From a virus: 60,450 nt of DNA. This document shows positions 1-60,450 of the stretch, one piece after another. The DNA lies in IMG/VR virus record IMGVR_UViG_3300028377_000012, positions 1 through 60,450 of that record. One strand, given 5' to 3'. The notes under the pieces were generated by a model that saw nothing but the letters and a program-made list of their open reading frames with translations, had not been told where the DNA came from and did no database searches. Position 1 is the stretch's first letter, and each line of letters starts with the position of its first letter. Made by a program: the position numbers and the translations under genes.

Positions 1-1590
1 TGACTCTGGCGTATTCAATAGCTTATTTTCAACAACGAAGTTTCTACGTAAACCAGTTCTAGTTTGCGTTACTAATTTTATACCTTGTAATACATCTTCT
101 GAAATCTTTTCGATAAATTCTTTTGGTATTTCATAATCTTTATTATTGAAACGCTTTCCCGAAACATACCAATGTGCTAATTCACTATTTTGTAGTAAAA
201 ATTTATCAATTTGTGCGTTTGACATATTGTTAATGTCGGGTAATGGATATTTAATTTTCAAATCACTTGGGAGATCTTTGTGTATATCACTCAACTCTTT
301 TAACATGACTTTTCTATTATCCGACTTTGATATCGTATCTTTGATGTCAGTTTGTTTTTCATATGGTCTACTAGTTTCGTGGTCATCATAATGAATTTTA
401 TTTTTTGATATGCGTGTTAATACATATGTTTGATCAGAATGTTTGAATTTAAATCTACCCCTTGATTCGGCAAGTTTGACTAATGTCATGTAATATTCAA
501 TCCACTCAAAAAACTGCTCGGTATCATCTAATATACGTGATGAAAGATATCTAAACTCAATTGTGCGACCTTTTCCAGATTTTGATTTCTCACCCTTTTT
601 ACTACTATCTACAACCCCCCCACTCACCTTAGAAATATTTACACCCATGCGTTTTTCAGTTTGGATTTTACGGAAGTCCTCAACGTCTATATCGCTACCC
701 CTTTCATATGTATTTAGAAATATTGCAAGCTGTCTATACATCACATTTTTCAATTCGGTATAACCGCGTGCTCTATCTGGCTCTACTTTATTAATCGTAT
801 CTTCATCAACTAAATCGTATAACACCAAAAGGTCAAAATAATCAAATATTTCAGGTAAGCCAATATGAACATGCGCAGACGTTCCCGCACCCGCTTCGCC
901 AATATTTAAATTATTTAATACTTCCATTGCTATTGGGATGTCTTTTGTTCTTAAAATTGGTGACACAATCTCTATATTTCTTGTCTCATCTTCATGCACT
1001 TCCCATGTGAAGTCATCTGGGTCAATATCATATGATGAAAGAATTTCTTCGATTTGTTCAGAAACATATTCGATATCCCCCTCAATTTGTCCACCTTCAT
1101 TTGGAAAATATTCCTCCCATTTTCCATTAGATAATATTTGTTTAATATATTCTTCTTGGCTGGTCTCTTTAAGATCTTCCAACAAATTATTGTTTTCAGC
1201 TAACGTCTCTTCCAGACTCTCCTTTTGACTATACCAAGTATTATAATCAGTTGTCCAATCATCTTCGTCATAATAATCATCTTCATCTGGCTCAGGATGA
1301 TCACTTTCCCAATCATCAATGTCATCATAATCTAGGTCTTGTTTTTGTTTTTTATATAAACCATTAACATATAATTTATAATCATCATCATTGTCATATT
1401 CTATATTTATATGGTCAAGATGGTCTCTAACTTCGTCCATATCGCGAGTGATAGTGAACTCAATGTCGAAACCAAATGTATATGGTTTAAAAAGTTTATT
1501 ACCGTATTTCTTTTTTAAACCTTTACGTATTTCCCTACGCTTATCAAACGGAACTGCTGATTCGATATAGAATTCTAAAAAGTTTTTCAT
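1..1590 (-). CDS. Amidoligase-like (carboxylate-amine ligase) protein, 3' end outside window
   Basis: The frame is open for 530 codons from ATG at 1590 and runs off the left edge without a stop. Motifs match the putative amidoligase family (glutamate-cysteine-ligase-like, Amidoligase_2 type). There is an early GFDIEF at about residue 39, then WEVHEDET followed by IEIVSPIL at about 195-210, then GTSAHVHIG near 235-243, and TIEFRYLSSR near 343. In the family these segments hold the acidic metal/ATP ligands and the substrate-site His and Arg residues. Such enzymes join an amine to a carboxylate, for example on peptides or cell-wall precursors; the substrate here is unknown. It starts 2 nt after the portal stop and probably shares its late transcript. 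The first residues (MKNFLEFYIESA) resemble a T4 capsid-targeting peptide, so it may be packaged in the head; that part is inference. Confidence 0.75.
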   Translation of the reverse strand, partial: MKNFLEFYIESAVPFDKRREIRKGLKKKYGNKLFKPYTFGFDIEFTITRDMDEVRDHLDHINIEYDNDDDYKLYVNGLYKKQKQDLDYDDIDDWESDHPEPDEDDYYDEDDWTTDYNTWYSQKESLEETLAENNNLLEDLKETSQEEYIKQILSNGKWEEYFPNEGGQIEGDIEYVSEQIEEILSSYDIDPDDFTWEVHEDETRNIEIVSPILRTKDIPIAMEVLNNLNIGEAGAGTSAHVHIGLPEIFDYFDLLVLYDLVDEDTINKVEPDRARGYTELKNVMYRQLAIFLNTYERGSDIDVEDFRKIQTEKRMGVNISKVSGGVVDSSKKGEKSKSGKGRTIEFRYLSSRILDDTEQFFEWIEYYMTLVKLAESRGRFKFKHSDQTYVLTRISKNKIHYDDHETSRPYEKQTDIKDTISKSDNRKVMLKELSDIHKDLPSDLKIKYPLPDINNMSNAQIDKFLLQNSELAHWYVSGKRFNNKDYEIPKEFIEKISEDVLQGIKLVTQTRTGLRRNFVVENKLLNTPES

Positions 1591-1592
1591 AA

Positions 1593-3377
1593 TTAAACCT
1601 CTTCATCTGTTCCAGCGTCTCCACCAGCATCTCCACCAGCGTCAGGTGCGGCTCCAAAGTCTTCAGGTGGGACACTGCCCCCATCTCCTCCAAATTCGGT
1701 TTCTCCGCCCATTCCACCGCCACCACCACCTAAATCTCCACCCTCCGGATTAAAATCTTCAGCAGCTTGACCTTCAGCGTTTTCAGCCTGTTTTCTCCAA
1801 TCTGGTCCAAATTGACCAATATTTTGAAGTTCCCACTTAAATTCCATATCTTTACGTAGCCATTCTTTATTTGCAAGAATTTCTTCATCTGTCATTCTAA
1901 GATATAATTTTTGACCATATGTTTCGGAAATAAGCTCGTTACTAACCATACCTGCGTAATTATTACTCTCAATTTCAAAAATTTGTTGTTTGCGAAGAGT
2001 ATTGAATGCAGTTGGCTCATTCATATGAATTTTTAAGTCAGTTGGACGAAGTTTATATTCCTCCCACCATCCGCGCAGTTTCAAGTGCGTAATAAATGCG
2101 CGTTTCATAGTTTCGGAGAACTGTCGTTGCAAACGAATAATAAAACGTGCAAATTTTAGCTCTTCGCGAAGCATATCCGTTCCGTCACTATATCCAGTTG
2201 ACTCTGTAAGTCTTGTTACAGGGACACTTAGTGATTTATATAATTTATTAGTAAAGAATGCTAAATCGGGTAAGTCGCCAAGGTTCCCGCCATTATTTTG
2301 CAATCTTGATACATCTGTCCCCTCACTCCCCGCACGTTTTGGAAACCAAAATGCGTCCAACATACTCTGAGGGTTAAACATGTTGACACCACCTTGGTTA
2401 GAATCATACGTTTTCTTTGACCAATACCGTTGTGCTAATTGCTGTAGGTATCGCTCAGCTTGCGGTTGAGACATGTTGCCTACATCGACCTTAAAAACGA
2501 GTTTTTCGGGGGCATTTACAAGTCTATGGATAACAATACTATCCTCGATCATATTTAATTGCTTGTATGCTCTACGTGCCTTTTCGACATGCGGTAATCT
2601 GAATGTTTTTTGCTCATTCCACTCATTAGAATTAAAATACGTAACCTGATTAGTATCAAAAACAATTGGGACAACCTCTTTCACTTGTTTTTGGGCTTCA
2701 TCGTAGATGGGTTTTCTCATCAAGTAACCACGAACAATTAAATTTTGAACATTATTGAAAATTGGGTCAATACTTTCGTTTGGGATACTTACAATCCCCA
2801 AAATACCTTTATCTTCCTTACCATCTGCAATAACATTTTCAAAAAACAGTTCTCCGTCAACCAGAAGATTGCGGCAATACTCCCAACCTTTATTTTCTAG
2901 ATCGAAATGTTGGACAAATTTTGTAAACTCTTCCTTGATTGTTTTTCTTGATGCTTTGTCGAGTCTTTCATCAACTCTAAAATTAATAATTTCTTCTCTA
3001 TCATCAATAACAATAAATTCATCACAGATTTCATCAAGTGCAGTAGATATAAAATCATATCCCGACATTAATCTATATTCGCTCAGTCGTTTACCCTTAT
3101 CTGGTTCGATATTAGCATACATGAACGTATGATAATCACCATTACTACCAAAGTCACCCATTGGGTGGTTAGCGTTGCCAAATGGATTACCCTGAGATAT
3201 ACTATGATTGGATAGTAATTCCTCTCGTCTAGTCCCTTTTGTATGAAAATCTTTATATTTAGGATTGTCCACACTAATCATGTCAACCATATTCCTACTG
3301 GAATATGGAGCCATCGATTGGAGTGTGGACAACATTTCGTTCCGAAACCCGCCTCTTAATGAATCTAATAATGCCAT
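1593..3377 (-). CDS. 20: Portal vertex protein (T4 gp20-like)
   Basis: This 594-residue protein (T4 gp20 is 524) forms the dodecameric portal ring at the head vertex through which DNA is packaged. Portal-type segments are visible: a helical stretch around ISTALDEICDEFIV, then VDGELFFENVI, and a long central crown region with FWFPKR and LREELKFARFIIRLQRQF. The last 60 residues are a low-complexity Gly/Glu/Asp tail, longer than in T4. The start is set by a late promoter octamer CATAAATA 6 nt upstream of the ATG (3384-3391). It lies directly upstream of the amidoligase-like gene and downstream of a small zinc-finger gene. The assignment is strong from overall pattern; the acidic Gly-rich tail is unusual. 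Confidence 0.9.
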   Translation of the reverse strand: MALLDSLRGGFRNEMLSTLQSMAPYSSRNMVDMISVDNPKYKDFHTKGTRREELLSNHSISQGNPFGNANHPMGDFGSNGDYHTFMYANIEPDKGKRLSEYRLMSGYDFISTALDEICDEFIVIDDREEIINFRVDERLDKASRKTIKEEFTKFVQHFDLENKGWEYCRNLLVDGELFFENVIADGKEDKGILGIVSIPNESIDPIFNNVQNLIVRGYLMRKPIYDEAQKQVKEVVPIVFDTNQVTYFNSNEWNEQKTFRLPHVEKARRAYKQLNMIEDSIVIHRLVNAPEKLVFKVDVGNMSQPQAERYLQQLAQRYWSKKTYDSNQGGVNMFNPQSMLDAFWFPKRAGSEGTDVSRLQNNGGNLGDLPDLAFFTNKLYKSLSVPVTRLTESTGYSDGTDMLREELKFARFIIRLQRQFSETMKRAFITHLKLRGWWEEYKLRPTDLKIHMNEPTAFNTLRKQQIFEIESNNYAGMVSNELISETYGQKLYLRMTDEEILANKEWLRKDMEFKWELQNIGQFGPDWRKQAENAEGQAAEDFNPEGGDLGGGGGGMGGETEFGGDGGSVPPEDFGAAPDAGGDAGGDAGTDEEV

Positions 3378-3381
3378 ATTA

Positions 3382-3408
3382 ATTATTTATGCATATGGCA
3401 TAAATAAT
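3382..3408. repeat. Palindrome carrying two opposed late promoter octamers
   Basis: ATTATTTATGC (3382-3392) and GCATAAATAAT (3398-3408) form 11-bp arms around 5 nt. The left-pointing octamer (3391-3384) serves the portal gene; the right-pointing one would transcribe antisense to the zinc-ribbon gene. Confidence 0.85.
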
Positions 3409-3421
3409 CAAATATTACTTA

Positions 3422-3610
3422 TCACTTCTGATCTTTAGGGCGGCGCGAAACTTCCTCACGATGGAACATTGTTCCACATCGTGGGCAAATATATTTTGCC
3501 TCCACTATAATTTCGTTATATGCGTGAACTTCGTTGCAACGAGCGCGAGCCACTGCACCTGGGCAATTGTTACATTTGCGTGTATGATTATAGTTATTGT
3601 AGTTATCCAT
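3422..3610 (-). CDS. Small zinc-ribbon protein
   Basis: This 62-residue protein has two Cys pairs, CNNC near residue 13 and CPRC near residue 42, separated by about 25 residues, which suggests one zinc ribbon. The N-terminus is rich in Asn and Tyr and the C-terminus is basic. A late octamer AATAAATA sits 6 nt upstream of its ATG, so it is probably expressed late, just ahead of the portal gene. The function is unknown. Such small ribbons are often nucleic-acid or RNA-polymerase binding, but nothing here proves that. Confidence 0.7.
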   Translation of the reverse strand: MDNYNNYNHTRKCNNCPGAVARARCNEVHAYNEIIVEAKYICPRCGTMFHREEVSRRPKDQK

Positions 3611-3611
3611 A

Positions 3612-4517
3612 TTAATTATTTATTGAATTCATTATATTTTGCAACATATCTCCCGCCTTAAACCCACCAAACTTATCACGCCACACACTTTTATTATTGT
3701 AAATACTAAATAACCCAAGTTTTTCTGTAACTTCAAAGAACATACTTAAATTGGGGTCTATATCAACAATTTGGTCTGAATAAAATTCAATTTCATCGGA
3801 ATATTGATCTAATCCCTTTCTCAAGTCCATAATCCACATATTGCGCTTGATAATTGCTTTATTTTCATCTGATAATGCTGATAATCCCTCAGAAACATTT
3901 TCTACGATCTTTCTAGCCTTCACAGGGCCATATCGAAATAATCCACTAATGTTATCAGACTTATCACCAATAATTGCCTTATAGAGTAAGTATTTATCAA
4001 TATCGACGCCATCTGTATGTTCCTTATGATTGCTTTCATTTATTAGTTCTTGTTTAATTGGTGAAAAAATTTTAATTGAGGGATAGTAATTGATTAATTG
4101 TAGAAAATCCTTATCATTTGATACGATTACATTATCATCATTAGGATATTCAGAGCATAACCATGAAATGATGTCATCTGCCTCTAATTTGTTAGCTCGC
4201 ATGTTTCTAATACCTAAATATTCACACATTGCCCAAATAACCTTATCACATCTATGTGAGTCTTCTTCATCAGAACGGTCGCGTGTTGCTTTATATCCAA
4301 CAGCATCCTGCCTAAAGTTAATAAACTCAGTATCGCGAATATCCCATGCTATAAATATGTTATCAGCCTCAAATCGTTCTTGTAAAGATAGCAGATTCTT
4401 CATATAACATAGTATATGTCCAACTTCTTTACCGACAGAGTTTGTAAATGGTTTGTTTTGTGGTGAGTAATATGACCGCATTAGTAAATTACCGCCATCT
4501 ATAAATAAATTTTTCAT
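3612..4517 (-). CDS. rnh: RNase H / 5'-3' exonuclease (T4 Rnh-like, FEN family)
   Basis: This 301-residue protein is close to T4 RNase H (305). It is a flap-endonuclease-family enzyme that removes RNA primers from Okazaki fragments. Metal-ligand motifs of the family appear in order: FIDGGNLLMRS at the N-terminus, WDIRD near 75, LEADDIISW near 130, VSNDKDFLQL near 150, and GDKSDN near 200. The ATG at 4517 is preferred because it follows the upstream stop by one base; a longer frame would begin inside the upstream gene. The 3' end abuts the late promoter and start of the zinc-ribbon gene. The assignment is secure. Confidence 0.92.
   Translation of the reverse strand: MKNLFIDGGNLLMRSYYSPQNKPFTNSVGKEVGHILCYMKNLLSLQERFEADNIFIAWDIRDTEFINFRQDAVGYKATRDRSDEEDSHRCDKVIWAMCEYLGIRNMRANKLEADDIISWLCSEYPNDDNVIVSNDKDFLQLINYYPSIKIFSPIKQELINESNHKEHTDGVDIDKYLLYKAIIGDKSDNISGLFRYGPVKARKIVENVSEGLSALSDENKAIIKRNMWIMDLRKGLDQYSDEIEFYSDQIVDIDPNLSMFFEVTEKLGLFSIYNNKSVWRDKFGGFKAGDMLQNIMNSINN
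3617..3624 (-). promoter_or_regulatory. Late promoter octamer
   Basis: AATAAATA on the minus strand, then ATTAAT and the ATG at 3610. Confidence 0.75.
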
Positions 4518-4518
4518 G

Positions 4519-4725
4519 TTATAAGCTCTTAAATGTTTCAATAGTTATAAGTTCCCTACCGTAATTCTCAACTATAGCTTTATTTTTCATATGCTTTATA
4601 TGTTCATTTAATTCTCCCTCAGAATCGACTCGAAATATATATTCCCCTGTATGATGCGTAAATGGCCATAGTGATGGATTAACTACGGGCCTCCTCCAAT
4701 ATATTCTTAGTAAGTATTTTTTCAT
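4519..4725 (-). CDS. Hypothetical protein, 68 aa
   Basis: A short, slightly basic protein that begins MKKYLLRIYWRRP and contains several aromatic residues. I recognise no family. It overlaps the end of the dTDP-glucose dehydratase gene by 4 nt (ATGA) and ends one base before the RNase H start, so it is translationally coupled on both sides. No Shine-Dalgarno sequence is visible. Confidence 0.6.
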   Translation of the reverse strand: MKKYLLRIYWRRPVVNPSLWPFTHHTGEYIFRVDSEGELNEHIKHMKNKAIVENYGRELITIETFKSL

Positions 4726-5696
4726 AGATAACCCTCGACAACTTCTACTAACCGTTCTGTGAATACGTCATATGCTACATTTTTGTCAAGTTGATTATTA
4801 AGAACCGATTGACGTAATTTCTTCAACTTTGATGTATTAATAGAATATCTAAAGTCATGTCCTTTACGCCCATTTGGAATAAACTCAATCAAATCTTCAG
4901 GTTTATCAAGAATTTCTAAAATCTTCTTAACTAAATCAATATTTGCGATTTCATATCCTTTTCCAACATTATAAATTTGCCCTTTCTTACCATGTTCAGC
5001 AACAAATAATAAATCTTTGATATGATCATCGACATGTGTCCACTCTCTACTCTGCAATCCTTCATCATAAATAGGAATTTTTTCACCAGCTAAAGCATTC
5101 TTGATAACTTTTGGAATTAACTTTTCTTCGAATTGGTTTGTCCCATAATTATTAGAACACCGCGTTGTGACAATATCCATACTATATGTTTCAATATATG
5201 CATTACATAATAACTCTGTTGATGCTTTTGATGCACTATATACTGATGATGGATTATATTTATCAGTCTCTTTTGAAGAACCTTTATTTTTACTTCCGTA
5301 TATTTCGTCGGTCGAAACATTAATAATGCGCTTAACACCCATCTTATGGGCATTTTCAAGCAATTGCATAGTTCCCATCACATTAGATGTAATAAAGCCT
5401 CTAGGGGATGAAATTGAACGATCTACATGGCTCTCTGCGGCAAAATGGAATAGATAATCAAACGGAAGATCAATAATGTCCTGTTTAGCAAGTAGATCAT
5501 GAGAAATATCCCATTTTAGATGAATGATAGTTTGTGTATCAAGGCGAGTTGGTTTAACAAATGTTTTATTTGATCCCACACCCTCTTTATCAAGATTAAT
5601 AAGATTAAAACTATCGAAATTATCAATTAGATAATTAATAAAGTTAGAACCAATAAACCCGTAGCCGCCTGTGACAATAATATTTTTATTTTCCAT
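4722..5696 (-). CDS. rmlB: dTDP-glucose 4,6-dehydratase-like (RmlB)
   Basis: This 324-residue extended short-chain dehydrogenase converts dTDP-glucose to dTDP-4-keto-6-deoxyglucose, using bound NAD. The N-terminal TGGYGFIGSNF is the NAD-binding glycine motif. HFAAESHVDRS, STDEIYGS and YSASKAS are the RmlB signature, active-site TDE and catalytic Tyr-x-x-x-Lys. REWTHVDDH matches the conserved substrate-binding part. It overlaps the thymidylyltransferase gene upstream, forming a three-gene sugar cluster with the reductase-like gene. The product is probably used by the phage glycosyltransferases (17.7, 23.6 and 34-37 kb) or to remodel host surface sugars; that link is inferred. Confidence 0.9.
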   Translation of the reverse strand: MENKNIIVTGGYGFIGSNFINYLIDNFDSFNLINLDKEGVGSNKTFVKPTRLDTQTIIHLKWDISHDLLAKQDIIDLPFDYLFHFAAESHVDRSISSPRGFITSNVMGTMQLLENAHKMGVKRIINVSTDEIYGSKNKGSSKETDKYNPSSVYSASKASTELLCNAYIETYSMDIVTTRCSNNYGTNQFEEKLIPKVIKNALAGEKIPIYDEGLQSREWTHVDDHIKDLLFVAEHGKKGQIYNVGKGYEIANIDLVKKILEILDKPEDLIEFIPNGRKGHDFRYSINTSKLKKLRQSVLNNQLDKNVAYDVFTERLVEVVEGYL

Positions 5697-6471
5697 TAAT
5701 ATAATTTTGAGTTGATATCATTGATTCAACTTGTCCCATATCAGACCAAAATGTATCAAACTTGACCCACATTGTCAAGTTTTCTTTTGCATACATGTCG
5801 TTAATATGGGATATTTCTAGTTCCCCACGTTCAGACGGCTTCAATTCATCTAAATACTGATAAACATCTGGTGTATAAACATACATGCCAGTTACGGCCA
5901 AATCTGATACATATTTTTTCGGCTTTTCGACGATCTGTTCTATGTTTATATATCCACGTTTATCTACATTTTTAGATAACTGAGCTACTCCAAATTCTGA
6001 CCATTTATCAGTTTTATATAAAAATAGACCACACTTAAACTCATTGGATTTTTTAAACTCATCCAACCAAATTTTGAAATAATCATCCCACTCAAAATAA
6101 TTATCCCCTAAAATAACCACAAAATTATGTTCACCAGTAAAATCTTGTGCTAATTTAAGTGCAGATGCTATACCAGCGGGTCTATTGGGGTCGTTCATCT
6201 CTTGAATCTTATATGTGAACTCCACGCCCCTATCAAACCCATCACCAAGATGCTCTACAATTTGCCCACAATGTTTTTGTGAGGTAATTATCAGAATCTT
6301 GGTAATACCCATCTCTATAAGGGTAGACACTGGATAATCAATCATTGGCGTTGCGCCATGTCCTGAATATACAGGAGCAAGATGTTTATTTCCAACTGTT
6401 GTTGTGTAATTTTTTAACCTTGAGCCGTGCCCACCAGCTAATATTACCCCATATGTAGTTTTATTTTTCAT
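5686..6471 (-). CDS. rmlA: Glucose-1-phosphate thymidylyltransferase-like (RmlA)
   Basis: This 261-residue nucleotidyltransferase activates glucose-1-phosphate with dTTP, the first step of dTDP-sugar synthesis. GVILAGGHGSRL near residues 7-18 is the nucleotide-binding loop, MIDYPVSTLIEMGI follows, VILGDNYFEWDD carries the metal-binding Asp, and IVEKPK is the conserved sugar-binding part. A longer frame from 6480 would need a TTG start, so the ATG at 6471 is preferred. It overlaps both neighbours in the rml-like operon. The C-terminal regulatory helices of bacterial RmlA are shortened, as in several phage versions. Confidence 0.88.
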   Translation of the reverse strand: MKNKTTYGVILAGGHGSRLKNYTTTVGNKHLAPVYSGHGATPMIDYPVSTLIEMGITKILIITSQKHCGQIVEHLGDGFDRGVEFTYKIQEMNDPNRPAGIASALKLAQDFTGEHNFVVILGDNYFEWDDYFKIWLDEFKKSNEFKCGLFLYKTDKWSEFGVAQLSKNVDKRGYINIEQIVEKPKKYVSDLAVTGMYVYTPDVYQYLDELKPSERGELEISHINDMYAKENLTMWVKFDTFWSDMGQVESMISTQNYINGK

Positions 6472-7345
6472 TATGTTCAAAATGTTCCTCTAATGCTATT
6501 TTAACAGCGGTTCGCGCATCGAAAAAACTACAATATTGTGATGCTTTATTGTTATCTAAGACACAATTACTTCTACGACACTTCATTATCCCCATAGATA
6601 GTAATTCATCGCCCGTATACCATTTTTTAGGGTATTTAACCATTGTAAAATTTTTAGCAATGGCATAAATCTCTTCACAATTGATCCCATATGTGTTTAC
6701 AATATTATAAATACCATATGGAATATCTTTTCGATCAATTATTTCTTCTATAAACAATACAAGGTCAGGAATATAGGTTACTGAATTTTTATAATTGACT
6801 AACTTATCATATTTCAGAATTTTACCTAAATAGTCCTTATCATCATCAAGATCACAAAATGGCATTCTAATTCTTAGAATGTAATTTTTCTTGCTATATT
6901 CGCTATTTGCGAACCACGAATCAAATTTAGACTTAGTCTTAGAGTATGTAGATGTAGTTGGATTAGTATCTCCAAATGTGTGTGGGTCATCCTCAGTAAA
7001 TGATCGTTCACCAGTCTCATCATTATAAATACAACCAGACGAAACTGTAATTACTGGGATGTTATGATGTTTTGAATTTTCGTGAATTGATATTTGGTCA
7101 TAGTAGTTTCTATTGTAACATTCCATCACATTATCCTCACATGCGTCAACATTTGGCTTACCAGTGTATCCATATGTATTGATAATGTATGATGGCTTGT
7201 ATTTATTTACCATATTATCAAACTGGAACGGACTCAAATAATCGTATTCAGATCGGGAAACCTGAATAATATTTACATCTGGCAACTCCCAAAACTTCTG
7301 AATTTTTCCCGATATATACCCTCTTCCTAATATAACTATATCCAT
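6461..7345 (-). CDS. Sugar-nucleotide reductase/epimerase-like (RmlD-type SDR)
   Basis: This 294-residue extended short-chain dehydrogenase has an N-terminal dinucleotide-binding segment, MDIVILGRGYISGKI. It also has VSSGCIYN followed by YSKTKSK, the Tyr-x-x-x-Lys catalytic pair. The length fits dTDP-4-dehydrorhamnose reductase (RmlD), and it is the first gene of the sugar cluster, but substrate specificity cannot be read from sequence. It has its own early promoter, TTGCTT-17-TAACAT with a TGA extension. The -10 box lies exactly 6 nt before the ATG, so its message is predicted to be leaderless. Confidence 0.78.
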   Translation of the reverse strand: MDIVILGRGYISGKIQKFWELPDVNIIQVSRSEYDYLSPFQFDNMVNKYKPSYIINTYGYTGKPNVDACEDNVMECYNRNYYDQISIHENSKHHNIPVITVSSGCIYNDETGERSFTEDDPHTFGDTNPTTSTYSKTKSKFDSWFANSEYSKKNYILRIRMPFCDLDDDKDYLGKILKYDKLVNYKNSVTYIPDLVLFIEEIIDRKDIPYGIYNIVNTYGINCEEIYAIAKNFTMVKYPKKWYTGDELLSMGIMKCRRSNCVLDNNKASQYCSFFDARTAVKIALEEHFEHNEK

Positions 7346-7351
7346 GTTGAT

Positions 7352-7380
7352 ATGTTATCATGAAATATTAGAAAAAGCAA
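7352..7380 (-). promoter_or_regulatory. Early sigma70-type promoter for the rml cluster
   Basis: On the minus strand the boxes are TTGCTT, a 17-nt spacer ending TGA, and TAACAT, followed by 6 nt and the ATG at 7345. Predicted +1 coincides with the A of the start codon. Confidence 0.65.
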
Positions 7381-7408
7381 GCGAAAAAATGGAAAATATA
7401 CTACCGCT

Positions 7409-7732
7409 CTACCAAGAGTGAATCTTGTTCGGTTCACAGGTTGGTTCCCCATCAGATGTCCACCCAATTGGTGAATTTTCTGTGATGCCGCATGATCCGT
7501 TTTCAATCGCAGCTTTCATTACGTTATCAAGTAGTGATGAAATAGCTGTCGCGCCTGTCTCATCGTCCCTCTCAAGCTCATAAATGACATTAGAAATCCA
7601 CTCGCTTTGATCATCAAAGTGCATGTGAGGGAAAATCGGATGTTCGTTATGGCCATTCACTCTATCAATGCCAATACTGATTACTAATTGACCATCAATT
7701 ACAGTTACTGATAAAGGTGAATCGATTTTCAT
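7409..7732 (-). CDS. Hypothetical protein, 107 aa
   Basis: An acidic protein with a strand-rich N-terminus (SVTVIDGQLVISIGI) and a Trp-containing C-terminal end. No family is recognised. It starts 5 nt downstream of the preceding gene's stop in a run of small minus-strand genes leading down from the clamp gene, and its stop is followed by 28 nt and then the rml early promoter. It is probably an accessory phage protein; the function is unknown. Confidence 0.6.
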   Translation of the reverse strand: MKIDSPLSVTVIDGQLVISIGIDRVNGHNEHPIFPHMHFDDQSEWISNVIYELERDDETGATAISSLLDNVMKAAIENGSCGITENSPIGWTSDGEPTCEPNKIHSW

Positions 7733-7737
7733 AATTA

Positions 7738-8052
7738 TTATTCGCCCTCAAAATCACTCACATCGCCATAAGCACCACCAGCGGTATTTTGTGCCATATA
7801 CCTACCAATACACACCGTTAATGCATCCATATCTTTTTGGTTTTTAGCGGTTGATAATGCAATTGCATTACCACTTAGGTCATATCCAAAAATCATAAAT
7901 GGGCCAAGGTATTCTTCGACATGTGCAACTAAATTGCCTGCATTAAGTTCTCTTTTTTCTTGCGCTTCACTTAGTGGGACATTGGCTAATTTTTTAAGAA
8001 GTCTTTCAACACGTTCGGAATTGATTTTATCGTTTGTATTTTCTTCATCCAT
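7738..8052 (-). CDS. Hypothetical protein, 104 aa
   Basis: The start is taken at ATG 8052 because a late octamer AATAAATA lies 5 nt upstream; a longer frame reaches back to 8076 across this promoter. The protein has a polar N-terminal half and a more structured part (VEEYLGPFMIFGYDLSGNAI) near residues 48-67, then a Gly/Ala-rich acidic tail. No family is recognised. The late promoter lies in the last codons of the upstream gene, so this gene is probably switched on late independently of its neighbours. Confidence 0.6.
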   Translation of the reverse strand: MDEENTNDKINSERVERLLKKLANVPLSEAQEKRELNAGNLVAHVEEYLGPFMIFGYDLSGNAIALSTAKNQKDMDALTVCIGRYMAQNTAGGAYGDVSDFEGE

Positions 8053-8056
8053 ATAA

Positions 8057-8374
8057 TTATTTATTTTCCTCTGCATATTTCTTCACGATACCATAATTAT
8101 TTAAGTGCTTCACGATAATTTCAAAGGAATCAGTTTTGATGCGAAGTCTGAATGGGATAAATTGCCCACCATCATGTAATTCAAAATACACATCACCTTC
8201 ATCTTCTAAATTCTCATAGCATGTTATCCACACTGCGGCATTAGATGGATCAATAAGAATTGTAAACTTTCTTGGGTCTGCATCAGAGTATCGATCAAAC
8301 ATCATCCATGTCTCATATCCAGAATCCTTTAGTCTTTTAATAAAATAACCTAATGTTTTTATATTATTTTTCAT
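8057..8374 (-). CDS. Hypothetical protein, 105 aa
   Basis: A mixed alpha/beta small protein (RKFTILIDPSNAAVWITCYE, then FELHDGGQFIPFRLRI) of unknown family. Its start codon overlaps the end of the sliding clamp gene and is probably translationally coupled to it. Its 3' end carries the late promoter of the following gene (8058-8065). Confidence 0.6.
   Translation of the reverse strand: MKNNIKTLGYFIKRLKDSGYETWMMFDRYSDADPRKFTILIDPSNAAVWITCYENLEDEGDVYFELHDGGQFIPFRLRIKTDSFEIIVKHLNNYGIVKKYAEENK
8058..8065 (-). promoter_or_regulatory. Late promoter octamer
   Basis: AATAAATA on the minus strand, then ATTAT and the ATG at 8052. It decides the start of that gene. Confidence 0.65.
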
Positions 8375-9105
8375 TAGTTTTTAATTTCAGAGATAACATA
8401 CGAAATTAACGTATCATCTATAATACTTTGGATCAAAAACCCACCACGATTTGTGTATTTGAATTTAAATGGGGTATTTTTATGATATGATAAACACTTA
8501 ATGATATCGAATGATACTGGACACCCTGTTGCATTAGGATTGCCAACAAAACTATCAGCAATCTTATATCCAGTCGTGTCCATATTTGTAATCGCATAAT
8601 CTGTTACATCTGCATATACACCATCTTCAACAAATTTGAAATACACCTTATCAGCTTCTTTATTTGCAGCCTTAATACGAATGATTTCTCTAATGCTTTC
8701 ATGCGATACAACGAATGAGTTATCTACACTCCAATTTGTAATCAAATCCTTAGAAATCTTCGCCTTGCCAGTAATCGAACTATCTAACAGATGAAATGTA
8801 AACCTATATTTATCAGATTTGTATTTAATTGTATTATTGTTTACTATAAGTTCATCACTATTATCCAAATCGGTCACTGTATCAAGATATATTTTGAATT
8901 TTTTGATATTACCAATACCAATATCCATTTCATCGATATCTGTATCAATGTCTTGGGATATTGATAAAATTATGCCAGTAGATTTAGATGCAGCAACTGT
9001 TGATATCCTTCCATCCTTAATGGTTAAGGTGGCTTTATCGACAACATTTGCAACAGGTATCAAAAAATTATGAATAAATGATTTACTTATCTTTATTTTG
9101 CTCAT
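8374..9105 (-). CDS. 45: Sliding clamp (T4 gp45-like)
   Basis: This 243-residue protein (T4 gp45 is 228) would form the trimeric ring that tethers DNA polymerase. In T4 it also activates late transcription through gp55 and gp33. The pattern matches gp45: an N-terminal SKSFIHNFLIPVANV, a central fold with FTFHLLDSS, a second domain FVVSHESIREIIRIKAAN, and a C-terminal strand ending SYVISEIKN. It lies in an overlapping chain: an unknown protein, then this gene, then small unknowns. The presence of gp55-type late promoters in the window agrees with a clamp-dependent late system. Confidence 0.85.
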   Translation of the reverse strand: MSKIKISKSFIHNFLIPVANVVDKATLTIKDGRISTVAASKSTGIILSISQDIDTDIDEMDIGIGNIKKFKIYLDTVTDLDNSDELIVNNNTIKYKSDKYRFTFHLLDSSITGKAKISKDLITNWSVDNSFVVSHESIREIIRIKAANKEADKVYFKFVEDGVYADVTDYAITNMDTTGYKIADSFVGNPNATGCPVSFDIIKCLSYHKNTPFKFKYTNRGGFLIQSIIDDTLISYVISEIKN

Positions 9106-9622
9106 TTAGTTTCTTCTTTATAGCTTTCAGTTCATCACGAATATCTGATAACATATTAAATACATCTTCGGCTTTTACATGACTGTCTAGATCAAACATC
9201 ATCTGATTCTTATCCTCTTGGGGTAATTGTTGATGTGGTTGATTATTTTTATTAGATTTATAATACGGCAAATCCATAGGTTTATTTTGACGATCAATAA
9301 CGTCCATGTTTAAATTATCTTTAATGTCTACACCAGCCGATCTCATTTCTTGATTAATATCAATCAACATATCGCCGTCTATTTTAGATGGTAATATATT
9401 ATCAGAAATATCTGGGTGTTGGTATGGTTGATTAGTAGGTGGCGCAGTGGGATTTCTATTATCCCCACCGCGCCCCACAATTTCCCTTGCCAGATGTTCG
9501 ATTGAGTTATTGCGTAAGCCACTGTCTCTACCACCACTGGTGACAGAACTAGTTAATCTATGCATACCACTAGCAGTGCTTCTAAACATTGCTTCTTCAA
9601 CTGGGTCAAGGCGATCACTCAT
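9083..9622 (-). CDS. Hypothetical protein between SSB and clamp genes, 179 aa
   Basis: A polar, probably largely disordered protein with Asn/Gln/Pro-rich middle (residues about 50-135) and a short charged C-terminal coiled-coil stretch (IRDELKAIKKKLNEQNKD). The ATG follows the gene 32 stop by 1 nt. No family is recognised; its position between SSB and clamp suggests a replication-associated role, which is inference only. A TATAAT abutting its ATG lies in the last codons of gene 32 and is not placed like the other promoters. Confidence 0.6.
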   Translation of the reverse strand: MSDRLDPVEEAMFRSTASGMHRLTSSVTSGGRDSGLRNNSIEHLAREIVGRGGDNRNPTAPPTNQPYQHPDISDNILPSKIDGDMLIDINQEMRSAGVDIKDNLNMDVIDRQNKPMDLPYYKSNKNNQPHQQLPQEDKNQMMFDLDSHVKAEDVFNMLSDIRDELKAIKKKLNEQNKDK

Positions 9623-9623
9623 A

Positions 9624-10637
9624 TTATATGTCAGCTAATAGGTCATCAATAGTTGGAGTTGATGTATCCTTCTTTGGAGTTGATTCAACCTTTGGAGTTG
9701 ATTCAACCTTTGGAGTTGATTCAACCTTTGGAGTTGATTCAACCTTTGGAGTTGATTCAACCTTTGGAGTTGGAAAAGCTGTATTGAACATATCACTAAC
9801 ATCATTCATCTTAGGTGCAGCCTCACCCTTTGGCGTCCCTTCCTCGTCATCTTGCAATACAGTAAGGTCTTTACCACCAATGAAGTGAGTATTAAGGATT
9901 TCCTTAAGCTCTTCCTCGGTCTTAATTGGGTAAACTGATGTAAGATCGTGACAACTATCAAGTGTTTCAATCATCTTTTCAAGACTATCCGACACGCCTT
10001 CAATTGCCGACGCTGACATAAAGTATGACTTATTGTATTCAACGTTCATCTTACTAGTGCTGTTACCACCCTTATCAGTGCATCGGATTTTTAAATTACA
10101 CCCGTTTGATGATGGGTCAAAAATGCGATTGCCGTATTCATCAGCACGTTCTCCCTTCCAGTGGTCATGGATCACATCATTGAATAATACCGAACCTGCA
10201 CGAATGATTTTAACCTTTCCTTCGTTTTCGGGATTTGTTGGATCAGAAATAACATAGCAATTAAGTAGCCATGTCCCATTTGTCCAAATAGACCGACCAC
10301 GGATCATACGAGGGTCTGTCACATCCAATTTCAATGCTTTCAACTTAGCACCCAGTTCATAGGAATATTGTTTAATTGGATTTGGTAGGTCAAGACGAGA
10401 AGGATCAACTACCTCCATGTATTTACCAGTCGAACAACTCTTCCAACCATGATATTCAATTGGATAAATTGTATGCTCCGCATCCTTACGATTAGGAAGC
10501 AACCTTACGATATAATCCTTATCTTTTTCAAACTTAAGAATATCCTTATAAAAAGAACTACCCCCAGTGCTACTTTCCTTCTTAAAACCTGAGCTAATTT
10601 CATCGAACAGGCTGTCCATATCTAGTGTATCTGTCAT
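9624..10637 (-). CDS. 32: Single-stranded DNA-binding protein (T4 gp32-like)
   Basis: This 337-residue protein (T4 gp32 is 301) would coat single-stranded DNA at the fork. The N-terminal basic LAST-like region and core are recognisable (SSFYKDILKFEKDKDYIVRLLPN, then YPIEYHGWKS). The zinc-ligand Cys pair of T4 gp32 is not seen; only a lone Cys follows the WKS. The C-terminus has five perfect 18-bp repeats encoding TPKVES, then a short Asp-containing end (TIDDLLADI) like the acidic protein-interaction tail. The ATG at 10637 is chosen because it has the only clear Shine-Dalgarno in the neighbourhood (AAGGAAATAAAATG), very like the T4 gene 32 site. Its leader holds two same-loop hairpins. Confidence 0.88.
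   Translation of the reverse strand: MTDTLDMDSLFDEISSGFKKESSTGGSSFYKDILKFEKDKDYIVRLLPNRKDAEHTIYPIEYHGWKSCSTGKYMEVVDPSRLDLPNPIKQYSYELGAKLKALKLDVTDPRMIRGRSIWTNGTWLLNCYVISDPTNPENEGKVKIIRAGSVLFNDVIHDHWKGERADEYGNRIFDPSSNGCNLKIRCTDKGGNSTSKMNVEYNKSYFMSASAIEGVSDSLEKMIETLDSCHDLTSVYPIKTEEELKEILNTHFIGGKDLTVLQDDEEGTPKGEAAPKMNDVSDMFNTAFPTPKVESTPKVESTPKVESTPKVESTPKVESTPKKDTSTPTIDDLLADI
9673..9762. repeat. Five 18-bp direct repeats, each with an 11-bp palindrome
   Basis: The unit TTTGGAGTTGATTCAACC is repeated five times without change, with a sixth partial copy. It encodes TPKVES on the minus strand. Each unit contains the palindrome GTTGATTCAAC, spaced every 18 bp. Confidence 0.95.
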
Positions 10638-10662
10638 TTTATTTCCTTTATGTTTATGTTGT

Positions 10663-10699
10663 GGCAATTATGTGCCGTTTAGTGTTCAATTATGTGAAC
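10663..10699 (-). promoter_or_regulatory. Tandem hairpins in the gene 32 leader (candidate autoregulatory site)
   Basis: In the message the first hairpin is GUUCA-CAUAAU-UGAAC (10699 to 10684). A 7-nt linker follows, then the second hairpin GGCA-CAUAAU-UGCC (10676 to 10663). The stems differ but compensate, and the six-base loop is identical. T4 gp32 is known to repress its own translation by binding a leader structure and adjacent unstructured RNA. Confidence 0.65.
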
Positions 10700-10714
10700 A
10701 AATTTATTTGATCT

Positions 10715-11353
10715 TTATATTATACCATAGTCTTTGATCTTTTTCAAGCCCTTTTCTACAAGTTCTCGACATTTTTTACTATGAATATATTTTCTATGCA
10801 TAATATCGTAATCTATATAATTACTTCCGAATAACAATGTTTTCAATTCTGAATCGGTATTATACAGTATTGATTTGAAGTTGTCAAACCCAAATAATGT
10901 ATAAATGCTAACATTATCTTCTTTAAGGTGCGTGAGACATGAGTTAATTCCATCTATATGTTCAATATAATCAACCACTTTGATCTTTTCGGCTATGCAA
11001 AACTTTAAAATGAATTTTAGGCTGGTCACTACTGTATTAATCTGGTATTCATTATCTGGCGGTAGATTAATCAACTGCTTTTTGTATGTAATGTATGCCG
11101 ATAGTGCTCTGCGCTTAGTATAAAACTTCAATGGGAAAAATTTTGTGTCTTCAAAAAGTTTATAAGGTGATTCTAGAAATTTTTCTACTTGGATATGTGG
11201 ATATCTTTTTAGAAAATTTGACAATTTGATTAAATCGCCCCGTTTTTCAACATCCAGATCGTCAAAGTTTTTTCGATAACTAAATGCCCGTTGCTGTTTA
11301 GCTGCAATAACCTTTAAATAGGTATTATAAATAACTTTCTCAAATTCTTCCAT
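10715..11353 (-). CDS. Possible gp59-like helicase loader
   Basis: This 212-residue, helix-rich basic protein is the size of T4 gp59 (217) and, as in T4, is the immediate neighbour of gene 32. Short stretches look alike when read side by side (for example ALSAYITYKKQL, and the region INSCLTHLKEDNVSIYTLFGF), but there is no diagnostic motif. gp59 loads the gp41 helicase onto gp32-coated DNA. The gene overlaps the next one upstream by 14 nt and contains the gene 32 promoter in its 3' end. Treat the function as a hypothesis. Confidence 0.4.
   Translation of the reverse strand: MEEFEKVIYNTYLKVIAAKQQRAFSYRKNFDDLDVEKRGDLIKLSNFLKRYPHIQVEKFLESPYKLFEDTKFFPLKFYTKRRALSAYITYKKQLINLPPDNEYQINTVVTSLKFILKFCIAEKIKVVDYIEHIDGINSCLTHLKEDNVSIYTLFGFDNFKSILYNTDSELKTLLFGSNYIDYDIMHRKYIHSKKCRELVEKGLKKIKDYGII
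10719..10747 (-). promoter_or_regulatory. Early sigma70-type promoter for gene 32
   Basis: TTGAAA, 17-nt spacer ending TGG, then TATAAT, inside the last codons of the upstream gene. Predicted +1 is near 10712, giving a leader of about 75 nt, unlike the leaderless arrangement of other early promoters here. Confidence 0.7.
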
Positions 11354-11630
11354 TATTGATTACTTTTTTAATAAACTTACTCTTGGTTATGCTTTCATCA
11401 AACTTTAAAAACTCTAAAATTGAGTCTCTGGTGTTATCAAATCCACAAAATTCTGTATATAGTTCTAGTAAACCCTTATCTTCAACAATTGCAACAAAAA
11501 TCGAAGGGTAATTTAACTTTTTATTCTTCAACATACACACATATGTGCAAAACTTCAAGATCATTTCATGAAATTCGTTAAATTCAAGCTCTTCTAATGG
11601 TGATTTTTCGAATAAGTTATTATAGATCAT
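11340..11630 (-). CDS. Hypothetical protein, 96 aa
   Basis: A helical, Leu/Phe-rich small protein (for example EFNEFHEMILKFCTYVCML) with overlaps at both ends (11 and 14 nt). Its location between gene 41 and gene 32 would fit a small transcription or replication accessory protein such as gp33, but I see no recognisable match, so it is left unassigned. Confidence 0.6.
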   Translation of the reverse strand: MIYNNLFEKSPLEELEFNEFHEMILKFCTYVCMLKNKKLNYPSIFVAIVEDKGLLELYTEFCGFDNTRDSILEFLKFDESITKSKFIKKVINNGRI

Positions 11631-12435
11631 ATTTTTTAATTTGTTTGGTTAATTCTAGAAATGTTTTTGAGATATTTGCTGAACATAAATTTTTATATCC
11701 AACTGTATCGTCGCATACCTTGTTTGCGAACGTGAGAATGTCTTTCTCGCAGTCTGGATGCTTTCTTAGATACAACCTACCCTTCTTTGTATCAATAACG
11801 CTTAGGTTGCCAAGTTTGGGTATATAATAATACATATAATCATCTAAATATTGAATATTTGAGTTAACGAAGTAGAAACCCTTTAACACATATACATTTT
11901 GGGACTGAGCTTTGAACGTTTTAATGTGTTCAACAACATATGGGATACAACTCGAAGCCCATTCAGTGTCATACCCTTTATTAAATATAGAATAAAATTG
12001 GTTAAAATCTAATACCCTGAACAACACGTTTAAAATATATGATTCTTTATACTTAAAGTCCATTGATACCCAATCTTTAGCATATCTTGCAAAATTTATG
12101 ATATCGCATGTCTTTGATACATTAGATTTCTTGAAAATATCAATGGATTGATGTAATGAATTGGTAGTATCGGTATTATTTAAAAATTTGAACCCCGTAT
12201 GTTTACTATACACTTTACGGACGCCCTTTTCAATATCTGAATTGAACCCGATAAATATGATTGTATCCCCATGGTTAGTATGTTCAAATAGAAACGTATC
12301 CAAATCATCAATAACCTCAGAATACTTAGTGTGAAGAACCCTTTCTGGAACTATCCCAGCGTATTCTAATAAAATTTGTGATGCGGCATACATCAGCCCA
12401 TAATTAGAAACAAAAAATATTTTTTTAGATGACAT
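11620..12435 (-). CDS. Hypothetical protein, 271 aa
   Basis: A protein of mixed alpha/beta character with an N-terminal strand-loop segment (KIFFVSNYGLMYAASQILL) and a second strand followed by acidic residues (GDTIIFIGFNSDIE) near residue 60. These hint at a Rossmann-like or nucleotide-handling fold, but no family is recognised. The gene has a perfect late octamer TATAAATA 5 nt before its ATG, which is odd for a gene lying among replication genes. It overlaps the next gene by 11 nt. Confidence 0.65.
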   Translation of the reverse strand: MSSKKIFFVSNYGLMYAASQILLEYAGIVPERVLHTKYSEVIDDLDTFLFEHTNHGDTIIFIGFNSDIEKGVRKVYSKHTGFKFLNNTDTTNSLHQSIDIFKKSNVSKTCDIINFARYAKDWVSMDFKYKESYILNVLFRVLDFNQFYSIFNKGYDTEWASSCIPYVVEHIKTFKAQSQNVYVLKGFYFVNSNIQYLDDYMYYYIPKLGNLSVIDTKKGRLYLRKHPDCEKDILTFANKVCDDTVGYKNLCSANISKTFLELTKQIKKYDL

Positions 12436-12440
12436 GCTAT

Positions 12441-12448
12441 TATTTATA
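12441..12448 (-). promoter_or_regulatory. Late promoter octamer
   Basis: TATAAATA on the minus strand, 5 nt before the ATG at 12435. Confidence 0.7.
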
Positions 12449-12473
12449 ATGAACTTGGTTTTGTCAACTTGAA

Positions 12474-13820
12474 TTATTTCACATCCAAATTCAATTCTTC
12501 AAAAATGCTTAATGCACTCATTTGTTCTTTCAACTGAGCACCCATCGATTCTTTGTCTTCTTCAAATACTTCATCAACCTCCTTCAATTTCAGATATTTA
12601 TTTAATTCAAACATCTGGACACCAAAGTTTTCTCCAATACGGTTTTTGATGACTCCTATACGCATCGTTCCTGTCTCAACATCATCTTCTTCTCTCCATA
12701 TACTAACAATAAAGTCGGCAGTATGGGCAATACCCATAGATTCACTAACATTATCCAATTTTGGCTGTCCACCATCAACACCGCCACGATTTGCCTGAAT
12801 TGGGGTAATAAATGATACTGCATACTTATATGATAGTGCTCTAACGTCCTCTGCAAGCTGTTTACCGTTCTCATACATACCATTTGATACCTCGACCCGC
12901 ATTAGGGTGATATAATCAAGAAATACTGCCCCAAAATCATATCCCTTCTTTTTTAGTTTAGCAAGATAGGCATCTAACCCCGCAACAGTTAATTTACCTG
13001 GGGGAAACTCTTTTAAAATTAGTTTTGCATCGGGATTATTCTCTTTAAATGTGTTGATAGTCGATCTAAACTCATCAATTTCGTTTTTAATCTCGTCCAT
13101 TTCGATTTCCGCAAAATTTGCAGACATTCGCTGAGAATAAAGCTGCTCATCCATCTCCAAAGAGATAATTGGGATACATTTATTCTGCCTAATTACGTTT
13201 GCAGCAAGATTACCGAGCACAATACTCTTACCTGAGTTAGTGCCACCCATAATAACATAAAGTGCTCTACCATCAGCATTAAAACCGCCCTTTAATTTTT
13301 TATCTAAGAACGGAAATCCAGTGGATATTTTATTTTGACCACTTTGAAGCCATAAAATATGCTCTTCGATGCTCTTGAAATAGTCAAATCCAATATCTGT
13401 AATGATCGTAAGGCCACATGCAGTAGTCACTTTCTCTGCAATCTCTGTATGAGTCAAATCTCTAAAATTTTCACCAATATCAAGGATAGTATTGACAATT
13501 GATTTTTCTCTGAAATATTGTTCTGTTTGCTGTAGAAGAACGTCAATATCAATATCGGTTTCTAACCCCTTAAATGTTTCTACAACATTGATAAATGCCG
13601 ATTTTGTGGCTTCATCCGATAAAATAGTCTTTATTTCTGTAAGATTTGGGTATTTTGAGTAACTTTTATAGAAAGATAGTATTTGACGAAATATATTTTT
13701 AACGTCTTTATCATTAAAAAACTTTATATCAACATGTTCAATGATTGACCCCATAAAATATGGGCTTTTAATTGATTGATAGAGGATACTATGTTCAAAG
13801 GTTTTTGAATCAATGTTCAT
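12474..13820 (-). CDS. 41: Replicative DNA helicase (T4 gp41, DnaB family)
   Basis: This 448-residue protein (T4 gp41 is 475) would be the hexameric 5'-3' helicase of the replisome. Walker A is GGTNSGKS near residue 190, and Walker B is AVFLDYITLM near 300. The following QANRGG and later SIWREEDD and IGVIKNRIGENFG segments are DnaB/RecA-core features. The N-terminal helical domain (about residues 1-140) is retained. An early promoter TTGACG-17-TAGGAT with TGG extension lies with its -10 box exactly 6 nt before ATG, so the message should be leaderless. A structured late RNA segment lies just upstream. Confidence 0.92.
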   Translation of the reverse strand: MNIDSKTFEHSILYQSIKSPYFMGSIIEHVDIKFFNDKDVKNIFRQILSFYKSYSKYPNLTEIKTILSDEATKSAFINVVETFKGLETDIDIDVLLQQTEQYFREKSIVNTILDIGENFRDLTHTEIAEKVTTACGLTIITDIGFDYFKSIEEHILWLQSGQNKISTGFPFLDKKLKGGFNADGRALYVIMGGTNSGKSIVLGNLAANVIRQNKCIPIISLEMDEQLYSQRMSANFAEIEMDEIKNEIDEFRSTINTFKENNPDAKLILKEFPPGKLTVAGLDAYLAKLKKKGYDFGAVFLDYITLMRVEVSNGMYENGKQLAEDVRALSYKYAVSFITPIQANRGGVDGGQPKLDNVSESMGIAHTADFIVSIWREEDDVETGTMRIGVIKNRIGENFGVQMFELNKYLKLKEVDEVFEEDKESMGAQLKEQMSALSIFEELNLDVK

Positions 13821-13826
13821 AGTATG

Positions 13827-13855
13827 ATCCTACCATAAAACGTAGGATGCGTCAA
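13827..13855 (-). promoter_or_regulatory. Early sigma70-type promoter for gene 41
   Basis: TTGACG, 17-nt spacer ending TGG, TAGGAT, then 6 nt to the ATG at 13820 on the minus strand. Confidence 0.65.
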
Positions 13856-13866
13856 TCAAAAACATA

Positions 13867-13917
13867 TTATTTTCCAGTAATGCGAAGCGTATCCTTAAAT
13901 ACTGCGATTTGTTTCAT
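13867..13917 (-). CDS. Possible 16-aa peptide downstream of a structured RNA
   Basis: An ATG at 13917 opens a 16-codon frame (MKQIAVFKDTLRITGK). It lies between the structured segment at 13964-14034 and the gene 41 promoter. There is no Shine-Dalgarno and no homolog that I know, so it may be chance. Confidence 0.25.
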   Translation of the reverse strand: MKQIAVFKDTLRITGK

Positions 13918-13963
13918 ATAGTTCTGTAAAATCATGAAAAATATGAAATTACATTCTTTTCTT

Positions 13964-14034
13964 GGTTCAACGACTGTCCTAACGGACTAATCTTCCCAAG
14001 CGTTAATTCGGGTGAACTCAACCCTATTTTCGTT
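13964..14034 (-). ncRNA. Candidate late structured RNA (three-way-junction-like)
   Basis: On the minus strand, downstream of a late promoter, a less AT-rich 70-nt island can pair as GTTCA/TGAAC (outer), CCC/GGG and GTCC-GTTA-GGAC (inner). It sits between two coding genes in a stretch with no gene longer than 16 codons. No named riboswitch or ribozyme core could be matched. Confidence 0.4.
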
Positions 14035-14046
14035 GTCTTATATAAT

Positions 14047-14080
14047 TATTTATACTTTTGGCAATATTTTTCTATTTATA
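14047..14080 (-). promoter_or_regulatory. Tandem late promoter octamers
   Basis: TATAAATA occurs at 14054-14047 followed by ATTATATAAG, and again at 14080-14073 followed by G. Neither is next to an ATG. The first would start a transcript near 14040 that runs through the structured segment toward gene 41. Confidence 0.6.
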
Positions 14081-14081
14081 A

Positions 14082-14213
14082 CTATATTTTAATTAAAAGA
14101 AAACGATACTTATTGTATGCCAGCATATTTCCGCGCTGAAGTTCATTTTTAGCTCGATTTTCTAAGTAATCTATATCTGTTTGTGCTTCTATTTGTGTTT
14201 TCATATTTTCCAT
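14082..14213 (-). CDS. Small hypothetical protein, 43 aa
   Basis: The ATG lies 2 nt after the stop of the ATPase gene (TAATTATG) and the frame runs 43 codons. The product is polar and helical (YLENRAKNELQRGNMLAY). The tight coupling suggests a real gene, but it is too short to classify. Its 3' end is followed by a tandem late promoter region. Confidence 0.45.
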   Translation of the reverse strand: MENMKTQIEAQTDIDYLENRAKNELQRGNMLAYNKYRFLLIKI

Positions 14214-14215
14214 AA

Positions 14216-14983
14216 TTATTTTCTAAAATTAAACAATTGATCACACTCATTTGTGTAACCCTTTTCGATCTCAATAATGTTAACTTGTTCTCTTGGTAAA
14301 TCAAGAATAAATGGTGAGTGACATGCCATGATAATTTGATAATCTTTTGACAGCTCCAGCAATACTTCCAGCAATTTCTTCTGTTTAGGAAGTGATAGAG
14401 AGCGTTCTGGCTCATCAAGTAGCATAGTTATCTTACCATCCTTTGGAAGACTGTTAAGATACTCTAACTGTTCACTAACATCACCCAGTTTTGGATTAGC
14501 ATTATTATAATTAGGTGGGTTCTTAACAACATTAAGAATTTTATTGATTTGTTTCAATCGATATTGGCCAGACGATGGCTTTTCAGTCATTGTGTCAAAG
14601 CGTTCAGCCTCTGTGGACAACCCATCCTCTGAATTATTACCAGCGGCTTGGAAAAACCACGCATTATTATCTGAAATATCACCAGCATTATAAAATACAG
14701 GCGTTCCATCCCAATCAATAACCACTCTATCCTTTTCAGGTGTGAATGCGCGATAACAATGTGGAAATGGATCGGGTGCAAGTGTCTTTGGATCAACAAC
14801 TTGTGTCCAACCTCCAAGTGGAATTGAACAGTAAGACTTAAGGAATTTTAATGCTATTGACTTGCCGCAACCATTAGGCCCCCAATACGCATTTAGGCCA
14901 CTTGTGAAGTGGTGTTCTTTATCTGCGTTCTTATAAATTTCATTTACGGTAAATCCTTCTACGAATTTAATTGATTTAATCAT
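14216..14983 (-). CDS. ABC/SMC-type AAA ATPase (predicted ATP-binding protein)
   Basis: This 255-residue protein has Walker A WGPNGCGKS near residue 35 and Walker B MLLDEPERSLSLPKQ near residue 190. The switch His is in MACHSPFIL near 222. The compact arrangement, without a coiled-coil arm, matches stand-alone AAA_21-like ATPases found in bacteria and phages. The function is uncertain; related proteins occur in defence and in DNA repair. It lies in a block of small unknown genes and is followed by a 43-codon coupled frame. Confidence 0.75.
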   Translation of the reverse strand: MIKSIKFVEGFTVNEIYKNADKEHHFTSGLNAYWGPNGCGKSIALKFLKSYCSIPLGGWTQVVDPKTLAPDPFPHCYRAFTPEKDRVVIDWDGTPVFYNAGDISDNNAWFFQAAGNNSEDGLSTEAERFDTMTEKPSSGQYRLKQINKILNVVKNPPNYNNANPKLGDVSEQLEYLNSLPKDGKITMLLDEPERSLSLPKQKKLLEVLLELSKDYQIIMACHSPFILDLPREQVNIIEIEKGYTNECDQLFNFRK

Positions 14984-14986
14984 GTT

Positions 14987-15325
14987 TTATTTTCCAGTCG
15001 AGTCGTCTATTTGTTTAATTTCATCCATAGTTTTTTTAATTTCATTCATAAAACACTTTCTATTTAAATAATATTCAACCCATAAAATTAATTGTAATTT
15101 TAACCGACGCCGTAAAATTAATTCACGTCCACTAAATTGAGTATTCAATAGGGTGTAATCCAATTCGTCAATTTCGACTCTAATGCGTTCATAATATTCC
15201 TTAATTTCCCTACTATATTCGTCGTAATATGTTTCTATATTATATAAATCGCGCATATCATATGTGATATGGTATTTTCTTTCATATTCGTCAATTATTT
15301 GCCTTTGCTCTTTATTTTCTTTCAT
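14987..15325 (-). CDS. Hypothetical coiled-coil protein, 112 aa
   Basis: A highly charged, Tyr-rich helical protein (for example IETYYDEYSREIKEYYERIR), ending in an acidic segment. Its ATG overlaps the TGA of a tiny frame that repeats the end of the gene at 16126 (NYGKGLRKL). No family is recognised. It ends 3 nt before the ATPase gene, suggesting coupled expression. Confidence 0.55.
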   Translation of the reverse strand: MKENKEQRQIIDEYERKYHITYDMRDLYNIETYYDEYSREIKEYYERIRVEIDELDYTLLNTQFSGRELILRRRLKLQLILWVEYYLNRKCFMNEIKKTMDEIKQIDDSTGK

Positions 15326-15352
15326 AGTTTTCTTAATCCTTTTCCATAATTG
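15323..15352. repeat. Duplicated gene-end segment (copy 1)
   Basis: About 30 bp resemble 16127-16156. Eighteen are identical (AATCCTTTTCCATAATTG), and each copy has the same 12-nt offset to the next gene's start codon. It encodes NYGKGLRKL and a stop, like the C-terminus NYGKGLKKL of the gene at 16126. Confidence 0.8.
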
Positions 15353-15358
15353 ATTGAT

Positions 15359-15651
15359 TTAATCATTTGTTATTTTTATGTTGAATTGTTTAAGTGTGAT
15401 TGATATTTGAACGATATCATCATCTGATTTATTTATAGCATACAACCCTATTATTACACCAGACGCACTTTTAGTTCTTTTGTCGAAATTGTTGTCGAGA
15501 ATATTTTTTAATTGTATATCTAAGGTGCTCGTTGAGGTAGTTTTATATTTAACTTTAATACATCCTCTAATTCATTATTACTAAATATTGCTCCGAGGTG
15601 CGATTTAATCTCATTATATGAACCTACTATAGTTTCTTCTATATTAATCAT
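15359..15651 (-). pseudogene. Frameshifted small gene (about 97 aa if restored)
   Basis: An ATG at 15651 opens a 43-codon frame that stops at 15520. A second open frame, offset by -1 and without its own ATG, continues from about 15559 to a stop at 15359. A single -1 slip on the AAAA of ATAAAAC (near 15544-15541) would join them into one continuous protein (MINIEETIVGSYNEIKSH... then ...GVIIGLYAINKSDDD...). This could be a decayed gene, an assembly error or programmed frameshifting. The start overlaps the stop of the upstream gene by 8 nt, as for intact neighbours. The product is unknown. Confidence 0.5.
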
Positions 15652-16129
15652 GTTTAGTTAATTCCCTCAGATGGCTATCGTATGTTATTTCTTTACTTAC
15701 TTGCTTATCACTATCACGCAATCTAAATGGAAATACTCCATTTATACTAGTATTATTATATTCTTCGGCAATTTTAGATATCATACCCCAAAAAAATCTA
15801 ACATCTGCAATCTCCGTATTGGCATGTTTCATTGATAATATCATAGCCCGTTCCCATACAGAAACAAAATATTCTTTAATTACTTGCCCATGCGTCCAAA
15901 TTAACGTAGAATATTCACCTGTCATGCGATAATATTCCTGAATTTGATCAGATATCCATTTAGTTGTATGATTTAAGTGAACACATCTATCAGGAGTTGT
16001 AATTATATCTCCAATATGGTGACATAAGGTTATAGTATTATCATCTACAGAACGGACTTGATATAAATCAAATTCAAAATATACCCAATCACTTTGTCTA
16101 ATTTCGTCTTGTGCCTCTTTATAACTCAT
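15644..16129 (-). CDS. Hypothetical protein, 161 aa
   Basis: A soluble mixed-fold protein with an N-terminal strand region (VYFEFDLYQVRSVDDNTITL) and a helical C-terminal half. The ATG overlaps the upstream TGA (ATGA). No family is recognised. It is the upstream partner of the frameshifted small gene. Confidence 0.6.
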   Translation of the reverse strand: MSYKEAQDEIRQSDWVYFEFDLYQVRSVDDNTITLCHHIGDIITTPDRCVHLNHTTKWISDQIQEYYRMTGEYSTLIWTHGQVIKEYFVSVWERAMILSMKHANTEIADVRFFWGMISKIAEEYNNTSINGVFPFRLRDSDKQVSKEITYDSHLRELTKHD

Positions 16130-16605
16130 AATTTCTTCAATCCTTTTCCATAATTGTCAATATCTGCTAGGTAATTATCATGCCCTTGCATAATTTCACC
16201 ATAATCCATCACCGCCTCAGTAACTTCTGCTCCACTATCTCTATAATCATTCGCTACTTCGGAAAAACTATCGGCAATCTTTCGTCCAATGTAACTAATG
16301 TATTGAGAAAGCTTATCAATTGTTTCCTCATCGCGGCCTTTTTCATCTACTTGAAGTAGTTGTGAACATAATTCGGTAGCTTTGCGTTGATTAGCAAATA
16401 ATTCTGCCATAGTTTTCGTCTTTTCATCAATAGAACTATCTGCGTGATCTTCTAATTGTCTAAACACATCTTGATATTCATCTAGTTCTTTTTTTACCCG
16501 TTGGGCTTCGGATAACTCTTGCCGTTCAAATTCACCATCAACGTGTTTTTCAAGATCAGACCGTTTTTTAAACTGTTTTTTAATATCTTCTTCAAATATA
16601 TCCAT
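16126..16605 (-). CDS. Hypothetical coiled-coil protein, 159 aa
   Basis: A charged, mostly helical protein. The first 100 residues read as coiled coil (KKRSDLEKHVDGEFERQE and following). The ATG at 16605 is chosen because a longer frame would need TTG. Its last residues, NYGKGLKKL, are duplicated at the end of a fragment near 15326. It is in a translationally coupled run of unknown genes. Confidence 0.6.
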   Translation of the reverse strand: MDIFEEDIKKQFKKRSDLEKHVDGEFERQELSEAQRVKKELDEYQDVFRQLEDHADSSIDEKTKTMAELFANQRKATELCSQLLQVDEKGRDEETIDKLSQYISYIGRKIADSFSEVANDYRDSGAEVTEAVMDYGEIMQGHDNYLADIDNYGKGLKKL

Positions 16606-16606
16606 A

Positions 16607-17083
16607 TTATCCAAGCCCCCGTTCTAATTTTTTAACATCTTCTTCCGATAAATTAATAAATTCATCGGCGTCTTCATTTTGTAATGCATCAAACATAGCA
16701 TCCATAATGCGTTGACCATGTGTATTCGTAAATGACTCCATAATATTTTTACCAGTGTAATCGTCATTCACCATATTGCCATCTTTATCTTTGATGTATT
16801 CATTACCATATAGCTCCGTCGAATCACCGTCAGTAAACTTATCCGTCTTAATAATACCCTTTGGGACATGATGTTCTAACCCTATTTCAGATTGAATAAA
16901 TACATCATTACCATCAGACTCAATATAAATCTTTTTTCGCTGTAAAACCCCATAAGATAGCTCTAATCCATTATTTACAATCTTGGCAACTGGTGCTTCA
17001 ATGTCATTACCACGAAGAATATCTTCGATAACTTCAACATCAGTTTGCCCGACTATTTTTTTAATTATTTTTTCACTAATCAT
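16607..17083 (-). CDS. Hypothetical protein, 158 aa
   Basis: A soluble acidic protein with helical N-terminus (SEKIIKKIVGQTDVEVIEDIL) and a C-terminal acidic helix (FINLSEEDVKKLERGLG). The start overlaps the upstream gene by 8 nt, with GGGGAA just before ATG. The family is unknown; it lies in the coupled small-gene block. Confidence 0.6.
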   Translation of the reverse strand: MISEKIIKKIVGQTDVEVIEDILRGNDIEAPVAKIVNNGLELSYGVLQRKKIYIESDGNDVFIQSEIGLEHHVPKGIIKTDKFTDGDSTELYGNEYIKDKDGNMVNDDYTGKNIMESFTNTHGQRIMDAMFDALQNEDADEFINLSEEDVKKLERGLG

Positions 17084-17699
17084 TGTTTCCCCATTCTAAA
17101 GATTCAACCATTTGATAATGGATGATTTTTTGTTTATCTATTTGTCCAAGGTTATTATAATTTGTATAAAAGGTTTTATCATTATTATATGATATGATAT
17201 TTTTAACTGAAGGCACCCACTTAAACATACGCATTAAAAATGGGGGATTGTATGAAATTGAATCCATCAGTTTTTTATACTCATTATCATAATCTGTATA
17301 ATCTCGAACTGGTGGTATATACGGCCCTTTCGTTTCGGGTTGAATTACAACTTTAGCATCTTCCCTAGCTTTACAAATAAACGACATGTTTAATGCGTAA
17401 GCCTGTTCATCAGTGGCGTCTTCAAAACCTAGTGATTTTAAAATATCTTTATCGGGATCAATTGAACCAATTCTATGATCATTGTTTATAATACCTTTCA
17501 TAGTTTTTAGTGGTTCACCTTCATCCATACTGCCTAATTTGGCACATCCTGTTTTTAAATCAAACCGATTTGTGAAATCACATTCTTCTGAATCAATATC
17601 AAATCTTTTCATTAATTTGATAAAATGATCCTCAATGTTCATTGTTACTTGATCTTCATTATAATAATTACATAGTAATTTATACAGCTTTTTATTCAT
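17076..17699 (-). CDS. Hypothetical protein, 207 aa
   Basis: The ATG at 17699 is chosen because it lies 4 nt after the stop of the glycosyltransferase-like gene; an upstream in-frame start would overlap that gene. The protein is mixed and aromatic-rich (for example FLMRMFKWVPSVKNIISYNN). No family is recognised. Confidence 0.6.
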   Translation of the reverse strand: MNKKLYKLLCNYYNEDQVTMNIEDHFIKLMKRFDIDSEECDFTNRFDLKTGCAKLGSMDEGEPLKTMKGIINNDHRIGSIDPDKDILKSLGFEDATDEQAYALNMSFICKAREDAKVVIQPETKGPYIPPVRDYTDYDNEYKKLMDSISYNPPFLMRMFKWVPSVKNIISYNNDKTFYTNYNNLGQIDKQKIIHYQMVESLEWGNND

Positions 17700-17703
17700 A
17701 ATT

Positions 17704-18423
17704 TTATTTCCATTTCTTTTTAAAATATTCATTTCCTTTATTCCATTCTTCATCCTCTAAATTATTTAATCCATGTGATTTATGAACTAACCAAATCGGA
17801 ACAGTTGTCATTTTTAATCCTAGCTTATTTGCATCTAAACAAAATAAAAGATCGTAAAAATGAAACCCAGTTGGATTGTCTTCATCAAATCTCAGACCAA
17901 CTTTGTTAATTTTTTCAACATTGACTGCTAAAAACACACCATCTAATAAGATAACCCTCGCTGGAGTTGTCCCAAAGTTACTCATAAAACACTCTGTATC
18001 ATCCTTACCAGTGTAATGAGCAACTGCCCCACTACAATTATAAAATGGTTTTCCTGTTGAGTTCATAACGTGCCAAAGGTTATTGTTTTTGATAACACAC
18101 TCTTTAGACCCAGCTACACCGCAAATTGCAAACTCAGAATTATTCCCAATTGCTTTATCAATTTTTTCATATAGTTGTGGGTCTTCTAATGATACATCAT
18201 CGTGACAAAATATAATATATTTTGACTCGCCGTGTTCTATGATTTTTTGGTTATATAGTTTTGGCAATGGAGTAGTATTTGATTGAACAATATCTTGTGT
18301 ATAACAATATCTCTCACAAGAATCACGGGCACATTTATTAAATGATGTGTAAATTAGTGTGTGTTTGTAATTAATTTGAGATGTAGCCGAAACACATGTT
18401 AAACTATTATTTATATTACCCAT
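17704..18423 (-). CDS. Glycosyltransferase-like protein (GT-A, family 2-like)
   Basis: A 239-residue protein with IIFCHDDVSLEDP near residue 75, which is the GT-A metal-binding Asp cluster. Conserved-looking segments follow, such as VILLDGVFLAVN and FHFYDLLFCLDANKLGLK. The start at 18423 (7 nt after the upstream stop) avoids a long overlap. It probably transfers a sugar from a nucleotide donor such as the dTDP-sugar made by the rml-like cluster; the acceptor (DNA, virion protein or host surface) is unknown. Confidence 0.6.
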   Translation of the reverse strand: MGNINNSLTCVSATSQINYKHTLIYTSFNKCARDSCERYCYTQDIVQSNTTPLPKLYNQKIIEHGESKYIIFCHDDVSLEDPQLYEKIDKAIGNNSEFAICGVAGSKECVIKNNNLWHVMNSTGKPFYNCSGAVAHYTGKDDTECFMSNFGTTPARVILLDGVFLAVNVEKINKVGLRFDEDNPTGFHFYDLLFCLDANKLGLKMTTVPIWLVHKSHGLNNLEDEEWNKGNEYFKKKWK

Positions 18424-18430
18424 TACTATT

Positions 18431-19105
18431 TTATTCCCAAATTTTGCCAGACTCAACTTCCCATCTATCACCGATCATTGTGTGTGTAATTGATGTGTTC
18501 TTATGTGACTCAAAATTATGATTACAATGATTTACCAATTTGTAAAATAAATAATCATTAAGTGTGTTAAATACCACTTCTACGTTATTGTTAGATTTAG
18601 GAAGAAAATTTCTTATATTCCTAACCCTACACGCCGTTGTGCAATAATATCCATTTGGGTCAAACGATGCTCTTTCATTGAAATCAAATTCATCAAAATA
18701 ATTGCGAATTACGCGCTTATCATATCCGTCAGAGTGCTCATATGTATCCCACGAAATCACTCTATCAAGACTTTTGTATTTTTCCATAAATATATTTTTA
18801 ATATGGTTAGTCATCCTTGTTGTCGAACAACAAATACAGGCAATACCACCTTGCTCTATATGACGATGCATATCTTCAATCATCCTAGTAGTCTTACCTG
18901 TTTGACGACCTGAAATTTCTAAATAGAATGGCCTTTTAAATGATTTATATGCCTCATTATATAAGAATGATTCTAGTGATTTGAGGGTATCAAATGATTT
19001 GGTATATCCCACAAATTTAAAATCAACCTGAAGGTTCCAATTATCATCTCTACAGAAGATTTTATGATCTGTATTATTTAAGTATTTTGTTATTATTTTA
19101 TCCAT
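18431..19105 (-). CDS. P-loop NTPase, terminase/helicase-like Walker A
   Basis: A 224-residue protein with EISGRQTGKTTRMIEDM near residues 63-79. This Walker A form (GRQTGKTT) resembles that of terminase and SF1/SF2 ATPases. ACICCSTTRM follows where the next core strand would be. The rest is Cys- and His-containing but without an obvious zinc motif. It overlaps the uvsX gene by 8 nt, suggesting a role near recombination or replication, but the function is unassigned. Confidence 0.55.
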   Translation of the reverse strand: MDKIITKYLNNTDHKIFCRDDNWNLQVDFKFVGYTKSFDTLKSLESFLYNEAYKSFKRPFYLEISGRQTGKTTRMIEDMHRHIEQGGIACICCSTTRMTNHIKNIFMEKYKSLDRVISWDTYEHSDGYDKRVIRNYFDEFDFNERASFDPNGYYCTTACRVRNIRNFLPKSNNNVEVVFNTLNDYLFYKLVNHCNHNFESHKNTSITHTMIGDRWEVESGKIWE

Positions 19106-20195
19106 GCTCTTTAAATGCGAATGTTTCTTTTACAATCTTGTTAACTTCGGGGAGTAGGTATTTATCCCAAAGCTCTTTGTCACTTTGCCACTCTTTATAT
19201 TTACCAAGCTTGGTTTCAACGCCCTCGATTTCAATATAATAATTATGCCCCTTACCCTTTTCACCCTTTGCGTCCATTGTGTAAAGGTTTGGAAGCATGT
19301 CTAATACCTCTTTCAACCCACTATACCGATCTATGCCAGTTACGTAATTAAGATAACACTCTACCTTCTTATGTGGAATCGCACAACGATTTTTCTGGGT
19401 AAATAAATTAATATTTTGACCAGTGTAGTTCAAATTGGCCATAATAGATTCAACGTCAAGTTCATTCCCTTTATCTTGTTTAAGCATTGTTGCGCTAACA
19501 TTAATCATTACGGTTGATACAAGGGTAATAGCATTTCCTCCACCTTGTTCCTTGAATGCAGACTCATATTTAGTATTTGGATTTGCAATCTCGTGATTAA
19601 TAAGAAGTAATGGACACTTTGACTTAGCTACTTTGCCTTTAATAGCTCTAAGAAAGGTTTTTATCATTTTTGCCTTAAGTCCCATATCCATGGCTACTCC
19701 ACTTGCATTACTACCCGCTGCATCGTTCAATTCTTTATTAGATGTTATAAACCCAAGCGAATCTACAATAAATAAATATTTACCAAATTCTTCATTCTCG
19801 ATAACTTGATCAATAAGTTTAGTGCATTGAATAATCAGCTCTTCGATAGACTCAATTGGGAGGGTCAAAACGTTTGATGTATCAACACCAAAACTTTTTT
19901 CCATTCTACCATCCTTATCAAACTCCGTATCAAAAATGATAGGGGTCATGCCCTTATCTTGAGCACCCTTCTGGGCAAGTGCTGAGATAAGTGACTTACC
20001 AGACTTTGAAGGGCCAAATAATGTCGTAACTCGACCGCATGGCAATCCTTTTGTGCAGTCTGCACTTATAATCGCATTTAAACCTAAGAACCCTAGATCA
20101 ATCCAGTCGGAAATCTTTGCAAGACCTGTTTCATCATCTAATGGGGTTGCAAATGCGTTTAACTTTTTGGCTAATTTAATAATTGAAGATGACAT
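19098..20195 (-). CDS. uvsX: Recombinase UvsX (RecA family)
   Basis: This 365-residue protein (T4 UvsX is 391) forms filaments on single-stranded DNA and carries out strand exchange in recombination-dependent replication. Walker A is GPSKSGKSL near residue 62, Walker B is YLFIVDSLGFI near residue 145, and LLLINHEIANP corresponds to the RecA sensor segment. Loop regions and a C-terminal Lys-rich domain are present. It follows a small conserved-looking protein and the polymerase gene, and overlaps the P-loop gene downstream. UvsY and UvsW partners are at 29.1 and 29.9 kb. Confidence 0.92.
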   Translation of the reverse strand: MSSSIIKLAKKLNAFATPLDDETGLAKISDWIDLGFLGLNAIISADCTKGLPCGRVTTLFGPSKSGKSLISALAQKGAQDKGMTPIIFDTEFDKDGRMEKSFGVDTSNVLTLPIESIEELIIQCTKLIDQVIENEEFGKYLFIVDSLGFITSNKELNDAAGSNASGVAMDMGLKAKMIKTFLRAIKGKVAKSKCPLLLINHEIANPNTKYESAFKEQGGGNAITLVSTVMINVSATMLKQDKGNELDVESIMANLNYTGQNINLFTQKNRCAIPHKKVECYLNYVTGIDRYSGLKEVLDMLPNLYTMDAKGEKGKGHNYYIEIEGVETKLGKYKEWQSDKELWDKYLLPEVNKIVKETFAFKEHG

Positions 20196-20199
20196 AATA

Positions 20200-20583
20200 T
20201 TAATCTACCATGTTTACAACCTTGTTTACCGATTCTTCAGCAACACGATCATCAAATTGTTGCTTTAGTTCCAAATACTTTTGGATGGTTGATGTATAGA
20301 AGTTAAACATATCATCAGTGATGACCTTATTATTAAACTTATTTGTAATCTTCGAATACGTCCATACACCTTCGCCAATATCATCAAACAATTCAACATA
20401 TGCTGTTGGAATAAGTCGGAACCCCATTTGTTTAGTTTGCTGATCTTGATCCGCTTGAACTATAGCGGGGTTTCGGATAGCAACAAAGCTCTCATTTTCT
20501 TCTACAGTCTCACCAATAATAAGACGACCAAGATTATCTTCAAAAATTACTACATTTTCCTTTTTTAGTTTTGTATTTTCCAT
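20200..20583 (-). CDS. Hypothetical protein upstream of uvsX, 127 aa
   Basis: An acidic protein with a strand-rich N-terminal half (NVVIFEDNLGRLIIGET, then VAIRNPAIVQ) that could be a small beta-barrel, and a helical C-terminus. The function is unknown; its position between polymerase and uvsX suggests a replication accessory role. It has its own early promoter (TTGATT-16-TATAAT with TGA extension), with the -10 box exactly 6 nt before ATG, hence leaderless. That promoter would also serve uvsX. Confidence 0.7.
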   Translation of the reverse strand: MENTKLKKENVVIFEDNLGRLIIGETVEENESFVAIRNPAIVQADQDQQTKQMGFRLIPTAYVELFDDIGEGVWTYSKITNKFNNKVITDDMFNFYTSTIQKYLELKQQFDDRVAEESVNKVVNMVD

Positions 20584-20589
20584 ATTTGT

Positions 20590-20617
20590 ATTATATCAGA
20601 TAAAATCGAGAAATCAA
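20590..20617 (-). promoter_or_regulatory. Early sigma70-type promoter for the uvsX operon
   Basis: TTGATT, 16-nt spacer ending TGA, TATAAT, then 6 nt to the ATG at 20583. The -35 box overlaps the last codons of the polymerase gene. Confidence 0.75.
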
Positions 20618-23262
20618 GTAAAATCTAAAAATTCTTCAAATATATCTATTTTTGTTTGTTTATTAGGTGATGATAAGTGCCATTCAACCGCAGCATAGAA
20701 CTGATTAACAACATCTTTGACGCCCTTCTCGAACATCAAATTTTTATTTATCTGAAATATCGATTCAAATTCCTTTGGATAATTATCAACATAGGATATC
20801 ACATTGATATTATATTTATTGGTAGAATGGAGATATAGATATTTAACTTTATCCCCATTTTTAATTTTTGGATATAAATTAGTAATACCTAAGTCTTTTA
20901 AAATCTTATTATAATAATATGCACCACGATAATGGGCAAGCATTCTTGGCGCAGTGTTCCAATCAATACATTTTTTTGCATACTCGTCATATTTATTCAT
21001 GGATTTAATTTGAGCTATATCATCATGATCCATCTTAGAAAAGGCTTCAAACGATTTGGTATATCTATCATCACATGATTTTTTATTACGGTTCATAACC
21101 ATATCATGAAGGATTTCTTTAACTAACGGTTTTAAGGCAGTTGGCATACTTGAGGATACCAATCTAATCCCTTTGTATTTCCAACGTTTCGATTCTTTAT
21201 CAACATGAAATCCTTCATTATTTAAAATATGGAGAATATAATTTTTAGGGCATAGAAACAACGCTTTATCTGCAATTGATTCCATCTTGAACTCAAACCT
21301 ACAATCTTTTGAATTTAATTCAACTTCACCCCACCTCTTAATCGATTTATTGAGTGAATTTTCGATACCATCACAGAGCTTTAATACATCTTGGGTGACT
21401 CGACCAGTAGTTTCATCAATAAATTTAATATTATACTTATTACATAAGTCCTTGATTATCAAATAGTTGGAATCTGTATCACAATATTCAACTCGGTCAA
21501 TCACTTCATCCTCTTTTAATATATTTTGGCAGATTTTATTCAAGAAATTTGATGATTCCTTAATAACATGTTGACATGTAAGGGTTACAGACTCTGCTAT
21601 ATCTAAATCAGACATACATGCATACTTATTACCGCTACTTCCGTATAAACTATTTATCAAAATTTTATAGGTCATTTGAAATACATCATAAATGATATTT
21701 TCATCCTTTAGTTTTTTCTCTTCAATTTTAGATACGCCAGCCTCAAGTTTTATATTATTTGCCTTGATTTTTGACTTAAACTCTAGACGTTTGTTATAAA
21801 CTTCATCTACAATCTTAGGAAAAATACCTTGTTTATCTTGTCTAAACAAAATATTTGATTTACTTACTGCAATATTGTTCTTTTTAATAAACTTATCTAA
21901 ATTTTCTCTTGTTATAGTTGTTAATTTTCCAGATGTATCGATAAAATCAACCTTATCACCATATTCTCTATCAATCTTTCCGACCTTAGTTTCAGGTGAC
22001 GCATTTAAAGTAACCATAGTCATCGGATAAAGAGAGTTTAAGTCATATGATACAATTTGTTCACAAAATTTATATAATGGCTCTTTAACAAATGCGCCAT
22101 CGTATGTTCTCCATTCAACACCTTCCTTATTGAAAGTTGGAATGATTTTTCCATCTTCATATGCATTGACTGCACAGTATCCATTGATGATAGGTATCGT
22201 ATCCATCGATTTATTCAATGGTGTCATACCCATATAACTCAATAATCGCGCAACCTTCAAAAAGTTTAATCGTTCTTCTAACAATCTGATAATATTTACG
22301 TCTTCAATATTATAAAACACATATGTGTCCCAATCATCAATAGCTAACTGGTATAAATTAGAACTATCAAATTTAACTTTACCAATACCAAGCTCAATTT
22401 CGGCAATTGTGTCTAGTTTTCTATTTGGAACTGGTTTGAAATTAAATTTCGCATACAATTCGAAATAATCCAAGATAGTAATACCACCTAGAGTGTAGTC
22501 TCTAACGTATTGAGTAAATTGTGCTTCCATTCTCTTAGGGCGATTCACTTCACGAACATCATCAACAGGTGATAGCTCTAAATACGTGTCACCTGCTAAC
22601 AATTTCATCATTCGGTTAACAATATATGGTATATCAAAGGTTAAATTCCACCCTGTAACAACATCTGGATAGTCTTCTTTCCAATAATTCAGAAATGCCT
22701 TAAGAAGATCTGGTTCCGTAGCATGAGTAGTTGATACAATGTCAAATTCATCCTTAATTTTGTCATATCTATCGCGATTTTGTCCCGTTAAATTATCTGG
22801 ATTAAAATCATTCTCTAAACAGAACACCCTATACTCTTTTTTCAAAGAATTATAAATGGTTACTACATTAATTGGATATTTTGCTTCCCATTCGTCAGGA
22901 AATTCATCAGGGGATGGACATTCAATATCAACCGCAAAGATAGATAGGGGAAATTTTGAAAAATCTTCGTGTTTATTATGTTTACAGAATGCATCAATCA
23001 AAAAGTTTTGCTCAACTGGAAGATTATTGTATATGCGAACAATTTTTGAATCCTTTACGAATTTATAACGGTCATAGCTGTTCTTAAACGTGCGCTTCTT
23101 AAGGTTTCCACCAAAAATAGATACTGCATCGGCTTCATTCCCCGTATCCAGATATAGGTATGGCTCATATTGAAAGTTTTTCGTAATACGATTACCATCA
23201 TTGTCCCATGTGAATAACTTCACCATGGATTTTGCATTACTGTAGACTATATTTCTATACAT
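20614..23262 (-). CDS. 43: DNA polymerase, family B (T4 gp43-like)
   Basis: This 882-residue protein (T4 gp43 is 898) is the replicative polymerase. The exonuclease domain has FAVDIECPSPDEFP (ExoI), VVTGWNLTFDIPYIV (ExoII) and YNIEDVNIIRLL (ExoIII). The polymerase domain has YDLNSLYPMTM (motif A), ILINSLYGSSGN (motif B) and VEYCDTDSNYL (motif C with the two catalytic Asp). No intein or intron is visible. The early promoter TTGATT-17-TAAACT with TGG extension lies exactly 6 nt before the ATG, predicting a leaderless message. Confidence 0.96.
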   Translation of the reverse strand: MYRNIVYSNAKSMVKLFTWDNDGNRITKNFQYEPYLYLDTGNEADAVSIFGGNLKKRTFKNSYDRYKFVKDSKIVRIYNNLPVEQNFLIDAFCKHNKHEDFSKFPLSIFAVDIECPSPDEFPDEWEAKYPINVVTIYNSLKKEYRVFCLENDFNPDNLTGQNRDRYDKIKDEFDIVSTTHATEPDLLKAFLNYWKEDYPDVVTGWNLTFDIPYIVNRMMKLLAGDTYLELSPVDDVREVNRPKRMEAQFTQYVRDYTLGGITILDYFELYAKFNFKPVPNRKLDTIAEIELGIGKVKFDSSNLYQLAIDDWDTYVFYNIEDVNIIRLLEERLNFLKVARLLSYMGMTPLNKSMDTIPIINGYCAVNAYEDGKIIPTFNKEGVEWRTYDGAFVKEPLYKFCEQIVSYDLNSLYPMTMVTLNASPETKVGKIDREYGDKVDFIDTSGKLTTITRENLDKFIKKNNIAVSKSNILFRQDKQGIFPKIVDEVYNKRLEFKSKIKANNIKLEAGVSKIEEKKLKDENIIYDVFQMTYKILINSLYGSSGNKYACMSDLDIAESVTLTCQHVIKESSNFLNKICQNILKEDEVIDRVEYCDTDSNYLIIKDLCNKYNIKFIDETTGRVTQDVLKLCDGIENSLNKSIKRWGEVELNSKDCRFEFKMESIADKALFLCPKNYILHILNNEGFHVDKESKRWKYKGIRLVSSSMPTALKPLVKEILHDMVMNRNKKSCDDRYTKSFEAFSKMDHDDIAQIKSMNKYDEYAKKCIDWNTAPRMLAHYRGAYYYNKILKDLGITNLYPKIKNGDKVKYLYLHSTNKYNINVISYVDNYPKEFESIFQINKNLMFEKGVKDVVNQFYAAVEWHLSSPNKQTKIDIFEEFLDFT

Positions 23263-23268
23263 TTATGA

Positions 23269-23297
23269 AGTTTACCACGTAAGATGAGAAAAATCAA
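23269..23297 (-). promoter_or_regulatory. Early sigma70-type promoter for gene 43
   Basis: TTGATT, 17-nt spacer ending TGG, TAAACT, then 6 nt to the ATG at 23262 on the minus strand. Confidence 0.7.
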
Positions 23298-23302
23298 TCC
23301 TA

Positions 23303-23635
23303 TTATTTGATTAGATTTTGTTCTTCTTCATATAACAACTCCCATGCCCGTAGTGATCTAGGCATAGATATATTTTCGTTATGATATGACGATATAAGTG
23401 ATTTTCTAGTTTCATCTGTAGATCTCGCGTAAAACATAGTTTGAAGTTGCTCACTATCGCACCCCCAACCACTAGAACATATATAATCAGTAGTGGGGAT
23501 ATCTAATTGTTTACACATGTTGAAAAATGCAACCTTTAATGGCTCCCGTAATAACATATCTGCCCCCAGTGGTAGTTTATTTCTATCGACAGGACCAATT
23601 TCAGCAGTCCAATATTCTAATTTTTCACTTTCCAT
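23303..23635 (-). CDS. Hypothetical protein, 110 aa
   Basis: A soluble acidic protein with several Cys residues (MCKQLDIPTTDYICSSGWGC) and a helical C-terminus. The family is unknown. It starts 10 nt after the end of the glycosyltransferase gene and ends just before the polymerase promoter. Confidence 0.6.
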   Translation of the reverse strand: MESEKLEYWTAEIGPVDRNKLPLGADMLLREPLKVAFFNMCKQLDIPTTDYICSSGWGCDSEQLQTMFYARSTDETRKSLISSYHNENISMPRSLRAWELLYEEEQNLIK

Positions 23636-23645
23636 TGTTTAATAA

Positions 23646-24815
23646 TTATTGTAATTTGTTTAATTCTACTCGTTTAACATCGCCGTATGGATTATCATAA
23701 AATTCTTTCCATTTGATTAAATTATCATCTAGCCAATATTTTTCTGACGCTATTCGAGATTTTCTACACGCCTTTATATAGGAATTTGAGTCAATTGTCA
23801 AGCTTTTTATCTGATCATCCAATTCTTTAGGCGTATCAAAGGTATAAAGTGACCCATCGTATGTTTCAATACCACTTTGACATATACACGGAATTCCCAT
23901 TGCGCCAAATTCGATAAATTTGATATTACTCTTGGATCTGTTAAAATTATTTTTCAAAAGAGGGGCAATACTTAGATCAATCTTCAATTTTTGAATAGCA
24001 TCTGGATATTGAGGAACAGGACACCCCCCATAAAACTCAATCTTGCCAGATTTATACAAATCAACCAATTTTCTTGAAATTCCTCCAAAAAATACCCACT
24101 GATATTGATTTACTGTCTTTCTAACGAATTCTTCGAGCTTTGTGAAGTCATCTTCGACCGCACCTGACCCATAATGGCTTGCACTACCCGCATACAGGAT
24201 TCTTGGTTTCTTTTTATGTTTTGAAAAATTAATTTTTGTCTTTTGTTCATCCCAATACCGATCTAACCACGATTTTGGGATGTAATTTGGAATAACTGTA
24301 ATATTTTGATTAGAAATCTTTGATCTAAAGTAGTCTCGCATGAATTTACAGGTTACAGTCACCTCATCACTCATGTTCATCATTTCGATTATATTGCCTC
24401 TAAAGTCATTCCTTGCATATGATGATCGATTTCTATTATATAGGGGAATATCCTCATATAATGGGATGTCGTCAAGCTCATAAACCAACCTTACACCCTT
24501 CTTGTCGCATATTTTACGCATGATCTTAAATAATTCGAATTGATTGGTGCTTACCTGCCTTTGCATACGCACCACATCGACCCCATCGTAAAATTGTTCA
24601 TTGAACATTACCTTTCTACAGTCAGAAATCCATGAATTATAGGTATAATTCATCATATATGATGGCCAAATCATTCTGTAAGCTGAACACCCACTGTTAT
24701 CCGCCACGTAATTAACCCCTTTGATTAATTCTGCCTTATCTTTTATTGGAGGTGTAACTATTTGTGGGGGTCTAATCCCAATTGGATTCATCTGAAATGC
24801 TGGTTTTCCTATCAT
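23646..24815 (-). CDS. Glycosyltransferase (GT-B, family 1/4-like)
   Basis: A 389-residue protein. The second Rossmann domain is visible, with RILYAGSASHYGSG near the middle. A C-terminal donor-binding segment, SNIKFIEFGAMGIPCICQSG, carries the Glu-containing GT4-like pattern. The ATG at 24815 is chosen because an AGGA lies 6 nt upstream and the longer frame needs TTG. It is the first gene of the leftward arm at the divergent region. The acceptor is unknown; together with the rml-like genes it may glycosylate phage DNA, virion or host surface. Confidence 0.8.
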   Translation of the reverse strand: MIGKPAFQMNPIGIRPPQIVTPPIKDKAELIKGVNYVADNSGCSAYRMIWPSYMMNYTYNSWISDCRKVMFNEQFYDGVDVVRMQRQVSTNQFELFKIMRKICDKKGVRLVYELDDIPLYEDIPLYNRNRSSYARNDFRGNIIEMMNMSDEVTVTCKFMRDYFRSKISNQNITVIPNYIPKSWLDRYWDEQKTKINFSKHKKKPRILYAGSASHYGSGAVEDDFTKLEEFVRKTVNQYQWVFFGGISRKLVDLYKSGKIEFYGGCPVPQYPDAIQKLKIDLSIAPLLKNNFNRSKSNIKFIEFGAMGIPCICQSGIETYDGSLYTFDTPKELDDQIKSLTIDSNSYIKACRKSRIASEKYWLDDNLIKWKEFYDNPYGDVKRVELNKLQ

Positions 24816-25140
24816 TTTTTTCCTAATCTTATGTTTGTTTGTTTTTTTGAAATAATCTGAGCACAATCCTTTTTTATATTATATATTAAATAATGGTAAT
24901 AAATTATATATCAAGATTTCTATGTTAAAAAATTTAGTTCTTGTGATTGCTATAATATTTAGTATAATCCAAAATAAAACAAGTGTCCCCTACGGGGGAA
25001 TGTGTTAAATGTTAAAAATTACTAAAAAATTAGCAAAAATGTTGTTTCGGCTTCGCCTCAACGGGGGGAGCTATATGTTTTTGTTTTTTAGGTTGAAAAT
25101 CTGTATATTATAGGTATTAAAGTCTTTAAATACACATTTT

Positions 25141-25148
25141 TATAAATA
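25141..25148 (+). promoter_or_regulatory. Late promoter octamer
   Basis: TATAAATA followed by ATTT, 54 nt before the ATG at 25203. It gives the next gene both late and early control. Confidence 0.5.
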
Positions 25149-25163
25149 ATTTCATATACCCCC

Positions 25164-25192
25164 TTGATTTAAACCCCATCATCTGGTATACT
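25164..25192 (+). promoter_or_regulatory. Early sigma70-type promoter
   Basis: TTGATT, 17-nt spacer ending TGG, TATACT, then 10 nt to the ATG at 25203, leaving a leader of about 4 nt. Confidence 0.75.
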
Positions 25193-25202
25193 CCACCAAT
25201 AA

Positions 25203-26069
25203 ATGTTTAAGAAACCAAAAAATTACACCAATAAAATATCCATATATACTTCAAAATTCATTTTAGATAGATGTGATTTGAAAAATGAATGGAAACGTTT
25301 AAAAAATGAAGGAAGACTAAAGGACTGTCATACGTTTGTCGTGTTTCGAATGCATATGGGACTGATTATTAACTTTTTAACATATTCTATTAATGATTCT
25401 TATATCACTGGAATTAATAGGAAGAAGCTACAACAAGTATCTACTAGCGAATTATATAGACCATGTATTGAAATATTAAAAAAACATAAAATAATTTTCA
25501 TTTGTGGGAAAGATGTTGACCATGAGTCATATGAAGTTGGTAAATACAGTAAATCTTATAAATTTAATCTTAAAATGTATCAATTGACGAATGATACCTA
25601 TGTAAAGATTGATATAGTCGGGACAAAGATGAAGAAAAAGGTATCACTTCGGATCGCTGACTTACAAGTATCAAAGCATTTACTGCACTTATTTGGAAAA
25701 AAAGAGTTTAAATTCAATTATGTTGTTCAAACGCCGATCAAAAATATATCGAACGGAATTAAAGACATCAGGGATATATTTTTTAATGAAACTTTGTATG
25801 ATAAGGCCGAATCAGTGGTTATGTTTCATCCACAATCTGCACTAGATGGTAAGGAAAGGTCAAATAAATGGTTTATTATTAGAAGAATTAAAGAAGTGAC
25901 AGGGTATAGTGCGTATGTTAATGATATGTATATGATTTCCATTAAACAATTGCAGGAACTGCGCCGAAAATTAGGAGATATTGGGAAAAACGCTATTAGA
26001 TTTGCTAATGAAAAGGATAATATAATGAAAGAATATGGACTAAATACATTAAAAATGTGTTTTAGTTGA
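25203..26069 (+). CDS. Hypothetical basic protein, 288 aa
   Basis: A basic, Lys/Ile-rich protein with alternating helical and strand segments and no motif that I recognise. It is the first gene of the rightward arm, with an early promoter almost at its ATG and a late octamer further upstream. Basic character and position could fit a DNA-binding replication or regulatory protein, but this is speculation. Confidence 0.65.
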   Translation: MFKKPKNYTNKISIYTSKFILDRCDLKNEWKRLKNEGRLKDCHTFVVFRMHMGLIINFLTYSINDSYITGINRKKLQQVSTSELYRPCIEILKKHKIIFICGKDVDHESYEVGKYSKSYKFNLKMYQLTNDTYVKIDIVGTKMKKKVSLRIADLQVSKHLLHLFGKKEFKFNYVVQTPIKNISNGIKDIRDIFFNETLYDKAESVVMFHPQSALDGKERSNKWFIIRRIKEVTGYSAYVNDMYMISIKQLQELRRKLGDIGKNAIRFANEKDNIMKEYGLNTLKMCFS

Positions 26070-26073
26070 ATTT

Positions 26074-26081
26074 CATAAATA
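26074..26081 (+). promoter_or_regulatory. Late promoter octamer for gp15
   Basis: CATAAATA followed by ATTATAC and the ATG at 26089. Confidence 0.75.
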
Positions 26082-26088
26082 ATTATAC

Positions 26089-27111
26089 ATGAAGGCTAAG
26101 AATAATGTTCACTATTTTGAAGTTACAGATTTAATCACCCAATTTATATCTGCATTTGATAGTATCATCATTGGCAGATTTAATAAGGATAGGACAAATG
26201 AGCAATCCATTAGGGTTCAATTTAAATATGGATCTAAACAGCGCATTATACATAGTTTAGTTAATAAAGCTGAACATTTAACCTTACCTATCATATCAGT
26301 TGACTTAAAAAGCGTTGCAAGAGATAATGACAGAGTTTTAAATAAACAAAATAGTCATTATATCAAAGGGAGTAATGTTAGTTACGAGATTCCTCAACCA
26401 GTTCCTGTAAATATATCAATAAATATGAGTATTATGACTCGTCATGCTCAAGATATGCACCAAATTATTTCTAATTTTGTTCCATATGCCGACCCATATA
26501 TTATTATTTCATGGAAACTTCCACCAGAGTTATCTGCAATTGGAACTGAATTAAGGACAGAGGTGTTGTGGGATGGTTCTATTAATTATGATGATCAACC
26601 AGATAAAGGCGAGGCTGATAAAAATCGGATCATGGTTGATACATCTTTTATAATCAAGGGGTGGCTGTTTAAACGCCACCCAGATACTGCAATTGGAAAT
26701 ATTTATGAAATAGATGCTGATTTTATTCCTATTGCTTCATTTTCAGATATGGCATTGGATAAATCCTTATTAGATGTTGATTCACTAAGTATTTCGGCAT
26801 ATCCATTGATCACTGCAACCAAAAATGACACATTTGTTAATGGAACTTCACCAACAATAAAGTTAGAAGGTGATAATTTTGATTATACCACAGCGGTCTA
26901 CCTGTCGTCTGATAGTTTGGGTGCTATATCTGACCCTATATCGTCCTATACGGGCTTTGATGGCGCACTACTAACTTCGTATACTATCACTAATGATAAT
27001 GTAATATATATTGATGTTCCTCAGTTGCAAGATATCGGAAAGTTAGTGTTTATTGTTGAGAATCAAAGTGGTTTTGATGTCAGTGATGTTGTTAATATTA
27101 TCAATATCTAA
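26089..27111 (+). CDS. 15: Tail sheath stabiliser/completion protein (T4 gp15-like) with C-terminal Ig-like domain
   Basis: The first 230 residues of this 340-residue protein match the T4 gp15 pattern: SIRVQFKYGSKQRII near residue 43, then EIPQPVPVNISINMSIMTRH and MHQIISNFVPYADP, then a strand with FIIKGWLFK. gp15 caps the tail and stabilises the contracted or extended sheath at the head-tail joint. T4 gp15 has 272 residues; here the C-terminal 100 residues (SAYPLITATKNDTFVNG, then IKLEGDNFDYTTAVYLSS) look like an added IPT/Ig-like beta-domain of the kind common on virion surfaces. A late promoter lies 7 nt before the ATG. Confidence 0.82.
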   Translation: MKAKNNVHYFEVTDLITQFISAFDSIIIGRFNKDRTNEQSIRVQFKYGSKQRIIHSLVNKAEHLTLPIISVDLKSVARDNDRVLNKQNSHYIKGSNVSYEIPQPVPVNISINMSIMTRHAQDMHQIISNFVPYADPYIIISWKLPPELSAIGTELRTEVLWDGSINYDDQPDKGEADKNRIMVDTSFIIKGWLFKRHPDTAIGNIYEIDADFIPIASFSDMALDKSLLDVDSLSISAYPLITATKNDTFVNGTSPTIKLEGDNFDYTTAVYLSSDSLGAISDPISSYTGFDGALLTSYTITNDNVIYIDVPQLQDIGKLVFIVENQSGFDVSDVVNIINI

Positions 27112-27635
27112 TTAAAGATAAATCGATTTTTAGTTTCATCAAATATTTTCTTATCTAAGAATGATAATTCATATGTTTTGACGAATGAACTGAGTTTTGC
27201 AAAACTTTTTTTAGAATTTTTCTTTTTACACTTTAATATCTCTTTAATCAACCACTCATTTAATTCGGGATTATCTTCAATCAGTTCTTCATATGTCTTA
27301 TTTTTTACGATGACCGCATTGACTGGATAAAGTTTAAAAAATTTTTCAATATTAAGGAAATATGTATAGTTAAATTCTTCTACAGTAACATATTCGTGAA
27401 TTTTTGTGATATCAGGCTTACCTATAATGTAGAACGTGCGACCTTGATGATCACTTAATTTATTAAGAAGTGTTTTACTAAGATAATTGAAAAATAATTT
27501 TTTATATTGCCTTGAATTAACACTAAATTTATCCCAATCAATATTTTGGTCATACAGATTGTCAAAGAGGTCACATTCTGTGACTACATAAATTTCTTTA
27601 TGAAAATCTTTGATTGTATGGTTTAGAACCTGCAT
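27108..27635 (-). CDS. Hypothetical protein, 175 aa
   Basis: A helical, Lys- and Phe-rich protein with an N-terminal strand (HKEIYVVTECDLFD) and FYIIGKPD near residue 68, suggesting a small alpha/beta fold. No family is recognised. Its stop overlaps the convergent gp15 gene by 4 nt. A strong early promoter (TTGCAT-16-TATAAT, TGA extension) lies 6 nt before the ATG, so it is predicted early and leaderless. The promoter overlaps head-on with the late promoter of the next gene. Confidence 0.65.
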   Translation of the reverse strand: MQVLNHTIKDFHKEIYVVTECDLFDNLYDQNIDWDKFSVNSRQYKKLFFNYLSKTLLNKLSDHQGRTFYIIGKPDITKIHEYVTVEEFNYTYFLNIEKFFKLYPVNAVIVKNKTYEELIEDNPELNEWLIKEILKCKKKNSKKSFAKLSSFVKTYELSFLDKKIFDETKNRFIFN

Positions 27636-27641
27636 ATGGAT

Positions 27642-27669
27642 ATTATATCACAAAAATTACAAAATGCAA
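27642..27669 (-). promoter_or_regulatory. Early sigma70-type promoter, overlapping a late promoter
   Basis: TTGCAT (27669-27664), 16-nt spacer ending TGA, TATAAT (27647-27642), 6 nt to the ATG at 27635. Its -35 box shares 2 bp with the plus-strand late octamer at 27668-27675. Confidence 0.75.
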
Positions 27670-27675
27670 TAAATA
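27668..27675 (+). promoter_or_regulatory. Late promoter octamer for the GNAT gene
   Basis: AATAAATA followed by ATTAT and the ATG at 27681. This placement decides the start against an upstream in-frame ATG at 27636. Confidence 0.7.
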
Positions 27676-27680
27676 ATTAT

Positions 27681-28097
27681 ATGCGCGACGAAGACACATT
27701 GATGTTAGAATTAATATATGAATCACTATCTGAAGTGAAAATCAGTAACGATAATGACAATTCAGCGTTCCAAGATAGGGTTAAATTCACATTAGGTGAT
27801 GCTATATTAGACTTAGGCAAATCTAAGTTCTGGGGTGTTGTAGAATTATTTGTCCCAGAAAATATGCGCAGACAAGGCATCGCATCTAAATTATTACTCG
27901 CAGCAGATGAATACTTAACATCAGAGGGATATAGATCTCAAGTAAGTAATGATGCATCAGTGAAACTACATTATGGATTAGGATTTAGAGCGTTTGATAA
28001 TGATGAAGAATTATCAGTCGATGATACCATAAAAATTCGCGAAGAGTGGTCATCAGTAATGATGCTATCACCGAATTTTATAAAAAATTCAAACTAA
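27681..28097 (+). CDS. GNAT-family N-acetyltransferase, candidate packaged protein
   Basis: A 138-residue protein. WGVVELFVPENMRRQGIASK is GNAT motif A with the acetyl-CoA pyrophosphate loop (R-R-Q-G-I-A), followed by LLLAADEYLTSEGY and a C-terminal LHYGLGFRAFD segment typical of motif B. The substrate is unknown (protein, aminoglycoside-like or other amine). The start at 27681 is set by the late promoter 5 nt upstream. The N-terminal residues MRDEDTLMLELIYESLSE resemble the leader MSYYDTENELIFEAYS of two late proteins at 46.5-47.2 kb. They contain a T4 prohead-protease-like site (I-Y-E before S), so it may be carried in the head. Confidence 0.78.
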   Translation: MRDEDTLMLELIYESLSEVKISNDNDNSAFQDRVKFTLGDAILDLGKSKFWGVVELFVPENMRRQGIASKLLLAADEYLTSEGYRSQVSNDASVKLHYGLGFRAFDNDEELSVDDTIKIREEWSSVMMLSPNFIKNSN

Positions 28098-28633
28098 TCA
28101 TTCGCTCCGAATTTTTCTAATAATGTAGGAATTTTAGTATATTTAGTCCGAGGTTTTCTAGTTTTCGGAGTTAATTTACATTTATCTGGACACCAAGTTG
28201 ATGTAAAAAACTTTATTGGCACAACTTTATTCACAAATATTCCATGTTTTACAAACATCCATTTTTGATTTATAGAAAAGTTTTTATCGCCACCGTGTTT
28301 GTTAAATGACCCTTTGATATCTATCACATAGTTATCAGATATTTTATCTAATGGATCTTCTAATAGTTTCCATCTATGACCCGCAACTATAGTGAAGTCA
28401 GGTGTGTAAATGTGTGGGTGCAGTAAAAACTTTTCAACGGTCTTAGTTTTAGTTTTCAACTGTTTCGTTACAGTCATAGTTTGCTTTGGGGATAGGTCAT
28501 ATGTTACATCATTATATGAAAAACTTTTTACAAAATCATATTTAACAGCTTCTTCTAACCACATATAAAATTCAATTTCTTCATCGGAATCAAATTCTAT
28601 ATCATTGTATGTTGGTTTATTCCCCTTTGACAT
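28094..28633 (-). CDS. Possible PD-(D/E)XK nuclease (DUF1064-like)
   Basis: A 179-residue basic protein. IYTPDFTI near residue 73 and NYVIDIKGSF near residue 100 fit the PD...(D/E)xK metal-binding pattern. A following FSINQKWMFVKHGIFV is placed like the last core helix of DUF1064-type phage nucleases and Holliday-junction resolvase-like enzymes. An N-terminal acidic region and a Lys/Arg-rich C-terminus flank the core. It overlaps the convergent GNAT gene by 4 nt and the next minus gene by 17 nt. The catalytic role is inferred from motif spacing only. Confidence 0.55.
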   Translation of the reverse strand: MSKGNKPTYNDIEFDSDEEIEFYMWLEEAVKYDFVKSFSYNDVTYDLSPKQTMTVTKQLKTKTKTVEKFLLHPHIYTPDFTIVAGHRWKLLEDPLDKISDNYVIDIKGSFNKHGGDKNFSINQKWMFVKHGIFVNKVVPIKFFTSTWCPDKCKLTPKTRKPRTKYTKIPTLLEKFGAND

Positions 28634-29084
28634 TTTTTTTCTTCCCCTTCTTTTTAGCTTTTTTCTTTGGGGTATTTATACCATCCGTAATTTTATTTCT
28701 ACGGATCATAGACATCTTCTTATCTTTACCATATGACCCAAACATGTTACGCGCATCGCCAGTAGCGTATGTATCACTTGATGGCGCACCCATATCTGTA
28801 GCAGTGCCGCCTATACCAGCACCACTAGTATCCATTTCTTTAATTATAGTAGATGGGTTAATTTCTTTAAATGTTTTATAAAATAAATTAGTTGTTCGTT
28901 CAATAAACAAGTAATCTTTCAAACTATTTTCAGTTATTTGTTGTCGCCTCTTGTTTTTACCATCTACGTATGATATAATAATATTCTTATTCTTTGATTC
29001 CAAAGATAATAACAATTTAAATTTACAACCCTTCTTCTCAGTGAAGAAAATCTTTTCAGAAAATACTTTTTTAAACAACCCCAT
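28617..29084 (-). CDS. Late hypothetical protein with Lys-rich tail, 155 aa
   Basis: The start at 29084 is chosen because TATAAATA lies 5 nt upstream; a longer frame would begin inside the promoter. Residues 1-85 form a mixed domain (FKLLLSLESKNKNIIISYVDG). A Gly/Ala/Asp linker follows near 85-115, and then a strongly basic Lys-rich C-terminus (residues 125-155) that could bind DNA or RNA. The late promoter lies in the 15-bp gap shared with the divergent uvsY gene. No family is recognised. Confidence 0.65.
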   Translation of the reverse strand: MGLFKKVFSEKIFFTEKKGCKFKLLLSLESKNKNIIISYVDGKNKRRQQITENSLKDYLFIERTTNLFYKTFKEINPSTIIKEMDTSGAGIGGTATDMGAPSSDTYATGDARNMFGSYGKDKKMSMIRRNKITDGINTPKKKAKKKGKKKNVKGE

Positions 29085-29089
29085 ACAAT

Positions 29090-29097
29090 TATTTATA
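29090..29097 (-). promoter_or_regulatory. Late promoter octamer
   Basis: TATAAATA on the minus strand, then ATTGT and the ATG at 29084. Confidence 0.75.
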
Positions 29098-29099
29098 TT

Positions 29100-29528
29100 A
29101 TGAACAAACAAAAACAAGATGTAGAAGAAATCGTTAAGGGATATATTGAAGAATATTCAAAAGATGTTAATTTCGATGAAACGAGATTGCGCGAATACGA
29201 ACTAATTATACCTGGCCTAAAGGGTAAATGGAGCGGATACAAAGCTATCAATAAAGCTAAACTTAATAAACTAAAGCGCGAGCGTGAATCACTCCTAGAG
29301 CATGGTGTAGACGCAGTGTATAATCAGAAGAAGGATGCTGGCGATAATGTCACTAAAAAGGGCGCAGAGGAAATTCTAAAACGGTCTAAAACATTTAAAG
29401 AGATTGATCATAAGGTTGATGAGTTATATGTATTGGTTGAATTGTTCGAAAGTTGTGAGCTAAACATGCGCCAACTTGGATTTGATATTAAAAACCTTAT
29501 CGACACGATCAAGCTTGATGAAATGTAA
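29100..29528 (+). CDS. uvsY: Recombination mediator UvsY-like
   Basis: A 142-residue helical protein (T4 UvsY is 137). It shows the UvsY pattern: an N-terminal acidic stretch with a conserved-looking LREYELIIPGLKGKWSG, Lys/Arg-rich helices in the middle, and a C-terminal ESCELNMRQLGFDIKNLID like the T4 ending. UvsY helps load UvsX onto gp32-coated DNA. The position immediately before uvsW (with one small gene between) supports the call. Confidence 0.78.
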   Translation: MNKQKQDVEEIVKGYIEEYSKDVNFDETRLREYELIIPGLKGKWSGYKAINKAKLNKLKRERESLLEHGVDAVYNQKKDAGDNVTKKGAEEILKRSKTFKEIDHKVDELYVLVELFESCELNMRQLGFDIKNLIDTIKLDEM

Positions 29529-29531
29529 CAT

Positions 29532-29951
29532 ATGAAGCGCGAATTTAAATTTAGAGCATGGTATAAGCCTGATATTGAGATGGGCAAACCGATGAAATTT
29601 GTTCAAGCATCTTATGACGACCAATTATGGTTTACCTATGAGGAAGATTTAAAAAATAAGATGAAATATGCCTTTGAATATCCCTTTGAGTCTATTTTTA
29701 GTGATGATGACTGGATAGTTGAACAGTTTACGGGATTAGTTGATATAAATAATGTAGAAATATATGAGGGTGATATATTTAAAGGTGGTGAATATAAATG
29801 GGGATATGTTAAATATACAGATGGTGAATTTACAATAAACTTGAGGGGAGCTAGGATATTTACGTTGAATGAATTATGTTGTGATATAGATCACCCACTC
29901 CCATTAGTTATTGGGAATAGATATAGTAATCAAAAATTATTAGATGAATAA
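29532..29951 (+). CDS. YopX-family protein
   Basis: A 139-residue protein with the YopX signature. It starts with REFKFRAWYKPDIEM and has VEQFTGLVDINNVEIYEGD in the middle. The end is PLVIGNRYSNQKLLDE, where the family has a V/I-G-N-I-Y-x-N pattern. YopX proteins are common in phages and prophages; their function is unknown. It lies between uvsY and uvsW and overlaps uvsW by 8 nt. Confidence 0.85.
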   Translation: MKREFKFRAWYKPDIEMGKPMKFVQASYDDQLWFTYEEDLKNKMKYAFEYPFESIFSDDDWIVEQFTGLVDINNVEIYEGDIFKGGEYKWGYVKYTDGEFTINLRGARIFTLNELCCDIDHPLPLVIGNRYSNQKLLDE

Positions 29952-31431
29952 TGATTTAAAAATATCACATTATAAGGGAAATAGATGTAGATTGGATATT
30001 TCACATCCCCAATTTGATCTAATCAAGTATCATTTCTCGTATAATAATCCAAACGCTTCTTTTTCTACTAAAGATAATATGCCAAAACGTTTATATAGCA
30101 TTTCTAAATCAGGAATGTGTGACATTGGACTGATATTAGAGATATATAAGTTTATTAAAGAGAAGCAATGGGGGTTTAAATTAAATTTAAGTGATAAAGT
30201 TAAGGGACAATTAGTTAATTCGATTCCGTATGATATTATCGATATTCCTAACACTGAGTTTAAGGGGCGTGATTATCAAATAGAGGCAGCAGAAATAGCA
30301 TTTAAGGTAGGTAGGGGCATTCAGCACCTTGCAACATCAGCAGGTAAAACACTATTGATGGCAATCATGCTTGAAAGTATTTTTGCACATGAAAAAGATA
30401 TGAAATGCTTGATTGTGGTTCCGAATATCGGATTAGTTAATCAGACATTTGATGATTTTAAAAAATATCGGTGTTCATTTTCTTTTGGGAAGTGGTCAGG
30501 TAAGGATGAGCTTGATGATACAAATAATGTTACCATTGTAAACACTGGATTTTTACAAACTGATCTAAACAACGATAATGGAAAGATAACAAAGGCTGAA
30601 ATTTATTATCCTTTATTTAAATCTATCAAAATACTTATATATGATGAAGTTCATGTATTTACTTCTGATAAATATCCTAAAGCATCTAAATTACTTAGAT
30701 GCTTTGAGTATGATCACACATTTGGATTCACTGGTAGCTTACCAAAGCATAGTTTTGAACGCGATAGAATTATTGGATTCTTTGGTTCGGAAATTTATAC
30801 AAAAACATCTAAGGCATTGCGCGACGATGACTATATTACTAATGTTGAAGTTAAAATGGTTAGGTTTAACCATAATGATCCATATAAAATATATTCATTC
30901 AAAAAAGGGGGAGGCCAACATGCAACAAAGAATTACCACAATGAAATAGAGCATATATTTCAATCGGAATTTAGGAATAATAATATTAAAAAAATTATCT
31001 CATCCTTAAAAGGAAATGTTTTAATTTTAGTTGAGCGAATTGAACAAGGTGAATTATTAAAAGAAAAACTTGAGATGGAAGGTAAACAAGTATTTTTCAT
31101 CAGCGGTAAGATGAAAGTTAAAGACCGTAAAGGAATCATCAATATCATCGAAGAAAATGAAAATGTTGTGTGTATTGCAATGAGCGTAATCTTCTCAAAA
31201 GGTATATCTATTAATAATCTACCATATCTAATGTTCTGCTATTTAGGTAAAGCGTATGCTAAAACGATTCAGTCGGTTGGGCGTGGACTAAGGTTACATG
31301 AAAGAAAAAATATTTTGATTATATTTGATTTATATGACAATCTATTGTATAGTAAAGACCATGCAGAAAAAAGAAAAATAATTTATGATGATCAACAAAT
31401 TAAATATGGAGAATTTCAAGTGAATGAGTGA
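29944..31431 (+). CDS. uvsW: ATP-dependent helicase UvsW (SF2)
   Basis: This 495-residue protein (T4 UvsW is 503) unwinds branched DNA and R-loops during the switch to recombination-dependent replication. Motifs: RDYQIEAAEIAF (Q-like), HLATSAGKTLLM (Walker A, near residue 132), LIYDEVHVF (DEVH), TGSLP (motif III), and in the second domain VLILVERIEQGELL, FISGKMKV and QSVGRGLRLHE (motif VI). It overlaps the YopX-like gene and the sigma factor gene. Confidence 0.9.
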   Translation: MNNDLKISHYKGNRCRLDISHPQFDLIKYHFSYNNPNASFSTKDNMPKRLYSISKSGMCDIGLILEIYKFIKEKQWGFKLNLSDKVKGQLVNSIPYDIIDIPNTEFKGRDYQIEAAEIAFKVGRGIQHLATSAGKTLLMAIMLESIFAHEKDMKCLIVVPNIGLVNQTFDDFKKYRCSFSFGKWSGKDELDDTNNVTIVNTGFLQTDLNNDNGKITKAEIYYPLFKSIKILIYDEVHVFTSDKYPKASKLLRCFEYDHTFGFTGSLPKHSFERDRIIGFFGSEIYTKTSKALRDDDYITNVEVKMVRFNHNDPYKIYSFKKGGGQHATKNYHNEIEHIFQSEFRNNNIKKIISSLKGNVLILVERIEQGELLKEKLEMEGKQVFFISGKMKVKDRKGIINIIEENENVVCIAMSVIFSKGISINNLPYLMFCYLGKAYAKTIQSVGRGLRLHERKNILIIFDLYDNLLYSKDHAEKRKIIYDDQQIKYGEFQVNE

Positions 31432-32119
31432 AAAAAATAAAAAAATAGAAAAGCGCGGGAGAAAGCGGGGGAAATACTACATCGAGAATGATGATCTTGT
31501 ATCAGCAGTCCGTCATTTTTATAAGACAGATGAAGCTACGACCGAATTAGGTAATTATATTATAAAGATTGTGGATGGGGTTGCCCATATCCCATCAATT
31601 ATAAATTATTTTAAAGAAGATAACCCATGGGGTAAAGAGATGCGCAGTGATGCGTTATTTAGGATCTGGAAGTCTATATCTGACCGTGGTTGTAAAATTA
31701 TTGCAGAAGAAGACCTCAATAAACCCGAATATAAACTCGTAAAGACCCCAGTGTATATAAAAGACCTTATGGGTCGCGACATAGTTGACAAACATGGTAG
31801 TAAGGTGCAGAAACTTAATACAAATGGTAAAAAAATGTATAATGAACATACTGAACCCGTGTATGTAACAGATAAAAAAACTAAACAACCAATATTAGAT
31901 GATGATGGGAATAAAATACACCAGCTAGTAGCTCAGAATAATTTATTCGGGTATTTTTCTAGGATTGCGTGGCGAGCGTGTATTGGTAGGATTACAGTTG
32001 AAAAGAAGAACCAGATGATTGAAGAATCTTATAAGAATAAGGTATTTGAAGAATTTGGCGAAGATTTTCATATAGTTTTTGGAACGGAAACAGAAAACAC
32101 CGATAATGATAGCTATTAA
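31424..32119 (+). CDS. 55: Late transcription sigma factor (T4 gp55-like) with internal duplication
   Basis: A 231-residue protein (T4 gp55 is 185). A core-binding helical part (NPWGKEMRSDALFRIWKSI, residues 68-86) and a second helix set (LFGYFSRIAWRACIGRI, residues 174-190) match gp55 and sigma region 2. These allow RNA polymerase to recognise TATAAATA promoters with help from the clamp. Between them is an insertion made of two tandem copies of about 23 residues (109-131 and 145-168), each beginning PVY and ending with a G-[SN]-K-[VI]-[QH]-[KQ]-L pattern. It starts inside uvsW and overlaps gene 47, as in T4 order. Confidence 0.82.
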   Translation: MSEKNKKIEKRGRKRGKYYIENDDLVSAVRHFYKTDEATTELGNYIIKIVDGVAHIPSIINYFKEDNPWGKEMRSDALFRIWKSISDRGCKIIAEEDLNKPEYKLVKTPVYIKDLMGRDIVDKHGSKVQKLNTNGKKMYNEHTEPVYVTDKKTKQPILDDDGNKIHQLVAQNNLFGYFSRIAWRACIGRITVEKKNQMIEESYKNKVFEEFGEDFHIVFGTETENTDNDSY

Positions 32120-33146
32120 TTCAAAAAAAGTTGCACTGATTGGTGATATACACATTGGTGTGAATAAAAATTCAGAGGAATACTTTGAATTGACTAAAAC
32201 ATGGATGAAAATGTTTATTGATGAGTTAGTATCACGTAAAATTAATACTGTATTCATTTTGGGCGACTGGCATCACTACAGAGATGATATTTTGGTTAAA
32301 ACCTTAGACGTTTCATCTAAAATTATGAATATGTTTCCTAAAAACATCACAATTCATATGATCACTGGTAATCACGATTGTTATTTTCGCGATAATTCTG
32401 AAATTCATTCACTTAGAAGTTTTAATGAGTGGGAAAATGTTAATATTTATGATGAAGTTACAGAACTGAAGATTGTTGGCGATAAAACAATCACTTTGGT
32501 TCCATGGGGATGCGATATTAACACAATTCAACCGTCAGAATATGTATTTGGCCATTTTGAAATCCAAAACTTCAAATGGAATTCATTTTCTGTATGCGAA
32601 CATGGCCTAGATAGCTCAGACTTGCTCAAAAACGGGGTAAATATCTATTCTGGGCATTTTCACAAGTATCAGACTAAAGAATACAAGAGAGGGTCTATAA
32701 CATACCTTGGAAGCCCGATCCAACACAACTTTAATGACGTTGGAAATGAAAATGGGTTTCATATCCTTGATTTAGATTCTGGTGAACGAGAATTCGTCAC
32801 AAATGACGATATGCCAGTATATAAATACATAAAAGTTTCAAAAATTAAGGATGATTTAACCAAAGAAAACATCTGCGGTAACTTTATTAAGCTGTTTATT
32901 GATATAGATGGTGTTACAGAGGGTAAATTAGATAAACTCTCGGCTAAAATCCATCAGCATTTGCCTAGATCATTGGTAATTGAGGATAAAACTTTGAAAA
33001 AGGATATTGACAATCGAGAATTTGATGGTATAATAGAGGTGATAGATATATCAGGATCATTTAAAGAGTATATTGATACGTTGGATATCAAATACAAAGC
33101 AGAAACACTTGAAGCAGTAAAAAAATATTATGAAACCACAAAATAA
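32106..33146 (+). CDS. 47: Recombination nuclease subunit gp47 (SbcD/Mre11-like)
   Basis: This 346-residue protein (T4 gp47 is 339) is a calcineurin-like nuclease working with gp46. Metal motifs: GDIHIGVN near residue 15, ILGDWHHYRDD near 55, TGNHD near 87, and SGHFHKYQT near 183. The ATG at 32106 is chosen inside the end of gene 55, because the longer frame needs TTG. The last codons and the following bases (33127-33152) are duplicated at 33433. Three small genes and four sugar-related genes now separate it from gene 46. Confidence 0.92.
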   Translation: MIAINSKKVALIGDIHIGVNKNSEEYFELTKTWMKMFIDELVSRKINTVFILGDWHHYRDDILVKTLDVSSKIMNMFPKNITIHMITGNHDCYFRDNSEIHSLRSFNEWENVNIYDEVTELKIVGDKTITLVPWGCDINTIQPSEYVFGHFEIQNFKWNSFSVCEHGLDSSDLLKNGVNIYSGHFHKYQTKEYKRGSITYLGSPIQHNFNDVGNENGFHILDLDSGEREFVTNDDMPVYKYIKVSKIKDDLTKENICGNFIKLFIDIDGVTEGKLDKLSAKIHQHLPRSLVIEDKTLKKDIDNREFDGIIEVIDISGSFKEYIDTLDIKYKAETLEAVKKYYETTK

Positions 33147-33152
33147 AAAAAT
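33127..33152. repeat. Gene 47 3'-end repeat, copy 1
   Basis: A 26-bp sequence beginning ATTATGAAACCACAAAATAA, identical to 33433-33458, carries the last codons and stop of gene 47 and the start codon of the next gene. Confidence 0.95.
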
Positions 33153-33432
33153 AATCATTCAGATAAAATCATTATCTGAAACAGACTACCCATCAACTGA
33201 TTTTATATTAAGGGTTAAAATTAATAATGATGCACAAGATGATCTATGGAAATATCTATATGATTATGATAGTGACAGTAGCCGATGGAATCGAGTGAAA
33301 AAAGTATTTAGCTATGATGAGGCGCACGAATTTGCAAAACAATTTAAAACATATCAAGATATCTTAAATTATCAAGATAAAAATAAAAAATATCAAAGTA
33401 ATTATACCGAAGATATTTACATCGAAGAATAA
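33130..33432 (+). CDS. Hypothetical protein, 100 aa
   Basis: A small charged protein with N-terminal strands (IIIQIKSLS, FILRVKINND) and a C-terminal Lys/Tyr-rich part. The start overlaps the end of gene 47 within a 26-bp repeat, so it shares its first seven residues (MKPQNKK) with the next gene. The family is unknown. Confidence 0.55.
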   Translation: MKPQNKKIIIQIKSLSETDYPSTDFILRVKINNDAQDDLWKYLYDYDSDSSRWNRVKKVFSYDEAHEFAKQFKTYQDILNYQDKNKKYQSNYTEDIYIEE

Positions 33433-33458
33433 ATTATGAAACCACAAAATAAAAAAAT
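33433..33458. repeat. Gene 47 3'-end repeat, copy 2
   Basis: Identical to 33127-33152. It places the same start region (MKPQNKK) in front of the following gene. Confidence 0.95.
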
Positions 33459-33657
33459 GGCAAACCTATCCAAGAGCACCAAGGGTAAGTTTTTTACAGT
33501 AGAACATCAACGCAGAAATAAAATTCAGCGTTATTGTGCAAAATTGGTAAGCGAAACTGACAAGTTTATTACAATTTTCGACGTTAACAGTGGCGACAAC
33601 CACAAGATGAACAAGAGTTCTATCGTATCAGTGAATTGTGGTAACTTTACCGCTTAG
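33436..33657 (+). CDS. Hypothetical protein, 73 aa
   Basis: A small basic protein with a compact beta-rich pattern (KFFTVEHQRRNKIQRYCAKL, then FITIFDVNSGDNHKMN), possibly a small SH3-like or KOW-like barrel; this is a guess from strand spacing. The true start may be ATG 33457 (MANLSK), since the first seven codons derive from the duplicated gene 47 end. Confidence 0.55.
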   Translation: MKPQNKKMANLSKSTKGKFFTVEHQRRNKIQRYCAKLVSETDKFITIFDVNSGDNHKMNKSSIVSVNCGNFTA

Positions 33658-33693
33658 TTACGGCAATCGTTCCAATATTATCACACACATATC

Positions 33694-33723
33694 AATAACA
33701 AAACTATGAATAACAAAACTATG
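33694..33723. repeat. Tandem 15-bp repeat at a start codon
   Basis: AATAACAAAACTATG occurs twice in direct succession, giving two in-frame start codons (33706 and 33721) for the next gene. Confidence 0.95.
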
Positions 33724-34143
33724 AATACAGGAAGCGAATCTAAAGAAGATACCATTAGCGATGAAATGATGTTATCTAAGTTTAGAGAAAAAAAGTGGCC
33801 AGATGTTGTAGATTTCAGCATCAGACATTTTTATATGTTATGCTGTAATGTAACGGATGTTCGAAATTCTGTCAATTCAGGCGAACCCCTTGGATGTAAT
33901 TTTGATTATTCTTTGGCGAAAGTTAAGGTAGCTATCACTAATGCTGTAGCAAGCGATAATTATGTTGATGAATTTAACGAACCATCTATCGAATTTTTGA
34001 AGCATATTGATAAATATGATAATGAACCTAGAGAATTTCTTAAACATGCAGCAATATATATTCAGGCTATAAATGATACTAATGAACCAGTAGATTGGGT
34101 TCATCCGAAACCTGTTGGCGAAACTACTCCAGAAATTAAATAA
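33706..34143 (+). CDS. Hypothetical protein, 145 aa
   Basis: An acidic protein with helical segments (DVVDFSIRHFYMLCCNV, then EFLKHAAIYIQAIND) and a Pro-rich C-terminal end. The start is either 33706 or 33721 because of a tandem duplication of the start region. No family is recognised. It lies in the accessory segment between genes 47 and 46. Confidence 0.55.
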   Translation: MNNKTMNTGSESKEDTISDEMMLSKFREKKWPDVVDFSIRHFYMLCCNVTDVRNSVNSGEPLGCNFDYSLAKVKVAITNAVASDNYVDEFNEPSIEFLKHIDKYDNEPREFLKHAAIYIQAINDTNEPVDWVHPKPVGETTPEIK

Positions 34144-34147
34144 TAAT

Positions 34148-34330
34148 ATGAAAGATATACCATCAGTAGTTAAAGATTTAATCAATGTTCTGGAACATCA
34201 CGCATCAGATAATCCAGATGAATACGTTAATCCACATTTTTTGTTGGGTATGCACGACTTATTAGAAGAACATTATGATATTGATAATGATGAAATCTAT
34301 GAGTATGTCCAATCTATGGTTAGTTTTTAA
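34148..34330 (+). CDS. Small acidic hypothetical protein, 60 aa
   Basis: A helical acidic protein (SVVKDLINVLEHHASDNPDE and following). The ATG lies 4 nt after the upstream stop; the longer frame needs TTG. Its stop overlaps the start of the glycosyltransferase gene by one base. Confidence 0.5.
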   Translation: MKDIPSVVKDLINVLEHHASDNPDEYVNPHFLLGMHDLLEEHYDIDNDEIYEYVQSMVSF

Positions 34331-35133
34331 TGATAAACGGTAAAAAAATTGGGTTAGGCGTAGTCACATGTGATCGAGTTGATTACTTTGCAAAATCTAC
34401 GTGGTCCATTATAGACAATTTTCGCGACCTAGATTATGTAGTGTTCGTAAATGACGGACAACCACTTAAATCTACGGAGTTTTTGGTCAAAGGATTTCCA
34501 AAACGCGATTTAATTCAACATACACCGCCATATCAAAACGTAGCCACAAGTAAGAATGATATTATTCGTAATTGTTTAAACAATGAATGTGATTATATTT
34601 TTATTATGGAAGATGATATGGTAATTCAATCGCCTGATGTATTTAATGCTTATATAACCGCAATGGAAGAGTCAGGTATCCAACATATGAACTTTGCCCA
34701 TCACGGTCGAGCAAATTATATTGGAAAAGAATTAAATGTTAGATTAACCGCAACGTATGAAAACTCGTCAGTTGACTTTTTTCCAAATTTGGTTGGATCA
34801 TTTAGTGTTTATACCAATACGTGTCTCAAATCTATTGGATTGATGGATAACAAATATAATAATGCGATGGAACATGTCGATCACACATATATTGCATGTC
34901 GTAATGGGTTTCACCCACCCTTTTGGTGGTTTGCAGACATCACAAACTCTTTAGATTATGTGAAAGAGATTGAGGGTAGTATCAACAATTCTACAAGAGT
35001 TGGCGATAGATCGCATGACGAGATAGAGACCATTAGATATTTTGAAACAAAACAGGGATTACATGTTAGTAAAATACCTAACGTTACACGCGATGAATGC
35101 GTAAATTTTTTAAAGAAAATAAAGCCAAAATAA
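34330..35133 (+). CDS. Glycosyltransferase-like protein (GT-A)
   Basis: A 267-residue protein with an N-terminal GT2-like pattern: KIGLGVVTCDRVDYFAKS, then YVVFVNDGQP, and CDYIFIMEDDMVIQSPD near residue 90 with the metal-binding acidic cluster. It is the first of four overlapping sugar-related genes placed between genes 47 and 46. The donor may be supplied by the rml-like genes at 4.7-7.3 kb. The target is unknown. Confidence 0.75.
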   Translation: MINGKKIGLGVVTCDRVDYFAKSTWSIIDNFRDLDYVVFVNDGQPLKSTEFLVKGFPKRDLIQHTPPYQNVATSKNDIIRNCLNNECDYIFIMEDDMVIQSPDVFNAYITAMEESGIQHMNFAHHGRANYIGKELNVRLTATYENSSVDFFPNLVGSFSVYTNTCLKSIGLMDNKYNNAMEHVDHTYIACRNGFHPPFWWFADITNSLDYVKEIEGSINNSTRVGDRSHDEIETIRYFETKQGLHVSKIPNVTRDECVNFLKKIKPK

Positions 35134-36368
35134 TGATATATTTACTATGTAGCACTATTAGACCAAATGTATTTTCGAAAACACATAAAGTGTGGATCGA
35201 TAGATGTAAAAATGTCACAAATATTAAAACGAAAGTTGTTGTTGATCATGCTGATCATGCTGATATACTTAAAGATTTTGATACATTGATATACACAGGT
35301 GGAACCAAGGGTATTACAAAGCCATTAACGACTTTAACTCAGACGTTAACATACTTAGATGACGACGATATTATTGTTGTTATGTCAGATGATTATTTTC
35401 CACCTCAAGATTGGGACATATTTTTAATTAACAGATTCAAAAATTATACAGGTGCTATTAATATTTATGAGGGTCGCCCACAGGTTGTCCAAGATAATAT
35501 CGTAACGATACCAATTATGGACGTTAAAACACTTCGTAAATTGAATTATGTTGTATATCATCCCGATTATACCCATATGTTTTCTGATAATGAACTGCAT
35601 GATGTATTAAGTGAAATGGAATTATTAAAAAATTGTAATTCGACAACTCCAAGATTTGAACATAAACATTGGTCATTGGGTGGCAGAACTTCTGATAGTC
35701 ATGACAAAGCATTAACTAATGCTTTGCATGTAGATAAAAAAATATATGAACAGCGTAAACGATTACCGCTAGTTAGAAAGTTAGAGTATACAATAGTAGG
35801 TAACGATTGTAAAATGTTATCAATCTTAATATGTTCATTGAATTCAAGACATCATCAACTAGAACAATTAATATCATCTTTACAAAAACAACGAACCCCA
35901 TCGGTTGAGATTTTAGTATGTAAGGATAATGGTGAAATGACTATTGGTAAAAAGCGCAATTACCTTCTTAAAAAAGCAACTGGTAAATATATTTGTTATA
36001 TTGATGACGACGATTCTGTTGCAGATAATTACATTCAATATATTTTATTAGCTACACAGATGGGATCAGATTGCATAGGGATTGAAGGTATTATCACAAC
36101 CAATGGTGTGAACCCTATGAAATTTATACATTCCGTAGCGTATAAAACTTGGGAGACTGATCGCGCTAATAAAACTTATCTACGGTGTCCAAATCATTTA
36201 AATCCAGTGTTACGATCACTAGCATTGAAGGTTGGTTTTGACGATAATAAATCTAATGGAGAAGATGCGGATTATAGTAATCGGTTACGATCATTATTAG
36301 TCACCGAAACATATATTAAGCGACCTATATACAATTATATTTTTACTACAGGTGTTAAAAATTACTAA
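35133..36368 (+). CDS. Two-part glycosyltransferase (GT-A C-terminal domain)
   Basis: A 411-residue protein. The C-terminal half begins LSILICSLNSRHHQLEQLIS and has TIGKKRNYLLKKATGKYICY followed by IDDDDSV, the family 2 DxD cluster. The N-terminal half (residues 1-215) has IIVVMSDDYFPPQDW and may be a second, divergent GT-A domain. The ATG at 35133 overlaps the upstream stop (TAATG). It is part of the coupled sugar-gene cluster; a dual-domain enzyme could add two sugars in turn (inference). Confidence 0.75.
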   Translation: MIYLLCSTIRPNVFSKTHKVWIDRCKNVTNIKTKVVVDHADHADILKDFDTLIYTGGTKGITKPLTTLTQTLTYLDDDDIIVVMSDDYFPPQDWDIFLINRFKNYTGAINIYEGRPQVVQDNIVTIPIMDVKTLRKLNYVVYHPDYTHMFSDNELHDVLSEMELLKNCNSTTPRFEHKHWSLGGRTSDSHDKALTNALHVDKKIYEQRKRLPLVRKLEYTIVGNDCKMLSILICSLNSRHHQLEQLISSLQKQRTPSVEILVCKDNGEMTIGKKRNYLLKKATGKYICYIDDDDSVADNYIQYILLATQMGSDCIGIEGIITTNGVNPMKFIHSVAYKTWETDRANKTYLRCPNHLNPVLRSLALKVGFDDNKSNGEDADYSNRLRSLLVTETYIKRPIYNYIFTTGVKNY

Positions 36369-37000
36369 TGAAAACATATTCACAAGATAAACAGGACATT
36401 ACCTTATATACTAAGGTGTTTAATGATAAATTAAACGGATTTTTTATAGAAATTGGGGCAAATGATGGCATTACATACAGTAACACATTTTTTTATGAAC
36501 AGCTAGGGTGGAGTGGAATATGTGTTGAACCACACCCCGTTGCATTTGCAAAATGTGTTGATATCAGAGATGCCAGCCTATGTCAGTCAGTAAATGTTTG
36601 TATATCGTCAATAATACCAACTGTAAGATACCTACAAGTAGATGGGCCACCAGAAATGTTATCTGGCATATTAGAATTTTATGATGACAAGCATTTAAAT
36701 CGTGTAAATTTAGAAATTAAAAGAGATGGTGGTAGTAAAGCTATACATATTATTGAATCACTAACCTTCCCTCAGCTATGTGAAAAATACAACGCCCCAT
36801 CTCATATAGATTATTTATCAATTGATGCTGAAGGTGGAGAATTAGATATTATAAAAACAATCGACTTTATAACACATACATTTGGTATTATAGGCTGTGA
36901 AAATAATTTTAACACAATGGAATTAGAAAATTATATGAATAGTGTTGGTTATAAAAAACTAGGAACAATCGGAGCGGACGATATTTATGCAAAAATTTAA
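36368..37000 (+). CDS. FkbM-family methyltransferase
   Basis: A 210-residue SAM-dependent O-methyltransferase of FkbM type. GFFIEIGANDGITYSNTFF is the SAM-binding motif I, followed by WSGICVEPHPVAF. LSIDAEGGELDIIKTIDF is the characteristic FkbM D-A-E-G segment. It probably methylates a sugar transferred by the neighbouring glycosyltransferases. The ATG overlaps the upstream stop (TAATG), and its 3' end overlaps the next gene by 14 nt. Confidence 0.9.
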   Translation: MKTYSQDKQDITLYTKVFNDKLNGFFIEIGANDGITYSNTFFYEQLGWSGICVEPHPVAFAKCVDIRDASLCQSVNVCISSIIPTVRYLQVDGPPEMLSGILEFYDDKHLNRVNLEIKRDGGSKAIHIIESLTFPQLCEKYNAPSHIDYLSIDAEGGELDIIKTIDFITHTFGIIGCENNFNTMELENYMNSVGYKKLGTIGADDIYAKI

Positions 37001-37709
37001 ACATATATCTTTCGCAACGTCTAACATGTATGGAACGCAGCGTGAGCTTATAGAATCTATTACTAACTATGGAATTGAATCTATAGAATATGGTGAAAAT
37101 TCTATAGATTCAAAATATACAATCGACTATGCTCACATATTAAACAATTTTAATTGTAGAGGTGGTGGATATTGGCTATGGAAACCATATATAATATTAG
37201 ATCAGATGAATAAGTCTAATGAAGGGGATGTTATAATGTATACAGACGCTGGTATGTGTGCTATATCTGACCCTAACCAGTTATTATGCGTATTAGATAA
37301 TAACTGGTTGGGTTTATTTAACATGGATATCCCACTTATTAAGTATACTAAGCGCGAGTGTTTTAAAATTTTAGGATCTGATACCGTAGATTATCACAAT
37401 TTACCATTTGTAGATGCATCGGTGATTTTAGTCAAGGTGTGTAAACAAAGTCGCGATTTTATGTTAGAATATCAACATCATTGTGAAAATGATCAATGTT
37501 TAACTGACATCCCAATGGATCGTAATATACAATATCCAGAGTATATGGGCGATCATAGACATGACCAGTCAATTTTATCTATATTAAGCCTAAAATATGG
37601 CATGACGTATCATAGAATGGCATCTCAACATTCACAAGGGTGTGAGATAACTTATAATAACTCACCGTATCCACAAATATTTAATCACCACCGTAAACGT
37701 AGTCAATGA
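36987..37709 (+). CDS. Glycosyltransferase-like protein
   Basis: A 240-residue protein with YWLWKPYIILD near residue 53 followed by GDVIMYTDAGM near residue 73. This pattern (W-x-W-K-P then Y-x-D-A-G) occurs in small bacterial capsule- and lipopolysaccharide-type glycosyltransferases. It overlaps the FkbM gene upstream and the gp46 gene downstream by 4 nt. The role is inferred from context and this short motif pair. Confidence 0.55.
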   Translation: MQKFKHISFATSNMYGTQRELIESITNYGIESIEYGENSIDSKYTIDYAHILNNFNCRGGGYWLWKPYIILDQMNKSNEGDVIMYTDAGMCAISDPNQLLCVLDNNWLGLFNMDIPLIKYTKRECFKILGSDTVDYHNLPFVDASVILVKVCKQSRDFMLEYQHHCENDQCLTDIPMDRNIQYPEYMGDHRHDQSILSILSLKYGMTYHRMASQHSQGCEITYNNSPYPQIFNHHRKRSQ

Positions 37710-39532
37710 TAAAATTTATAAAAGTATCTGCAAAGAATTTTCTATCAATAGGAAATATCCCAATCGAAATTACTTTCAAAGATGGTTTAAATATCATTAC
37801 AGGGATTAATCTAGATAAGGATAGTCGTGGAAATGGAAGTGGGAAATCTGCCATATCATGTGATGCCCCATACTTTGCAATGTTTGGAAAAACTCCTCGT
37901 GGACTCAATAAAAATGATGTAGTCAATAAACGTAATAAAAAAGACACCGAAGTTATTTTAGAATTTGTTAAAGATAATAGCACCTATGTCATTACACGCA
38001 GAATTAAGCTATCAGAGCTTATTTTATCGTGCGATGGTAAGGATATCACTAGGGATAGTATTGCCAGCACTCAAGCGGATATAAACGACCTTCTAGGCGT
38101 GTCTGAGGATATCATTAAGAACTCAGTTATCATGGGTATTAACCAAACTGTCCCATTTATGGCACAGGGTAAGGTTGAAAAGCGCAAGTTCATCGAAGGA
38201 ATCTTTGATATGACAGTGTTTTCAGAGATGCTAAAGAGCGCACGTAGTGATTATAACGATACTGCAAAGCAATTAACATCAATTTCATCGGAAGTTGCTG
38301 AAAAAGAGAAGAGTTTTGGAGTGTATAAGTCCCAATTTGAAACATTTGAAGAATCAAAACTTAAAAGAATCATCCAAATTAAAGAAAAAATCGTCGAGCT
38401 TAAGCCTAATATTGAAACATTAAAGTCTCAGAAGCAAGATGTTGATGAACTTGACAAAAAATTGGGTAATATGTTGAAACAAGAGAACGAAATTGACACT
38501 ACGATTGACATCCTTACCCAAAAAATCACTGAAAATATTGAACCGAAGAAACATGAGTCAACAAAGCAGCGGTATGAGATTCAATCTGATATAAACTCTA
38601 TCAAAAGACAAATTGATGGTGCATTTAAAGATAAAGTTTGCCCAACATGTAATCACGAAATGACAGACGACGATTTAACGCATGTAAATAATCATATTGA
38701 TAAACTAAAGAATGATATCATTGGACTACAAGTTACATTAAAGGATAATTCTGAATATATCACTAAGGTTCAAGCAGTTGAACAACAAATTAAAGATAAA
38801 ATTCGAGAACACCAATCAGAAAAGCAACTATTGTCTAAACAACAGTCCGAAATAGATAAGCTCATTACATATAACGCTGTGATTGATGACAAAATTAGTG
38901 ATATTGAAAAACAAATCGATAGTTATAAGGAAACAGCCAAGGAAATCTCCGAAGAAACTAACGATTTAGAAAATATTATTAAGAAAACAGAAATTGACTT
39001 AGAAACTGGTAAAGAAACTATCCAAGGACATACTAAAACCATGGATATTTTGGAGCAAGTTAAGTTTATATTTGGTGAGAATGGTGTAAAATCATATATT
39101 ATCAATAAGATGCTTAACATTTTCAATAGTTCAATTAATAAGTATCTCGACAAGCTTAATGCCAACTGTGTAGTGACATTTAATGAATTTTTTGAAGATA
39201 CGATTATTAATGATAAAAAATATACATGTTCTTACCAGAATTTCTCTAGTGGTGAGCGAAGAAATATTGATATTGCAATTATGTTTGCGTTTATGGATTT
39301 ACAGAAACTTCAAGGAAATTTTGATAGTAATCTAATTGTAATGGATGAGGTTATTGATGGTGCGTTAGATTCTAGTGGGGTAGAATACTTTATTGACATA
39401 TTGCAAAATATTGTTCTTACAGAAAAAAAGTCAATATATATTGTTACTCATAGAAAAGATGTATCTAATTTTGTGACAGGCGAATCCATTGAAATTGTCA
39501 AAGAAAATGGCATAAGTAAAAGAAAAATATAA
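37706..39532 (+). CDS. 46: Recombination nuclease subunit gp46 (SbcC/Rad50-like)
   Basis: This 608-residue ABC-type ATPase (T4 gp46 is 560) pairs with gp47 to resect DNA ends. Walker A is RGNGSGKSAIS near residue 35. Two coiled-coil arms flank a zinc hook KVCPTCNHEM near residue 312. The C-terminal part has YQNFSSGERRNIDIAIMFAF (signature), NLIVMDEVIDGALDSSG (Walker B and D-loop) and YIVTHRKD (switch His). It overlaps the preceding glycosyltransferase-like gene by 4 nt. Confidence 0.94.
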   Translation: MIKFIKVSAKNFLSIGNIPIEITFKDGLNIITGINLDKDSRGNGSGKSAISCDAPYFAMFGKTPRGLNKNDVVNKRNKKDTEVILEFVKDNSTYVITRRIKLSELILSCDGKDITRDSIASTQADINDLLGVSEDIIKNSVIMGINQTVPFMAQGKVEKRKFIEGIFDMTVFSEMLKSARSDYNDTAKQLTSISSEVAEKEKSFGVYKSQFETFEESKLKRIIQIKEKIVELKPNIETLKSQKQDVDELDKKLGNMLKQENEIDTTIDILTQKITENIEPKKHESTKQRYEIQSDINSIKRQIDGAFKDKVCPTCNHEMTDDDLTHVNNHIDKLKNDIIGLQVTLKDNSEYITKVQAVEQQIKDKIREHQSEKQLLSKQQSEIDKLITYNAVIDDKISDIEKQIDSYKETAKEISEETNDLENIIKKTEIDLETGKETIQGHTKTMDILEQVKFIFGENGVKSYIINKMLNIFNSSINKYLDKLNANCVVTFNEFFEDTIINDKKYTCSYQNFSSGERRNIDIAIMFAFMDLQKLQGNFDSNLIVMDEVIDGALDSSGVEYFIDILQNIVLTEKKSIYIVTHRKDVSNFVTGESIEIVKENGISKRKI

Positions 39533-39535
39533 ATA
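39528..39535 (+). promoter_or_regulatory. Late promoter octamer
   Basis: TATAAATA overlapping the gene 46 stop, then 7 nt and the ATG at 39543. Confidence 0.75.
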
Positions 39536-39542
39536 ATTCAAT

Positions 39543-40979
39543 ATGGGAAAGTTTAAAACATTTATTACTGAAGCAATTGGATTAGGTGCTGTTAAAAAGG
39601 CTATAGGCAACAAACCGATTTGGGATTATAAAAATGATCTTACCGAGGAATTTGGCAGCGACTATCGTAAAACCATCGGCACATTTGAGCTTGACGATTC
39701 TATCCTAGATGAGCACCCATTATATAATAAATTAGAGGATGAATTTGTTAAACTGGGATATATTCTAACAAAAGAAGGGTATATTAAAGGATATGTATCA
39801 AAAAATAAACAGCAATTTAAGATTGGCAAAATCTTATTAAGAATGTATGATAAATCTGGATTAAATAAATTCAAAAATCTTGCCGATGCATTTAGAGATG
39901 ATCCAATACGACGAACAAATATGAAACCATATTTAATCGTCGTATCAAAACACCCATATGATGTATTAGGAGCATCTACAGATAGAAATTGGACAAGTTG
40001 CGTCAATTTAGGTGGTGGTATTGTGTATTCGAAAAACACTGGGATGAAAAAAGATATGAACGCTGACCGATTAATAAATTCGTTACATGAACCGTTTATG
40101 GTGGCGTATTTAGTCGATCCAGATGATTCAAATGCACAAGGTAAGGTAATGATCCAAAGACCACTATCTAGAATACTGATCTATCCATTTAAATCAGAAT
40201 ATGGAGAAGAATATAATTGGAGTATTGGTGAAGTATATGGTGCAAATAATAAAACATTTGAAGATACTGTAAGGGATTGGGTTATAAATTTAAATGAAAA
40301 ATTTAAAGAGAATGAAATTCATGTGCCTATACCCGAAGTATACTATGATAGCTTTGACGAAGAACTAGTTAATTCTTATTATACTCCAGATGAAATGTTT
40401 GATCGAGTTAAAGATAATTTAACTGGTAAACATATAGATTTGGGATCTTTGGTTTTAGATGATAATATGTATAGTATATATAATTTAACTTTGAACCAAT
40501 TTATATCAAACGAAATAATGAATCACCCGTTAGTTAAAGACAAAGTATTCTTTGACGACCATTTTCAACCAATTATTCATGACTTATTAATGCAGATATT
40601 CTACCGTGTTTATAAAGATATGGAGGACATGGATATATACAGAATATATGACGATGGTAGTATTCAAATGGCTAGAATTCCATTAAAGGGTGTGCCTGAA
40701 TCAATGAATGTTGAAGAAGATGAAATACTCTTCGATTATGGCCCATATGGTTACATCTATGTTATTTTAAGTGAGCTTCGCCAAATTAATAACACTTATG
40801 AATATACATCGGGCATGATTGGGGATACTTTAGAAACATTTTTCACGGATCTGGAGAGAATGGTTGGTGATCAACTAATTGAACAAGATATTGAACCAGA
40901 TATTGAAAATTGGCAAGAGGTGGATTCAAACATGTTTTATGAAATGATTGATGAACTTAAAATAAATATACAAATATAG
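39543..40979 (+). CDS. Late protein of unknown function with capsid-targeting-like N-terminus, 478 aa
   Basis: The N-terminus MGKFKTFITEAIGLG closely resembles the T4 internal-protein leader, with a (I/L)-x-E site (I-T-E before A) at residues 8-10. The body has a segment YLIVVSKHPYDVLGASTDR followed by NWTSCVNLGGG near residues 125-155, which looks like a conserved enzyme core but belongs to no family that I can name. The C-terminal 200 residues are acidic and helical. A late promoter lies 7 nt before the ATG. Together these suggest a packaged late protein, possibly an injected effector. Confidence 0.7.
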   Translation: MGKFKTFITEAIGLGAVKKAIGNKPIWDYKNDLTEEFGSDYRKTIGTFELDDSILDEHPLYNKLEDEFVKLGYILTKEGYIKGYVSKNKQQFKIGKILLRMYDKSGLNKFKNLADAFRDDPIRRTNMKPYLIVVSKHPYDVLGASTDRNWTSCVNLGGGIVYSKNTGMKKDMNADRLINSLHEPFMVAYLVDPDDSNAQGKVMIQRPLSRILIYPFKSEYGEEYNWSIGEVYGANNKTFEDTVRDWVINLNEKFKENEIHVPIPEVYYDSFDEELVNSYYTPDEMFDRVKDNLTGKHIDLGSLVLDDNMYSIYNLTLNQFISNEIMNHPLVKDKVFFDDHFQPIIHDLLMQIFYRVYKDMEDMDIYRIYDDGSIQMARIPLKGVPESMNVEEDEILFDYGPYGYIYVILSELRQINNTYEYTSGMIGDTLETFFTDLERMVGDQLIEQDIEPDIENWQEVDSNMFYEMIDELKINIQI

Positions 40980-41007
40980 TTGCCTTTTACTGAATTATAT
41001 GCTATAT

Positions 41008-41015
41008 TATAAATA
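41008..41015 (+). promoter_or_regulatory. Late promoter octamer
   Basis: TATAAATA, then ATTAC and the ATG at 41021. Confidence 0.75.
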
Positions 41016-41020
41016 ATTAC

Positions 41021-41245
41021 ATGAATAACCTATTTGAAGAAGAACTTAAGAAGGCGTATCGATCAATTAAAGAAGGTATGGCAGATGTTGATGTTGATGG
41101 AGATGGACTAACTGACAATTCACAAGATGTGTCAGAAGTTAAAAAATTATCTAACCTAAAGCGTAAAAAACGTAAGGCCGATATTAAAAAAACTGAAGCC
41201 GATTTGAAAAAAATTAATGCGCAATCCAATGGCTCGTTACTCTAA
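41021..41245 (+). CDS. Small late protein, core/internal-protein-like, 74 aa
   Basis: A charged protein: an N-terminal amphipathic helix (MNNLFEEELKKAYRSIKEG) with an I-K-E/G prohead-protease-like site, a Ca-loop-like DVDVDGDGLTD near residues 24-34, and a Lys-rich helical C-terminus. The size and composition recall T4 head core proteins gp67/gp68, but this is a likeness only. A late promoter lies 5 nt upstream of the ATG. Confidence 0.6.
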   Translation: MNNLFEEELKKAYRSIKEGMADVDVDGDGLTDNSQDVSEVKKLSNLKRKKRKADIKKTEADLKKINAQSNGSLL

Positions 41246-41588
41246 ATCAAAATTCCTAGAACTTCTAGAAGAACAACATTTCGAACTATTTGGTGAAGAT
41301 AGTTTTGTTAAGGGTAGTGAGAAGTCTGAACTTCCTGATATGCAGGATGATGGTGGTGAACAGCCACCAGGGGGTGAACAACCTCAACGCGATGAGCAGC
41401 CAGAACAACCCGCTGGTGATGTATTTACAGACCGTGAAGTAGACATTCTTAATGTGGCACTCCAATTATATAGAGACAATGAACAAAACTCTATTGATTC
41501 AATGAATGACTTTTCTGAGTTATTTCAAAATGAACAATATGAAGATTTGTTAAGCCGAATGATTTCGGTTGCAGATGAACTAAGATAA
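41229..41588 (+). CDS. Late acidic protein, 119 aa
   Basis: The N-terminal helix MARYSKSKFLELLEEQHFEL looks like other late leaders in the window. The middle is a Gly/Gln/Pro/Asp/Glu linker (residues about 36-68), followed by a helical C-terminus (EVDILNVALQLYRDNEQN). The start may also be 41217; both overlap the preceding gene. Probably an internal or head-core protein; the function is unknown. Confidence 0.55.
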   Translation: MARYSKSKFLELLEEQHFELFGEDSFVKGSEKSELPDMQDDGGEQPPGGEQPQRDEQPEQPAGDVFTDREVDILNVALQLYRDNEQNSIDSMNDFSELFQNEQYEDLLSRMISVADELR

Positions 41589-41596
41589 ACTAAACT

Positions 41597-43132
41597 ATGA
41601 GAACAGACATCAAATCAATCAAGGGAGAAATTGTATCCATTTATGAAGAAGGTGGATCAAAAGCAGATGCCGCACGTTTTATTATGGATAAGACAGGTTT
41701 AAAAACGACGGCATCGAAAGATTGGGCGAAAAAAATTTATGAAGAATGCTCAATATTTGGGAGTTGCGAAGAAGATGACGGTAAAGTTGACGAATTTGAT
41801 GACTTGGAATCCACACCACAAAAATTGAAGTCAGATTTAGAATTTGAAGACAAATATATTTATAATAATGAAGCTGACACCTATCTATTCTTATTAGATA
41901 GACGGTTTGGTAAAAATATTGTGTTGGGTGGCGAAAAGATTAGGTCACTAATTAAAAACTATAGTAATTTTGATGGTGAACCCGAATCAATCAACAAAGT
42001 GGCTATTAATTATGGCATCCCACGTAAGATGCTTATCGCAATCTTGAAAATTTTGGGCATCACACATGACTCATTACCTATGACAGATGAAGAAATCGCT
42101 GAAAAATCAGATGATGAACTTCTAAAGGAATATGTAGTTAATAAAAAATTTGCATTGAATCAGAAGATTCAAAAAGAAGATTGGAAAAATACTAAGGATA
42201 GTGCAAAAAAATGGGATGCGTTTGTAACTGGTAGATACACCCCATGGAAAGAGGCTATTGAATCGTGGGAAGCACCAAAAATTCCAACCCTTTGGGAAAA
42301 TGATGAATACTGTGAAAATAGTGATATTGAAAATACGTTTTTATGCGTTCTTACCGATACTCACATTGGCGAGTTAACAAAAAATTCATGGTCTGGTAAA
42401 ACATTTAACACTCCCAAAGCAATTGCAAATATTGTGTCATATATTCGTCAAATTGATGAAAAACTTAGTGAGCGTAAGGTAGTTCCGACTAAGTGTCAAC
42501 TTGTAATCATGGGTGATATCCTTAATTCATGTGTTGATGGCGAAACGCGCAGAGGAACTAAGCTGCATAATGACATTGTGAATGCCGAACTTTTTAAAGT
42601 TGGTATGAATGTTCTCGTAGCATTCGTTGATGCACTTAAGCAAATTTTTCCGACTGTCAACATAAACTGTATTAAAGGTAATCATGATAGTTTTCTTATT
42701 CAAAGTGTATATTTTGCATGTGAAAAGTATTTTGAAACTGTTGAAAATTTAAATTGGAAAATTTGTGACTATTGGATTGATTCATTTAAAATAAATAATT
42801 GTTACTTCATGTATGCCCACGGTAAAGACGACGATTGTCACATTTCACTCCCTAAATCTAATCCCAAAAAGTTTGAAAGTTTTGTTCAATCATTGTTACT
42901 TAGCAAAATCGAAGAATTAGTTGGGGTAAAGAGTAAATATTTTATATCTGGACACCTTCATTCATATCAACAAATTGAAAATAATGATTTTGAATCTATT
43001 CAAGTTCCTTCTATGAGTGGATCAGCAGATGTGTTTGCAGATACTCTTGGGTATCGATCAAAAGCACGACAAAATTGTTTTATAGTAGGTCAGGATCATA
43101 TTGAAGAAGTGTTTCACTTCTATTTTGAGTAA
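41597..43132 (+). CDS. Calcineurin-like metallophosphoesterase with N-terminal helical/HTH region
   Basis: This 511-residue protein carries phosphoesterase motifs in the C-terminal half: VLTDTHIGEL near residue 252, VIMGDILNSC near 305, IKGNHDSF near 360, and FISGHLHSYQQ near 452. The N-terminal 230 residues have a helical part (GGSKADAARFIMDKTGL) and a second (INKVAINYGIPRKMLIAILK) that reads like a helix-turn-helix. This is distinct from gp47. Possible substrates are nucleic acid or nucleotides. It follows the late small genes, so it may be expressed late. Confidence 0.8.
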   Translation: MRTDIKSIKGEIVSIYEEGGSKADAARFIMDKTGLKTTASKDWAKKIYEECSIFGSCEEDDGKVDEFDDLESTPQKLKSDLEFEDKYIYNNEADTYLFLLDRRFGKNIVLGGEKIRSLIKNYSNFDGEPESINKVAINYGIPRKMLIAILKILGITHDSLPMTDEEIAEKSDDELLKEYVVNKKFALNQKIQKEDWKNTKDSAKKWDAFVTGRYTPWKEAIESWEAPKIPTLWENDEYCENSDIENTFLCVLTDTHIGELTKNSWSGKTFNTPKAIANIVSYIRQIDEKLSERKVVPTKCQLVIMGDILNSCVDGETRRGTKLHNDIVNAELFKVGMNVLVAFVDALKQIFPTVNINCIKGNHDSFLIQSVYFACEKYFETVENLNWKICDYWIDSFKINNCYFMYAHGKDDDCHISLPKSNPKKFESFVQSLLLSKIEELVGVKSKYFISGHLHSYQQIENNDFESIQVPSMSGSADVFADTLGYRSKARQNCFIVGQDHIEEVFHFYFE

Positions 43133-43172
43133 AGTTGGTTGTTTACTATAAATAATTAAAATAACCAACTTT
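43131..43172. repeat. 10-bp inverted repeat flanking a late promoter
   Basis: AAAGTTGGTT (43131-43140) and AACCAACTTT (43163-43172) flank a 22-nt loop that contains the late octamer at 43147-43154. The left arm overlaps the stop of the phosphoesterase gene. Confidence 0.9.
43147..43154 (+). promoter_or_regulatory. Late promoter octamer
   Basis: TATAAATA followed by ATTAAAA, about 32 nt before the ATG at 43187, leaving a leader of roughly 26 nt. Confidence 0.65.
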
Positions 43173-43186
43173 AATTAACTTATATT

Positions 43187-43636
43187 ATGACTAATAACAA
43201 CGACGATTTCGAACAACTGTGGAATGTATATTCTCAGCCTACTATTAATGAATCTACTGAAGAAACCGACGAGGACGAGGAAACCGTTGAAGAAGGTATA
43301 TGGGATCGCGCAAAAGCTCGCGTGGCTGGTGTTAAAGGTGCGGCGGGTGCAAGTGCAACACATCTAAAAAAGGCGTTCGGTGGAGGTCAAGGCGAGAGAG
43401 CGCAAGATGTCCGTGGTCAATATGATAAAAATAAATCATATAATATCATGAACAGTCACGCAGTTAACATTGATAAGCAATTGTCGAGTTTAGTAACAGA
43501 CGCAACAAAACTTGGTATTATGGATGCGGATCAGGCGGAGCAATTTGCCAAAGATATCTCATCAAAGGTTCATGGGATTTTAAAACAACGTGCAGGTAAT
43601 AAGTCATTTGATACTAAAGGTCAAAAGAACTTTTAA
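43187..43636 (+). CDS. Late protein, internal/core-protein-like, 149 aa
   Basis: An acidic N-terminus ends in PTINESTEETDEDEETVEEG. This contains an (I/L)-x-E/S site (I-N-E before S, residue 23) and a second V-E-E/G site. A basic Ala/Gly-rich stretch (WDRAKARVAGVKGAAGASAT) and a helical C-terminus follow. The two-part layout, acidic leader plus basic cargo, is that of T4 internal proteins. It is followed by a clear Rho-independent terminator. Confidence 0.6.
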   Translation: MTNNNDDFEQLWNVYSQPTINESTEETDEDEETVEEGIWDRAKARVAGVKGAAGASATHLKKAFGGGQGERAQDVRGQYDKNKSYNIMNSHAVNIDKQLSSLVTDATKLGIMDADQAEQFAKDISSKVHGILKQRAGNKSFDTKGQKNF

Positions 43637-43660
43637 TCCACCAACATATTGAATTTACAA

Positions 43661-43686
43661 AATCCCATAGAAATATGGGATTTTTT
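43661..43686 (+). terminator. Rho-independent terminator
   Basis: A 9-bp perfect stem AATCCCATA/TATGGGATT with a GAAA tetraloop, followed by TTTT. It ends the preceding late gene and lies just before an early promoter. Confidence 0.9.
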
Positions 43687-43687
43687 A

Positions 43688-43715
43688 TTGCATTCTTATA
43701 TTTCTGTGGTATAAT
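43688..43715 (+). promoter_or_regulatory. Early sigma70-type promoter
   Basis: TTGCAT, 16-nt spacer ending TGG, TATAAT, then 6 nt to the ATG at 43722; predicted leaderless. Confidence 0.8.
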
Positions 43716-43721
43716 AGGAGT

Positions 43722-43949
43722 ATGGATATAACACAAGCAAAACAAAACAAAGGTAAAAAGGTATTAATTAGAGAAACGGGTGAAAGGGGTATATTTACGG
43801 AAGGTATTTTAGAACTCGACCCATCTGGAACAGCTATAAAAGTTTGTCATGTTTGGCATGACATTCGTGACGTTGAGCTAGTATCAGTTCTTGATGGACA
43901 CTCAATTAATGAGTCAGGTAATGATGGCGAACAACTAATCAATGGCTAA
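43722..43949 (+). CDS. Hypothetical protein, 75 aa
   Basis: A small beta-rich acidic protein (GKKVLIRETGERGIFTEGIL, then IKVCHVWHDIRDVELV) that could be a small barrel. The early promoter is placed so that +1 falls on the ATG, although AGGAG sits directly before it. It is the first gene of an early operon leading to the kinase. Confidence 0.65.
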   Translation: MDITQAKQNKGKKVLIRETGERGIFTEGILELDPSGTAIKVCHVWHDIRDVELVSVLDGHSINESGNDGEQLING

Positions 43950-44058
43950 TATGCAAGCCGATACTTTAAGAACAATCAATATTCATTATACAAAAGAAAG
44001 TAAGTCAAAATACACCCAACATATGGGTAAGAAGCAACTAACAAAACAAAACAAATAA
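43942..44058 (+). CDS. Small basic peptide, 38 aa
   Basis: An ATG within the last codons of the upstream gene (overlap 8 nt) opens a 38-codon frame with a Lys/Gln/Thr-rich basic product (TKESKSKYTQHMGKKQLTKQ). The close coupling supports a real gene; the function is unknown. Confidence 0.45.
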   Translation: MANMQADTLRTINIHYTKESKSKYTQHMGKKQLTKQNK

Positions 44059-44064
44059 TTTCAT

Positions 44065-44799
44065 ATGCCATTAATTACAGTATCAGGAACCCAAGGAATC
44101 GGTAAATCAACATTTATCGAAGATTTTTTAATTCAATATCCAATGTTTAAAACACCCGAACGAACATATCGGGATGTTATTAAGGAAAAGGGTTTGAAAA
44201 TTAATAAGGAAACAACAAAATATTCACAAGGATTAATTTTAGACTCAATCATTGAAGTCATGAATTCGTATTCTAAATCAGATGATATTATTTTTGATAG
44301 ATGCCCTCTTGATAATCTTGTGTATAGTTTATGGGCATATGAAAAAGGGATTGGAGATATGGATGATGATTTTGTCACTGAGTGCATTCAAAAATCTCGT
44401 CTTGCAATGCAAAAAATCGATTTGATTTTACTTATCCCAATAACAACTCAAAATATAGAAATTATTGAAGGTGAAAATAGAGAAATTGATGCCGTATACC
44501 AAAAAGAAATTAATGAAGTGTTTCAGGGTCTAAAAAGACTCCGCGATAAAGGAACCGATGACACATTTTTTGTTAAAGATGACTGTTCGCCCATTATTGA
44601 AATTTATGGTTCACGACAAGATCGTATCAATATGACAAAGCTTTACCTCAAAGAAAATGGCTCATTTTATGGAGATGAAGATAACATGCTGTTGGATGCT
44701 CGCGGTGATGTCATTGGCGGTGAAGATGACTCTGTTGATAACGTAGATCGTGATAAATTAATTTCTATGCTAAACATAGGAACTAAAGATAAGAAATAA
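44065..44799 (+). CDS. P-loop nucleotide/nucleoside kinase-like ATPase
   Basis: A 244-residue protein with Walker A VSGTQGIGKSTFIEDF near residue 8 and DDIIFDRCPLDNLVY near residue 75. The latter is like the D-R-x-P-x-D segment of deoxynucleoside and thymidylate kinases and AAA_28 proteins. A lid-like region follows (NREIDAVYQKEINEVF), and the C-terminal 50 residues are acidic and look disordered. It may feed dNTP synthesis; the substrate is unknown. It lies between small early genes and primase. Confidence 0.7.
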   Translation: MPLITVSGTQGIGKSTFIEDFLIQYPMFKTPERTYRDVIKEKGLKINKETTKYSQGLILDSIIEVMNSYSKSDDIIFDRCPLDNLVYSLWAYEKGIGDMDDDFVTECIQKSRLAMQKIDLILLIPITTQNIEIIEGENREIDAVYQKEINEVFQGLKRLRDKGTDDTFFVKDDCSPIIEIYGSRQDRINMTKLYLKENGSFYGDEDNMLLDARGDVIGGEDDSVDNVDRDKLISMLNIGTKDKK

Positions 44800-44805
44800 A
44801 CTTTA

Positions 44806-44834
44806 TTGACTTTAGCCCTCATATAATGTAATAT
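44806..44834 (+). promoter_or_regulatory. Early sigma70-type promoter for primase
   Basis: TTGACT, 17-nt spacer, TAATAT, then 11 nt to the ATG at 44846, giving a leader of about 5 nt. An overlapping TATAAT at 44822 has no matching -35 box. Confidence 0.6.
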
Positions 44835-44845
44835 GGGGGTTAATT

Positions 44846-45892
44846 ATGTTTGAAAATGGATTACCAGTCGAATATGTAGAGCAATATGTTCAACAATATG
44901 TTGGATATGTTAAATCTCGCTCTAATGGACGTTTAAACGGAGGCTGTCCGTTTTGCAAGGAAGGTAACTCATGGGGCAAACAAAGCCGTTTTTGGTATGA
45001 TCCTGAGCGAGAGGGAGTGTCTGGGACATGTCTATGTTATAATTGTGGGTATTGCAATGGCAGTGCTAATTTTATATCTGAGGTAAGTGGTCTAACATAC
45101 AGGGAAATCAATACAGAATTAATGGATTATGATATTGTCCCAAAGGATTTAGCATATAATTTAAAAAGCATACCTATAGTCACAACTCCTACCAAAATTT
45201 TACCTACAGATTCTATAAATCTGTTTGATAAGACGCAGCTTGATTATTATAAAGATGAACCAATTGTAAAAACGGCACTTGAATATATTAAATTAAGAAA
45301 GCTGGAACATGCACCATCAAGGCCAAAATCATTGTATGTATCTACAGAGGATTTTGTTCATAAAAATAGATTAATCATCCCATACTATTATGATAATCAG
45401 GTTCAGTGGTATCAAACTAGGCGACTACTCGATGATGATTCATCAAATTATTTAAGCAAAGGGCATTCAGAAAAGATTCTCCCTAATATGGATAATATCG
45501 ATGTAGACTACCCCTATATTTTTATGTTTGAAGGGTATATCGATAGCATGTTTGTAAAAAACAGTTCGTGCGTATCAGGTATTACAAAAGAGGGTGATTT
45601 TACATTGACCGATTTTCAGAAAAATCAATTAGCAATGTTTCCAACTCATGAAATTATTTGGATATTGGATTCACCATTTCTCGATGATACCGCAAGAGTG
45701 AAAACTCAATCATTATTAGACAAAGGTGAAAAAATATTTGAATGGCCTAGAAATATTGGTGAATTATATAAAGACTTTAATGAAATAATTGTTGATAATC
45801 AGGGACAAGAAATCCCTAGTGATTTTATTTTAAAAAATTCAATCACTAGGGATTCAAAAAATCCTTTAAAGGGTTTGGTGATTAATCTGTGA
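44846..45892 (+). CDS. 61: DNA primase (T4 gp61-like)
   Basis: This 348-residue protein (T4 gp61 is 342) makes RNA primers with gp41. The N-terminal zinc-binding domain has GGCPFCKEG near residue 34 and LCYNCGYC near residue 66. The catalytic part has RLIIPYYYDN, a Toprim-like FMFEGYIDSMFV near residue 228, and EIIWILDSPF near residue 270 with its acidic residues. The last 25 codons contain a perfect 14-bp inverted repeat. The 3' end overlaps the convergent gene by 11 bp. Confidence 0.88.
   Translation: MFENGLPVEYVEQYVQQYVGYVKSRSNGRLNGGCPFCKEGNSWGKQSRFWYDPEREGVSGTCLCYNCGYCNGSANFISEVSGLTYREINTELMDYDIVPKDLAYNLKSIPIVTTPTKILPTDSINLFDKTQLDYYKDEPIVKTALEYIKLRKLEHAPSRPKSLYVSTEDFVHKNRLIIPYYYDNQVQWYQTRRLLDDDSSNYLSKGHSEKILPNMDNIDVDYPYIFMFEGYIDSMFVKNSSCVSGITKEGDFTLTDFQKNQLAMFPTHEIIWILDSPFLDDTARVKTQSLLDKGEKIFEWPRNIGELYKDFNEIIVDNQGQEIPSDFILKNSITRDSKNPLKGLVINL
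45811..45854. repeat. Perfect 14-bp inverted repeat in the primase 3' end
   Basis: AATCCCTAGTGATT (45811-45824) and AATCACTAGGGATT (45841-45854) with a 16-nt AT-rich loop. No T-run follows on either strand. Confidence 0.95.
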
Positions 45893-46490
45893 TTGGTATT
45901 AGCTCCTGATTTGATCCCAAAGAGAAGGGGACATCATCATCATATGTAGATAAATCAGACTTATTAAGCCAAATTACATCGACATTTCTAAGGGTGTCTT
46001 GATTATATGTTTTAATAAGATATGGGAACGGGCGATCAGCGGTTTTGTTTTCAAATTCGGGTGGGTAGTTACCAGCCTTTTCAAATTCTTCACCATCTAC
46101 AGATACAGAATCGTCACCGACACCGACACCATAATAGTCAAGGTCGCCATCCATTCGGTCTGCTTCATCTTCAACATCTGAGAAGTATTCTTCTTTAATA
46201 ATTTTCTTACGAATTTCGCCCTTTTCGCCATCCCATTCTGCGTGGAATTTTTTACCTTTATAACCATCGATGTCAATGTCGCCAGTAAATGATGCAGACG
46301 GGTCTAATTTCTTAACGGCACGTTTCCATGCAGGATATGTATTATATTCAGTTACCCTATCGCCATCGTCATCATATGAGGACTCATTTAAAGTGGTCTG
46401 ATTAGTTTGTTTAGGTGCATACATTTCCATTACTAGATCACCTAGTGCGTCAAAGTCTGCTTTTAAATATTTTGGTTTGTTATCGATCAT
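45882..46490 (-). CDS. Late/internal-type acidic protein, 202 aa
   Basis: The N-terminal part ends in NQTTLNESSYDD near residue 35, an L-N-E/S prohead-protease-like site. A segment DRVTEYNTYPAWKRAVKKL follows and is shared in pattern with the protein at 46912 (DRVTEYDDFQKWVYN). The rest is acidic with strands (YKGKKFHAEWDGEKGEIRKK). Two tandem 10-bp repeats lie just upstream of the ATG. It is the last of four minus-strand small genes. It may be a processed head-internal protein; the biochemical function is unknown. Confidence 0.6.
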   Translation of the reverse strand: MIDNKPKYLKADFDALGDLVMEMYAPKQTNQTTLNESSYDDDGDRVTEYNTYPAWKRAVKKLDPSASFTGDIDIDGYKGKKFHAEWDGEKGEIRKKIIKEEYFSDVEDEADRMDGDLDYYGVGVGDDSVSVDGEEFEKAGNYPPEFENKTADRPFPYLIKTYNQDTLRNVDVIWLNKSDLSTYDDDVPFSLGSNQELIPITD

Positions 46491-46500
46491 AATTTTGTTA

Positions 46501-46520
46501 TAGTTTGTTATAGTTTGTTA
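46501..46520. repeat. Tandem 10-bp repeat at gene junction
   Basis: TATAGTTTGT occurs twice in succession, between the stop region of the 46508 gene and the ATG at 46490. Confidence 0.9.
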
Positions 46521-46882
46521 GATGGGATAATAAATCCAATGGAATTTTGTTCATCCCATACAGAAACTAAGTCACCAGAGTCTTTTTGTAAGATACACCC
46601 CCTATTGGCCTCAGATACTCCAGTAGTCCCATCTCTAAATTTAGGATCTCCCTTTCTCGCTAGTTCTAAATCGTGTTTTGAATAATAACAATGGGAGTCT
46701 CTAAGGCTAAAATAGTTTTGTTGTTTTAAAAATGTTGTAAATTCATTTTTATCTGTAAATTCAACGGCATTTGCATTTTTACTAATCCAATTTAGCGCAT
46801 CTGGAATGATGGGATCAGACGGTTTTCGATTTTCTGAATATGCTTCAAAAATTAACTCATTTTCTGTGTCGTAATAGCTCAT
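46508..46882 (-). CDS. Internal-protein-like gene with shared leader, 124 aa
   Basis: The first 16 residues, MSYYDTENELIFEAYS, are identical to those of the next gene upstream, and the DNA is identical over 49 bp. I-F-E before A is a T4-type prohead-protease site. The remainder (mixed, with KFRDGTTGVSEANRGCI and a C-terminal SVWDEQNSIGFIIPSNKL) is unrelated to the partner. This leader-plus-variable-cargo layout is as in T4 internal proteins IPI-IPIII. The function of the cargo is unknown. Confidence 0.65.
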   Translation of the reverse strand: MSYYDTENELIFEAYSENRKPSDPIIPDALNWISKNANAVEFTDKNEFTTFLKQQNYFSLRDSHCYYSKHDLELARKGDPKFRDGTTGVSEANRGCILQKDSGDLVSVWDEQNSIGFIIPSNKL

Positions 46883-46884
46883 AT
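46836..46884. repeat. 49-bp leader repeat, copy 1
   Basis: Identical to 47171-47219. It covers the start codon and the first 15-16 codons of the internal-protein-like gene. Confidence 0.95.
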
Positions 46885-46911
46885 GTTTAATTAATATTTT
46901 TTTGGGGGCTG

Positions 46912-47217
46912 TTATAGTTCACCGATATCCATATTTCGGACTTGTTTAGTATTATTATATACCCATTTTTGGAAATCATCATATTCAGTTACTCTATCGT
47001 CCTTAAATGAATATATTACACTTTGACGATCAGATTTACGATATACTTCTAAGAACCACTGCCCATTTATTTTAAATGGGACTTCAGCCGTCTTCAACAT
47101 AAAACCAGAGTCTCCATGGAATCCATCCTTCCAGTTGGTTGGTAATTCATCACCCTCTATGTCATTAATCGAATATGCTTCAAAAATTAACTCATTTTCT
47201 GTGTCGTAATAGCTCAT
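46912..47217 (-). CDS. Internal-protein-like gene with shared leader, 101 aa
   Basis: It has the same 16-residue leader as the gene at 46508, then a different body (DELPTNWKDGFHGDSGFM). The body includes the DRVTEYDDFQKWVYN segment that also occurs in the 45882 gene. So leader and body motifs are shared with different neighbours. A small late-type protein; the function is unknown. Confidence 0.65.
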   Translation of the reverse strand: MSYYDTENELIFEAYSINDIEGDELPTNWKDGFHGDSGFMLKTAEVPFKINGQWFLEVYRKSDRQSVIYSFKDDRVTEYDDFQKWVYNNTKQVRNMDIGEL

Positions 47218-47219
47218 AT
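47171..47219. repeat. 49-bp leader repeat, copy 2
   Basis: Identical to 46836-46884, at the start of the 46912 gene. Confidence 0.95.
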
Positions 47220-47692
47220 TATTTTTTTAGATTTGGGAATTGCTGCAATAGTTCACGTTCTTTTCTATCAGAACCAACAACGTGTGATGCAAGGACTTCG
47301 GCCATACCAGCAGCTTCCTCAGCAATGCGAGTAACACGCTTACCTTGAGAACGAACCACACCACGGAACGCAGATCCATCGCGGTCAACACGATTCAGGA
47401 AGTGATTAAGTGAATCCTCATTGTCAATAGAATTAATAAGGTCAGCAAAATCATTAAGAATAGCAATCCATTTTTTAGCTCCGATAATATTTGATTTATT
47501 AATTTGTTTGAATGAATTAGGATTTATATCATACTCAGCGGGATCAGTTCCATCATCTAATGTTTCCTCAAAAGCATCACGCTCTGGGGAAATATCTTGT
47601 AGTTCTTCATCATCACCTTGTAACGGAGAATTTGACAGTTCTTCTTCAAGAACTTTTAAAAAATGTTTTGCAAAAATATTATCTTTTTTCAT
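47219..47692 (-). CDS. Late protein, core/internal-protein-like, 157 aa
   Basis: The N-terminal helix MKKDNIFAKHFLKVLEEELS contains L-E-E sites. An acidic linker (residues 20-50) and a helical body (KKWIAILNDFADLINSIDN, then RIAEEAAGMAEVLASHVVG) follow. A late octamer lies upstream with an 18-nt gap to ATG, longer than at most late genes. It is the first gene of the minus-strand late cluster. It may be a head-core protein; no family is recognised. Confidence 0.6.
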   Translation of the reverse strand: MKKDNIFAKHFLKVLEEELSNSPLQGDDEELQDISPERDAFEETLDDGTDPAEYDINPNSFKQINKSNIIGAKKWIAILNDFADLINSIDNEDSLNHFLNRVDRDGSAFRGVVRSQGKRVTRIAEEAAGMAEVLASHVVGSDRKERELLQQFPNLKK

Positions 47693-47710
47693 ATGGTTAA
47701 AGCTTTTAAT

Positions 47711-47743
47711 TATTTATTAAAATCCCCCATTTTTATATAAATA
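47711..47743. promoter_or_regulatory. Divergent pair of late promoters
   Basis: AATAAATA at 47718-47711 points left to the 47692 gene, and TATAAATA at 47736-47743 points right to the 47752 gene. The octamers are 17 bp apart. Confidence 0.7.
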
Positions 47744-47751
47744 ATTAATAT

Positions 47752-48129
47752 ATGATGAATACTTTAGAAAAACTTATTAATGAAGATTTAGTGAATCACT
47801 CTCAAAATCAAGGCTATAATGGTAACAACATGATTTATCAGCGTCCATCGCAGATGTCACTTGTAGATATTTTGAAAGCTGACAAGGGCGAATGGGAAAA
47901 AGCTAAAAAAGTTTTACCATATCAATTGGGGACTGTGATGGATCAAGTAATTCATCAATACGATGCAACCACTGATCTTAAAAATAAATTTGTAATTGCA
48001 CTAAAGAATCCTATTGTGTCTGATGATGAACAAAGTAAAGAGATAATAAAAAAAATCATGGACGAATTAGATAAAGTAAATATTGCGCTTAATAATGTTG
48101 GGTCAGAAATTCAAAAAATGACAATTTAA
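47752..48129 (+). CDS. Late hypothetical protein, 125 aa
   Basis: A helical protein beginning MMNTLEKLINEDLVNHS (I-N-E before D, another protease-like site). A helical body follows (EWEKAKKVLPYQLGTVMDQV and a C-terminal coiled coil). A late octamer lies 8 nt upstream of the ATG. Possibly a head-internal protein; the function is unknown. Confidence 0.6.
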   Translation: MMNTLEKLINEDLVNHSQNQGYNGNNMIYQRPSQMSLVDILKADKGEWEKAKKVLPYQLGTVMDQVIHQYDATTDLKNKFVIALKNPIVSDDEQSKEIIKKIMDELDKVNIALNNVGSEIQKMTI

Positions 48130-48132
48130 ACC

Positions 48133-48160
48133 TTGACAGCGTAGTTATAAGTGTTATAAT
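48133..48160 (+). promoter_or_regulatory. Early sigma70-type promoter
   Basis: TTGACA, 16-nt spacer ending TGT, TATAAT, then 6 nt to the ATG at 48167. This is the closest match to consensus in the window and predicts a leaderless message. Confidence 0.85.
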
Positions 48161-48166
48161 ACACAA

Positions 48167-48580
48167 ATGATAAAAGGATTAGTAATCATTATAGGGATTG
48201 CAGTAGCAATCGGTAGCGTAGGTTTGTTATCTGGGCAAAGTTTTCTTGCATGGTTTATTGCAGGTGTTATTCTTCAATTGTTATTCAATTTTGCATTGAA
48301 TACGGGAATGAAAACATGGGGTCAAGTTCAAATCAATAAACTTCTTGTTGAACGAATGAATACGATTGATAGAAATCGTGTTGAAGTTCCATGTGAAACA
48401 TGTAAAGAAATCAATGAGATTGATCTGTCATTTAATCATGATAATGAATTTAGATGCGAGAAATGTAAAACACTCAATAAGGTTTTTGTAACATGGGACG
48501 TTGTTCAAAAAACAGAAATCCCCGAAAATGCTGTAATTACTGAAGATATTGTTAAACAAATTAAGAAAGAGATTGAGTAA
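48167..48580 (+). CDS. Membrane protein with zinc-ribbon-like tail, 137 aa
   Basis: Two hydrophobic segments (residues about 4-22 and 27-45) form likely inner-membrane helices. A soluble part with VPCETCKEI near residue 70 and FRCEKCKTL near residue 95 follows, four Cys suggesting a zinc ribbon. A strong leaderless-type early promoter lies directly upstream. It may act on the host envelope or a membrane-bound process early in infection; this is inference. Confidence 0.7.
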   Translation: MIKGLVIIIGIAVAIGSVGLLSGQSFLAWFIAGVILQLLFNFALNTGMKTWGQVQINKLLVERMNTIDRNRVEVPCETCKEINEIDLSFNHDNEFRCEKCKTLNKVFVTWDVVQKTEIPENAVITEDIVKQIKKEIE

Positions 48581-48581
48581 T

Positions 48582-48950
48582 ATGGAGTATACTGAACGAT
48601 CAGCGACGGAAATTAGCGCAAAGGATATTCGAAGTATATCCAAAGATGAAATTATCGCATTTAATAGAAAAAAATGGGTGGGTGTTGAGAAAAAATATGG
48701 ATATATTTATGATGAAGCGTTAGAATATGTGGGGTGGTGTAATTTCGATCAATTAACTCCAGAAAATATATTAATTGAATTCCTTAATCTATATATTAAT
48801 TCTATAGACAAGGGAGATAATAGTTTGTGTATTGATCGCCTTAAAAAATCTATTATCGAGACGTTGGGTGCTGTAAAAACTCTCAGAACAGATGCAGATC
48901 AGAAAGAATTTCTATGTAAATTAGATGGGTTTTTTAATAATGGAATCTAA
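48582..48950 (+). CDS. Hypothetical protein, 122 aa
   Basis: A helical soluble protein (EIIAFNRKKWVGVEKKYGYI, then a second helical part CIDRLKKSIIETLGAVKTL). The ATG is chosen one base after the upstream stop; the longer frame would start inside the previous gene. It is probably in the early operon from 48133. No family is recognised. Confidence 0.6.
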   Translation: MEYTERSATEISAKDIRSISKDEIIAFNRKKWVGVEKKYGYIYDEALEYVGWCNFDQLTPENILIEFLNLYINSIDKGDNSLCIDRLKKSIIETLGAVKTLRTDADQKEFLCKLDGFFNNGI

Positions 48951-49182
48951 AATTACTTTAACTGATGACGAAATGATTAAATGGCTCTGTCTTTTTGAGT
49001 GTTTAGACGAAATCCGCAAATATTGTGAAAAAGTCGGCATAGATTGTGAAACAATTATTGGCACAAAGGCAAAACAAGTGCACATAAGGAATTATGTAGA
49101 TGAGCGGTTTCCTACTATGTCAACTGATTTACAGTTAAATCGAATGAATAAATTCTGTCATGATTTCATTTACGCGAATTAA
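48940..49182 (+). CDS. Hypothetical protein, 80 aa
   Basis: A helical Cys-containing small protein (MIKWLCLFECLDEIRKYCEK). It overlaps the upstream gene by 11 nt and the convergent gp14 gene by 4 nt. It is the last gene of the early operon; the function is unknown. Confidence 0.55.
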   Translation: MESKITLTDDEMIKWLCLFECLDEIRKYCEKVGIDCETIIGTKAKQVHIRNYVDERFPTMSTDLQLNRMNKFCHDFIYAN

Positions 49183-49931
49183 TAATCGCCGTATTTATTA
49201 TCATTTGTATAAATATCGGTATCGTAGTTGAAAATCTCAATCCCCAATTCATCGGCAGATGGGCCATATGTCTTATCAACATTGTCGGAAACATTAGATA
49301 ATGCAGGGACTCCACTCAACCCTTCTGATTGAGGAACATCATCATGAACCTGATTGATAAGATTTTCTGGAGTAACATTGTTTTCTGAACTATAGTCGTA
49401 ACGCTTGCCTCTGATTAACCAAACATAGTGACCCATAAGAGGGTTAAGGTTTTGAAGGTCTTCATCATCCCTACGTGTGATTTCAAATATTGCAGCACCA
49501 CGGCCATTTGGACGATTAGTTCCACCATACTCTGTCATTCTAATCAAATCCCCCATTTGTGGCTCTGAATCTACACCAAATGCGTTCCAGAAGGATGATA
49601 TATGAATAAATACTGTAATGTCACCATCGGTTTCTAACCCCCATTGATTTAATACCGTTGCATCATTATTATATACTGGATACATAATGACATTAGCTGG
49701 ATCGCCAAATGATTTTGTTGTATGTTCACCAAATATCGGATCGTGCGCAGACAGTTGGTATAAATTTTGTTGATATTCCATCCCCACCCCATACATAGAT
49801 ATTTGTTCCATAAAATATAATGATTGAATCTGACGTTCATTCTGTGTGATTTCTGTATTAAGAAATCTAACGTCTTCCATAAAAGATGGGCAGGAATCTT
49901 CGTTAACAGGTATAAAGAAATTACAATTCAT
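49179..49931 (-). CDS. 14: Neck / head-completion protein (T4 gp14-like)
   Basis: A 250-residue protein (T4 gp14 is 256). The gp14 pattern is visible in order: an N-terminal segment with SLYFMEQISMYGVGMEYQQN, then NQWGLETDGDITVFIHIS, then PQMGDLIRM near residue 125, AAIFEITRRDDED, and GHYVWLIRGKRYDYSSE. gp13 and gp14 form the collar that seals the head and attaches the tail. A late-like octamer (ATTAAATA) lies 5 nt upstream of the ATG. It is close to gp17, as in T4 order, though on the opposite strand. Confidence 0.72.
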   Translation of the reverse strand: MNCNFFIPVNEDSCPSFMEDVRFLNTEITQNERQIQSLYFMEQISMYGVGMEYQQNLYQLSAHDPIFGEHTTKSFGDPANVIMYPVYNNDATVLNQWGLETDGDITVFIHISSFWNAFGVDSEPQMGDLIRMTEYGGTNRPNGRGAAIFEITRRDDEDLQNLNPLMGHYVWLIRGKRYDYSSENNVTPENLINQVHDDVPQSEGLSGVPALSNVSDNVDKTYGPSADELGIEIFNYDTDIYTNDNKYGDY

Positions 49932-49935
49932 ATAA

Positions 49936-51525
49936 TTATTTAATAATTTCTATTTGTTTTGGAAAAATAGGATTATTGGTTGCTAAATACGCTGGCAACC
50001 CACTCTCTTTACTATTATGCAATTCATCATTTACTGTTTCGGCTATTCCGTCTTCTGGATCGACAATTAGATTGGATATTGGAATGGTAATTTTTAATAT
50101 TGTTGGCGAGTCCTTTTCATCTGCAAACCATTGTGCATTTTCAATAAAATTTGTTAAATAAAACAAATTAGGGTTGCCCATTTGCGACCCACGTTGTCCA
50201 GAATTTGGTTTCCATCCAAATTTGATGAGATTCACCGCTGTTCCAAAACTAGTTCCGTGATATAATGTAACTAGTTTTTGATCTACTTCTTCAAATATAA
50301 TAGTAATTCCCGCATCATACGCATTTCCACCAACAGTTTTTTTACCAACAGGATTACCAATTCTATATTTCTTGGCATAGAATGCAGCTTCTGGACTACC
50401 TTGTTTAACTTTAATAATCTTAGATCCGTTCGTTTTAGCGGAATCTATTTTGTTATCAAGTTTGTTTGAATTTTTTCTTTGATATTCTGGTAATATATTT
50501 AAGGATTTGCGATCACCTTGTCCGAGCATACCTGCACTGTTCTGTTGCTGACGGTGTTTAGCCTTATGCTGCATGTCTCCACGCCCTTGAGTAGTGCCTA
50601 GCATGTCTTTATATACATTCTCTTCGTAAACCCCCTTAAAGCGGGTCATAGTGGCTCCTTTAGTTAGGTTGGTTTTCAGTAATTGATTAAGTTGCTTATA
50701 TTCCTTACCACTTAATTCCTCATCCCTACCTAAAATTTTCTTAATTTTCTTTGCAAGGTCAATATAGTGATAACGTTCAATAAGTTTAAACACAACATTA
50801 CCTGGAAGTCTTGTTTTAATTCCATATTTTTTAAGTTCCGATGGTGTCATATCCTCTGCAAATGCATCATTTCTAAAAACACTAAGTTCGCCATATACAT
50901 CGATCAACGATAGTAAAGATTTTTCAAGTTTATTTAATTTCCTTTGTATCTTTTTTGATAACCCATCAAGTTGGTTTTGTGGAATATCCTTTAAAATTTC
51001 AATATCTACCATATCTCTGCGAATTTCTTCAGTAAAATCGGAAAATTGTTGGACGTATTTTTCAAAATCCTTTGAATAATCATCTATGTTAATATTCTTT
51101 GAGGGTGTTCTCTTGATCCACTCATCGTCTTTTAAATTATATATACCTTCTGCGTTTTTTATATTGTAACCTTTGTTAGTAATATAATATTGTAATGGGT
51201 GTGGGATACCCTTTAGGTATTTATCATCGATTTCTAACCATGTTGAATATAATATATCGCGAAGATCTTTCTCAGATTTGGTGGACTTAACTCTAATAAA
51301 AATATCAATATCAGAATCTTTCGTATATTGCTTTGATAAGATGCTACCTTTGATAAAATAGTCAACAATTGGAACAACTGATCTTACCTTATCAATATCT
51401 TGCTCAATTTTATTTTTTAAATATTCTTTAATAGTGGGTGCAGTATCTTCTGGATTATCAAATACATATGGGGAATATGTTTTAAGGGTTTGGTCAACTA
51501 CAGATTCAAGTAAAGATAATTTCAT
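49936..51525 (-). CDS. Nucleotidyltransferase plus ADP-ribosyltransferase-like fusion, candidate packaged effector
   Basis: A 529-residue late protein. Near residue 50 it has FIKGSILSKQYTKDSDIDIF, the G-S...D-x-D pattern of polymerase-beta-type nucleotidyltransferases. Near residue 435 it has KLVTLYHGTSFGTAVNLIKF then GNPNLFYLTNFIENAQWFAD, the His and Tyr segments of ADP-ribosyltransferase-like folds. The middle is helical, with a Gln-rich linker. The N-terminus MKLSLLESVVD contains L-L-E/S, a prohead-protease-like site. T4 packs the ART Alt in its head and injects it; this could be a functional counterpart, though no homology to Alt itself is evident. The start is set by a late octamer 5 nt upstream; the longer frame crosses the promoter. 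Confidence 0.65.
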   Translation of the reverse strand: MKLSLLESVVDQTLKTYSPYVFDNPEDTAPTIKEYLKNKIEQDIDKVRSVVPIVDYFIKGSILSKQYTKDSDIDIFIRVKSTKSEKDLRDILYSTWLEIDDKYLKGIPHPLQYYITNKGYNIKNAEGIYNLKDDEWIKRTPSKNINIDDYSKDFEKYVQQFSDFTEEIRRDMVDIEILKDIPQNQLDGLSKKIQRKLNKLEKSLLSLIDVYGELSVFRNDAFAEDMTPSELKKYGIKTRLPGNVVFKLIERYHYIDLAKKIKKILGRDEELSGKEYKQLNQLLKTNLTKGATMTRFKGVYEENVYKDMLGTTQGRGDMQHKAKHRQQQNSAGMLGQGDRKSLNILPEYQRKNSNKLDNKIDSAKTNGSKIIKVKQGSPEAAFYAKKYRIGNPVGKKTVGGNAYDAGITIIFEEVDQKLVTLYHGTSFGTAVNLIKFGWKPNSGQRGSQMGNPNLFYLTNFIENAQWFADEKDSPTILKITIPISNLIVDPEDGIAETVNDELHNSKESGLPAYLATNNPIFPKQIEIIK

Positions 51526-51530
51526 ATAAT

Positions 51531-51538
51531 TATTTATT
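51531..51538 (-). promoter_or_regulatory. Late promoter octamer
   Basis: AATAAATA on the minus strand, then ATTAT and the ATG at 51525. Confidence 0.75.
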
Positions 51539-51559
51539 GTATTGGGGATATTGTGCAAC

Positions 51560-51591
51560 AAAAAACGCATCTCGTTTCCAAGATGCGTTTT
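51560..51591 (-). terminator. Rho-independent terminator
   Basis: On the minus strand an 11-bp perfect stem AAAACGCATCT/AGATGCGTTTT with an 8-nt loop runs into TTTTTTG, 21 nt past the stop of the 51613 gene and just before the next late promoter. Confidence 0.9.
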
Positions 51592-51612
51592 AGGTATAAG
51601 AATAATAAATAA

Positions 51613-52167
51613 TTATACTGGTGCTTTTTCGCCAGACGAACCTTTAGTGGTTTTTGTCTTGTGTTCAGTTGGCTTTACACGCTTAACAAACTTGTATTGT
51701 TTTTCTTCAGTGTCTTGAGCAGAAGAATCTCTATCAAGCTCGCCAGTTTTAGTGGACGCTTTGCCAGATTTAGTCTTAGTGCGAACAGATTCTGCATCTG
51801 GGGCTTTTTCAAATTCAACAGCTTCACGCTCAAGCTCTTCGATATCGGTTACGTCTTCATCACCTTCATCACCGAATTCATCAAACCCCTCACCCTCACC
51901 TTCATCTTCAAATTCTTCTTCTTCACCACCTTCAAGTTGGGATAGAATGTCTTTAAGAACGGCAACTTGGTCGGCGGAAATTGTGATTGTCACATCTTCT
52001 CCACCTTCTTCTTCGCCTTCAATTGGACTGATTTCGTTTTCATAGTCATCTACAATATCTTCTCCACCTTCATCAGATGAACCTTGGTTAAGGAAGTCAT
52101 CTTCGAATGCTTCTTGAAATAGACGATCAAATGCGCTTTTACCCTGAGTTTTGTTTTTTTGTTTCAT
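51613..52167 (-). CDS. Acidic head-core-like protein, 184 aa
   Basis: The N-terminal basic/helical segment KSAFDRLFQEAFEDDFL resembles the start of T4 core proteins. It is followed by a long Glu/Asp/Gly-rich stretch (residues about 30-115), interrupted by VTITISADQVAVLKDILSQL, and then a Lys/Thr-rich C-terminal tail. Composition recalls the acidic prohead core protein gp67 of T4, though much longer. A late octamer CATAAATA lies upstream, with 22 nt to ATG. A terminator follows. The role in scaffolding is inferred. Confidence 0.55.
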   Translation of the reverse strand: MKQKNKTQGKSAFDRLFQEAFEDDFLNQGSSDEGGEDIVDDYENEISPIEGEEEGGEDVTITISADQVAVLKDILSQLEGGEEEEFEDEGEGEGFDEFGDEGDEDVTDIEELEREAVEFEKAPDAESVRTKTKSGKASTKTGELDRDSSAQDTEEKQYKFVKRVKPTEHKTKTTKGSSGEKAPV

Positions 52168-52189
52168 ATATATAAAATGGTGTTTTAAT

Positions 52190-52197
52190 TATTTATG
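52190..52197 (-). promoter_or_regulatory. Late promoter octamer overlapping the terminase start codon
   Basis: CATAAATA on the minus strand (52197-52190) drives the 51613 gene. It shares bases with the plus-strand ATG at 52195. Confidence 0.6.
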
Positions 52198-54027
52198 TTT
52201 TATAGTCCATTTTTTTCAAAATGTGGAAATATCTTTAAATATTTAAAAAGATATATGCAATCAGGTAGAAAAATAGTCCGTAAGGATGATGAATTAATTA
52301 AGCGTCTTAATAAGAGATACGCAGACAATGTAGTGCCGTATATGGGTAATAGTAATTTACCAACAGTCGGTTCTACATATCAATATGATGCCGATAGATT
52401 ACAAGTGTGGGGACGCTGTAGGGATAACATATTATATTTTGCACAACATTTTTTTTACATTATAACTGACGGTAAAAGAGAAACTATCAATCTTCACCCA
52501 TTCCAAAGAAATGCATTAAGGATGTTTAGAGAAAACAAAAAAAATATAATGTGCACGTCTCGTCAGATCGGGAAAGCTCTTGCTATAGAAACCCCTATAC
52601 CTACACCAAACGGGTGGACAACTATGGGTGAACTAAAAGATGGGGATGTTATATATGACAATAATGGGAGTAAAACTAATGTAATAAAGGCATGGGATGT
52701 TATGCATGATAGACCATGTTATAAAATTACTTTTTGTAACGGTGAGGAAATAGTTGCAGATGAAGAACATTTGTGGATGACTGAAACTTTTAATGACCGT
52801 CGAGGTAGAAAAAATAAATCATCAAATAAAAAGAAAACAACTAAAGATATTTTAGATACATTGTATTATAAAAATGGGAATGTGTATCAACCGAACCATG
52901 CTATCAAGTTGGCAGAACCTATTGTTGGTAATGGTAATGATGATTTAGAAATACACCCATATATATTGGGGTTATGGTTGGGTGATGGATATGCACATGA
53001 ACCAAAACTATGTGTAGGGTATCAAGATATCGAAATTCAAAAAAGTATATTAGGTGAGTTGGGGTATATTGAAGATATTAATTACACTACACATGATATG
53101 GCAGATAAGGGACATATGATCATTAGTTTTATTGGTAATATACCCAATAAAGATATCACCATGAGAAAGGCCATTAGAGATTTAAATATTTTTAAAAATA
53201 AACATATACCCCAAAAATACCTTAGATCATCTATAGATGATAGAAAGTTATTACTTCAGGGTATAATGGATACAGACGGTTCTATAACTAATACTATGAA
53301 TACGTTTTATAATACAAATAAGGCCATTATTAATGACGTTAGGGAATTATTAATGACGTTAGGTATAAAATATAATGTAAAAGATATAGTAAATGAAAAC
53401 TTTCATAAAGGTAAACAGAGGAAGGATATATATAGGTTACATTTTAAATCTAAATTTGATGTTTTTAAAATACTTAGAAAAATTAAAAAACAAAAAATTA
53501 CTAATTTGAAGAAAGGCAATTATGTATATATCAGAAATATAGAACCCGTTAATAGTGTCCCTGTAAGATGTATAACTGTAGACTCTACAGATGCTGTATT
53601 TATGTGTGGAAAAAGTGGGATTGTTACATCAAACACCACCCTAATGACAATTTATGCCCTATGGCTTGTAACTTTCTGTGAATATCAGAGTGTAATCATT
53701 GTTGCCAATAAAGAAAAAACCGCTAAAGAAATTCTTGAGCGTATTAAGACTGCGTATGAAGGTTTACCAAATTGGTTAAAGGCTGAAGTTGCAAGAGGTG
53801 GGTGGAATAAAGAAGAAATTTTATTTCAAAGTAAAAGTAAAATTCAAATTAGTGCAACAAGTGCTGATAGTATTCGTGGTAAAACATGTAATTGTGTTGA
53901 CGGATCAACTGTAGTTACTATACGCGATAAACATACAGGTGATATATTTGATATCAATATGGAGAATTTATATAATATATTAGAGTCTGATGGTGAAGAC
54001 ATGAATATGTTTTTAGTTAGTGAATAA
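52195..54027 (+). CDS. 17: Terminase large subunit, N-terminal part, with class-3 intein and split-intein N-fragment
   Basis: A 610-codon frame. Residues 1-127 are terminase (FQRNALRMFRENKKNIMCTS ending in RQIGK). Residues 128-480 are an intein, and residues 481-566 resume terminase (TTLMTIYALWL, then SATSADSIRGKTCN). Residues 567-610 are the N-fragment of a second intein that ends at a stop. After splicing, CTSRQIGK joins TTLMT to restore Walker A, as in T4 gp17 SRQLGKTT. The packaging ATPase itself is completed by the downstream frame. The start at 52195 overlaps an opposing late promoter; ATG 52255 is an alternative. Confidence 0.92.
   Translation: MFYSPFFSKCGNIFKYLKRYMQSGRKIVRKDDELIKRLNKRYADNVVPYMGNSNLPTVGSTYQYDADRLQVWGRCRDNILYFAQHFFYIITDGKRETINLHPFQRNALRMFRENKKNIMCTSRQIGKALAIETPIPTPNGWTTMGELKDGDVIYDNNGSKTNVIKAWDVMHDRPCYKITFCNGEEIVADEEHLWMTETFNDRRGRKNKSSNKKKTTKDILDTLYYKNGNVYQPNHAIKLAEPIVGNGNDDLEIHPYILGLWLGDGYAHEPKLCVGYQDIEIQKSILGELGYIEDINYTTHDMADKGHMIISFIGNIPNKDITMRKAIRDLNIFKNKHIPQKYLRSSIDDRKLLLQGIMDTDGSITNTMNTFYNTNKAIINDVRELLMTLGIKYNVKDIVNENFHKGKQRKDIYRLHFKSKFDVFKILRKIKKQKITNLKKGNYVYIRNIEPVNSVPVRCITVDSTDAVFMCGKSGIVTSNTTLMTIYALWLVTFCEYQSVIIVANKEKTAKEILERIKTAYEGLPNWLKAEVARGGWNKEEILFQSKSKIQISATSADSIRGKTCNCVDGSTVVTIRDKHTGDIFDINMENLYNILESDGEDMNMFLVSE
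52576..53634 (+). other. Class-3-type Ala-1 intein with LAGLIDADG endonuclease in terminase Walker A
   Basis: A 353-residue intein. It starts with Ala (ALAIETPIPTPNGWTTMGEL, block A) and has ADEEHLW (block B, with Trp). It has two endonuclease motifs, YILGLWLGDGY and LLQGIMDTDGSI, and ends RCITVDSTDAVFMCGKSG then IVTSN, followed by Thr. Trp in block B, Cys in block F and Thr at +1 make up the W-C-T set that defines class 3 inteins, which need no residue-1 nucleophile. Ser replaces the usual penultimate His. Confidence 0.9.
53893..54024 (+). other. Split intein, N-fragment (44 aa)
   Basis: Begins with the nucleophile Cys1 (CVDGSTVVTIRDKHTGDI, block A) directly after terminase RGKTCN. It ends at a TAA stop before any block B sequence. 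This is a short, atypical N-fragment, of the kind known from AceL-TerL. Confidence 0.88.
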
Positions 54028-54081
54028 ATACCAATTCTTGAAATAGGTGGCTAAAAGGTAGGCCGAAAGCTAAATAATAAT
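54025..54081 (+). other. Gap between split terminase halves
   Basis: After the TAA at 54025 come 54 nt in the same frame, with a second TAA at 54052, before the ATG at 54082. It holds a G-rich segment AGGTGGCTAAAAGGTAGGCC and the near-late-promoter GCTAAATA (54069-54076) placed 5 nt before the ATG. No endonuclease gene lies between the halves. Confidence 0.8.
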
Positions 54082-54420
54082 ATGGCAGATGTTGTAGATT
54101 ACTCTATTTTTAAAAATAATAGGTTTGAGGTCTTAACCCAAGATGGGTTTAAAGACTTTAAAGGGGTTATTAAGGGAAAAAATTATAATAAGTTGATAAT
54201 TCATACTTATAAAAATTCCTTAATATGCACACCTAAACATAAGTTAATGGTGGACGATAACAAATATACATTTGCCAAAGATTTAAAAATCGGTGATACG
54301 ATTTATAATGGCATAGTTATTATAGACATAATTAAGGTCAATAATACAAAACCCGTATACGAATTCCTAGAAATCAAAGATAATCATACATATTATGCTA
54401 ACGGTTTTTTATCTAAGCAA
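54082..54420 (+). other. Split intein, C-fragment (113 aa)
   Basis: Contains FEVLTQDGFKDFKGVIKG, block B SLICTPKHKLMV (T-x-x-H), a KIGDTIYNG turn, block F VYEFLEIKDNHTYYANG, and ends GFLSKQ before Cys+1. The usual terminal His-Asn is replaced by Lys-Gln. Confidence 0.88.
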
Positions 54421-55647
54421 TGTTTACTTATTGATGAACAGGCATTTATAGAACCTAATATTATGAAGGAATTTTGGTCTGCTGTTTACCCAACTATTTC
54501 TAGTTCTGATAATGCAAAGGTGCTGATCGCATCAACTCCAAATGGGGTTGGAAATTTATTTCATAAATTATGGGAAGTGTCCAAAGAAAAAGGGTCTGGT
54601 TGGGGCAGATTAGAGGTTCCTTGGTCTAATGTGCCTGGAAAAACCAAAGAGTGGGCAGATCAGGAGCGGATGACACTTGGCGATGAACAATTCCAACAAG
54701 AATATGAATGTAAATTTCTTGAATCGGGTGGTTCAAATATTTCACAAGAGTTATATAATGAGTTACAAAAATCTTGTAGAAAACCAAGAATAGAGCATGA
54801 CGATGGAGCATATAAGATTTTTGAACAGCCTAATATTAAAGATCGTATGTATTGTGCGGGTGTTGATATTGGAGAAGGCGTTGGAAAATGTGCCTCAACG
54901 GTTTGTGTATTTGATATAACTGAGCTTACACGCATCGAACAAGTTGCTACATATCATTGCACAGATATTGGGCCATATGAGTTTGCAAGGCGTGTTAATG
55001 AAGTAATGACCCATTGGGGCAAACCGCCACTTGCAGTTGAGCGTAATAATACTGGTGGGGGTATTGTTATTAATACTCTCGACAAGGAATATAATTATCC
55101 CAACCTTGTGAACTTTGCAACAAAGCAAGGTAATCGCGATTATTCTCACTTAAAGGGCGTTACATCATCTACAAATACAAAATATCATGGTGTTGAGAAT
55201 ATGTTTTACCTTTTAAAAGACCATCGTAGAGTTGTTTTACACGATGAAGATTATCTTAAAGAATTGAATACATTTGTGTCCAAAGGTAGCGGTAAATGGG
55301 GTAAAAAAAGTGATTCATATTTTGACGATAGAGTTGACGCAATGATGTGGGCATTAGTATGTGTGCATGAAATGGTAGTGAATCAATATTTCAATGTTGT
55401 AAGGTGGGATGATAATAAAAAACCAATCTTAATTCAAGCCATGTATGAAGCATTTGGTAGAAAAGATATGAACTATCTATTTGGAAGCGAAGAAAATAAT
55501 TATGGTATAGATTCCGTGTTTATGGGTGATGGTGGATGGGGTGACGATTCAGAAATGGATAATATTATCGATGCTGGTTGGTTAACGCCTACGCAAGATG
55601 CTGATAGTGGTTGGGCAAGTTATCACCCAGCCCCTAATTATTCATAA
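54082..55647 (+). CDS. 17: Terminase large subunit, C-terminal part, fused behind split-intein C-fragment
   Basis: A 521-codon frame. Residues 1-113 are the intein C-fragment. From residue 114 terminase resumes with CLLIDEQAFIEPN, which holds Walker B and the catalytic Glu. Then ASTPNGVGNLF (coupling motif) and the RNase-H-type nuclease domain follow: AGVDIGEGVG, AVERNNTGGG, and SYFDDRVDAMMWAL with the late Asp residues. With the N-part (127 + 86 residues) and this C-extein (408 residues), the spliced enzyme is 621 residues, close to T4 gp17 (610). Without trans-splicing neither half has a full ATPase site. Confidence 0.92.
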   Translation: MADVVDYSIFKNNRFEVLTQDGFKDFKGVIKGKNYNKLIIHTYKNSLICTPKHKLMVDDNKYTFAKDLKIGDTIYNGIVIIDIIKVNNTKPVYEFLEIKDNHTYYANGFLSKQCLLIDEQAFIEPNIMKEFWSAVYPTISSSDNAKVLIASTPNGVGNLFHKLWEVSKEKGSGWGRLEVPWSNVPGKTKEWADQERMTLGDEQFQQEYECKFLESGGSNISQELYNELQKSCRKPRIEHDDGAYKIFEQPNIKDRMYCAGVDIGEGVGKCASTVCVFDITELTRIEQVATYHCTDIGPYEFARRVNEVMTHWGKPPLAVERNNTGGGIVINTLDKEYNYPNLVNFATKQGNRDYSHLKGVTSSTNTKYHGVENMFYLLKDHRRVVLHDEDYLKELNTFVSKGSGKWGKKSDSYFDDRVDAMMWALVCVHEMVVNQYFNVVRWDDNKKPILIQAMYEAFGRKDMNYLFGSEENNYGIDSVFMGDGGWGDDSEMDNIIDAGWLTPTQDADSGWASYHPAPNYS

Positions 55648-55650
55648 ATA
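55643..55650 (+). promoter_or_regulatory. Late promoter octamer
   Basis: CATAAATA at the terminase stop, then ATTAAT and the ATG at 55657. Confidence 0.75.
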
Positions 55651-55656
55651 ATTAAT

Positions 55657-56262
55657 ATGAACGGAAATAAAGATTTATTCATACCTAAACAGTATTCACT
55701 AAACCAGTCTATTCTCAATAAGAGTAGAGCTGATAAGTATACAATGATACTTTCTCTACCTGAAGCACTACGTGGCCATAAGTCAACAGAGCGAAGTAAT
55801 TATAAAATAGATTTTGATTCACTTCAATTTTCTATTACAGGTTCGCCAATTCCTAACATTGTAGTTCCAGACATTGCACAACCATATGCGGGGCAGCATC
55901 TAAAAATATCGTCACATTCAAGAAATCAATATGAAAATATTTTTGTAAAATTTAAAATTGATAACTTATATCGTAACTGGTGGACAGTATATTATTGGTT
56001 AGATATTCTAAATAACGAGAAGGAGTCAAGATATAACGTAAATGAATTAGGTAGATATGAAGCATGGGAAGCAATGAAAGATTATACTGCCAATTTTACT
56101 GTATATGGGCTTGACGAATATGGTAATCAAATAATTAGGTTTGATTATGAGGGAGCGTTTCCTGTATCTTTAACGTCCCCAGAATATTCTGATCAAAATC
56201 CAGATGAATTAGAATCTCAATTTGAGTTTGCATTTACATTCTTCACGGCTACATTGATTTAA
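55657..56262 (+). CDS. Probable tail tube or tube-like protein (gp19-like)
   Basis: A 201-residue protein between terminase and sheath. The central strand ITGSPIPNIVVPDIAQPYAG, the segment NWWTVYYWLDILNN and a final part with YEGAFPVSLTSPEY then FEFAFTFFTATL follow the pattern of myovirus tail-tube subunits (beta-barrel, short loops, C-terminal F-x-x-x-F strand). In T4 the tube gene follows the sheath gene; here this one precedes it. It could instead be the tube initiator (gp54-like). A late promoter lies 6 nt before the ATG. Confidence 0.55.
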   Translation: MNGNKDLFIPKQYSLNQSILNKSRADKYTMILSLPEALRGHKSTERSNYKIDFDSLQFSITGSPIPNIVVPDIAQPYAGQHLKISSHSRNQYENIFVKFKIDNLYRNWWTVYYWLDILNNEKESRYNVNELGRYEAWEAMKDYTANFTVYGLDEYGNQIIRFDYEGAFPVSLTSPEYSDQNPDELESQFEFAFTFFTATLI

Positions 56263-56279
56263 AAATTCACCTTAGAAAT

Positions 56280-56287
56280 TATAAATA
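56280..56287 (+). promoter_or_regulatory. Late promoter octamer for sheath gene
   Basis: TATAAATA followed by ATTAAAAC, 29 nt before the ATG at 56317, leaving a leader of about 23 nt. Confidence 0.65.
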
Positions 56288-56316
56288 ATTAAAACAAACG
56301 GAATTATTTATAAATT

Positions 56317-58599
56317 ATGACTCAACAATATATTGCATCTCCAGGTGTCCAAATCAATGAAGTAGATGTATCTCTGCGCGTAAATGCACCGCTTGGTGTG
56401 GGTGTTCTTGCAATGGGATTTGCTGGCCAAGGCCCAACAGATGAAGTTCTGCAAGTTACATCTCTATCAGAATATGAAAGCGTTTACGGTAAACCAACTA
56501 CACCAGCAGAGCGTTACAGTTACCATACTGTTAAGGCATTGTTTGATTCTCCTGCTAACATTTACTTCTCTCGTCTGCCTTATGGTGCTAGCGGTGGTAG
56601 TATCTTTTCAGAAGATAAATACAGTGCACTTGTGTATCCAGTTCTACCAGATGATGGCTCCACTTCATATGCAGATTTATCGGCTGAAGGATTAAGCTCA
56701 GGGTCAGAAAATATTAGTGCATATTATTTAACAAAACCATATCACGTTGAACTTAGTCGCAAAGCGTATGAGGGTCTTATCAACGGTGAACTTGACTGGT
56801 CTGATATTTTTGGTGAAGAAGATGGTGACGTTGATTATACATCGTTAAGTGACGGTAAGAATGGAATGGGTCGCGCTGGACTAATTGTATTAAATACATC
56901 TAAGGGGACTATAAATGAAACATATGAAGGTAATTACCTCGCTATTTCTGATAATCGTAATACTGATCCAAATTCTAAATATACTGATGTTACTAGTATT
57001 AATAGTATTAATAATTCTGAATCGGGTGATGATTATATAACAATCCCTGAGTCTCGTCTTGATTTTGCTCTTTCCGCTGACACATCTAAAGGAGGTTCAC
57101 TTTCGGAGGTTATGGAAAATATTCCATCTTTCAATATTGGCATTCCCGAATTTGATGATATTCTTACCGTGGGGATTATTAAGCTTCGTAAGACACCATT
57201 TACAAATTCTGCAATTGCATTATCATATGCTATTACTGAATCATACATTGGTTCGTTTGATCCAGATCGTGAATTACAAAACCCAACTGGTGGATCAAAT
57301 CAAAGTATCTTCTTAGAAACTGTTGATAATCAAAGTAATAACTTACGGTTCTTTGTTAATCCATACCTTCAAGATGTATTTTCCTTGAACGTTACTGGTG
57401 ACTCACTACCAAAGGTATCACTTCGTGTTCTAGATGATCAATCAACTACATTGTCGCCACATTTATCTGCTCCAGTGGCAGAATATGCAAATGAAGCATT
57501 CCCACTTGGTGTTTTTCAAAATACCCGTGGTGCTGATAAAACAATCGGCGCACTTCCTTCAAAAATTGAACGAGTTCTTGATCTTGTTGAAAATCCAGAT
57601 TTATTTGAGCTTGATTTACTTGTCGAGGGTGGACTTGGGACAATTTTTTGTTCAACACATGAGTTATCATCTGAAACGTATGATGATCGTGTATCATGGC
57701 CTTCACTTAGTGCAATGATAGACCAATCTGGCGATTCATCTCTTAAAACAACACAGGATAATTATAATACAATCTTTGGTGCATTTGAGCAATTTTGTTC
57801 AAAGGCAAGAAAAGATTGTATGTTTATTGCAGACCCAATTCGTCAAATCTTCATCAGTGGGGAAAATTCAATTGTAACAAAGCAAACATATGAACTTGAT
57901 GGTGTTCGTATTGCCAAGACATTTAGTAAATTTATCTATTGGCCTTTGCGCAATCAGTTTGCAACAGCTAACAGTAGCTATGCAGCAACATATGGTAATT
58001 GGGTTAAGGTTTATGATGGTGTATCAAATCGCCAAACGTGGGTTCCATACTCAGGTTTCGCAGCTTCATTGATGGCTAACATGGATAATGTATGGGATGC
58101 CCCTGCTGGTCTTACAAGAGGTATTAATGGTAACATCAACGATATTGCTATATACCCTAAACAAAAAGAGCGTGATCAACTATATAAGATCAGTGTTAAC
58201 CCCATTATGTTTAGTCCTACGGATGGTTTTGTTACATGGGGTCAAAAGACTCTTATGGCAAAACCGAGTGCGTTCGATAGAATTAATGTGAGACGTGTTT
58301 TCTTGTATCTTGAAAAGGCAACACTGAGAACCGTTAAGTATTTTGTATTCGAGCCAAATACTTTGTTTACTCGTAACCAAGTCGTTAATGTCCTTAATCC
58401 ACTATTTGAGGGTGTTAAGAATAATGATGGTATTCGTGATTATTACTTATTATGTAATGAAAAAAATAATACTGATGAGGTTCTAGAACAAAATCAAATG
58501 AAAATCGATATCTATATAAAACCAACCAAAACAGCCGAATTTATTTTGGTTGACTTCATCGCAACTCGCCAAGATGCTAACTTCCAAGAACTTATATAA
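56317..58599 (+). CDS. 18: Tail sheath protein (T4 gp18-like)
   Basis: A 760-residue protein (T4 gp18 is 659) that forms the contractile sheath. The N-terminus YIASPGVQINEVDVS and following VLAMGFAGQGPTDEV, with YHTVKALFDSPANIYFSRLP, is typical of gp18. The C-terminal domain with RRVFLYLEKATLRTVKYFVF, FEPNTLFTRNQV and a final MKIDIYIKPTKTAEFILVDF strand matches the conserved sheath fold that interlocks with neighbours. Extra length lies in the middle, exposed domains (about residues 100-330). A terminator follows. Confidence 0.95.
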   Translation: MTQQYIASPGVQINEVDVSLRVNAPLGVGVLAMGFAGQGPTDEVLQVTSLSEYESVYGKPTTPAERYSYHTVKALFDSPANIYFSRLPYGASGGSIFSEDKYSALVYPVLPDDGSTSYADLSAEGLSSGSENISAYYLTKPYHVELSRKAYEGLINGELDWSDIFGEEDGDVDYTSLSDGKNGMGRAGLIVLNTSKGTINETYEGNYLAISDNRNTDPNSKYTDVTSINSINNSESGDDYITIPESRLDFALSADTSKGGSLSEVMENIPSFNIGIPEFDDILTVGIIKLRKTPFTNSAIALSYAITESYIGSFDPDRELQNPTGGSNQSIFLETVDNQSNNLRFFVNPYLQDVFSLNVTGDSLPKVSLRVLDDQSTTLSPHLSAPVAEYANEAFPLGVFQNTRGADKTIGALPSKIERVLDLVENPDLFELDLLVEGGLGTIFCSTHELSSETYDDRVSWPSLSAMIDQSGDSSLKTTQDNYNTIFGAFEQFCSKARKDCMFIADPIRQIFISGENSIVTKQTYELDGVRIAKTFSKFIYWPLRNQFATANSSYAATYGNWVKVYDGVSNRQTWVPYSGFAASLMANMDNVWDAPAGLTRGINGNINDIAIYPKQKERDQLYKISVNPIMFSPTDGFVTWGQKTLMAKPSAFDRINVRRVFLYLEKATLRTVKYFVFEPNTLFTRNQVVNVLNPLFEGVKNNDGIRDYYLLCNEKNNTDEVLEQNQMKIDIYIKPTKTAEFILVDFIATRQDANFQELI

Positions 58600-58620
58600 C
58601 TTTTAAGTCATATATTTAAC

Positions 58621-58648
58621 AAAACCCATAGTAATGTGGGTTTTTTAT
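58621..58648 (+). terminator. Rho-independent terminator after sheath gene
   Basis: A 10-bp stem AAAACCCATA/TGTGGGTTTT (one G-T pair) with a GTAA loop and a run of T. Confidence 0.9.
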
Positions 58649-58668
58649 TTGACAAAAACGGCTGACTC

Positions 58669-58676
58669 TATAAACA
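58669..58676 (+). promoter_or_regulatory. Variant late promoter octamer
   Basis: TATAAACA, then TTTAAT and the ATG at 58683; one base differs from consensus. Confidence 0.5.
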
Positions 58677-58682
58677 TTTAAT

Positions 58683-59411
58683 ATGGGATTATCAAGTAAT
58701 AGAAATGCTAAACGCGCACTCTCTAGGCAATTAGGTCGTTTAAACAGACCAAATTTTAAACAGACCGTATTAGTTGATAGTAAGCGCAAATTGATAGATA
58801 GTATAAATTCTGATAGATCAATTAACACTATTTTAAATACCCAAGCTGAAAAAGATCAATTAATTTATAATTTTGAAAAAGAAATTTTAAATAAAAAGCG
58901 TGAAAAATTTTCACCATATGTTGAAACTGATATTGAAACTGAATATGTTGAACAACCATGCACGACCCAATTTGACTTTGGTAATACTAGTTGGATTGGA
59001 GAAACTTGGAGAACTGAAGCAGTATTTACAGGTGTAGCGGAGGATGATATACTATATATTGATAGTTGGCATATAGTGCCAATTACGACGGGATCCAGAT
59101 ATGGGTATATTGAGTTCCTTATCAAACCAGATATTGAAAGTATTATATTTACAATTACACATGATCGTGATTCAAAAGATGATAATGCTTGGATAAAAGC
59201 GTATAAAAACGATGTGTTAATAGCCGAAGATGTTAGTATTTTGGGGCAGTATGATCCAAATTATTGGTTGTTGGAAGGAGGGAGTAGCTTTCAACTATCA
59301 GCCAATAATTTAACTTCAGATGGTTGCGAAACCAAAATAAAACTAGAGGGTCGAATGGATGGTGGCACTCCTACATACATTACTGTTGAGGTTGACAATA
59401 TTATAAAATAA
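58683..59411 (+). CDS. Virion-type protein, unknown, 242 aa
   Basis: The N-terminal part (residues 1-80) is basic and helical, with KREKFSPYVETDIETEYVE near residue 75, a segment shared with the next gene. The C-terminal 150 residues are beta-rich (TSWIGETWRTEAVFTG, then SRYGYIEFLIKPDIESIIF) and could be a jelly-roll or carbohydrate-binding-like domain. Possibly a tail or decoration protein, given the position after the sheath gene. No family is named. Confidence 0.6.
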   Translation: MGLSSNRNAKRALSRQLGRLNRPNFKQTVLVDSKRKLIDSINSDRSINTILNTQAEKDQLIYNFEKEILNKKREKFSPYVETDIETEYVEQPCTTQFDFGNTSWIGETWRTEAVFTGVAEDDILYIDSWHIVPITTGSRYGYIEFLIKPDIESIIFTITHDRDSKDDNAWIKAYKNDVLIAEDVSILGQYDPNYWLLEGGSSFQLSANNLTSDGCETKIKLEGRMDGGTPTYITVEVDNIIK

Positions 59412-59416
59412 CTAAT

Positions 59417-59887
59417 ATGAATTTATCAAAGAGAAGGCGCATTTTAGACAATAATAGAGATATTCGATCATCTATTATTAAAAAGCGTGTATTAGCGGAT
59501 CGCCAAATGAGAAATGATATTGTAAATGTGAATAAATATATTGGTCAAAAAAGATATAAATTTTCACCATATGTTGAAACTGAATATGTTGAACCAGAAC
59601 CAGAATTTGGTATATGTGATTTAGTTGATACAGACTTCGAGGACGATTGTGAATATTATGGCAATTTGTTCTTAACGGGGCCATTTGCAATTCTTGAAAA
59701 TTTTGAAACTAGAACAAATGACGAAATTGGTGGGGAATTTTTTAATGTGGGTTTATTTAATTATGTTGAGGATTTTGAAACTAGAACAAATGACGAAATT
59801 GGTGGGGAATTTTTTAATGTGGGTTTATTTAATTATGTTGAGGATTTTGAAGATGGGTTATCGCATGGCGAATTAATAAATTTGTGA
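59417..59887 (+). CDS. Virion-type protein with internal tandem repeat, 156 aa
   Basis: The N-terminal basic helical region and KFSPYVETEYVEPEPE resemble the previous gene, so the two look like paralogs that differ in cargo. The C-terminal half contains a perfect 72-bp tandem repeat encoding 24 residues twice (FETRTNDEIGGEFFNVGLF and following). It starts 5 nt after the previous stop. The function is unknown; the repeats may set the length of a surface element. Confidence 0.6.
   Translation: MNLSKRRRILDNNRDIRSSIIKKRVLADRQMRNDIVNVNKYIGQKRYKFSPYVETEYVEPEPEFGICDLVDTDFEDDCEYYGNLFLTGPFAILENFETRTNDEIGGEFFNVGLFNYVEDFETRTNDEIGGEFFNVGLFNYVEDFEDGLSHGELINL
59701..59844. repeat. Perfect 72-bp tandem repeat (two copies)
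   Basis: Units 59701-59772 and 59773-59844 are identical and in frame (24 codons each), followed by the first bases of a third copy. Confidence 0.95.
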
Positions 59888-59901
59888 AAACTCACCACAA
59901 T

Positions 59902-59909
59902 TATAAATA
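59902..59909 (+). promoter_or_regulatory. Late promoter octamer
   Basis: TATAAATA, then ATTAAT and the ATG at 59916. Confidence 0.75.
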
Positions 59910-59915
59910 ATTAAT

Positions 59916-60450
59916 ATGGCTGAAGGTGGAATAATTTATACAAAGACAATTGATGCATCCGTTCAAGATGGCGTTGATAATAGTTTGATCATACAACCCA
60001 ATTACGCTTATCAAAAGAAATTTGTATTTGGTGGTGATTGGGAACATATAGCAATAGGTTTTTTTATAAGTTATACTAATTCTATAACAGATAATAACAA
60101 ATCATTCGTATCAGGCCAAGCTGATGTAAGTAGTGGGGGATCATCAAAGGACACAAATACTTACTACGGAATTATTAAAGATTCACCAACTAAGTATTTA
60201 CCAGAAGTAGTAGGGCAACCATTACTTGCTGGTCAGATGTTCTTTGGAGCTATGCATAATAATCTTGTTGGAATTAACAGTCTCGCTTACAATACCAATC
60301 AATTCAACGACGACGGTGGTAATAGTTATGGCGGGTCTCTGTTATTATCAAATGAAGTCAATACCACTCGTAGATATTCCAATAATAGTGGGAGAATGCG
60401 AAGCAATATACCTCTAACTCGTAGCAGCGACACTACAAACTTTGCTGCAT
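59916..60450 (+). CDS. Late protein, unknown, 3' end outside window
   Basis: The frame is open for 178 codons from ATG 59916 to the right edge. The product is polar and beta-rich, with Ser/Asn/Gly-rich loops (IIYTKTIDASVQDGVDN, YAYQKKFVFGGDWEHIAIG), as in virion surface or tail proteins. A late promoter lies 6 nt before the ATG. No family can be named from this part. Confidence 0.6.
   Translation, partial: MAEGGIIYTKTIDASVQDGVDNSLIIQPNYAYQKKFVFGGDWEHIAIGFFISYTNSITDNNKSFVSGQADVSSGGSSKDTNTYYGIIKDSPTKYLPEVVGQPLLAGQMFFGAMHNNLVGINSLAYNTNQFNDDGGNSYGGSLLLSNEVNTTRRYSNNSGRMRSNIPLTRSSDTTNFAA

What the first reader, a model, noticed from the sequence alone, without database searches (positions are those of the whole stretch)
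53893..54420. Terminase gene fractured by an atypically split intein
The sequence shows terminase RGKTCN joined to a Cys-1 intein block A that stops after 44 residues. A new ATG frame 54 nt later starts with the rest of the intein (113 residues, including block B T-x-x-H and block F) and resumes terminase at CLLIDE. Extein junctions align exactly with T4 gp17. The break lies before block B, unlike the usual split near the C-terminal end, and resembles the AceL-TerL type known from metagenomes. The packaging motor would need protein trans-splicing to be active. A complete phage context for such an intein, with both halves adjacent, is valuable.
Basis: partly seen in the sequence, partly recalled or inferred. 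Interest (0 to 1): 0.95.

Follow-up and report, generated by a model that had tools for sequence, protein, structure and literature searches.

The report
Phage motor gene split by intein
This phage makes its DNA-packaging motor protein as two separate pieces that a self-splicing protein element (a split intein) is expected to join; this is a new example of an arrangement already known from other phages, with a visible scar showing that the selfish nuclease gene that once sat between the pieces has been lost.

Summary
The T4 gp17-like terminase (TerL) is encoded in two ORFs. The first ends with a 44-residue Cys1 N-intein. After a stop and 54 nt, the second starts with a 113-residue C-intein and resumes at CLLIDE. 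Four other assemblies carry the same break, so it is not a sequencing error. The joined exteins align without a gap through the junction to T4 gp17 (E 4e-47). The two halves fold confidently as a HINT domain, and the best PDB sequence match is Cat, the consensus of the atypically split TerL inteins AceL and GOS (E 2e-18). So it is an S2-type split intein, most likely trans-splicing. It is not the first phage context: cultured Campylobacter, Shigella and Pseudomonas phages and dozens of IMG/VR contigs carry the same family, usually with a homing endonuclease between the halves. New in detail: the 54-nt spacer is a scar of that endonuclease's last codons; related endonuclease-less loci also stay split, several with similar scars; the intein ends in Lys-Gln; the same gene carries a contiguous class 3 intein in Walker A. 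Splicing is inferred, not shown. New member of a known kind.

The parts
52255..54027 (+). First TerL ORF: N-extein with Walker A, contiguous intein 1, then N-half of split intein 2. The longest ORF starts at 52195; L005 suggests ATG 52255.
   Evidence: PHROG terminase families E 4e-82
52576..53634 (+). Intein 1: contiguous 353-aa LAGLIDADG intein between GK and T of Walker A (SRQIGK|TT). Class 3 signature: Ala1, Trp in EEHLW, Cys in VRCITVD, Thr in VTSN, Thr+1.
   Evidence: (class 3 DnaB1 inteins 6rix/6bs8, E 1e-20)
53893..54024 (+). N-half of split intein 2 (44 aa, Cys1, block A, first helix)
54025..54027 (+). TAA stop ending the first half; identical in the other assemblies
54028..54081 (+). 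Spacer. 54045-54077 reads RWLKGRPKAK* in a frame of its own: remnant of the C-terminus of a GIY-YIG homing endonuclease
   Evidence: rank 4 of 120,896 six-frame positions
54071..54078 (+). TAAATAAT, candidate T4-type late promoter core just upstream of the second half's ATG
   Evidence: 13 of 77 gene starts against 0.37% of random positions
54082..54420 (+). C-half of split intein 2 (113 aa; TPKH; C-terminal Lys-Gln; Cys+1 follows)
54421..55647 (+). C-extein: Walker B (LLIDE), rest of the ATPase and RNase H-like nuclease domain of TerL
   Evidence: (Terminase_6C)

Best explanation
The terminase large subunit gene of this T4-like phage is a fractured gene: a class 1 intein just upstream of Walker B is naturally split at the atypical S2 site (after the first helix). 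Two polypeptides are made. Their intein halves associate into a HINT domain, Cys1 and Cys+1 carry out the acyl shifts, the C-terminal Gln cyclises, and the exteins are joined into TerL. A contiguous class 3 intein in Walker A must also splice out in cis. The gene was first broken by a free-standing GIY-YIG homing endonuclease gene at the split site; that gene has since been deleted in this lineage, leaving about ten of its last codons in the spacer. Shown: gene anatomy, conservation of the split in relatives, predicted fold, family match, scar. Inferred: association, chemistry, splicing, and the order of events.
For: Same break and stops in four other assemblies. Same split in the sister locus L005 with GIY-YIG ORFs in the spacer. 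Many further loci with this split, with or without an endonuclease. The HMM of the halves hits CatC best in the PDB (E 1.8e-18). AlphaFold2 gives pLDDT about 93-98 in both halves with the spacer disordered; Foldseek and VIA return inteins at the top (VidaL E 1e-8, Z 19.3; Cat rmsd 1.9). Exteins join exactly as in T4 gp17 (E 4e-47). Purifying selection against L005: dN/dS about 0.17 in the C-half and 0.50 in the short N-half. Scar: RWLKGRPKA ranks 4th of 120,896 positions against endonuclease tails; similar scars in L012, L017 and L063. The sister L005 has the endonuclease (tree support 100/98).
Against: No splicing data. The C-terminus is Lys-Gln instead of the common His-Asn, which could slow cyclisation (Gln is constant in this clade, and Lys or Arg recur in L044, L005 and L055). 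dN/dS of the N-half is only moderately below 1 and rests on 44 codons. The scar is short. No recognisable scar was found in endonuclease-less L044 or L050.
Confidence: 0.88

Rival explanations
1. Genes-in-pieces without splicing: the halves assemble non-covalently into a working terminase and the intein remnants are passengers, as for the ribonucleotide reductase split by a homing endonuclease that PMC10448857 cites.
For: Two-peptide function after a homing-endonuclease split has been reported for a ribonucleotide reductase (PMC10448857).
Against: The catalytic positions (Cys1, TxxH, terminal Gln, Cys+1) are kept across a diverse clade; the C-half is under purifying selection; unspliced, each half would carry intein sequence next to Walker B.
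Confidence: 0.06
2. Stop-codon read-through: the two halves are in one frame (57 nt, two TAA), so read-through gives a contiguous cis intein with a 19-residue linker at a site where relatives carry in-frame insertions.
For: In frame, two TAA only; the read-through chain folds as an intein with a disordered linker; contiguous relatives with in-frame insertions at this site exist.
Against: The frame is not conserved: L005, L012, L044, L050, L063, L040 and L053 are out of frame. Two TAA would have to be read through in a row, and ORF2 has its own ATG and a promoter-like element.
Confidence: 0.03
3. Pseudogene or assembly error.
For: Two stop codons inside an essential gene.
Against: Identical in independent assemblies; the split is conserved in diverged relatives; terminase sequence intact and alignable from end to end.
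Confidence: 0.03

Closest known systems
AceL-TerL, GOS-TerL and engineered Cat-TerL atypically split inteins (PMC11766414, PMC13014065)
   Same: Same host protein, S2 split after the first helix, short N-half and long C-half; Cys1/Cys+1 as in AceL; Cat is the best PDB sequence match.
   Different: N-half is 44 aa (natural atypical N-halves reported as 15-37 aa, PMC13014065); C-terminal Lys-Gln (the AceL terminus His-Asn is from memory); a second, class 3 intein in the same gene; no endonuclease between the halves.
Fractured genes (Dassa et al. 2009, cited; text not held) such as AceL NrdHF (PMC7891396)
   Same: Host gene cut within an intein into two ORFs; relatives have a GIY-YIG ORF in between.
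   Different: Endonuclease gone here, scar left; AceL NrdHF is class 3 and split at the usual site.
Split TerL of Fletchervirus (Campylobacter jejuni phages NCTC12673, F370 and others)
   Same: Same type of split intein in TerL at Walker B, in two separate genes.
   Different: Halves lie about 27 kb apart on opposite strands, and the insertion point is a few residues further on (..FIDE|C).
Class 3 DnaB1 mycobacterial inteins (6bs8, 6rix)
   Same: Relatives of intein 1 by sequence, with Ala1 and WCT-type residues.
   Different: Intein 1 sits in TerL Walker A and carries a LAGLIDADG domain.

Membership tests
Atypically (S2) split TerL intein | Inserted in terminase large subunit | tested here: met
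   Exteins match T4 gp17 through the junction, E 4e-47
Atypically (S2) split TerL intein | Split after first helix, short N-half and long C-half on separate ORFs | tested here: met
   44 + 113 aa; helix at model residues 35-45 before the break
Atypically (S2) split TerL intein | Profile and fold match to AceL/GOS/Cat | tested here: met
   6dsl_B best sequence hit E 1.8e-18; rmsd 1.9 over 105 columns
Class 1 intein | Nucleophile at 1 (Cys/Ser), TxxH, Cys/Ser/Thr at +1 | tested here: met
   Cys1, TPKH, Cys+1
Class 1 intein | C-terminal Asn preceded by His (the common pattern, not a strict requirement; own knowledge) | tested here: not met
   Lys-Gln; Gln is constant in the clade
Atypically (S2) split TerL intein | Protein trans-splicing activity | not testable with these tools
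   needs co-expression
Fractured gene | Intein-split host gene in two ORFs | tested here: met
Fractured gene | Free-standing homing endonuclease between the halves | tested here: not met
   54 nt only, with a scar; present in L005, L016 and others
Class 3 intein (intein 1) | No nucleophile at 1; internal Cys; W and T of the WCT triplet | tested here: met
   Ala1, VRCITVD, EEHLW, VTSN read from sequence; class 3 DnaB1 inteins are the best hits

The most novel reading that the evidence does not exclude
The double interruption is used as a control: TerL is held inactive by a cis intein in Walker A and a trans intein at Walker B, with the second half on its own late promoter, so that packaging ATPase appears only after late expression and two splicing events. 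Fracture would then be kept by selection after the endonuclease was lost, rather than merely being hard to reverse.
Probability: 0.08. Interest if true: 0.75.

Novelty: new member of a known kind. Interest (0 to 1): 0.45.

Why it matters
It adds a natural, uncharacterised, atypically split TerL intein with an unusual C-terminus for protein-ligation work. More generally, the comparison gives a series from endonuclease-bearing to endonuclease-less fractured terminase genes, with deletion scars, showing that a gene can stay broken after the selfish element at the break has gone. The same family in cultured phages, including some with laboratory hosts, makes trans-splicing of an essential phage motor directly testable.

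Tried and rejected
Sequencing or assembly error: rejected by L001-L004. Self-splicing intron: no Rfam match in the window, and the spacer is 54 nt. Nucleotide-level relatives in the phage collection: none. Relatives in the genome-contig collection with the C-half profile: none confirmed, so no host hint. Folding the spacer RNA gave only weak structure. A first alignment misplaced the N-half helix; N rows were trimmed. A first scar test by pairwise alignment gave only p about 0.03; the profile of endonuclease tails was clearer. The intein as plainly more mobile than its host: C-intein identity exceeds C-extein identity in 79 of 136 pairs only, so no claim of recent transfer is made. The founding papers (Dassa 2009, Bachmann 2015, Aranko 2014) are not held.

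Full report
Observation. The reported anatomy is exact. ORF1 (52195-54027, real start probably 52255) ends RGKTCN followed by 44 intein residues beginning with Cys1. After the TAA and 54 nt, ORF2 (54082-55647) starts with 113 intein residues and resumes at CLLIDE. The same stops and spacer are present in four contigs from other metagenomes at 99-100% identity, so this is not a sequencing error. The record is a 60,450-base linear virus fragment of a T4-like myovirus, with portal, sheath, tube, DNA polymerase and helicase genes. With both inteins removed, the exteins form a 601-residue TerL that aligns without gaps across both junctions to T4 gp17 (E 4e-47) and to a Synechococcus phage TerL.

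What it is. A profile of the halves and their relatives finds, as best PDB sequence match, CatC (E 1.8e-18), the engineered consensus of atypically split TerL inteins. AlphaFold2 on the read-through stretch (TAA read as Gln, used only as a device to place both halves in one chain) gives pLDDT about 93-98 in both halves, a helix at the end of the N-half and a disordered spacer. Foldseek and VIA-align return inteins (VidaL E 1e-8, Z 19.3; Cat rmsd 1.9 over 105 columns). The break follows the first helix, the S2 position described for AceL-TerL and GOS-TerL (PMC13014065). Against L005, dN/dS is about 0.17 for the C-half, 0.50 for the short N-half, 0.25 for the N-extein between the inteins and 0.14 for the C-extein: the C-half is clearly constrained; the N-half estimate is weaker.

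Where it comes from. L005, the nearest diverged relative (63% identity; tree support 100/98), has the same split with two overlapping ORFs of a GIY-YIG endonuclease between the halves. In the clade whose C-half starts with MAD, many contigs carry an endonuclease ORF in a spacer of about 750-960 nt (L016, L040, L048, L052, L053, L055, L058, L061, L062 and others). Endonuclease-less but still split loci are the window (54 nt), L012 (139 nt), L044 (2 nt), L050 (8 nt) and L063 (26 nt), and outside the clade L017 and L015. Parsimony on the C-intein tree needs at least five changes of endonuclease state, though many deep forks are unresolved.

The scar. In a frame of its own the spacer reads RWLKGRPKAK followed by a stop. 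Endonuclease C-termini in relatives read for example GWVKGRL (L005), GWVKGRPKHDG (L052), GWVLGRPKNI (L067). A profile of these tails ranks the spacer 4th of 120,896 six-frame positions of the whole window; with about 40 positions in the three sense frames of the spacer, roughly 0.001 such matches are expected there by chance. Similar tails lie just before the C-half in L017 (WVKGRLPRG), L063 (GWVKG, stop, GPKERK) and L012 (IVPDNFVLGRPKHG). The simplest history is deletion of the endonuclease that spared its last codons next to the C-half's start. That the start region had to be kept is inference.

Second intein. The same ORF1 carries a contiguous 353-residue LAGLIDADG intein between GK and T of Walker A (52576-53634). 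Its splicing part matches class 3 DnaB1 inteins (E 1e-20), and it has Ala1, VRCITVD and VTSN followed by Thr. Both interruptions thus lie in the ATP-binding site. The same pairing is seen in L012, L015, L047, L051, L058, L064, L065 and L068, so it recurs.

Known context. Complete cultured phages have this family. In Fletchervirus the N-half and C-half genes lie about 27 kb apart on opposite strands. Krischvirus JK32 and Jiangsuvirus PspYZU05 have a Vsr-like endonuclease sequence between the parts or fused to the first. Campylobacter phage IBB_35 was reported with a terminase interrupted by an intein and a homing endonuclease (PMC3322345). Vibrio phages have a split intein at another TerL site.

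Mechanism and open points. Most likely the halves trans-splice by the class 1 route. The terminal Gln is constant in this clade; the penultimate residue is mostly His but Lys here and in L044, Arg in L005 and L055. Read-through is disfavoured because the common frame is not conserved. The second half has TAAATAAT just upstream of its ATG, a motif found at 13 of 77 predicted gene starts against 0.37% of random positions, so it may be transcribed separately as a late gene; this is a guess from sequence. Nothing here shows splicing.

Noticed in passing
window 3390(-), 26075, 39529, 41009, 47737, 55644, 59903 and others: A T4-type late promoter core (e.g. TATAAATAATTAATATG) lies 12-15 nt before many start codons; if T4 spacing holds, late mRNAs would be leaderless or nearly so.
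   Followed up: partly
L005 around 3975-4013: The C-half start of L005 lies in a hairpin AATCTGCCATTATATAAATATTTATGTAATGGCAGATT with a late-promoter-like TATAAATA inside (-20.8 kcal/mol), so RNA read through from upstream would hide the start while late RNA would not; resembles T4 late-gene control (own knowledge).
   Followed up: partly
L025 3004-4332 and L032 2632-3360 (GU296433): Fletchervirus TerL halves, unannotated in GU296433, lie about 27 kb apart on opposite strands: a fully dispersed split intein in cultured phages.
   Followed up: partly
L016 1198-4594; L061; L068; L031: TerL genes with further inteins, including a third site after QEF, so some TerL genes appear to be in several pieces.
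   Followed up: no
L084, L091, L093, L096-L098, L110, L111: Contiguous TerL inteins with a long in-frame insertion at the same S2 position, suggesting that S2 is an insertion site for endonucleases as well as a split site.
   Followed up: partly
window 49936-51570 (-): Nucleotidyltransferase-like protein with a C-terminal extension (TLYHGTSFGTAVNLIKFG...) absent from the shorter L005 homologue; it looks like a separate domain.
   Followed up: no
window 58905-58933 and 59558-59587: Near-identical 30-base stretch in two neighbouring genes.
   Followed up: no

What the first reader, a model, noticed from the sequence alone, without database searches (positions are those of the whole stretch)
52576..53634. 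Second intein in the same gene: class-3 type with homing endonuclease in Walker A
Ala-1, Trp in block B (HLW), Cys in block F (RCITVDS) and Thr at +1 form the W-C-T set of class 3 inteins. Two LAGLIDADG motifs indicate an intact homing endonuclease. One terminase gene therefore carries a class 3 contiguous intein and a Cys-1 split intein, 86 extein residues apart, so cis- and trans-splicing must both happen, with the Walker A and Walker B motifs each interrupted.
Basis: partly seen in the sequence, partly recalled or inferred. Interest (0 to 1): 0.85.

Follow-up and report, generated by a model that had tools for sequence, protein, structure and literature searches.

The report
Class 3 intein in phage terminase
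A phage's DNA-packaging motor gene is interrupted by a self-removing protein insert of a known type, and the same gene is also broken in two by a second, different insert; the first insert is ordinary for phages, and the pairing has arisen many times in related phages.

Summary
Window 52576-53634 encodes a 353-aa class 3 intein with an intact-looking two-motif LAGLIDADG endonuclease, inserted between the Walker A Lys and Thr (SRQIGK|TT) of a T4-type terminase large subunit. Sequence, phylogeny (100/100 support) and predicted fold (class 3 DnaB intein, Z 22.6, rmsd 1.2 over 125 residues) agree. One correction: the Thr of the W-C-T set is block G:5 (...VTSN, third from the intein end), not the +1 Thr; both are present. 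The same gene, 86 extein residues on, carries an atypically split class 1 intein (44-aa N part, 113-aa C part) of the known TerL type (Cat, VidaL), so the mature enzyme should need one cis and one trans splicing reaction. Class 3 P-loop inteins are common in phages. The pairing with a split intein is not unique: it appeared in 20 of 84 class 3 TerL loci classified and in 12 separate places on a 99-row TerL tree, with no sign that the two inteins attract each other. A 64% identical relative has the split intein and an empty Walker A site. Best read as repeated independent homing of two known kinds of element. Splicing and DNA cleavage are inferred, not shown.

The parts
52195..52575 (+). TerL N-extein, ends in Walker A ...SRQIGK
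   Evidence: PHROG terminase large subunit
52576..53634 (+). class 3 intein, 353 aa, cis-splicing with LAGLIDADG endonuclease
52576..52791 (+). splicing blocks A and B: Ala1, His65, Trp67
   Evidence: His65 and Trp67 in 95 of 95 rows
52951..53280 (+). endonuclease core with LAGLIDADG motifs; acids Asp137 (52984-52986) and Asp234 (53275-53277)
   Evidence: both Asp in 95 of 95 rows; Pfam; PI-SceI fold
53509..53634 (+). splicing blocks F and G: branch Cys332 (53569-53571), Thr351 = WCT Thr (53626-53628), Ser352 in place of His, Asn353
53635..53892 (+). middle extein, 86 aa, starts TT (+1 Thr), ends RGKTCN before Walker B
53893..54024 (+). N half of atypically split class 1 intein, 44 aa, Cys1 (CVDGSTVV), then stop
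54025..54081 (+). 57-base stretch between the two genes (stop codon included); no room for an endonuclease gene
54082..54420 (+). C half of the split intein, 113 aa, ends Lys-Gln, +1 Cys
   Evidence: PDB CatC E 5e-5 and VidaL E 1.5e-4
54421..55644 (+). TerL C-extein from Walker B (CLLIDE) to the nuclease domain
   Evidence: Terminase_6C, PHROG

Best explanation
It is a class 3 intein with a LAGLIDADG homing endonuclease, sitting in the P-loop of a T4-type terminase large subunit. Inferred chemistry: Cys332 (block F:4), helped by His65 and Thr351, attacks the Lys-Ala1 bond and makes a branched thioester; the P-loop Thr at +1 takes over the N-extein; Asn353 cyclises and the exteins are joined, restoring GKTT. 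The endonuclease would cut intein-free terL alleles at the P-loop and copy the intein in. Independently, the atypically split class 1 intein just before Walker B would join the products of the two genes in trans. The two inteins were most likely acquired separately, the class 3 one after the split from relatives such as L006 (or lost there). Shown here: homology, catalytic residues, fold prediction, phylogeny, empty and filled sites. Inferred: splicing, cutting, need for both.
For: PDB class 3 DnaB inteins are the best sequence hits (E 1.4e-21, residues 1-70 and 317-352). W67, C332, H65, N353 conserved in 95 of 95 full-length relatives and G:5 Thr in 94 of 95 (one Ser); the 95 rows include 7 repeat fetches. 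No nucleophile at position 1 in 92 of 95 (89 Ala, one each Leu, Gly, Arg; the other 3 Ser). Splicing-domain tree: 21 class 3 rows against 12 class 1 rows, 100/100 support, 100% of 200 bootstrap trees. AlphaFold model pLDDT 89.3: class 3 DnaB intein Z 22.6, rmsd 1.2, 125 of 125 residues; class 1 gp41-1 18.8, Npu DnaE 16.8; PI-SceI over the whole model Z 26.4. Both endonuclease acids in 95 of 95. Empty site: L006 reads SRQIGKTTLMTIY with 69 of 90 bases identical around the site. Filled and empty sites inside TerL clusters at 90% identity or more, e.g. L051/L052 against L144/L165/L172, L166/L171 against L195. Intein identity exceeds extein identity, 72% against 45%, for L046/L041.
Against: No splicing or cleavage was measured. 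The penultimate His (G:6) is Ser here, as in 20 of 95 rows, which may slow Asn cyclisation. The window's own intein has no close relative outside its clones (best 45%, L026), so its donor is unknown. Between the window and L004 the intein shows 2 changes, both nonsynonymous, too few to show purifying selection.
Confidence: 0.93

Rival explanations
1. The intein has lost mobility or splicing and is a decaying relic: it splices poorly, or the endonuclease no longer cuts.
For: Ser in place of the penultimate His; no close intein relative outside the clones; only 2 differences to L004 in the intein, both nonsynonymous.
Against: Every catalytic residue of splicing and cutting is kept; Ser at G:6 is shared by other class 3 inteins, 20 of 95 rows; high-confidence fold; TerL is an essential packaging motor (established knowledge), so an intein that did not splice should not persist.
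Confidence: 0.06
2. Class 1 or class 2 intein that merely has Ala at position 1 and a chance Cys in block F.
For: Ala1 alone also fits class 2; class 1 inteins share the fold.
Against: Complete W-C-T set in register, class 3 clade 100/100, class 3 structures best among splicing domains. Class 2 inteins were not put in the tree.
Confidence: 0.01
3. The pair of inteins is kept as a regulatory double lock on packaging: cis splicing gated by redox at Cys332/Cys48, trans splicing gated by meeting of two chains.
For: Cys48, which forms the redox disulfide with the catalytic Cys in M. smegmatis DnaBi1 (PMC6195587, passages), is Cys here and in at least 90% of 39 class 3 TerL inteins; the pairing recurs at 12 places on the tree.
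Against: No association between the two inteins across independent pairs (median p 1); 11 of 43 class 3 clusters and 10 of 49 others carry a split intein; states flip within near-identical TerLs, as selfish elements do.
Confidence: 0.06

Closest known systems
Mycobacteriophage TerL1-a site and class 3 TerL inteins (PMC5050341, passages read)
   Same: Intein between the P-loop Lys and Thr of terminase; class 3 inteins with working splicing and endonucleases are reported in TerL
   Different: There class 3 is stated for groups TerL1-c, -d, -e; the passages seen do not give the class of TerL1-a. Here the host is a T4-type TerL that is also split.
M. smegmatis DnaBi1 and M. chimaera DnaB1 class 3 inteins (PDB 6bs8, 6rix)
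   Same: W-C-T set, His65, Cys48, Ala1, fold; DnaBi1 also sits in a P-loop
   Different: These splicing domains have no endonuclease in the solved structures (DnaBi1 is a mini-intein); host is DnaB. M. smegmatis DnaB also carries class 1 + class 3 together, but both in cis.
Escherichia phage kvi and Klebsiella phage RaK2 terminase inteins (L019, L020)
   Same: T4-type TerL, class 3 intein at the same P-loop bond
   Different: TerL otherwise contiguous, no split intein
AceL-TerL, GOS-TerL, Cat and VidaL atypically split inteins (PMC11766414, passages; PDB 6dsl, 6vgv)
   Same: Short N part, long C part; AceL, GOS and Cat are TerL inteins; the C half here matches CatC and VidaL
   Different: 44-aa N part; ends in Lys-Gln; shares its gene with a class 3 intein
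AceL NrdHF split class 3 intein (PMC7891396, passages)
   Same: Class 3, phage-like context, split-gene organisation
   Different: There the class 3 intein itself is split; here the class 3 one is contiguous

Membership tests
Class 3 inteins | No nucleophile at intein position 1 | tested here: met
   Ala1
Class 3 inteins | Trp at block B:12 | tested here: met
   Trp67, aligned with the PDB class 3 Trp; 95 of 95
Class 3 inteins | Cys at block F:4 | tested here: met
   Cys332; 95 of 95
Class 3 inteins | Thr at block G:5 | tested here: met
   Thr351, not the +1 Thr; 94 of 95
Class 3 inteins | Groups with class 3 and not class 1 | tested here: met
   100/100; class 2 not included
Class 3 inteins | Branched thioester on block F Cys during splicing | not testable with these tools
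   needs a splicing reporter with the Cys mutated
LAGLIDADG intein endonucleases | Two LAGLIDADG helices each with its acid | tested here: met
   Asp137, Asp234; Pfam PF14528 3.6e-9; PI-SceI Z 26.4
LAGLIDADG intein endonucleases | Cuts the intein-free allele | not testable with these tools
   an empty site is known from L006
Atypically split TerL inteins | Short N part (about 25-45 aa), C part over 100 aa, in two genes | tested here: met
   44 and 113 aa
Atypically split TerL inteins | Sequence kinship to Cat/VidaL | tested here: met
   E 5e-5 and 1.5e-4 for the C half; no significant hit for the short N half
Atypically split TerL inteins | Cys or Ser at 1, Asn or Gln at the end, Cys at +1 | tested here: met
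   Cys1, Gln, Cys+1
Atypically split TerL inteins | Trans-splices when the two halves meet | not testable with these tools
   needs co-expression of the two genes

The most novel reading that the evidence does not exclude
The recurring pair, a class 3 intein in Walker A and a split class 1 intein downstream, works as a two-step lock on the packaging motor: TerL cannot act until a redox-sensitive cis reaction and an encounter-limited trans reaction have both finished, which times packaging to late infection.
Probability: 0.06. Interest if true: 0.75.

Novelty: new member of a known kind. Interest (0 to 1): 0.4.

Why it matters
As a single element it is an ordinary, well-formed class 3 intein. 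What adds value is the survey: one gene can collect inteins of two chemistries, one contiguous and one split, and has done so at 12 separate places on the TerL tree. T4-type TerL is thus a natural test bed for how inteins with different mechanisms share one host protein, and a source of compatible cis and trans pairs for protein engineering. If the double lock were real, it would bear on whether inteins are ever used for regulation.

Tried and rejected
Association between class 3 and split inteins: an apparent excess (split inteins in 20 of 84 class 3 loci, against 4 of 80 in the extein-based scan, one of the 4 a window clone, plus L177 whose frame breaks at the P-loop) did not survive clustering and independent pairs; the scans have different biases, so neither figure is a population rate.

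Solved-structure search with the 44-aa N half gave nothing useful (best E 0.097, Actinohivin).

A cultured phage with class 3 + split in one TerL: none among the phage TerLs with a split or contiguous downstream intein that I fetched and classified (L009, L011, L012, L013, L014, L015, L016); L010 could not be classified and L197 was fetched but not classified. Only 9 of the 37 records were fetched, and none of the E. coli, Salmonella, Aeromonas or Delftia records, so a cultured case is not excluded.

The Fractured genes paper (10.1093/nar/gkp095) is not held. Class 2 inteins were not put in the tree. Where the contigs were sampled was not looked up. Trichodesmium DnaE as a cis + trans precedent is recalled only; one search gave a listing and no paper from it was read for this. 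Papers: passages only were seen of PMC7664689, PMC7891396, PMC5050341, PMC10189870, PMC6195587, PMC11766414; all others only as listings.

Full report
What was claimed and what is there. The ORF 52195-54027 and the translation of the insert confirm this to the base. The flanking protein is a terminase large subunit (PHROG 36964, E 4e-82, and others; Terminase_6C for the second gene), and the other genes are T4-like: tail tube and tail sheath follow it, and portal gp20, gp15 and gp32-like proteins lie elsewhere in the window. The record is a 60,450-base virus contig.

Class. In two papers read in passages (PMC7891396; PMC5050341) class 3 is defined by Trp at B:12, Cys at F:4 and Thr at G:5. In the window these are Trp67, Cys332 and Thr351. 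Across 95 full-length relatives (7 of them repeat fetches of the same contigs) His65, Trp67, Cys332 and Asn353 are in all 95, G:5 is Thr in 94 and Ser in 1, G:6 is His in 75 and Ser in 20 including the window, and the +1 residue is Thr or Ser in all. The closest solved structures by sequence are the class 3 DnaB inteins. A tree of splicing domains separates 21 class 3 from 12 class 1 rows with full support and puts the window with class 3. The predicted model (pLDDT 89.3) matches class 3 DnaB inteins at rmsd 1.2 over 125 residues and PI-SceI over the whole length.

Endonuclease. Both LAGLIDADG motifs and their acids are present and kept in 95 of 95 rows. Whether it cuts is not known. The target would be the P-loop: L006, 64% identical in extein, has the same split intein but an uninterrupted SRQIGKTTLMTIY; joined flanks of the window match it at 69 of 90 bases. 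Within TerL clusters of 90% identity or more, filled and empty P-loops occur side by side, and intein identity can far exceed extein identity (72% against 45%). This is what mobile elements leave behind.

The second intein. The N gene ends with 44 residues starting CVDGSTVV; after 57 bases the second gene starts with 113 residues ending Lys-Gln before Cys+1. The C half matches CatC and VidaL; Cat is an engineered consensus of AceL-TerL and GOS-TerL, natural atypically split TerL inteins (PMC11766414, passages). In L006 a SegE-like GIY-YIG gene lies between the halves (Pfam E 6.5e-10), followed by a further short frame; the window has no room for one. Six of the C halves near Walker B printed end in Gln (window, L006, L042, L046, L075, L111).

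How common is the pair. Of 168 non-repeat loci with enough TerL to classify, 84 have a class 3 intein in the P-loop and 20 of these also a split intein (10 near Walker B, 10 at a second site before ...C(S/E)FLGS), 9 of the 84 being cut off downstream. Three states were set by hand: L062 and L095 as split from a partial C half, and L075 as class 3 from a shortened endonuclease. The window's cluster supplies 3 of the 20. The split site is the same as the window's in L042/L043, L046/L047 and L075; in L037 and L110 it lies some ten residues further on, after Walker B. After clustering at 90%, and with fully seen clusters only, 11 clusters have both, 32 class 3 only, 10 split only, 39 neither. On a 99-row TerL tree the 12 rows with both need 12 changes, at least 11 forced by supported branches; class 3 alone needs 16; the two traits do not go together in independent pairs. 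The tree is a quick one with several long branches, so the counts are approximate, and the sample was chosen by intein and by nearness to the window.

Recent spread. Between the window and L004 the class 3 intein has 2 differences in 1059 bases and the split intein with its spacer 0 in 528, against 21 in 1863 bases of extein. This hints at recent homing or conversion of both inteins, but rests on one pair.

What is known. Class 3 inteins in TerL, and the Lys|Thr P-loop site, are published. A protein with a class 1 and a class 3 intein, both in cis, is known in M. smegmatis DnaB. A contiguous P-loop intein plus a split intein in one TerL also occurs with class 1-like sequences in Campylobacter phage CP21 and Vibrio phage VP-1. 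I found no paper that describes a class 3 intein and a split class 1 intein in one gene in the searches; the library holds only open-licence papers and I read passages of six, so this is weak.

Verdict. The intein is a new member of a known kind. The pairing is most simply a recurrent by-product of a gene that is a favoured target for several inteins. A regulatory double lock is possible but nothing here favours it.

Noticed in passing
L090 4800-9218 (same layout in L092, L093; partial in L088): Two class 3-like inteins three residues apart in one P-loop: LPRQ | endonuclease-free intein ending PTMN | CGK | full class 3 intein ending THN | STT; a third insert, class 1-like with LAGLIDADG-like match, lies further on (VVS | CVTK ... 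GHQ | TPNG). Three inteins in one TerL.
   Followed up: partly
L111 1198-5455: TerL broken into three genes by two split inteins, one before Walker B and one about 96 residues later, with a GIY-YIG-looking gene in the first gap; would need two trans-splicing reactions.
   Followed up: partly
L014 (Campylobacter phage CP21) and L011 (Vibrio phage VP-1): Contiguous class 1-like intein at the P-loop plus a split intein in the same TerL; CP21 appears to carry a third intein next to Walker B. The pieces are annotated as terminase or hypothetical proteins, or not at all.
   Followed up: partly
L019 (phage kvi) and L015 (phage kaaroe), both Krischvirus RB49: TerL exteins at least 90% identical; kvi has only the class 3 P-loop intein, kaaroe only a split intein in Walker B: a ready pair for a homing cross in a laboratory strain.
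   Followed up: partly
54415-54420: Split intein ends Lys-Gln instead of His-Asn; Gln is shared by six C halves near Walker B, the Lys is not.
   Followed up: no
L098 3-2725: Reading frame of TerL breaks between the class 3 intein and the middle extein: relic or sequencing error.
   Followed up: no
59417-59887: ORF with a direct repeat of about 24 residues (EDFETRTNDEIGGEFFNVGLFNYV-like) near its end.
   Followed up: no
49936-51570 (-): 544-aa ORF two genes from terL with a nucleotidyltransferase domain near its N end (PF01909, E 1.7e-4); the C-terminal part is unassigned.
   Followed up: no
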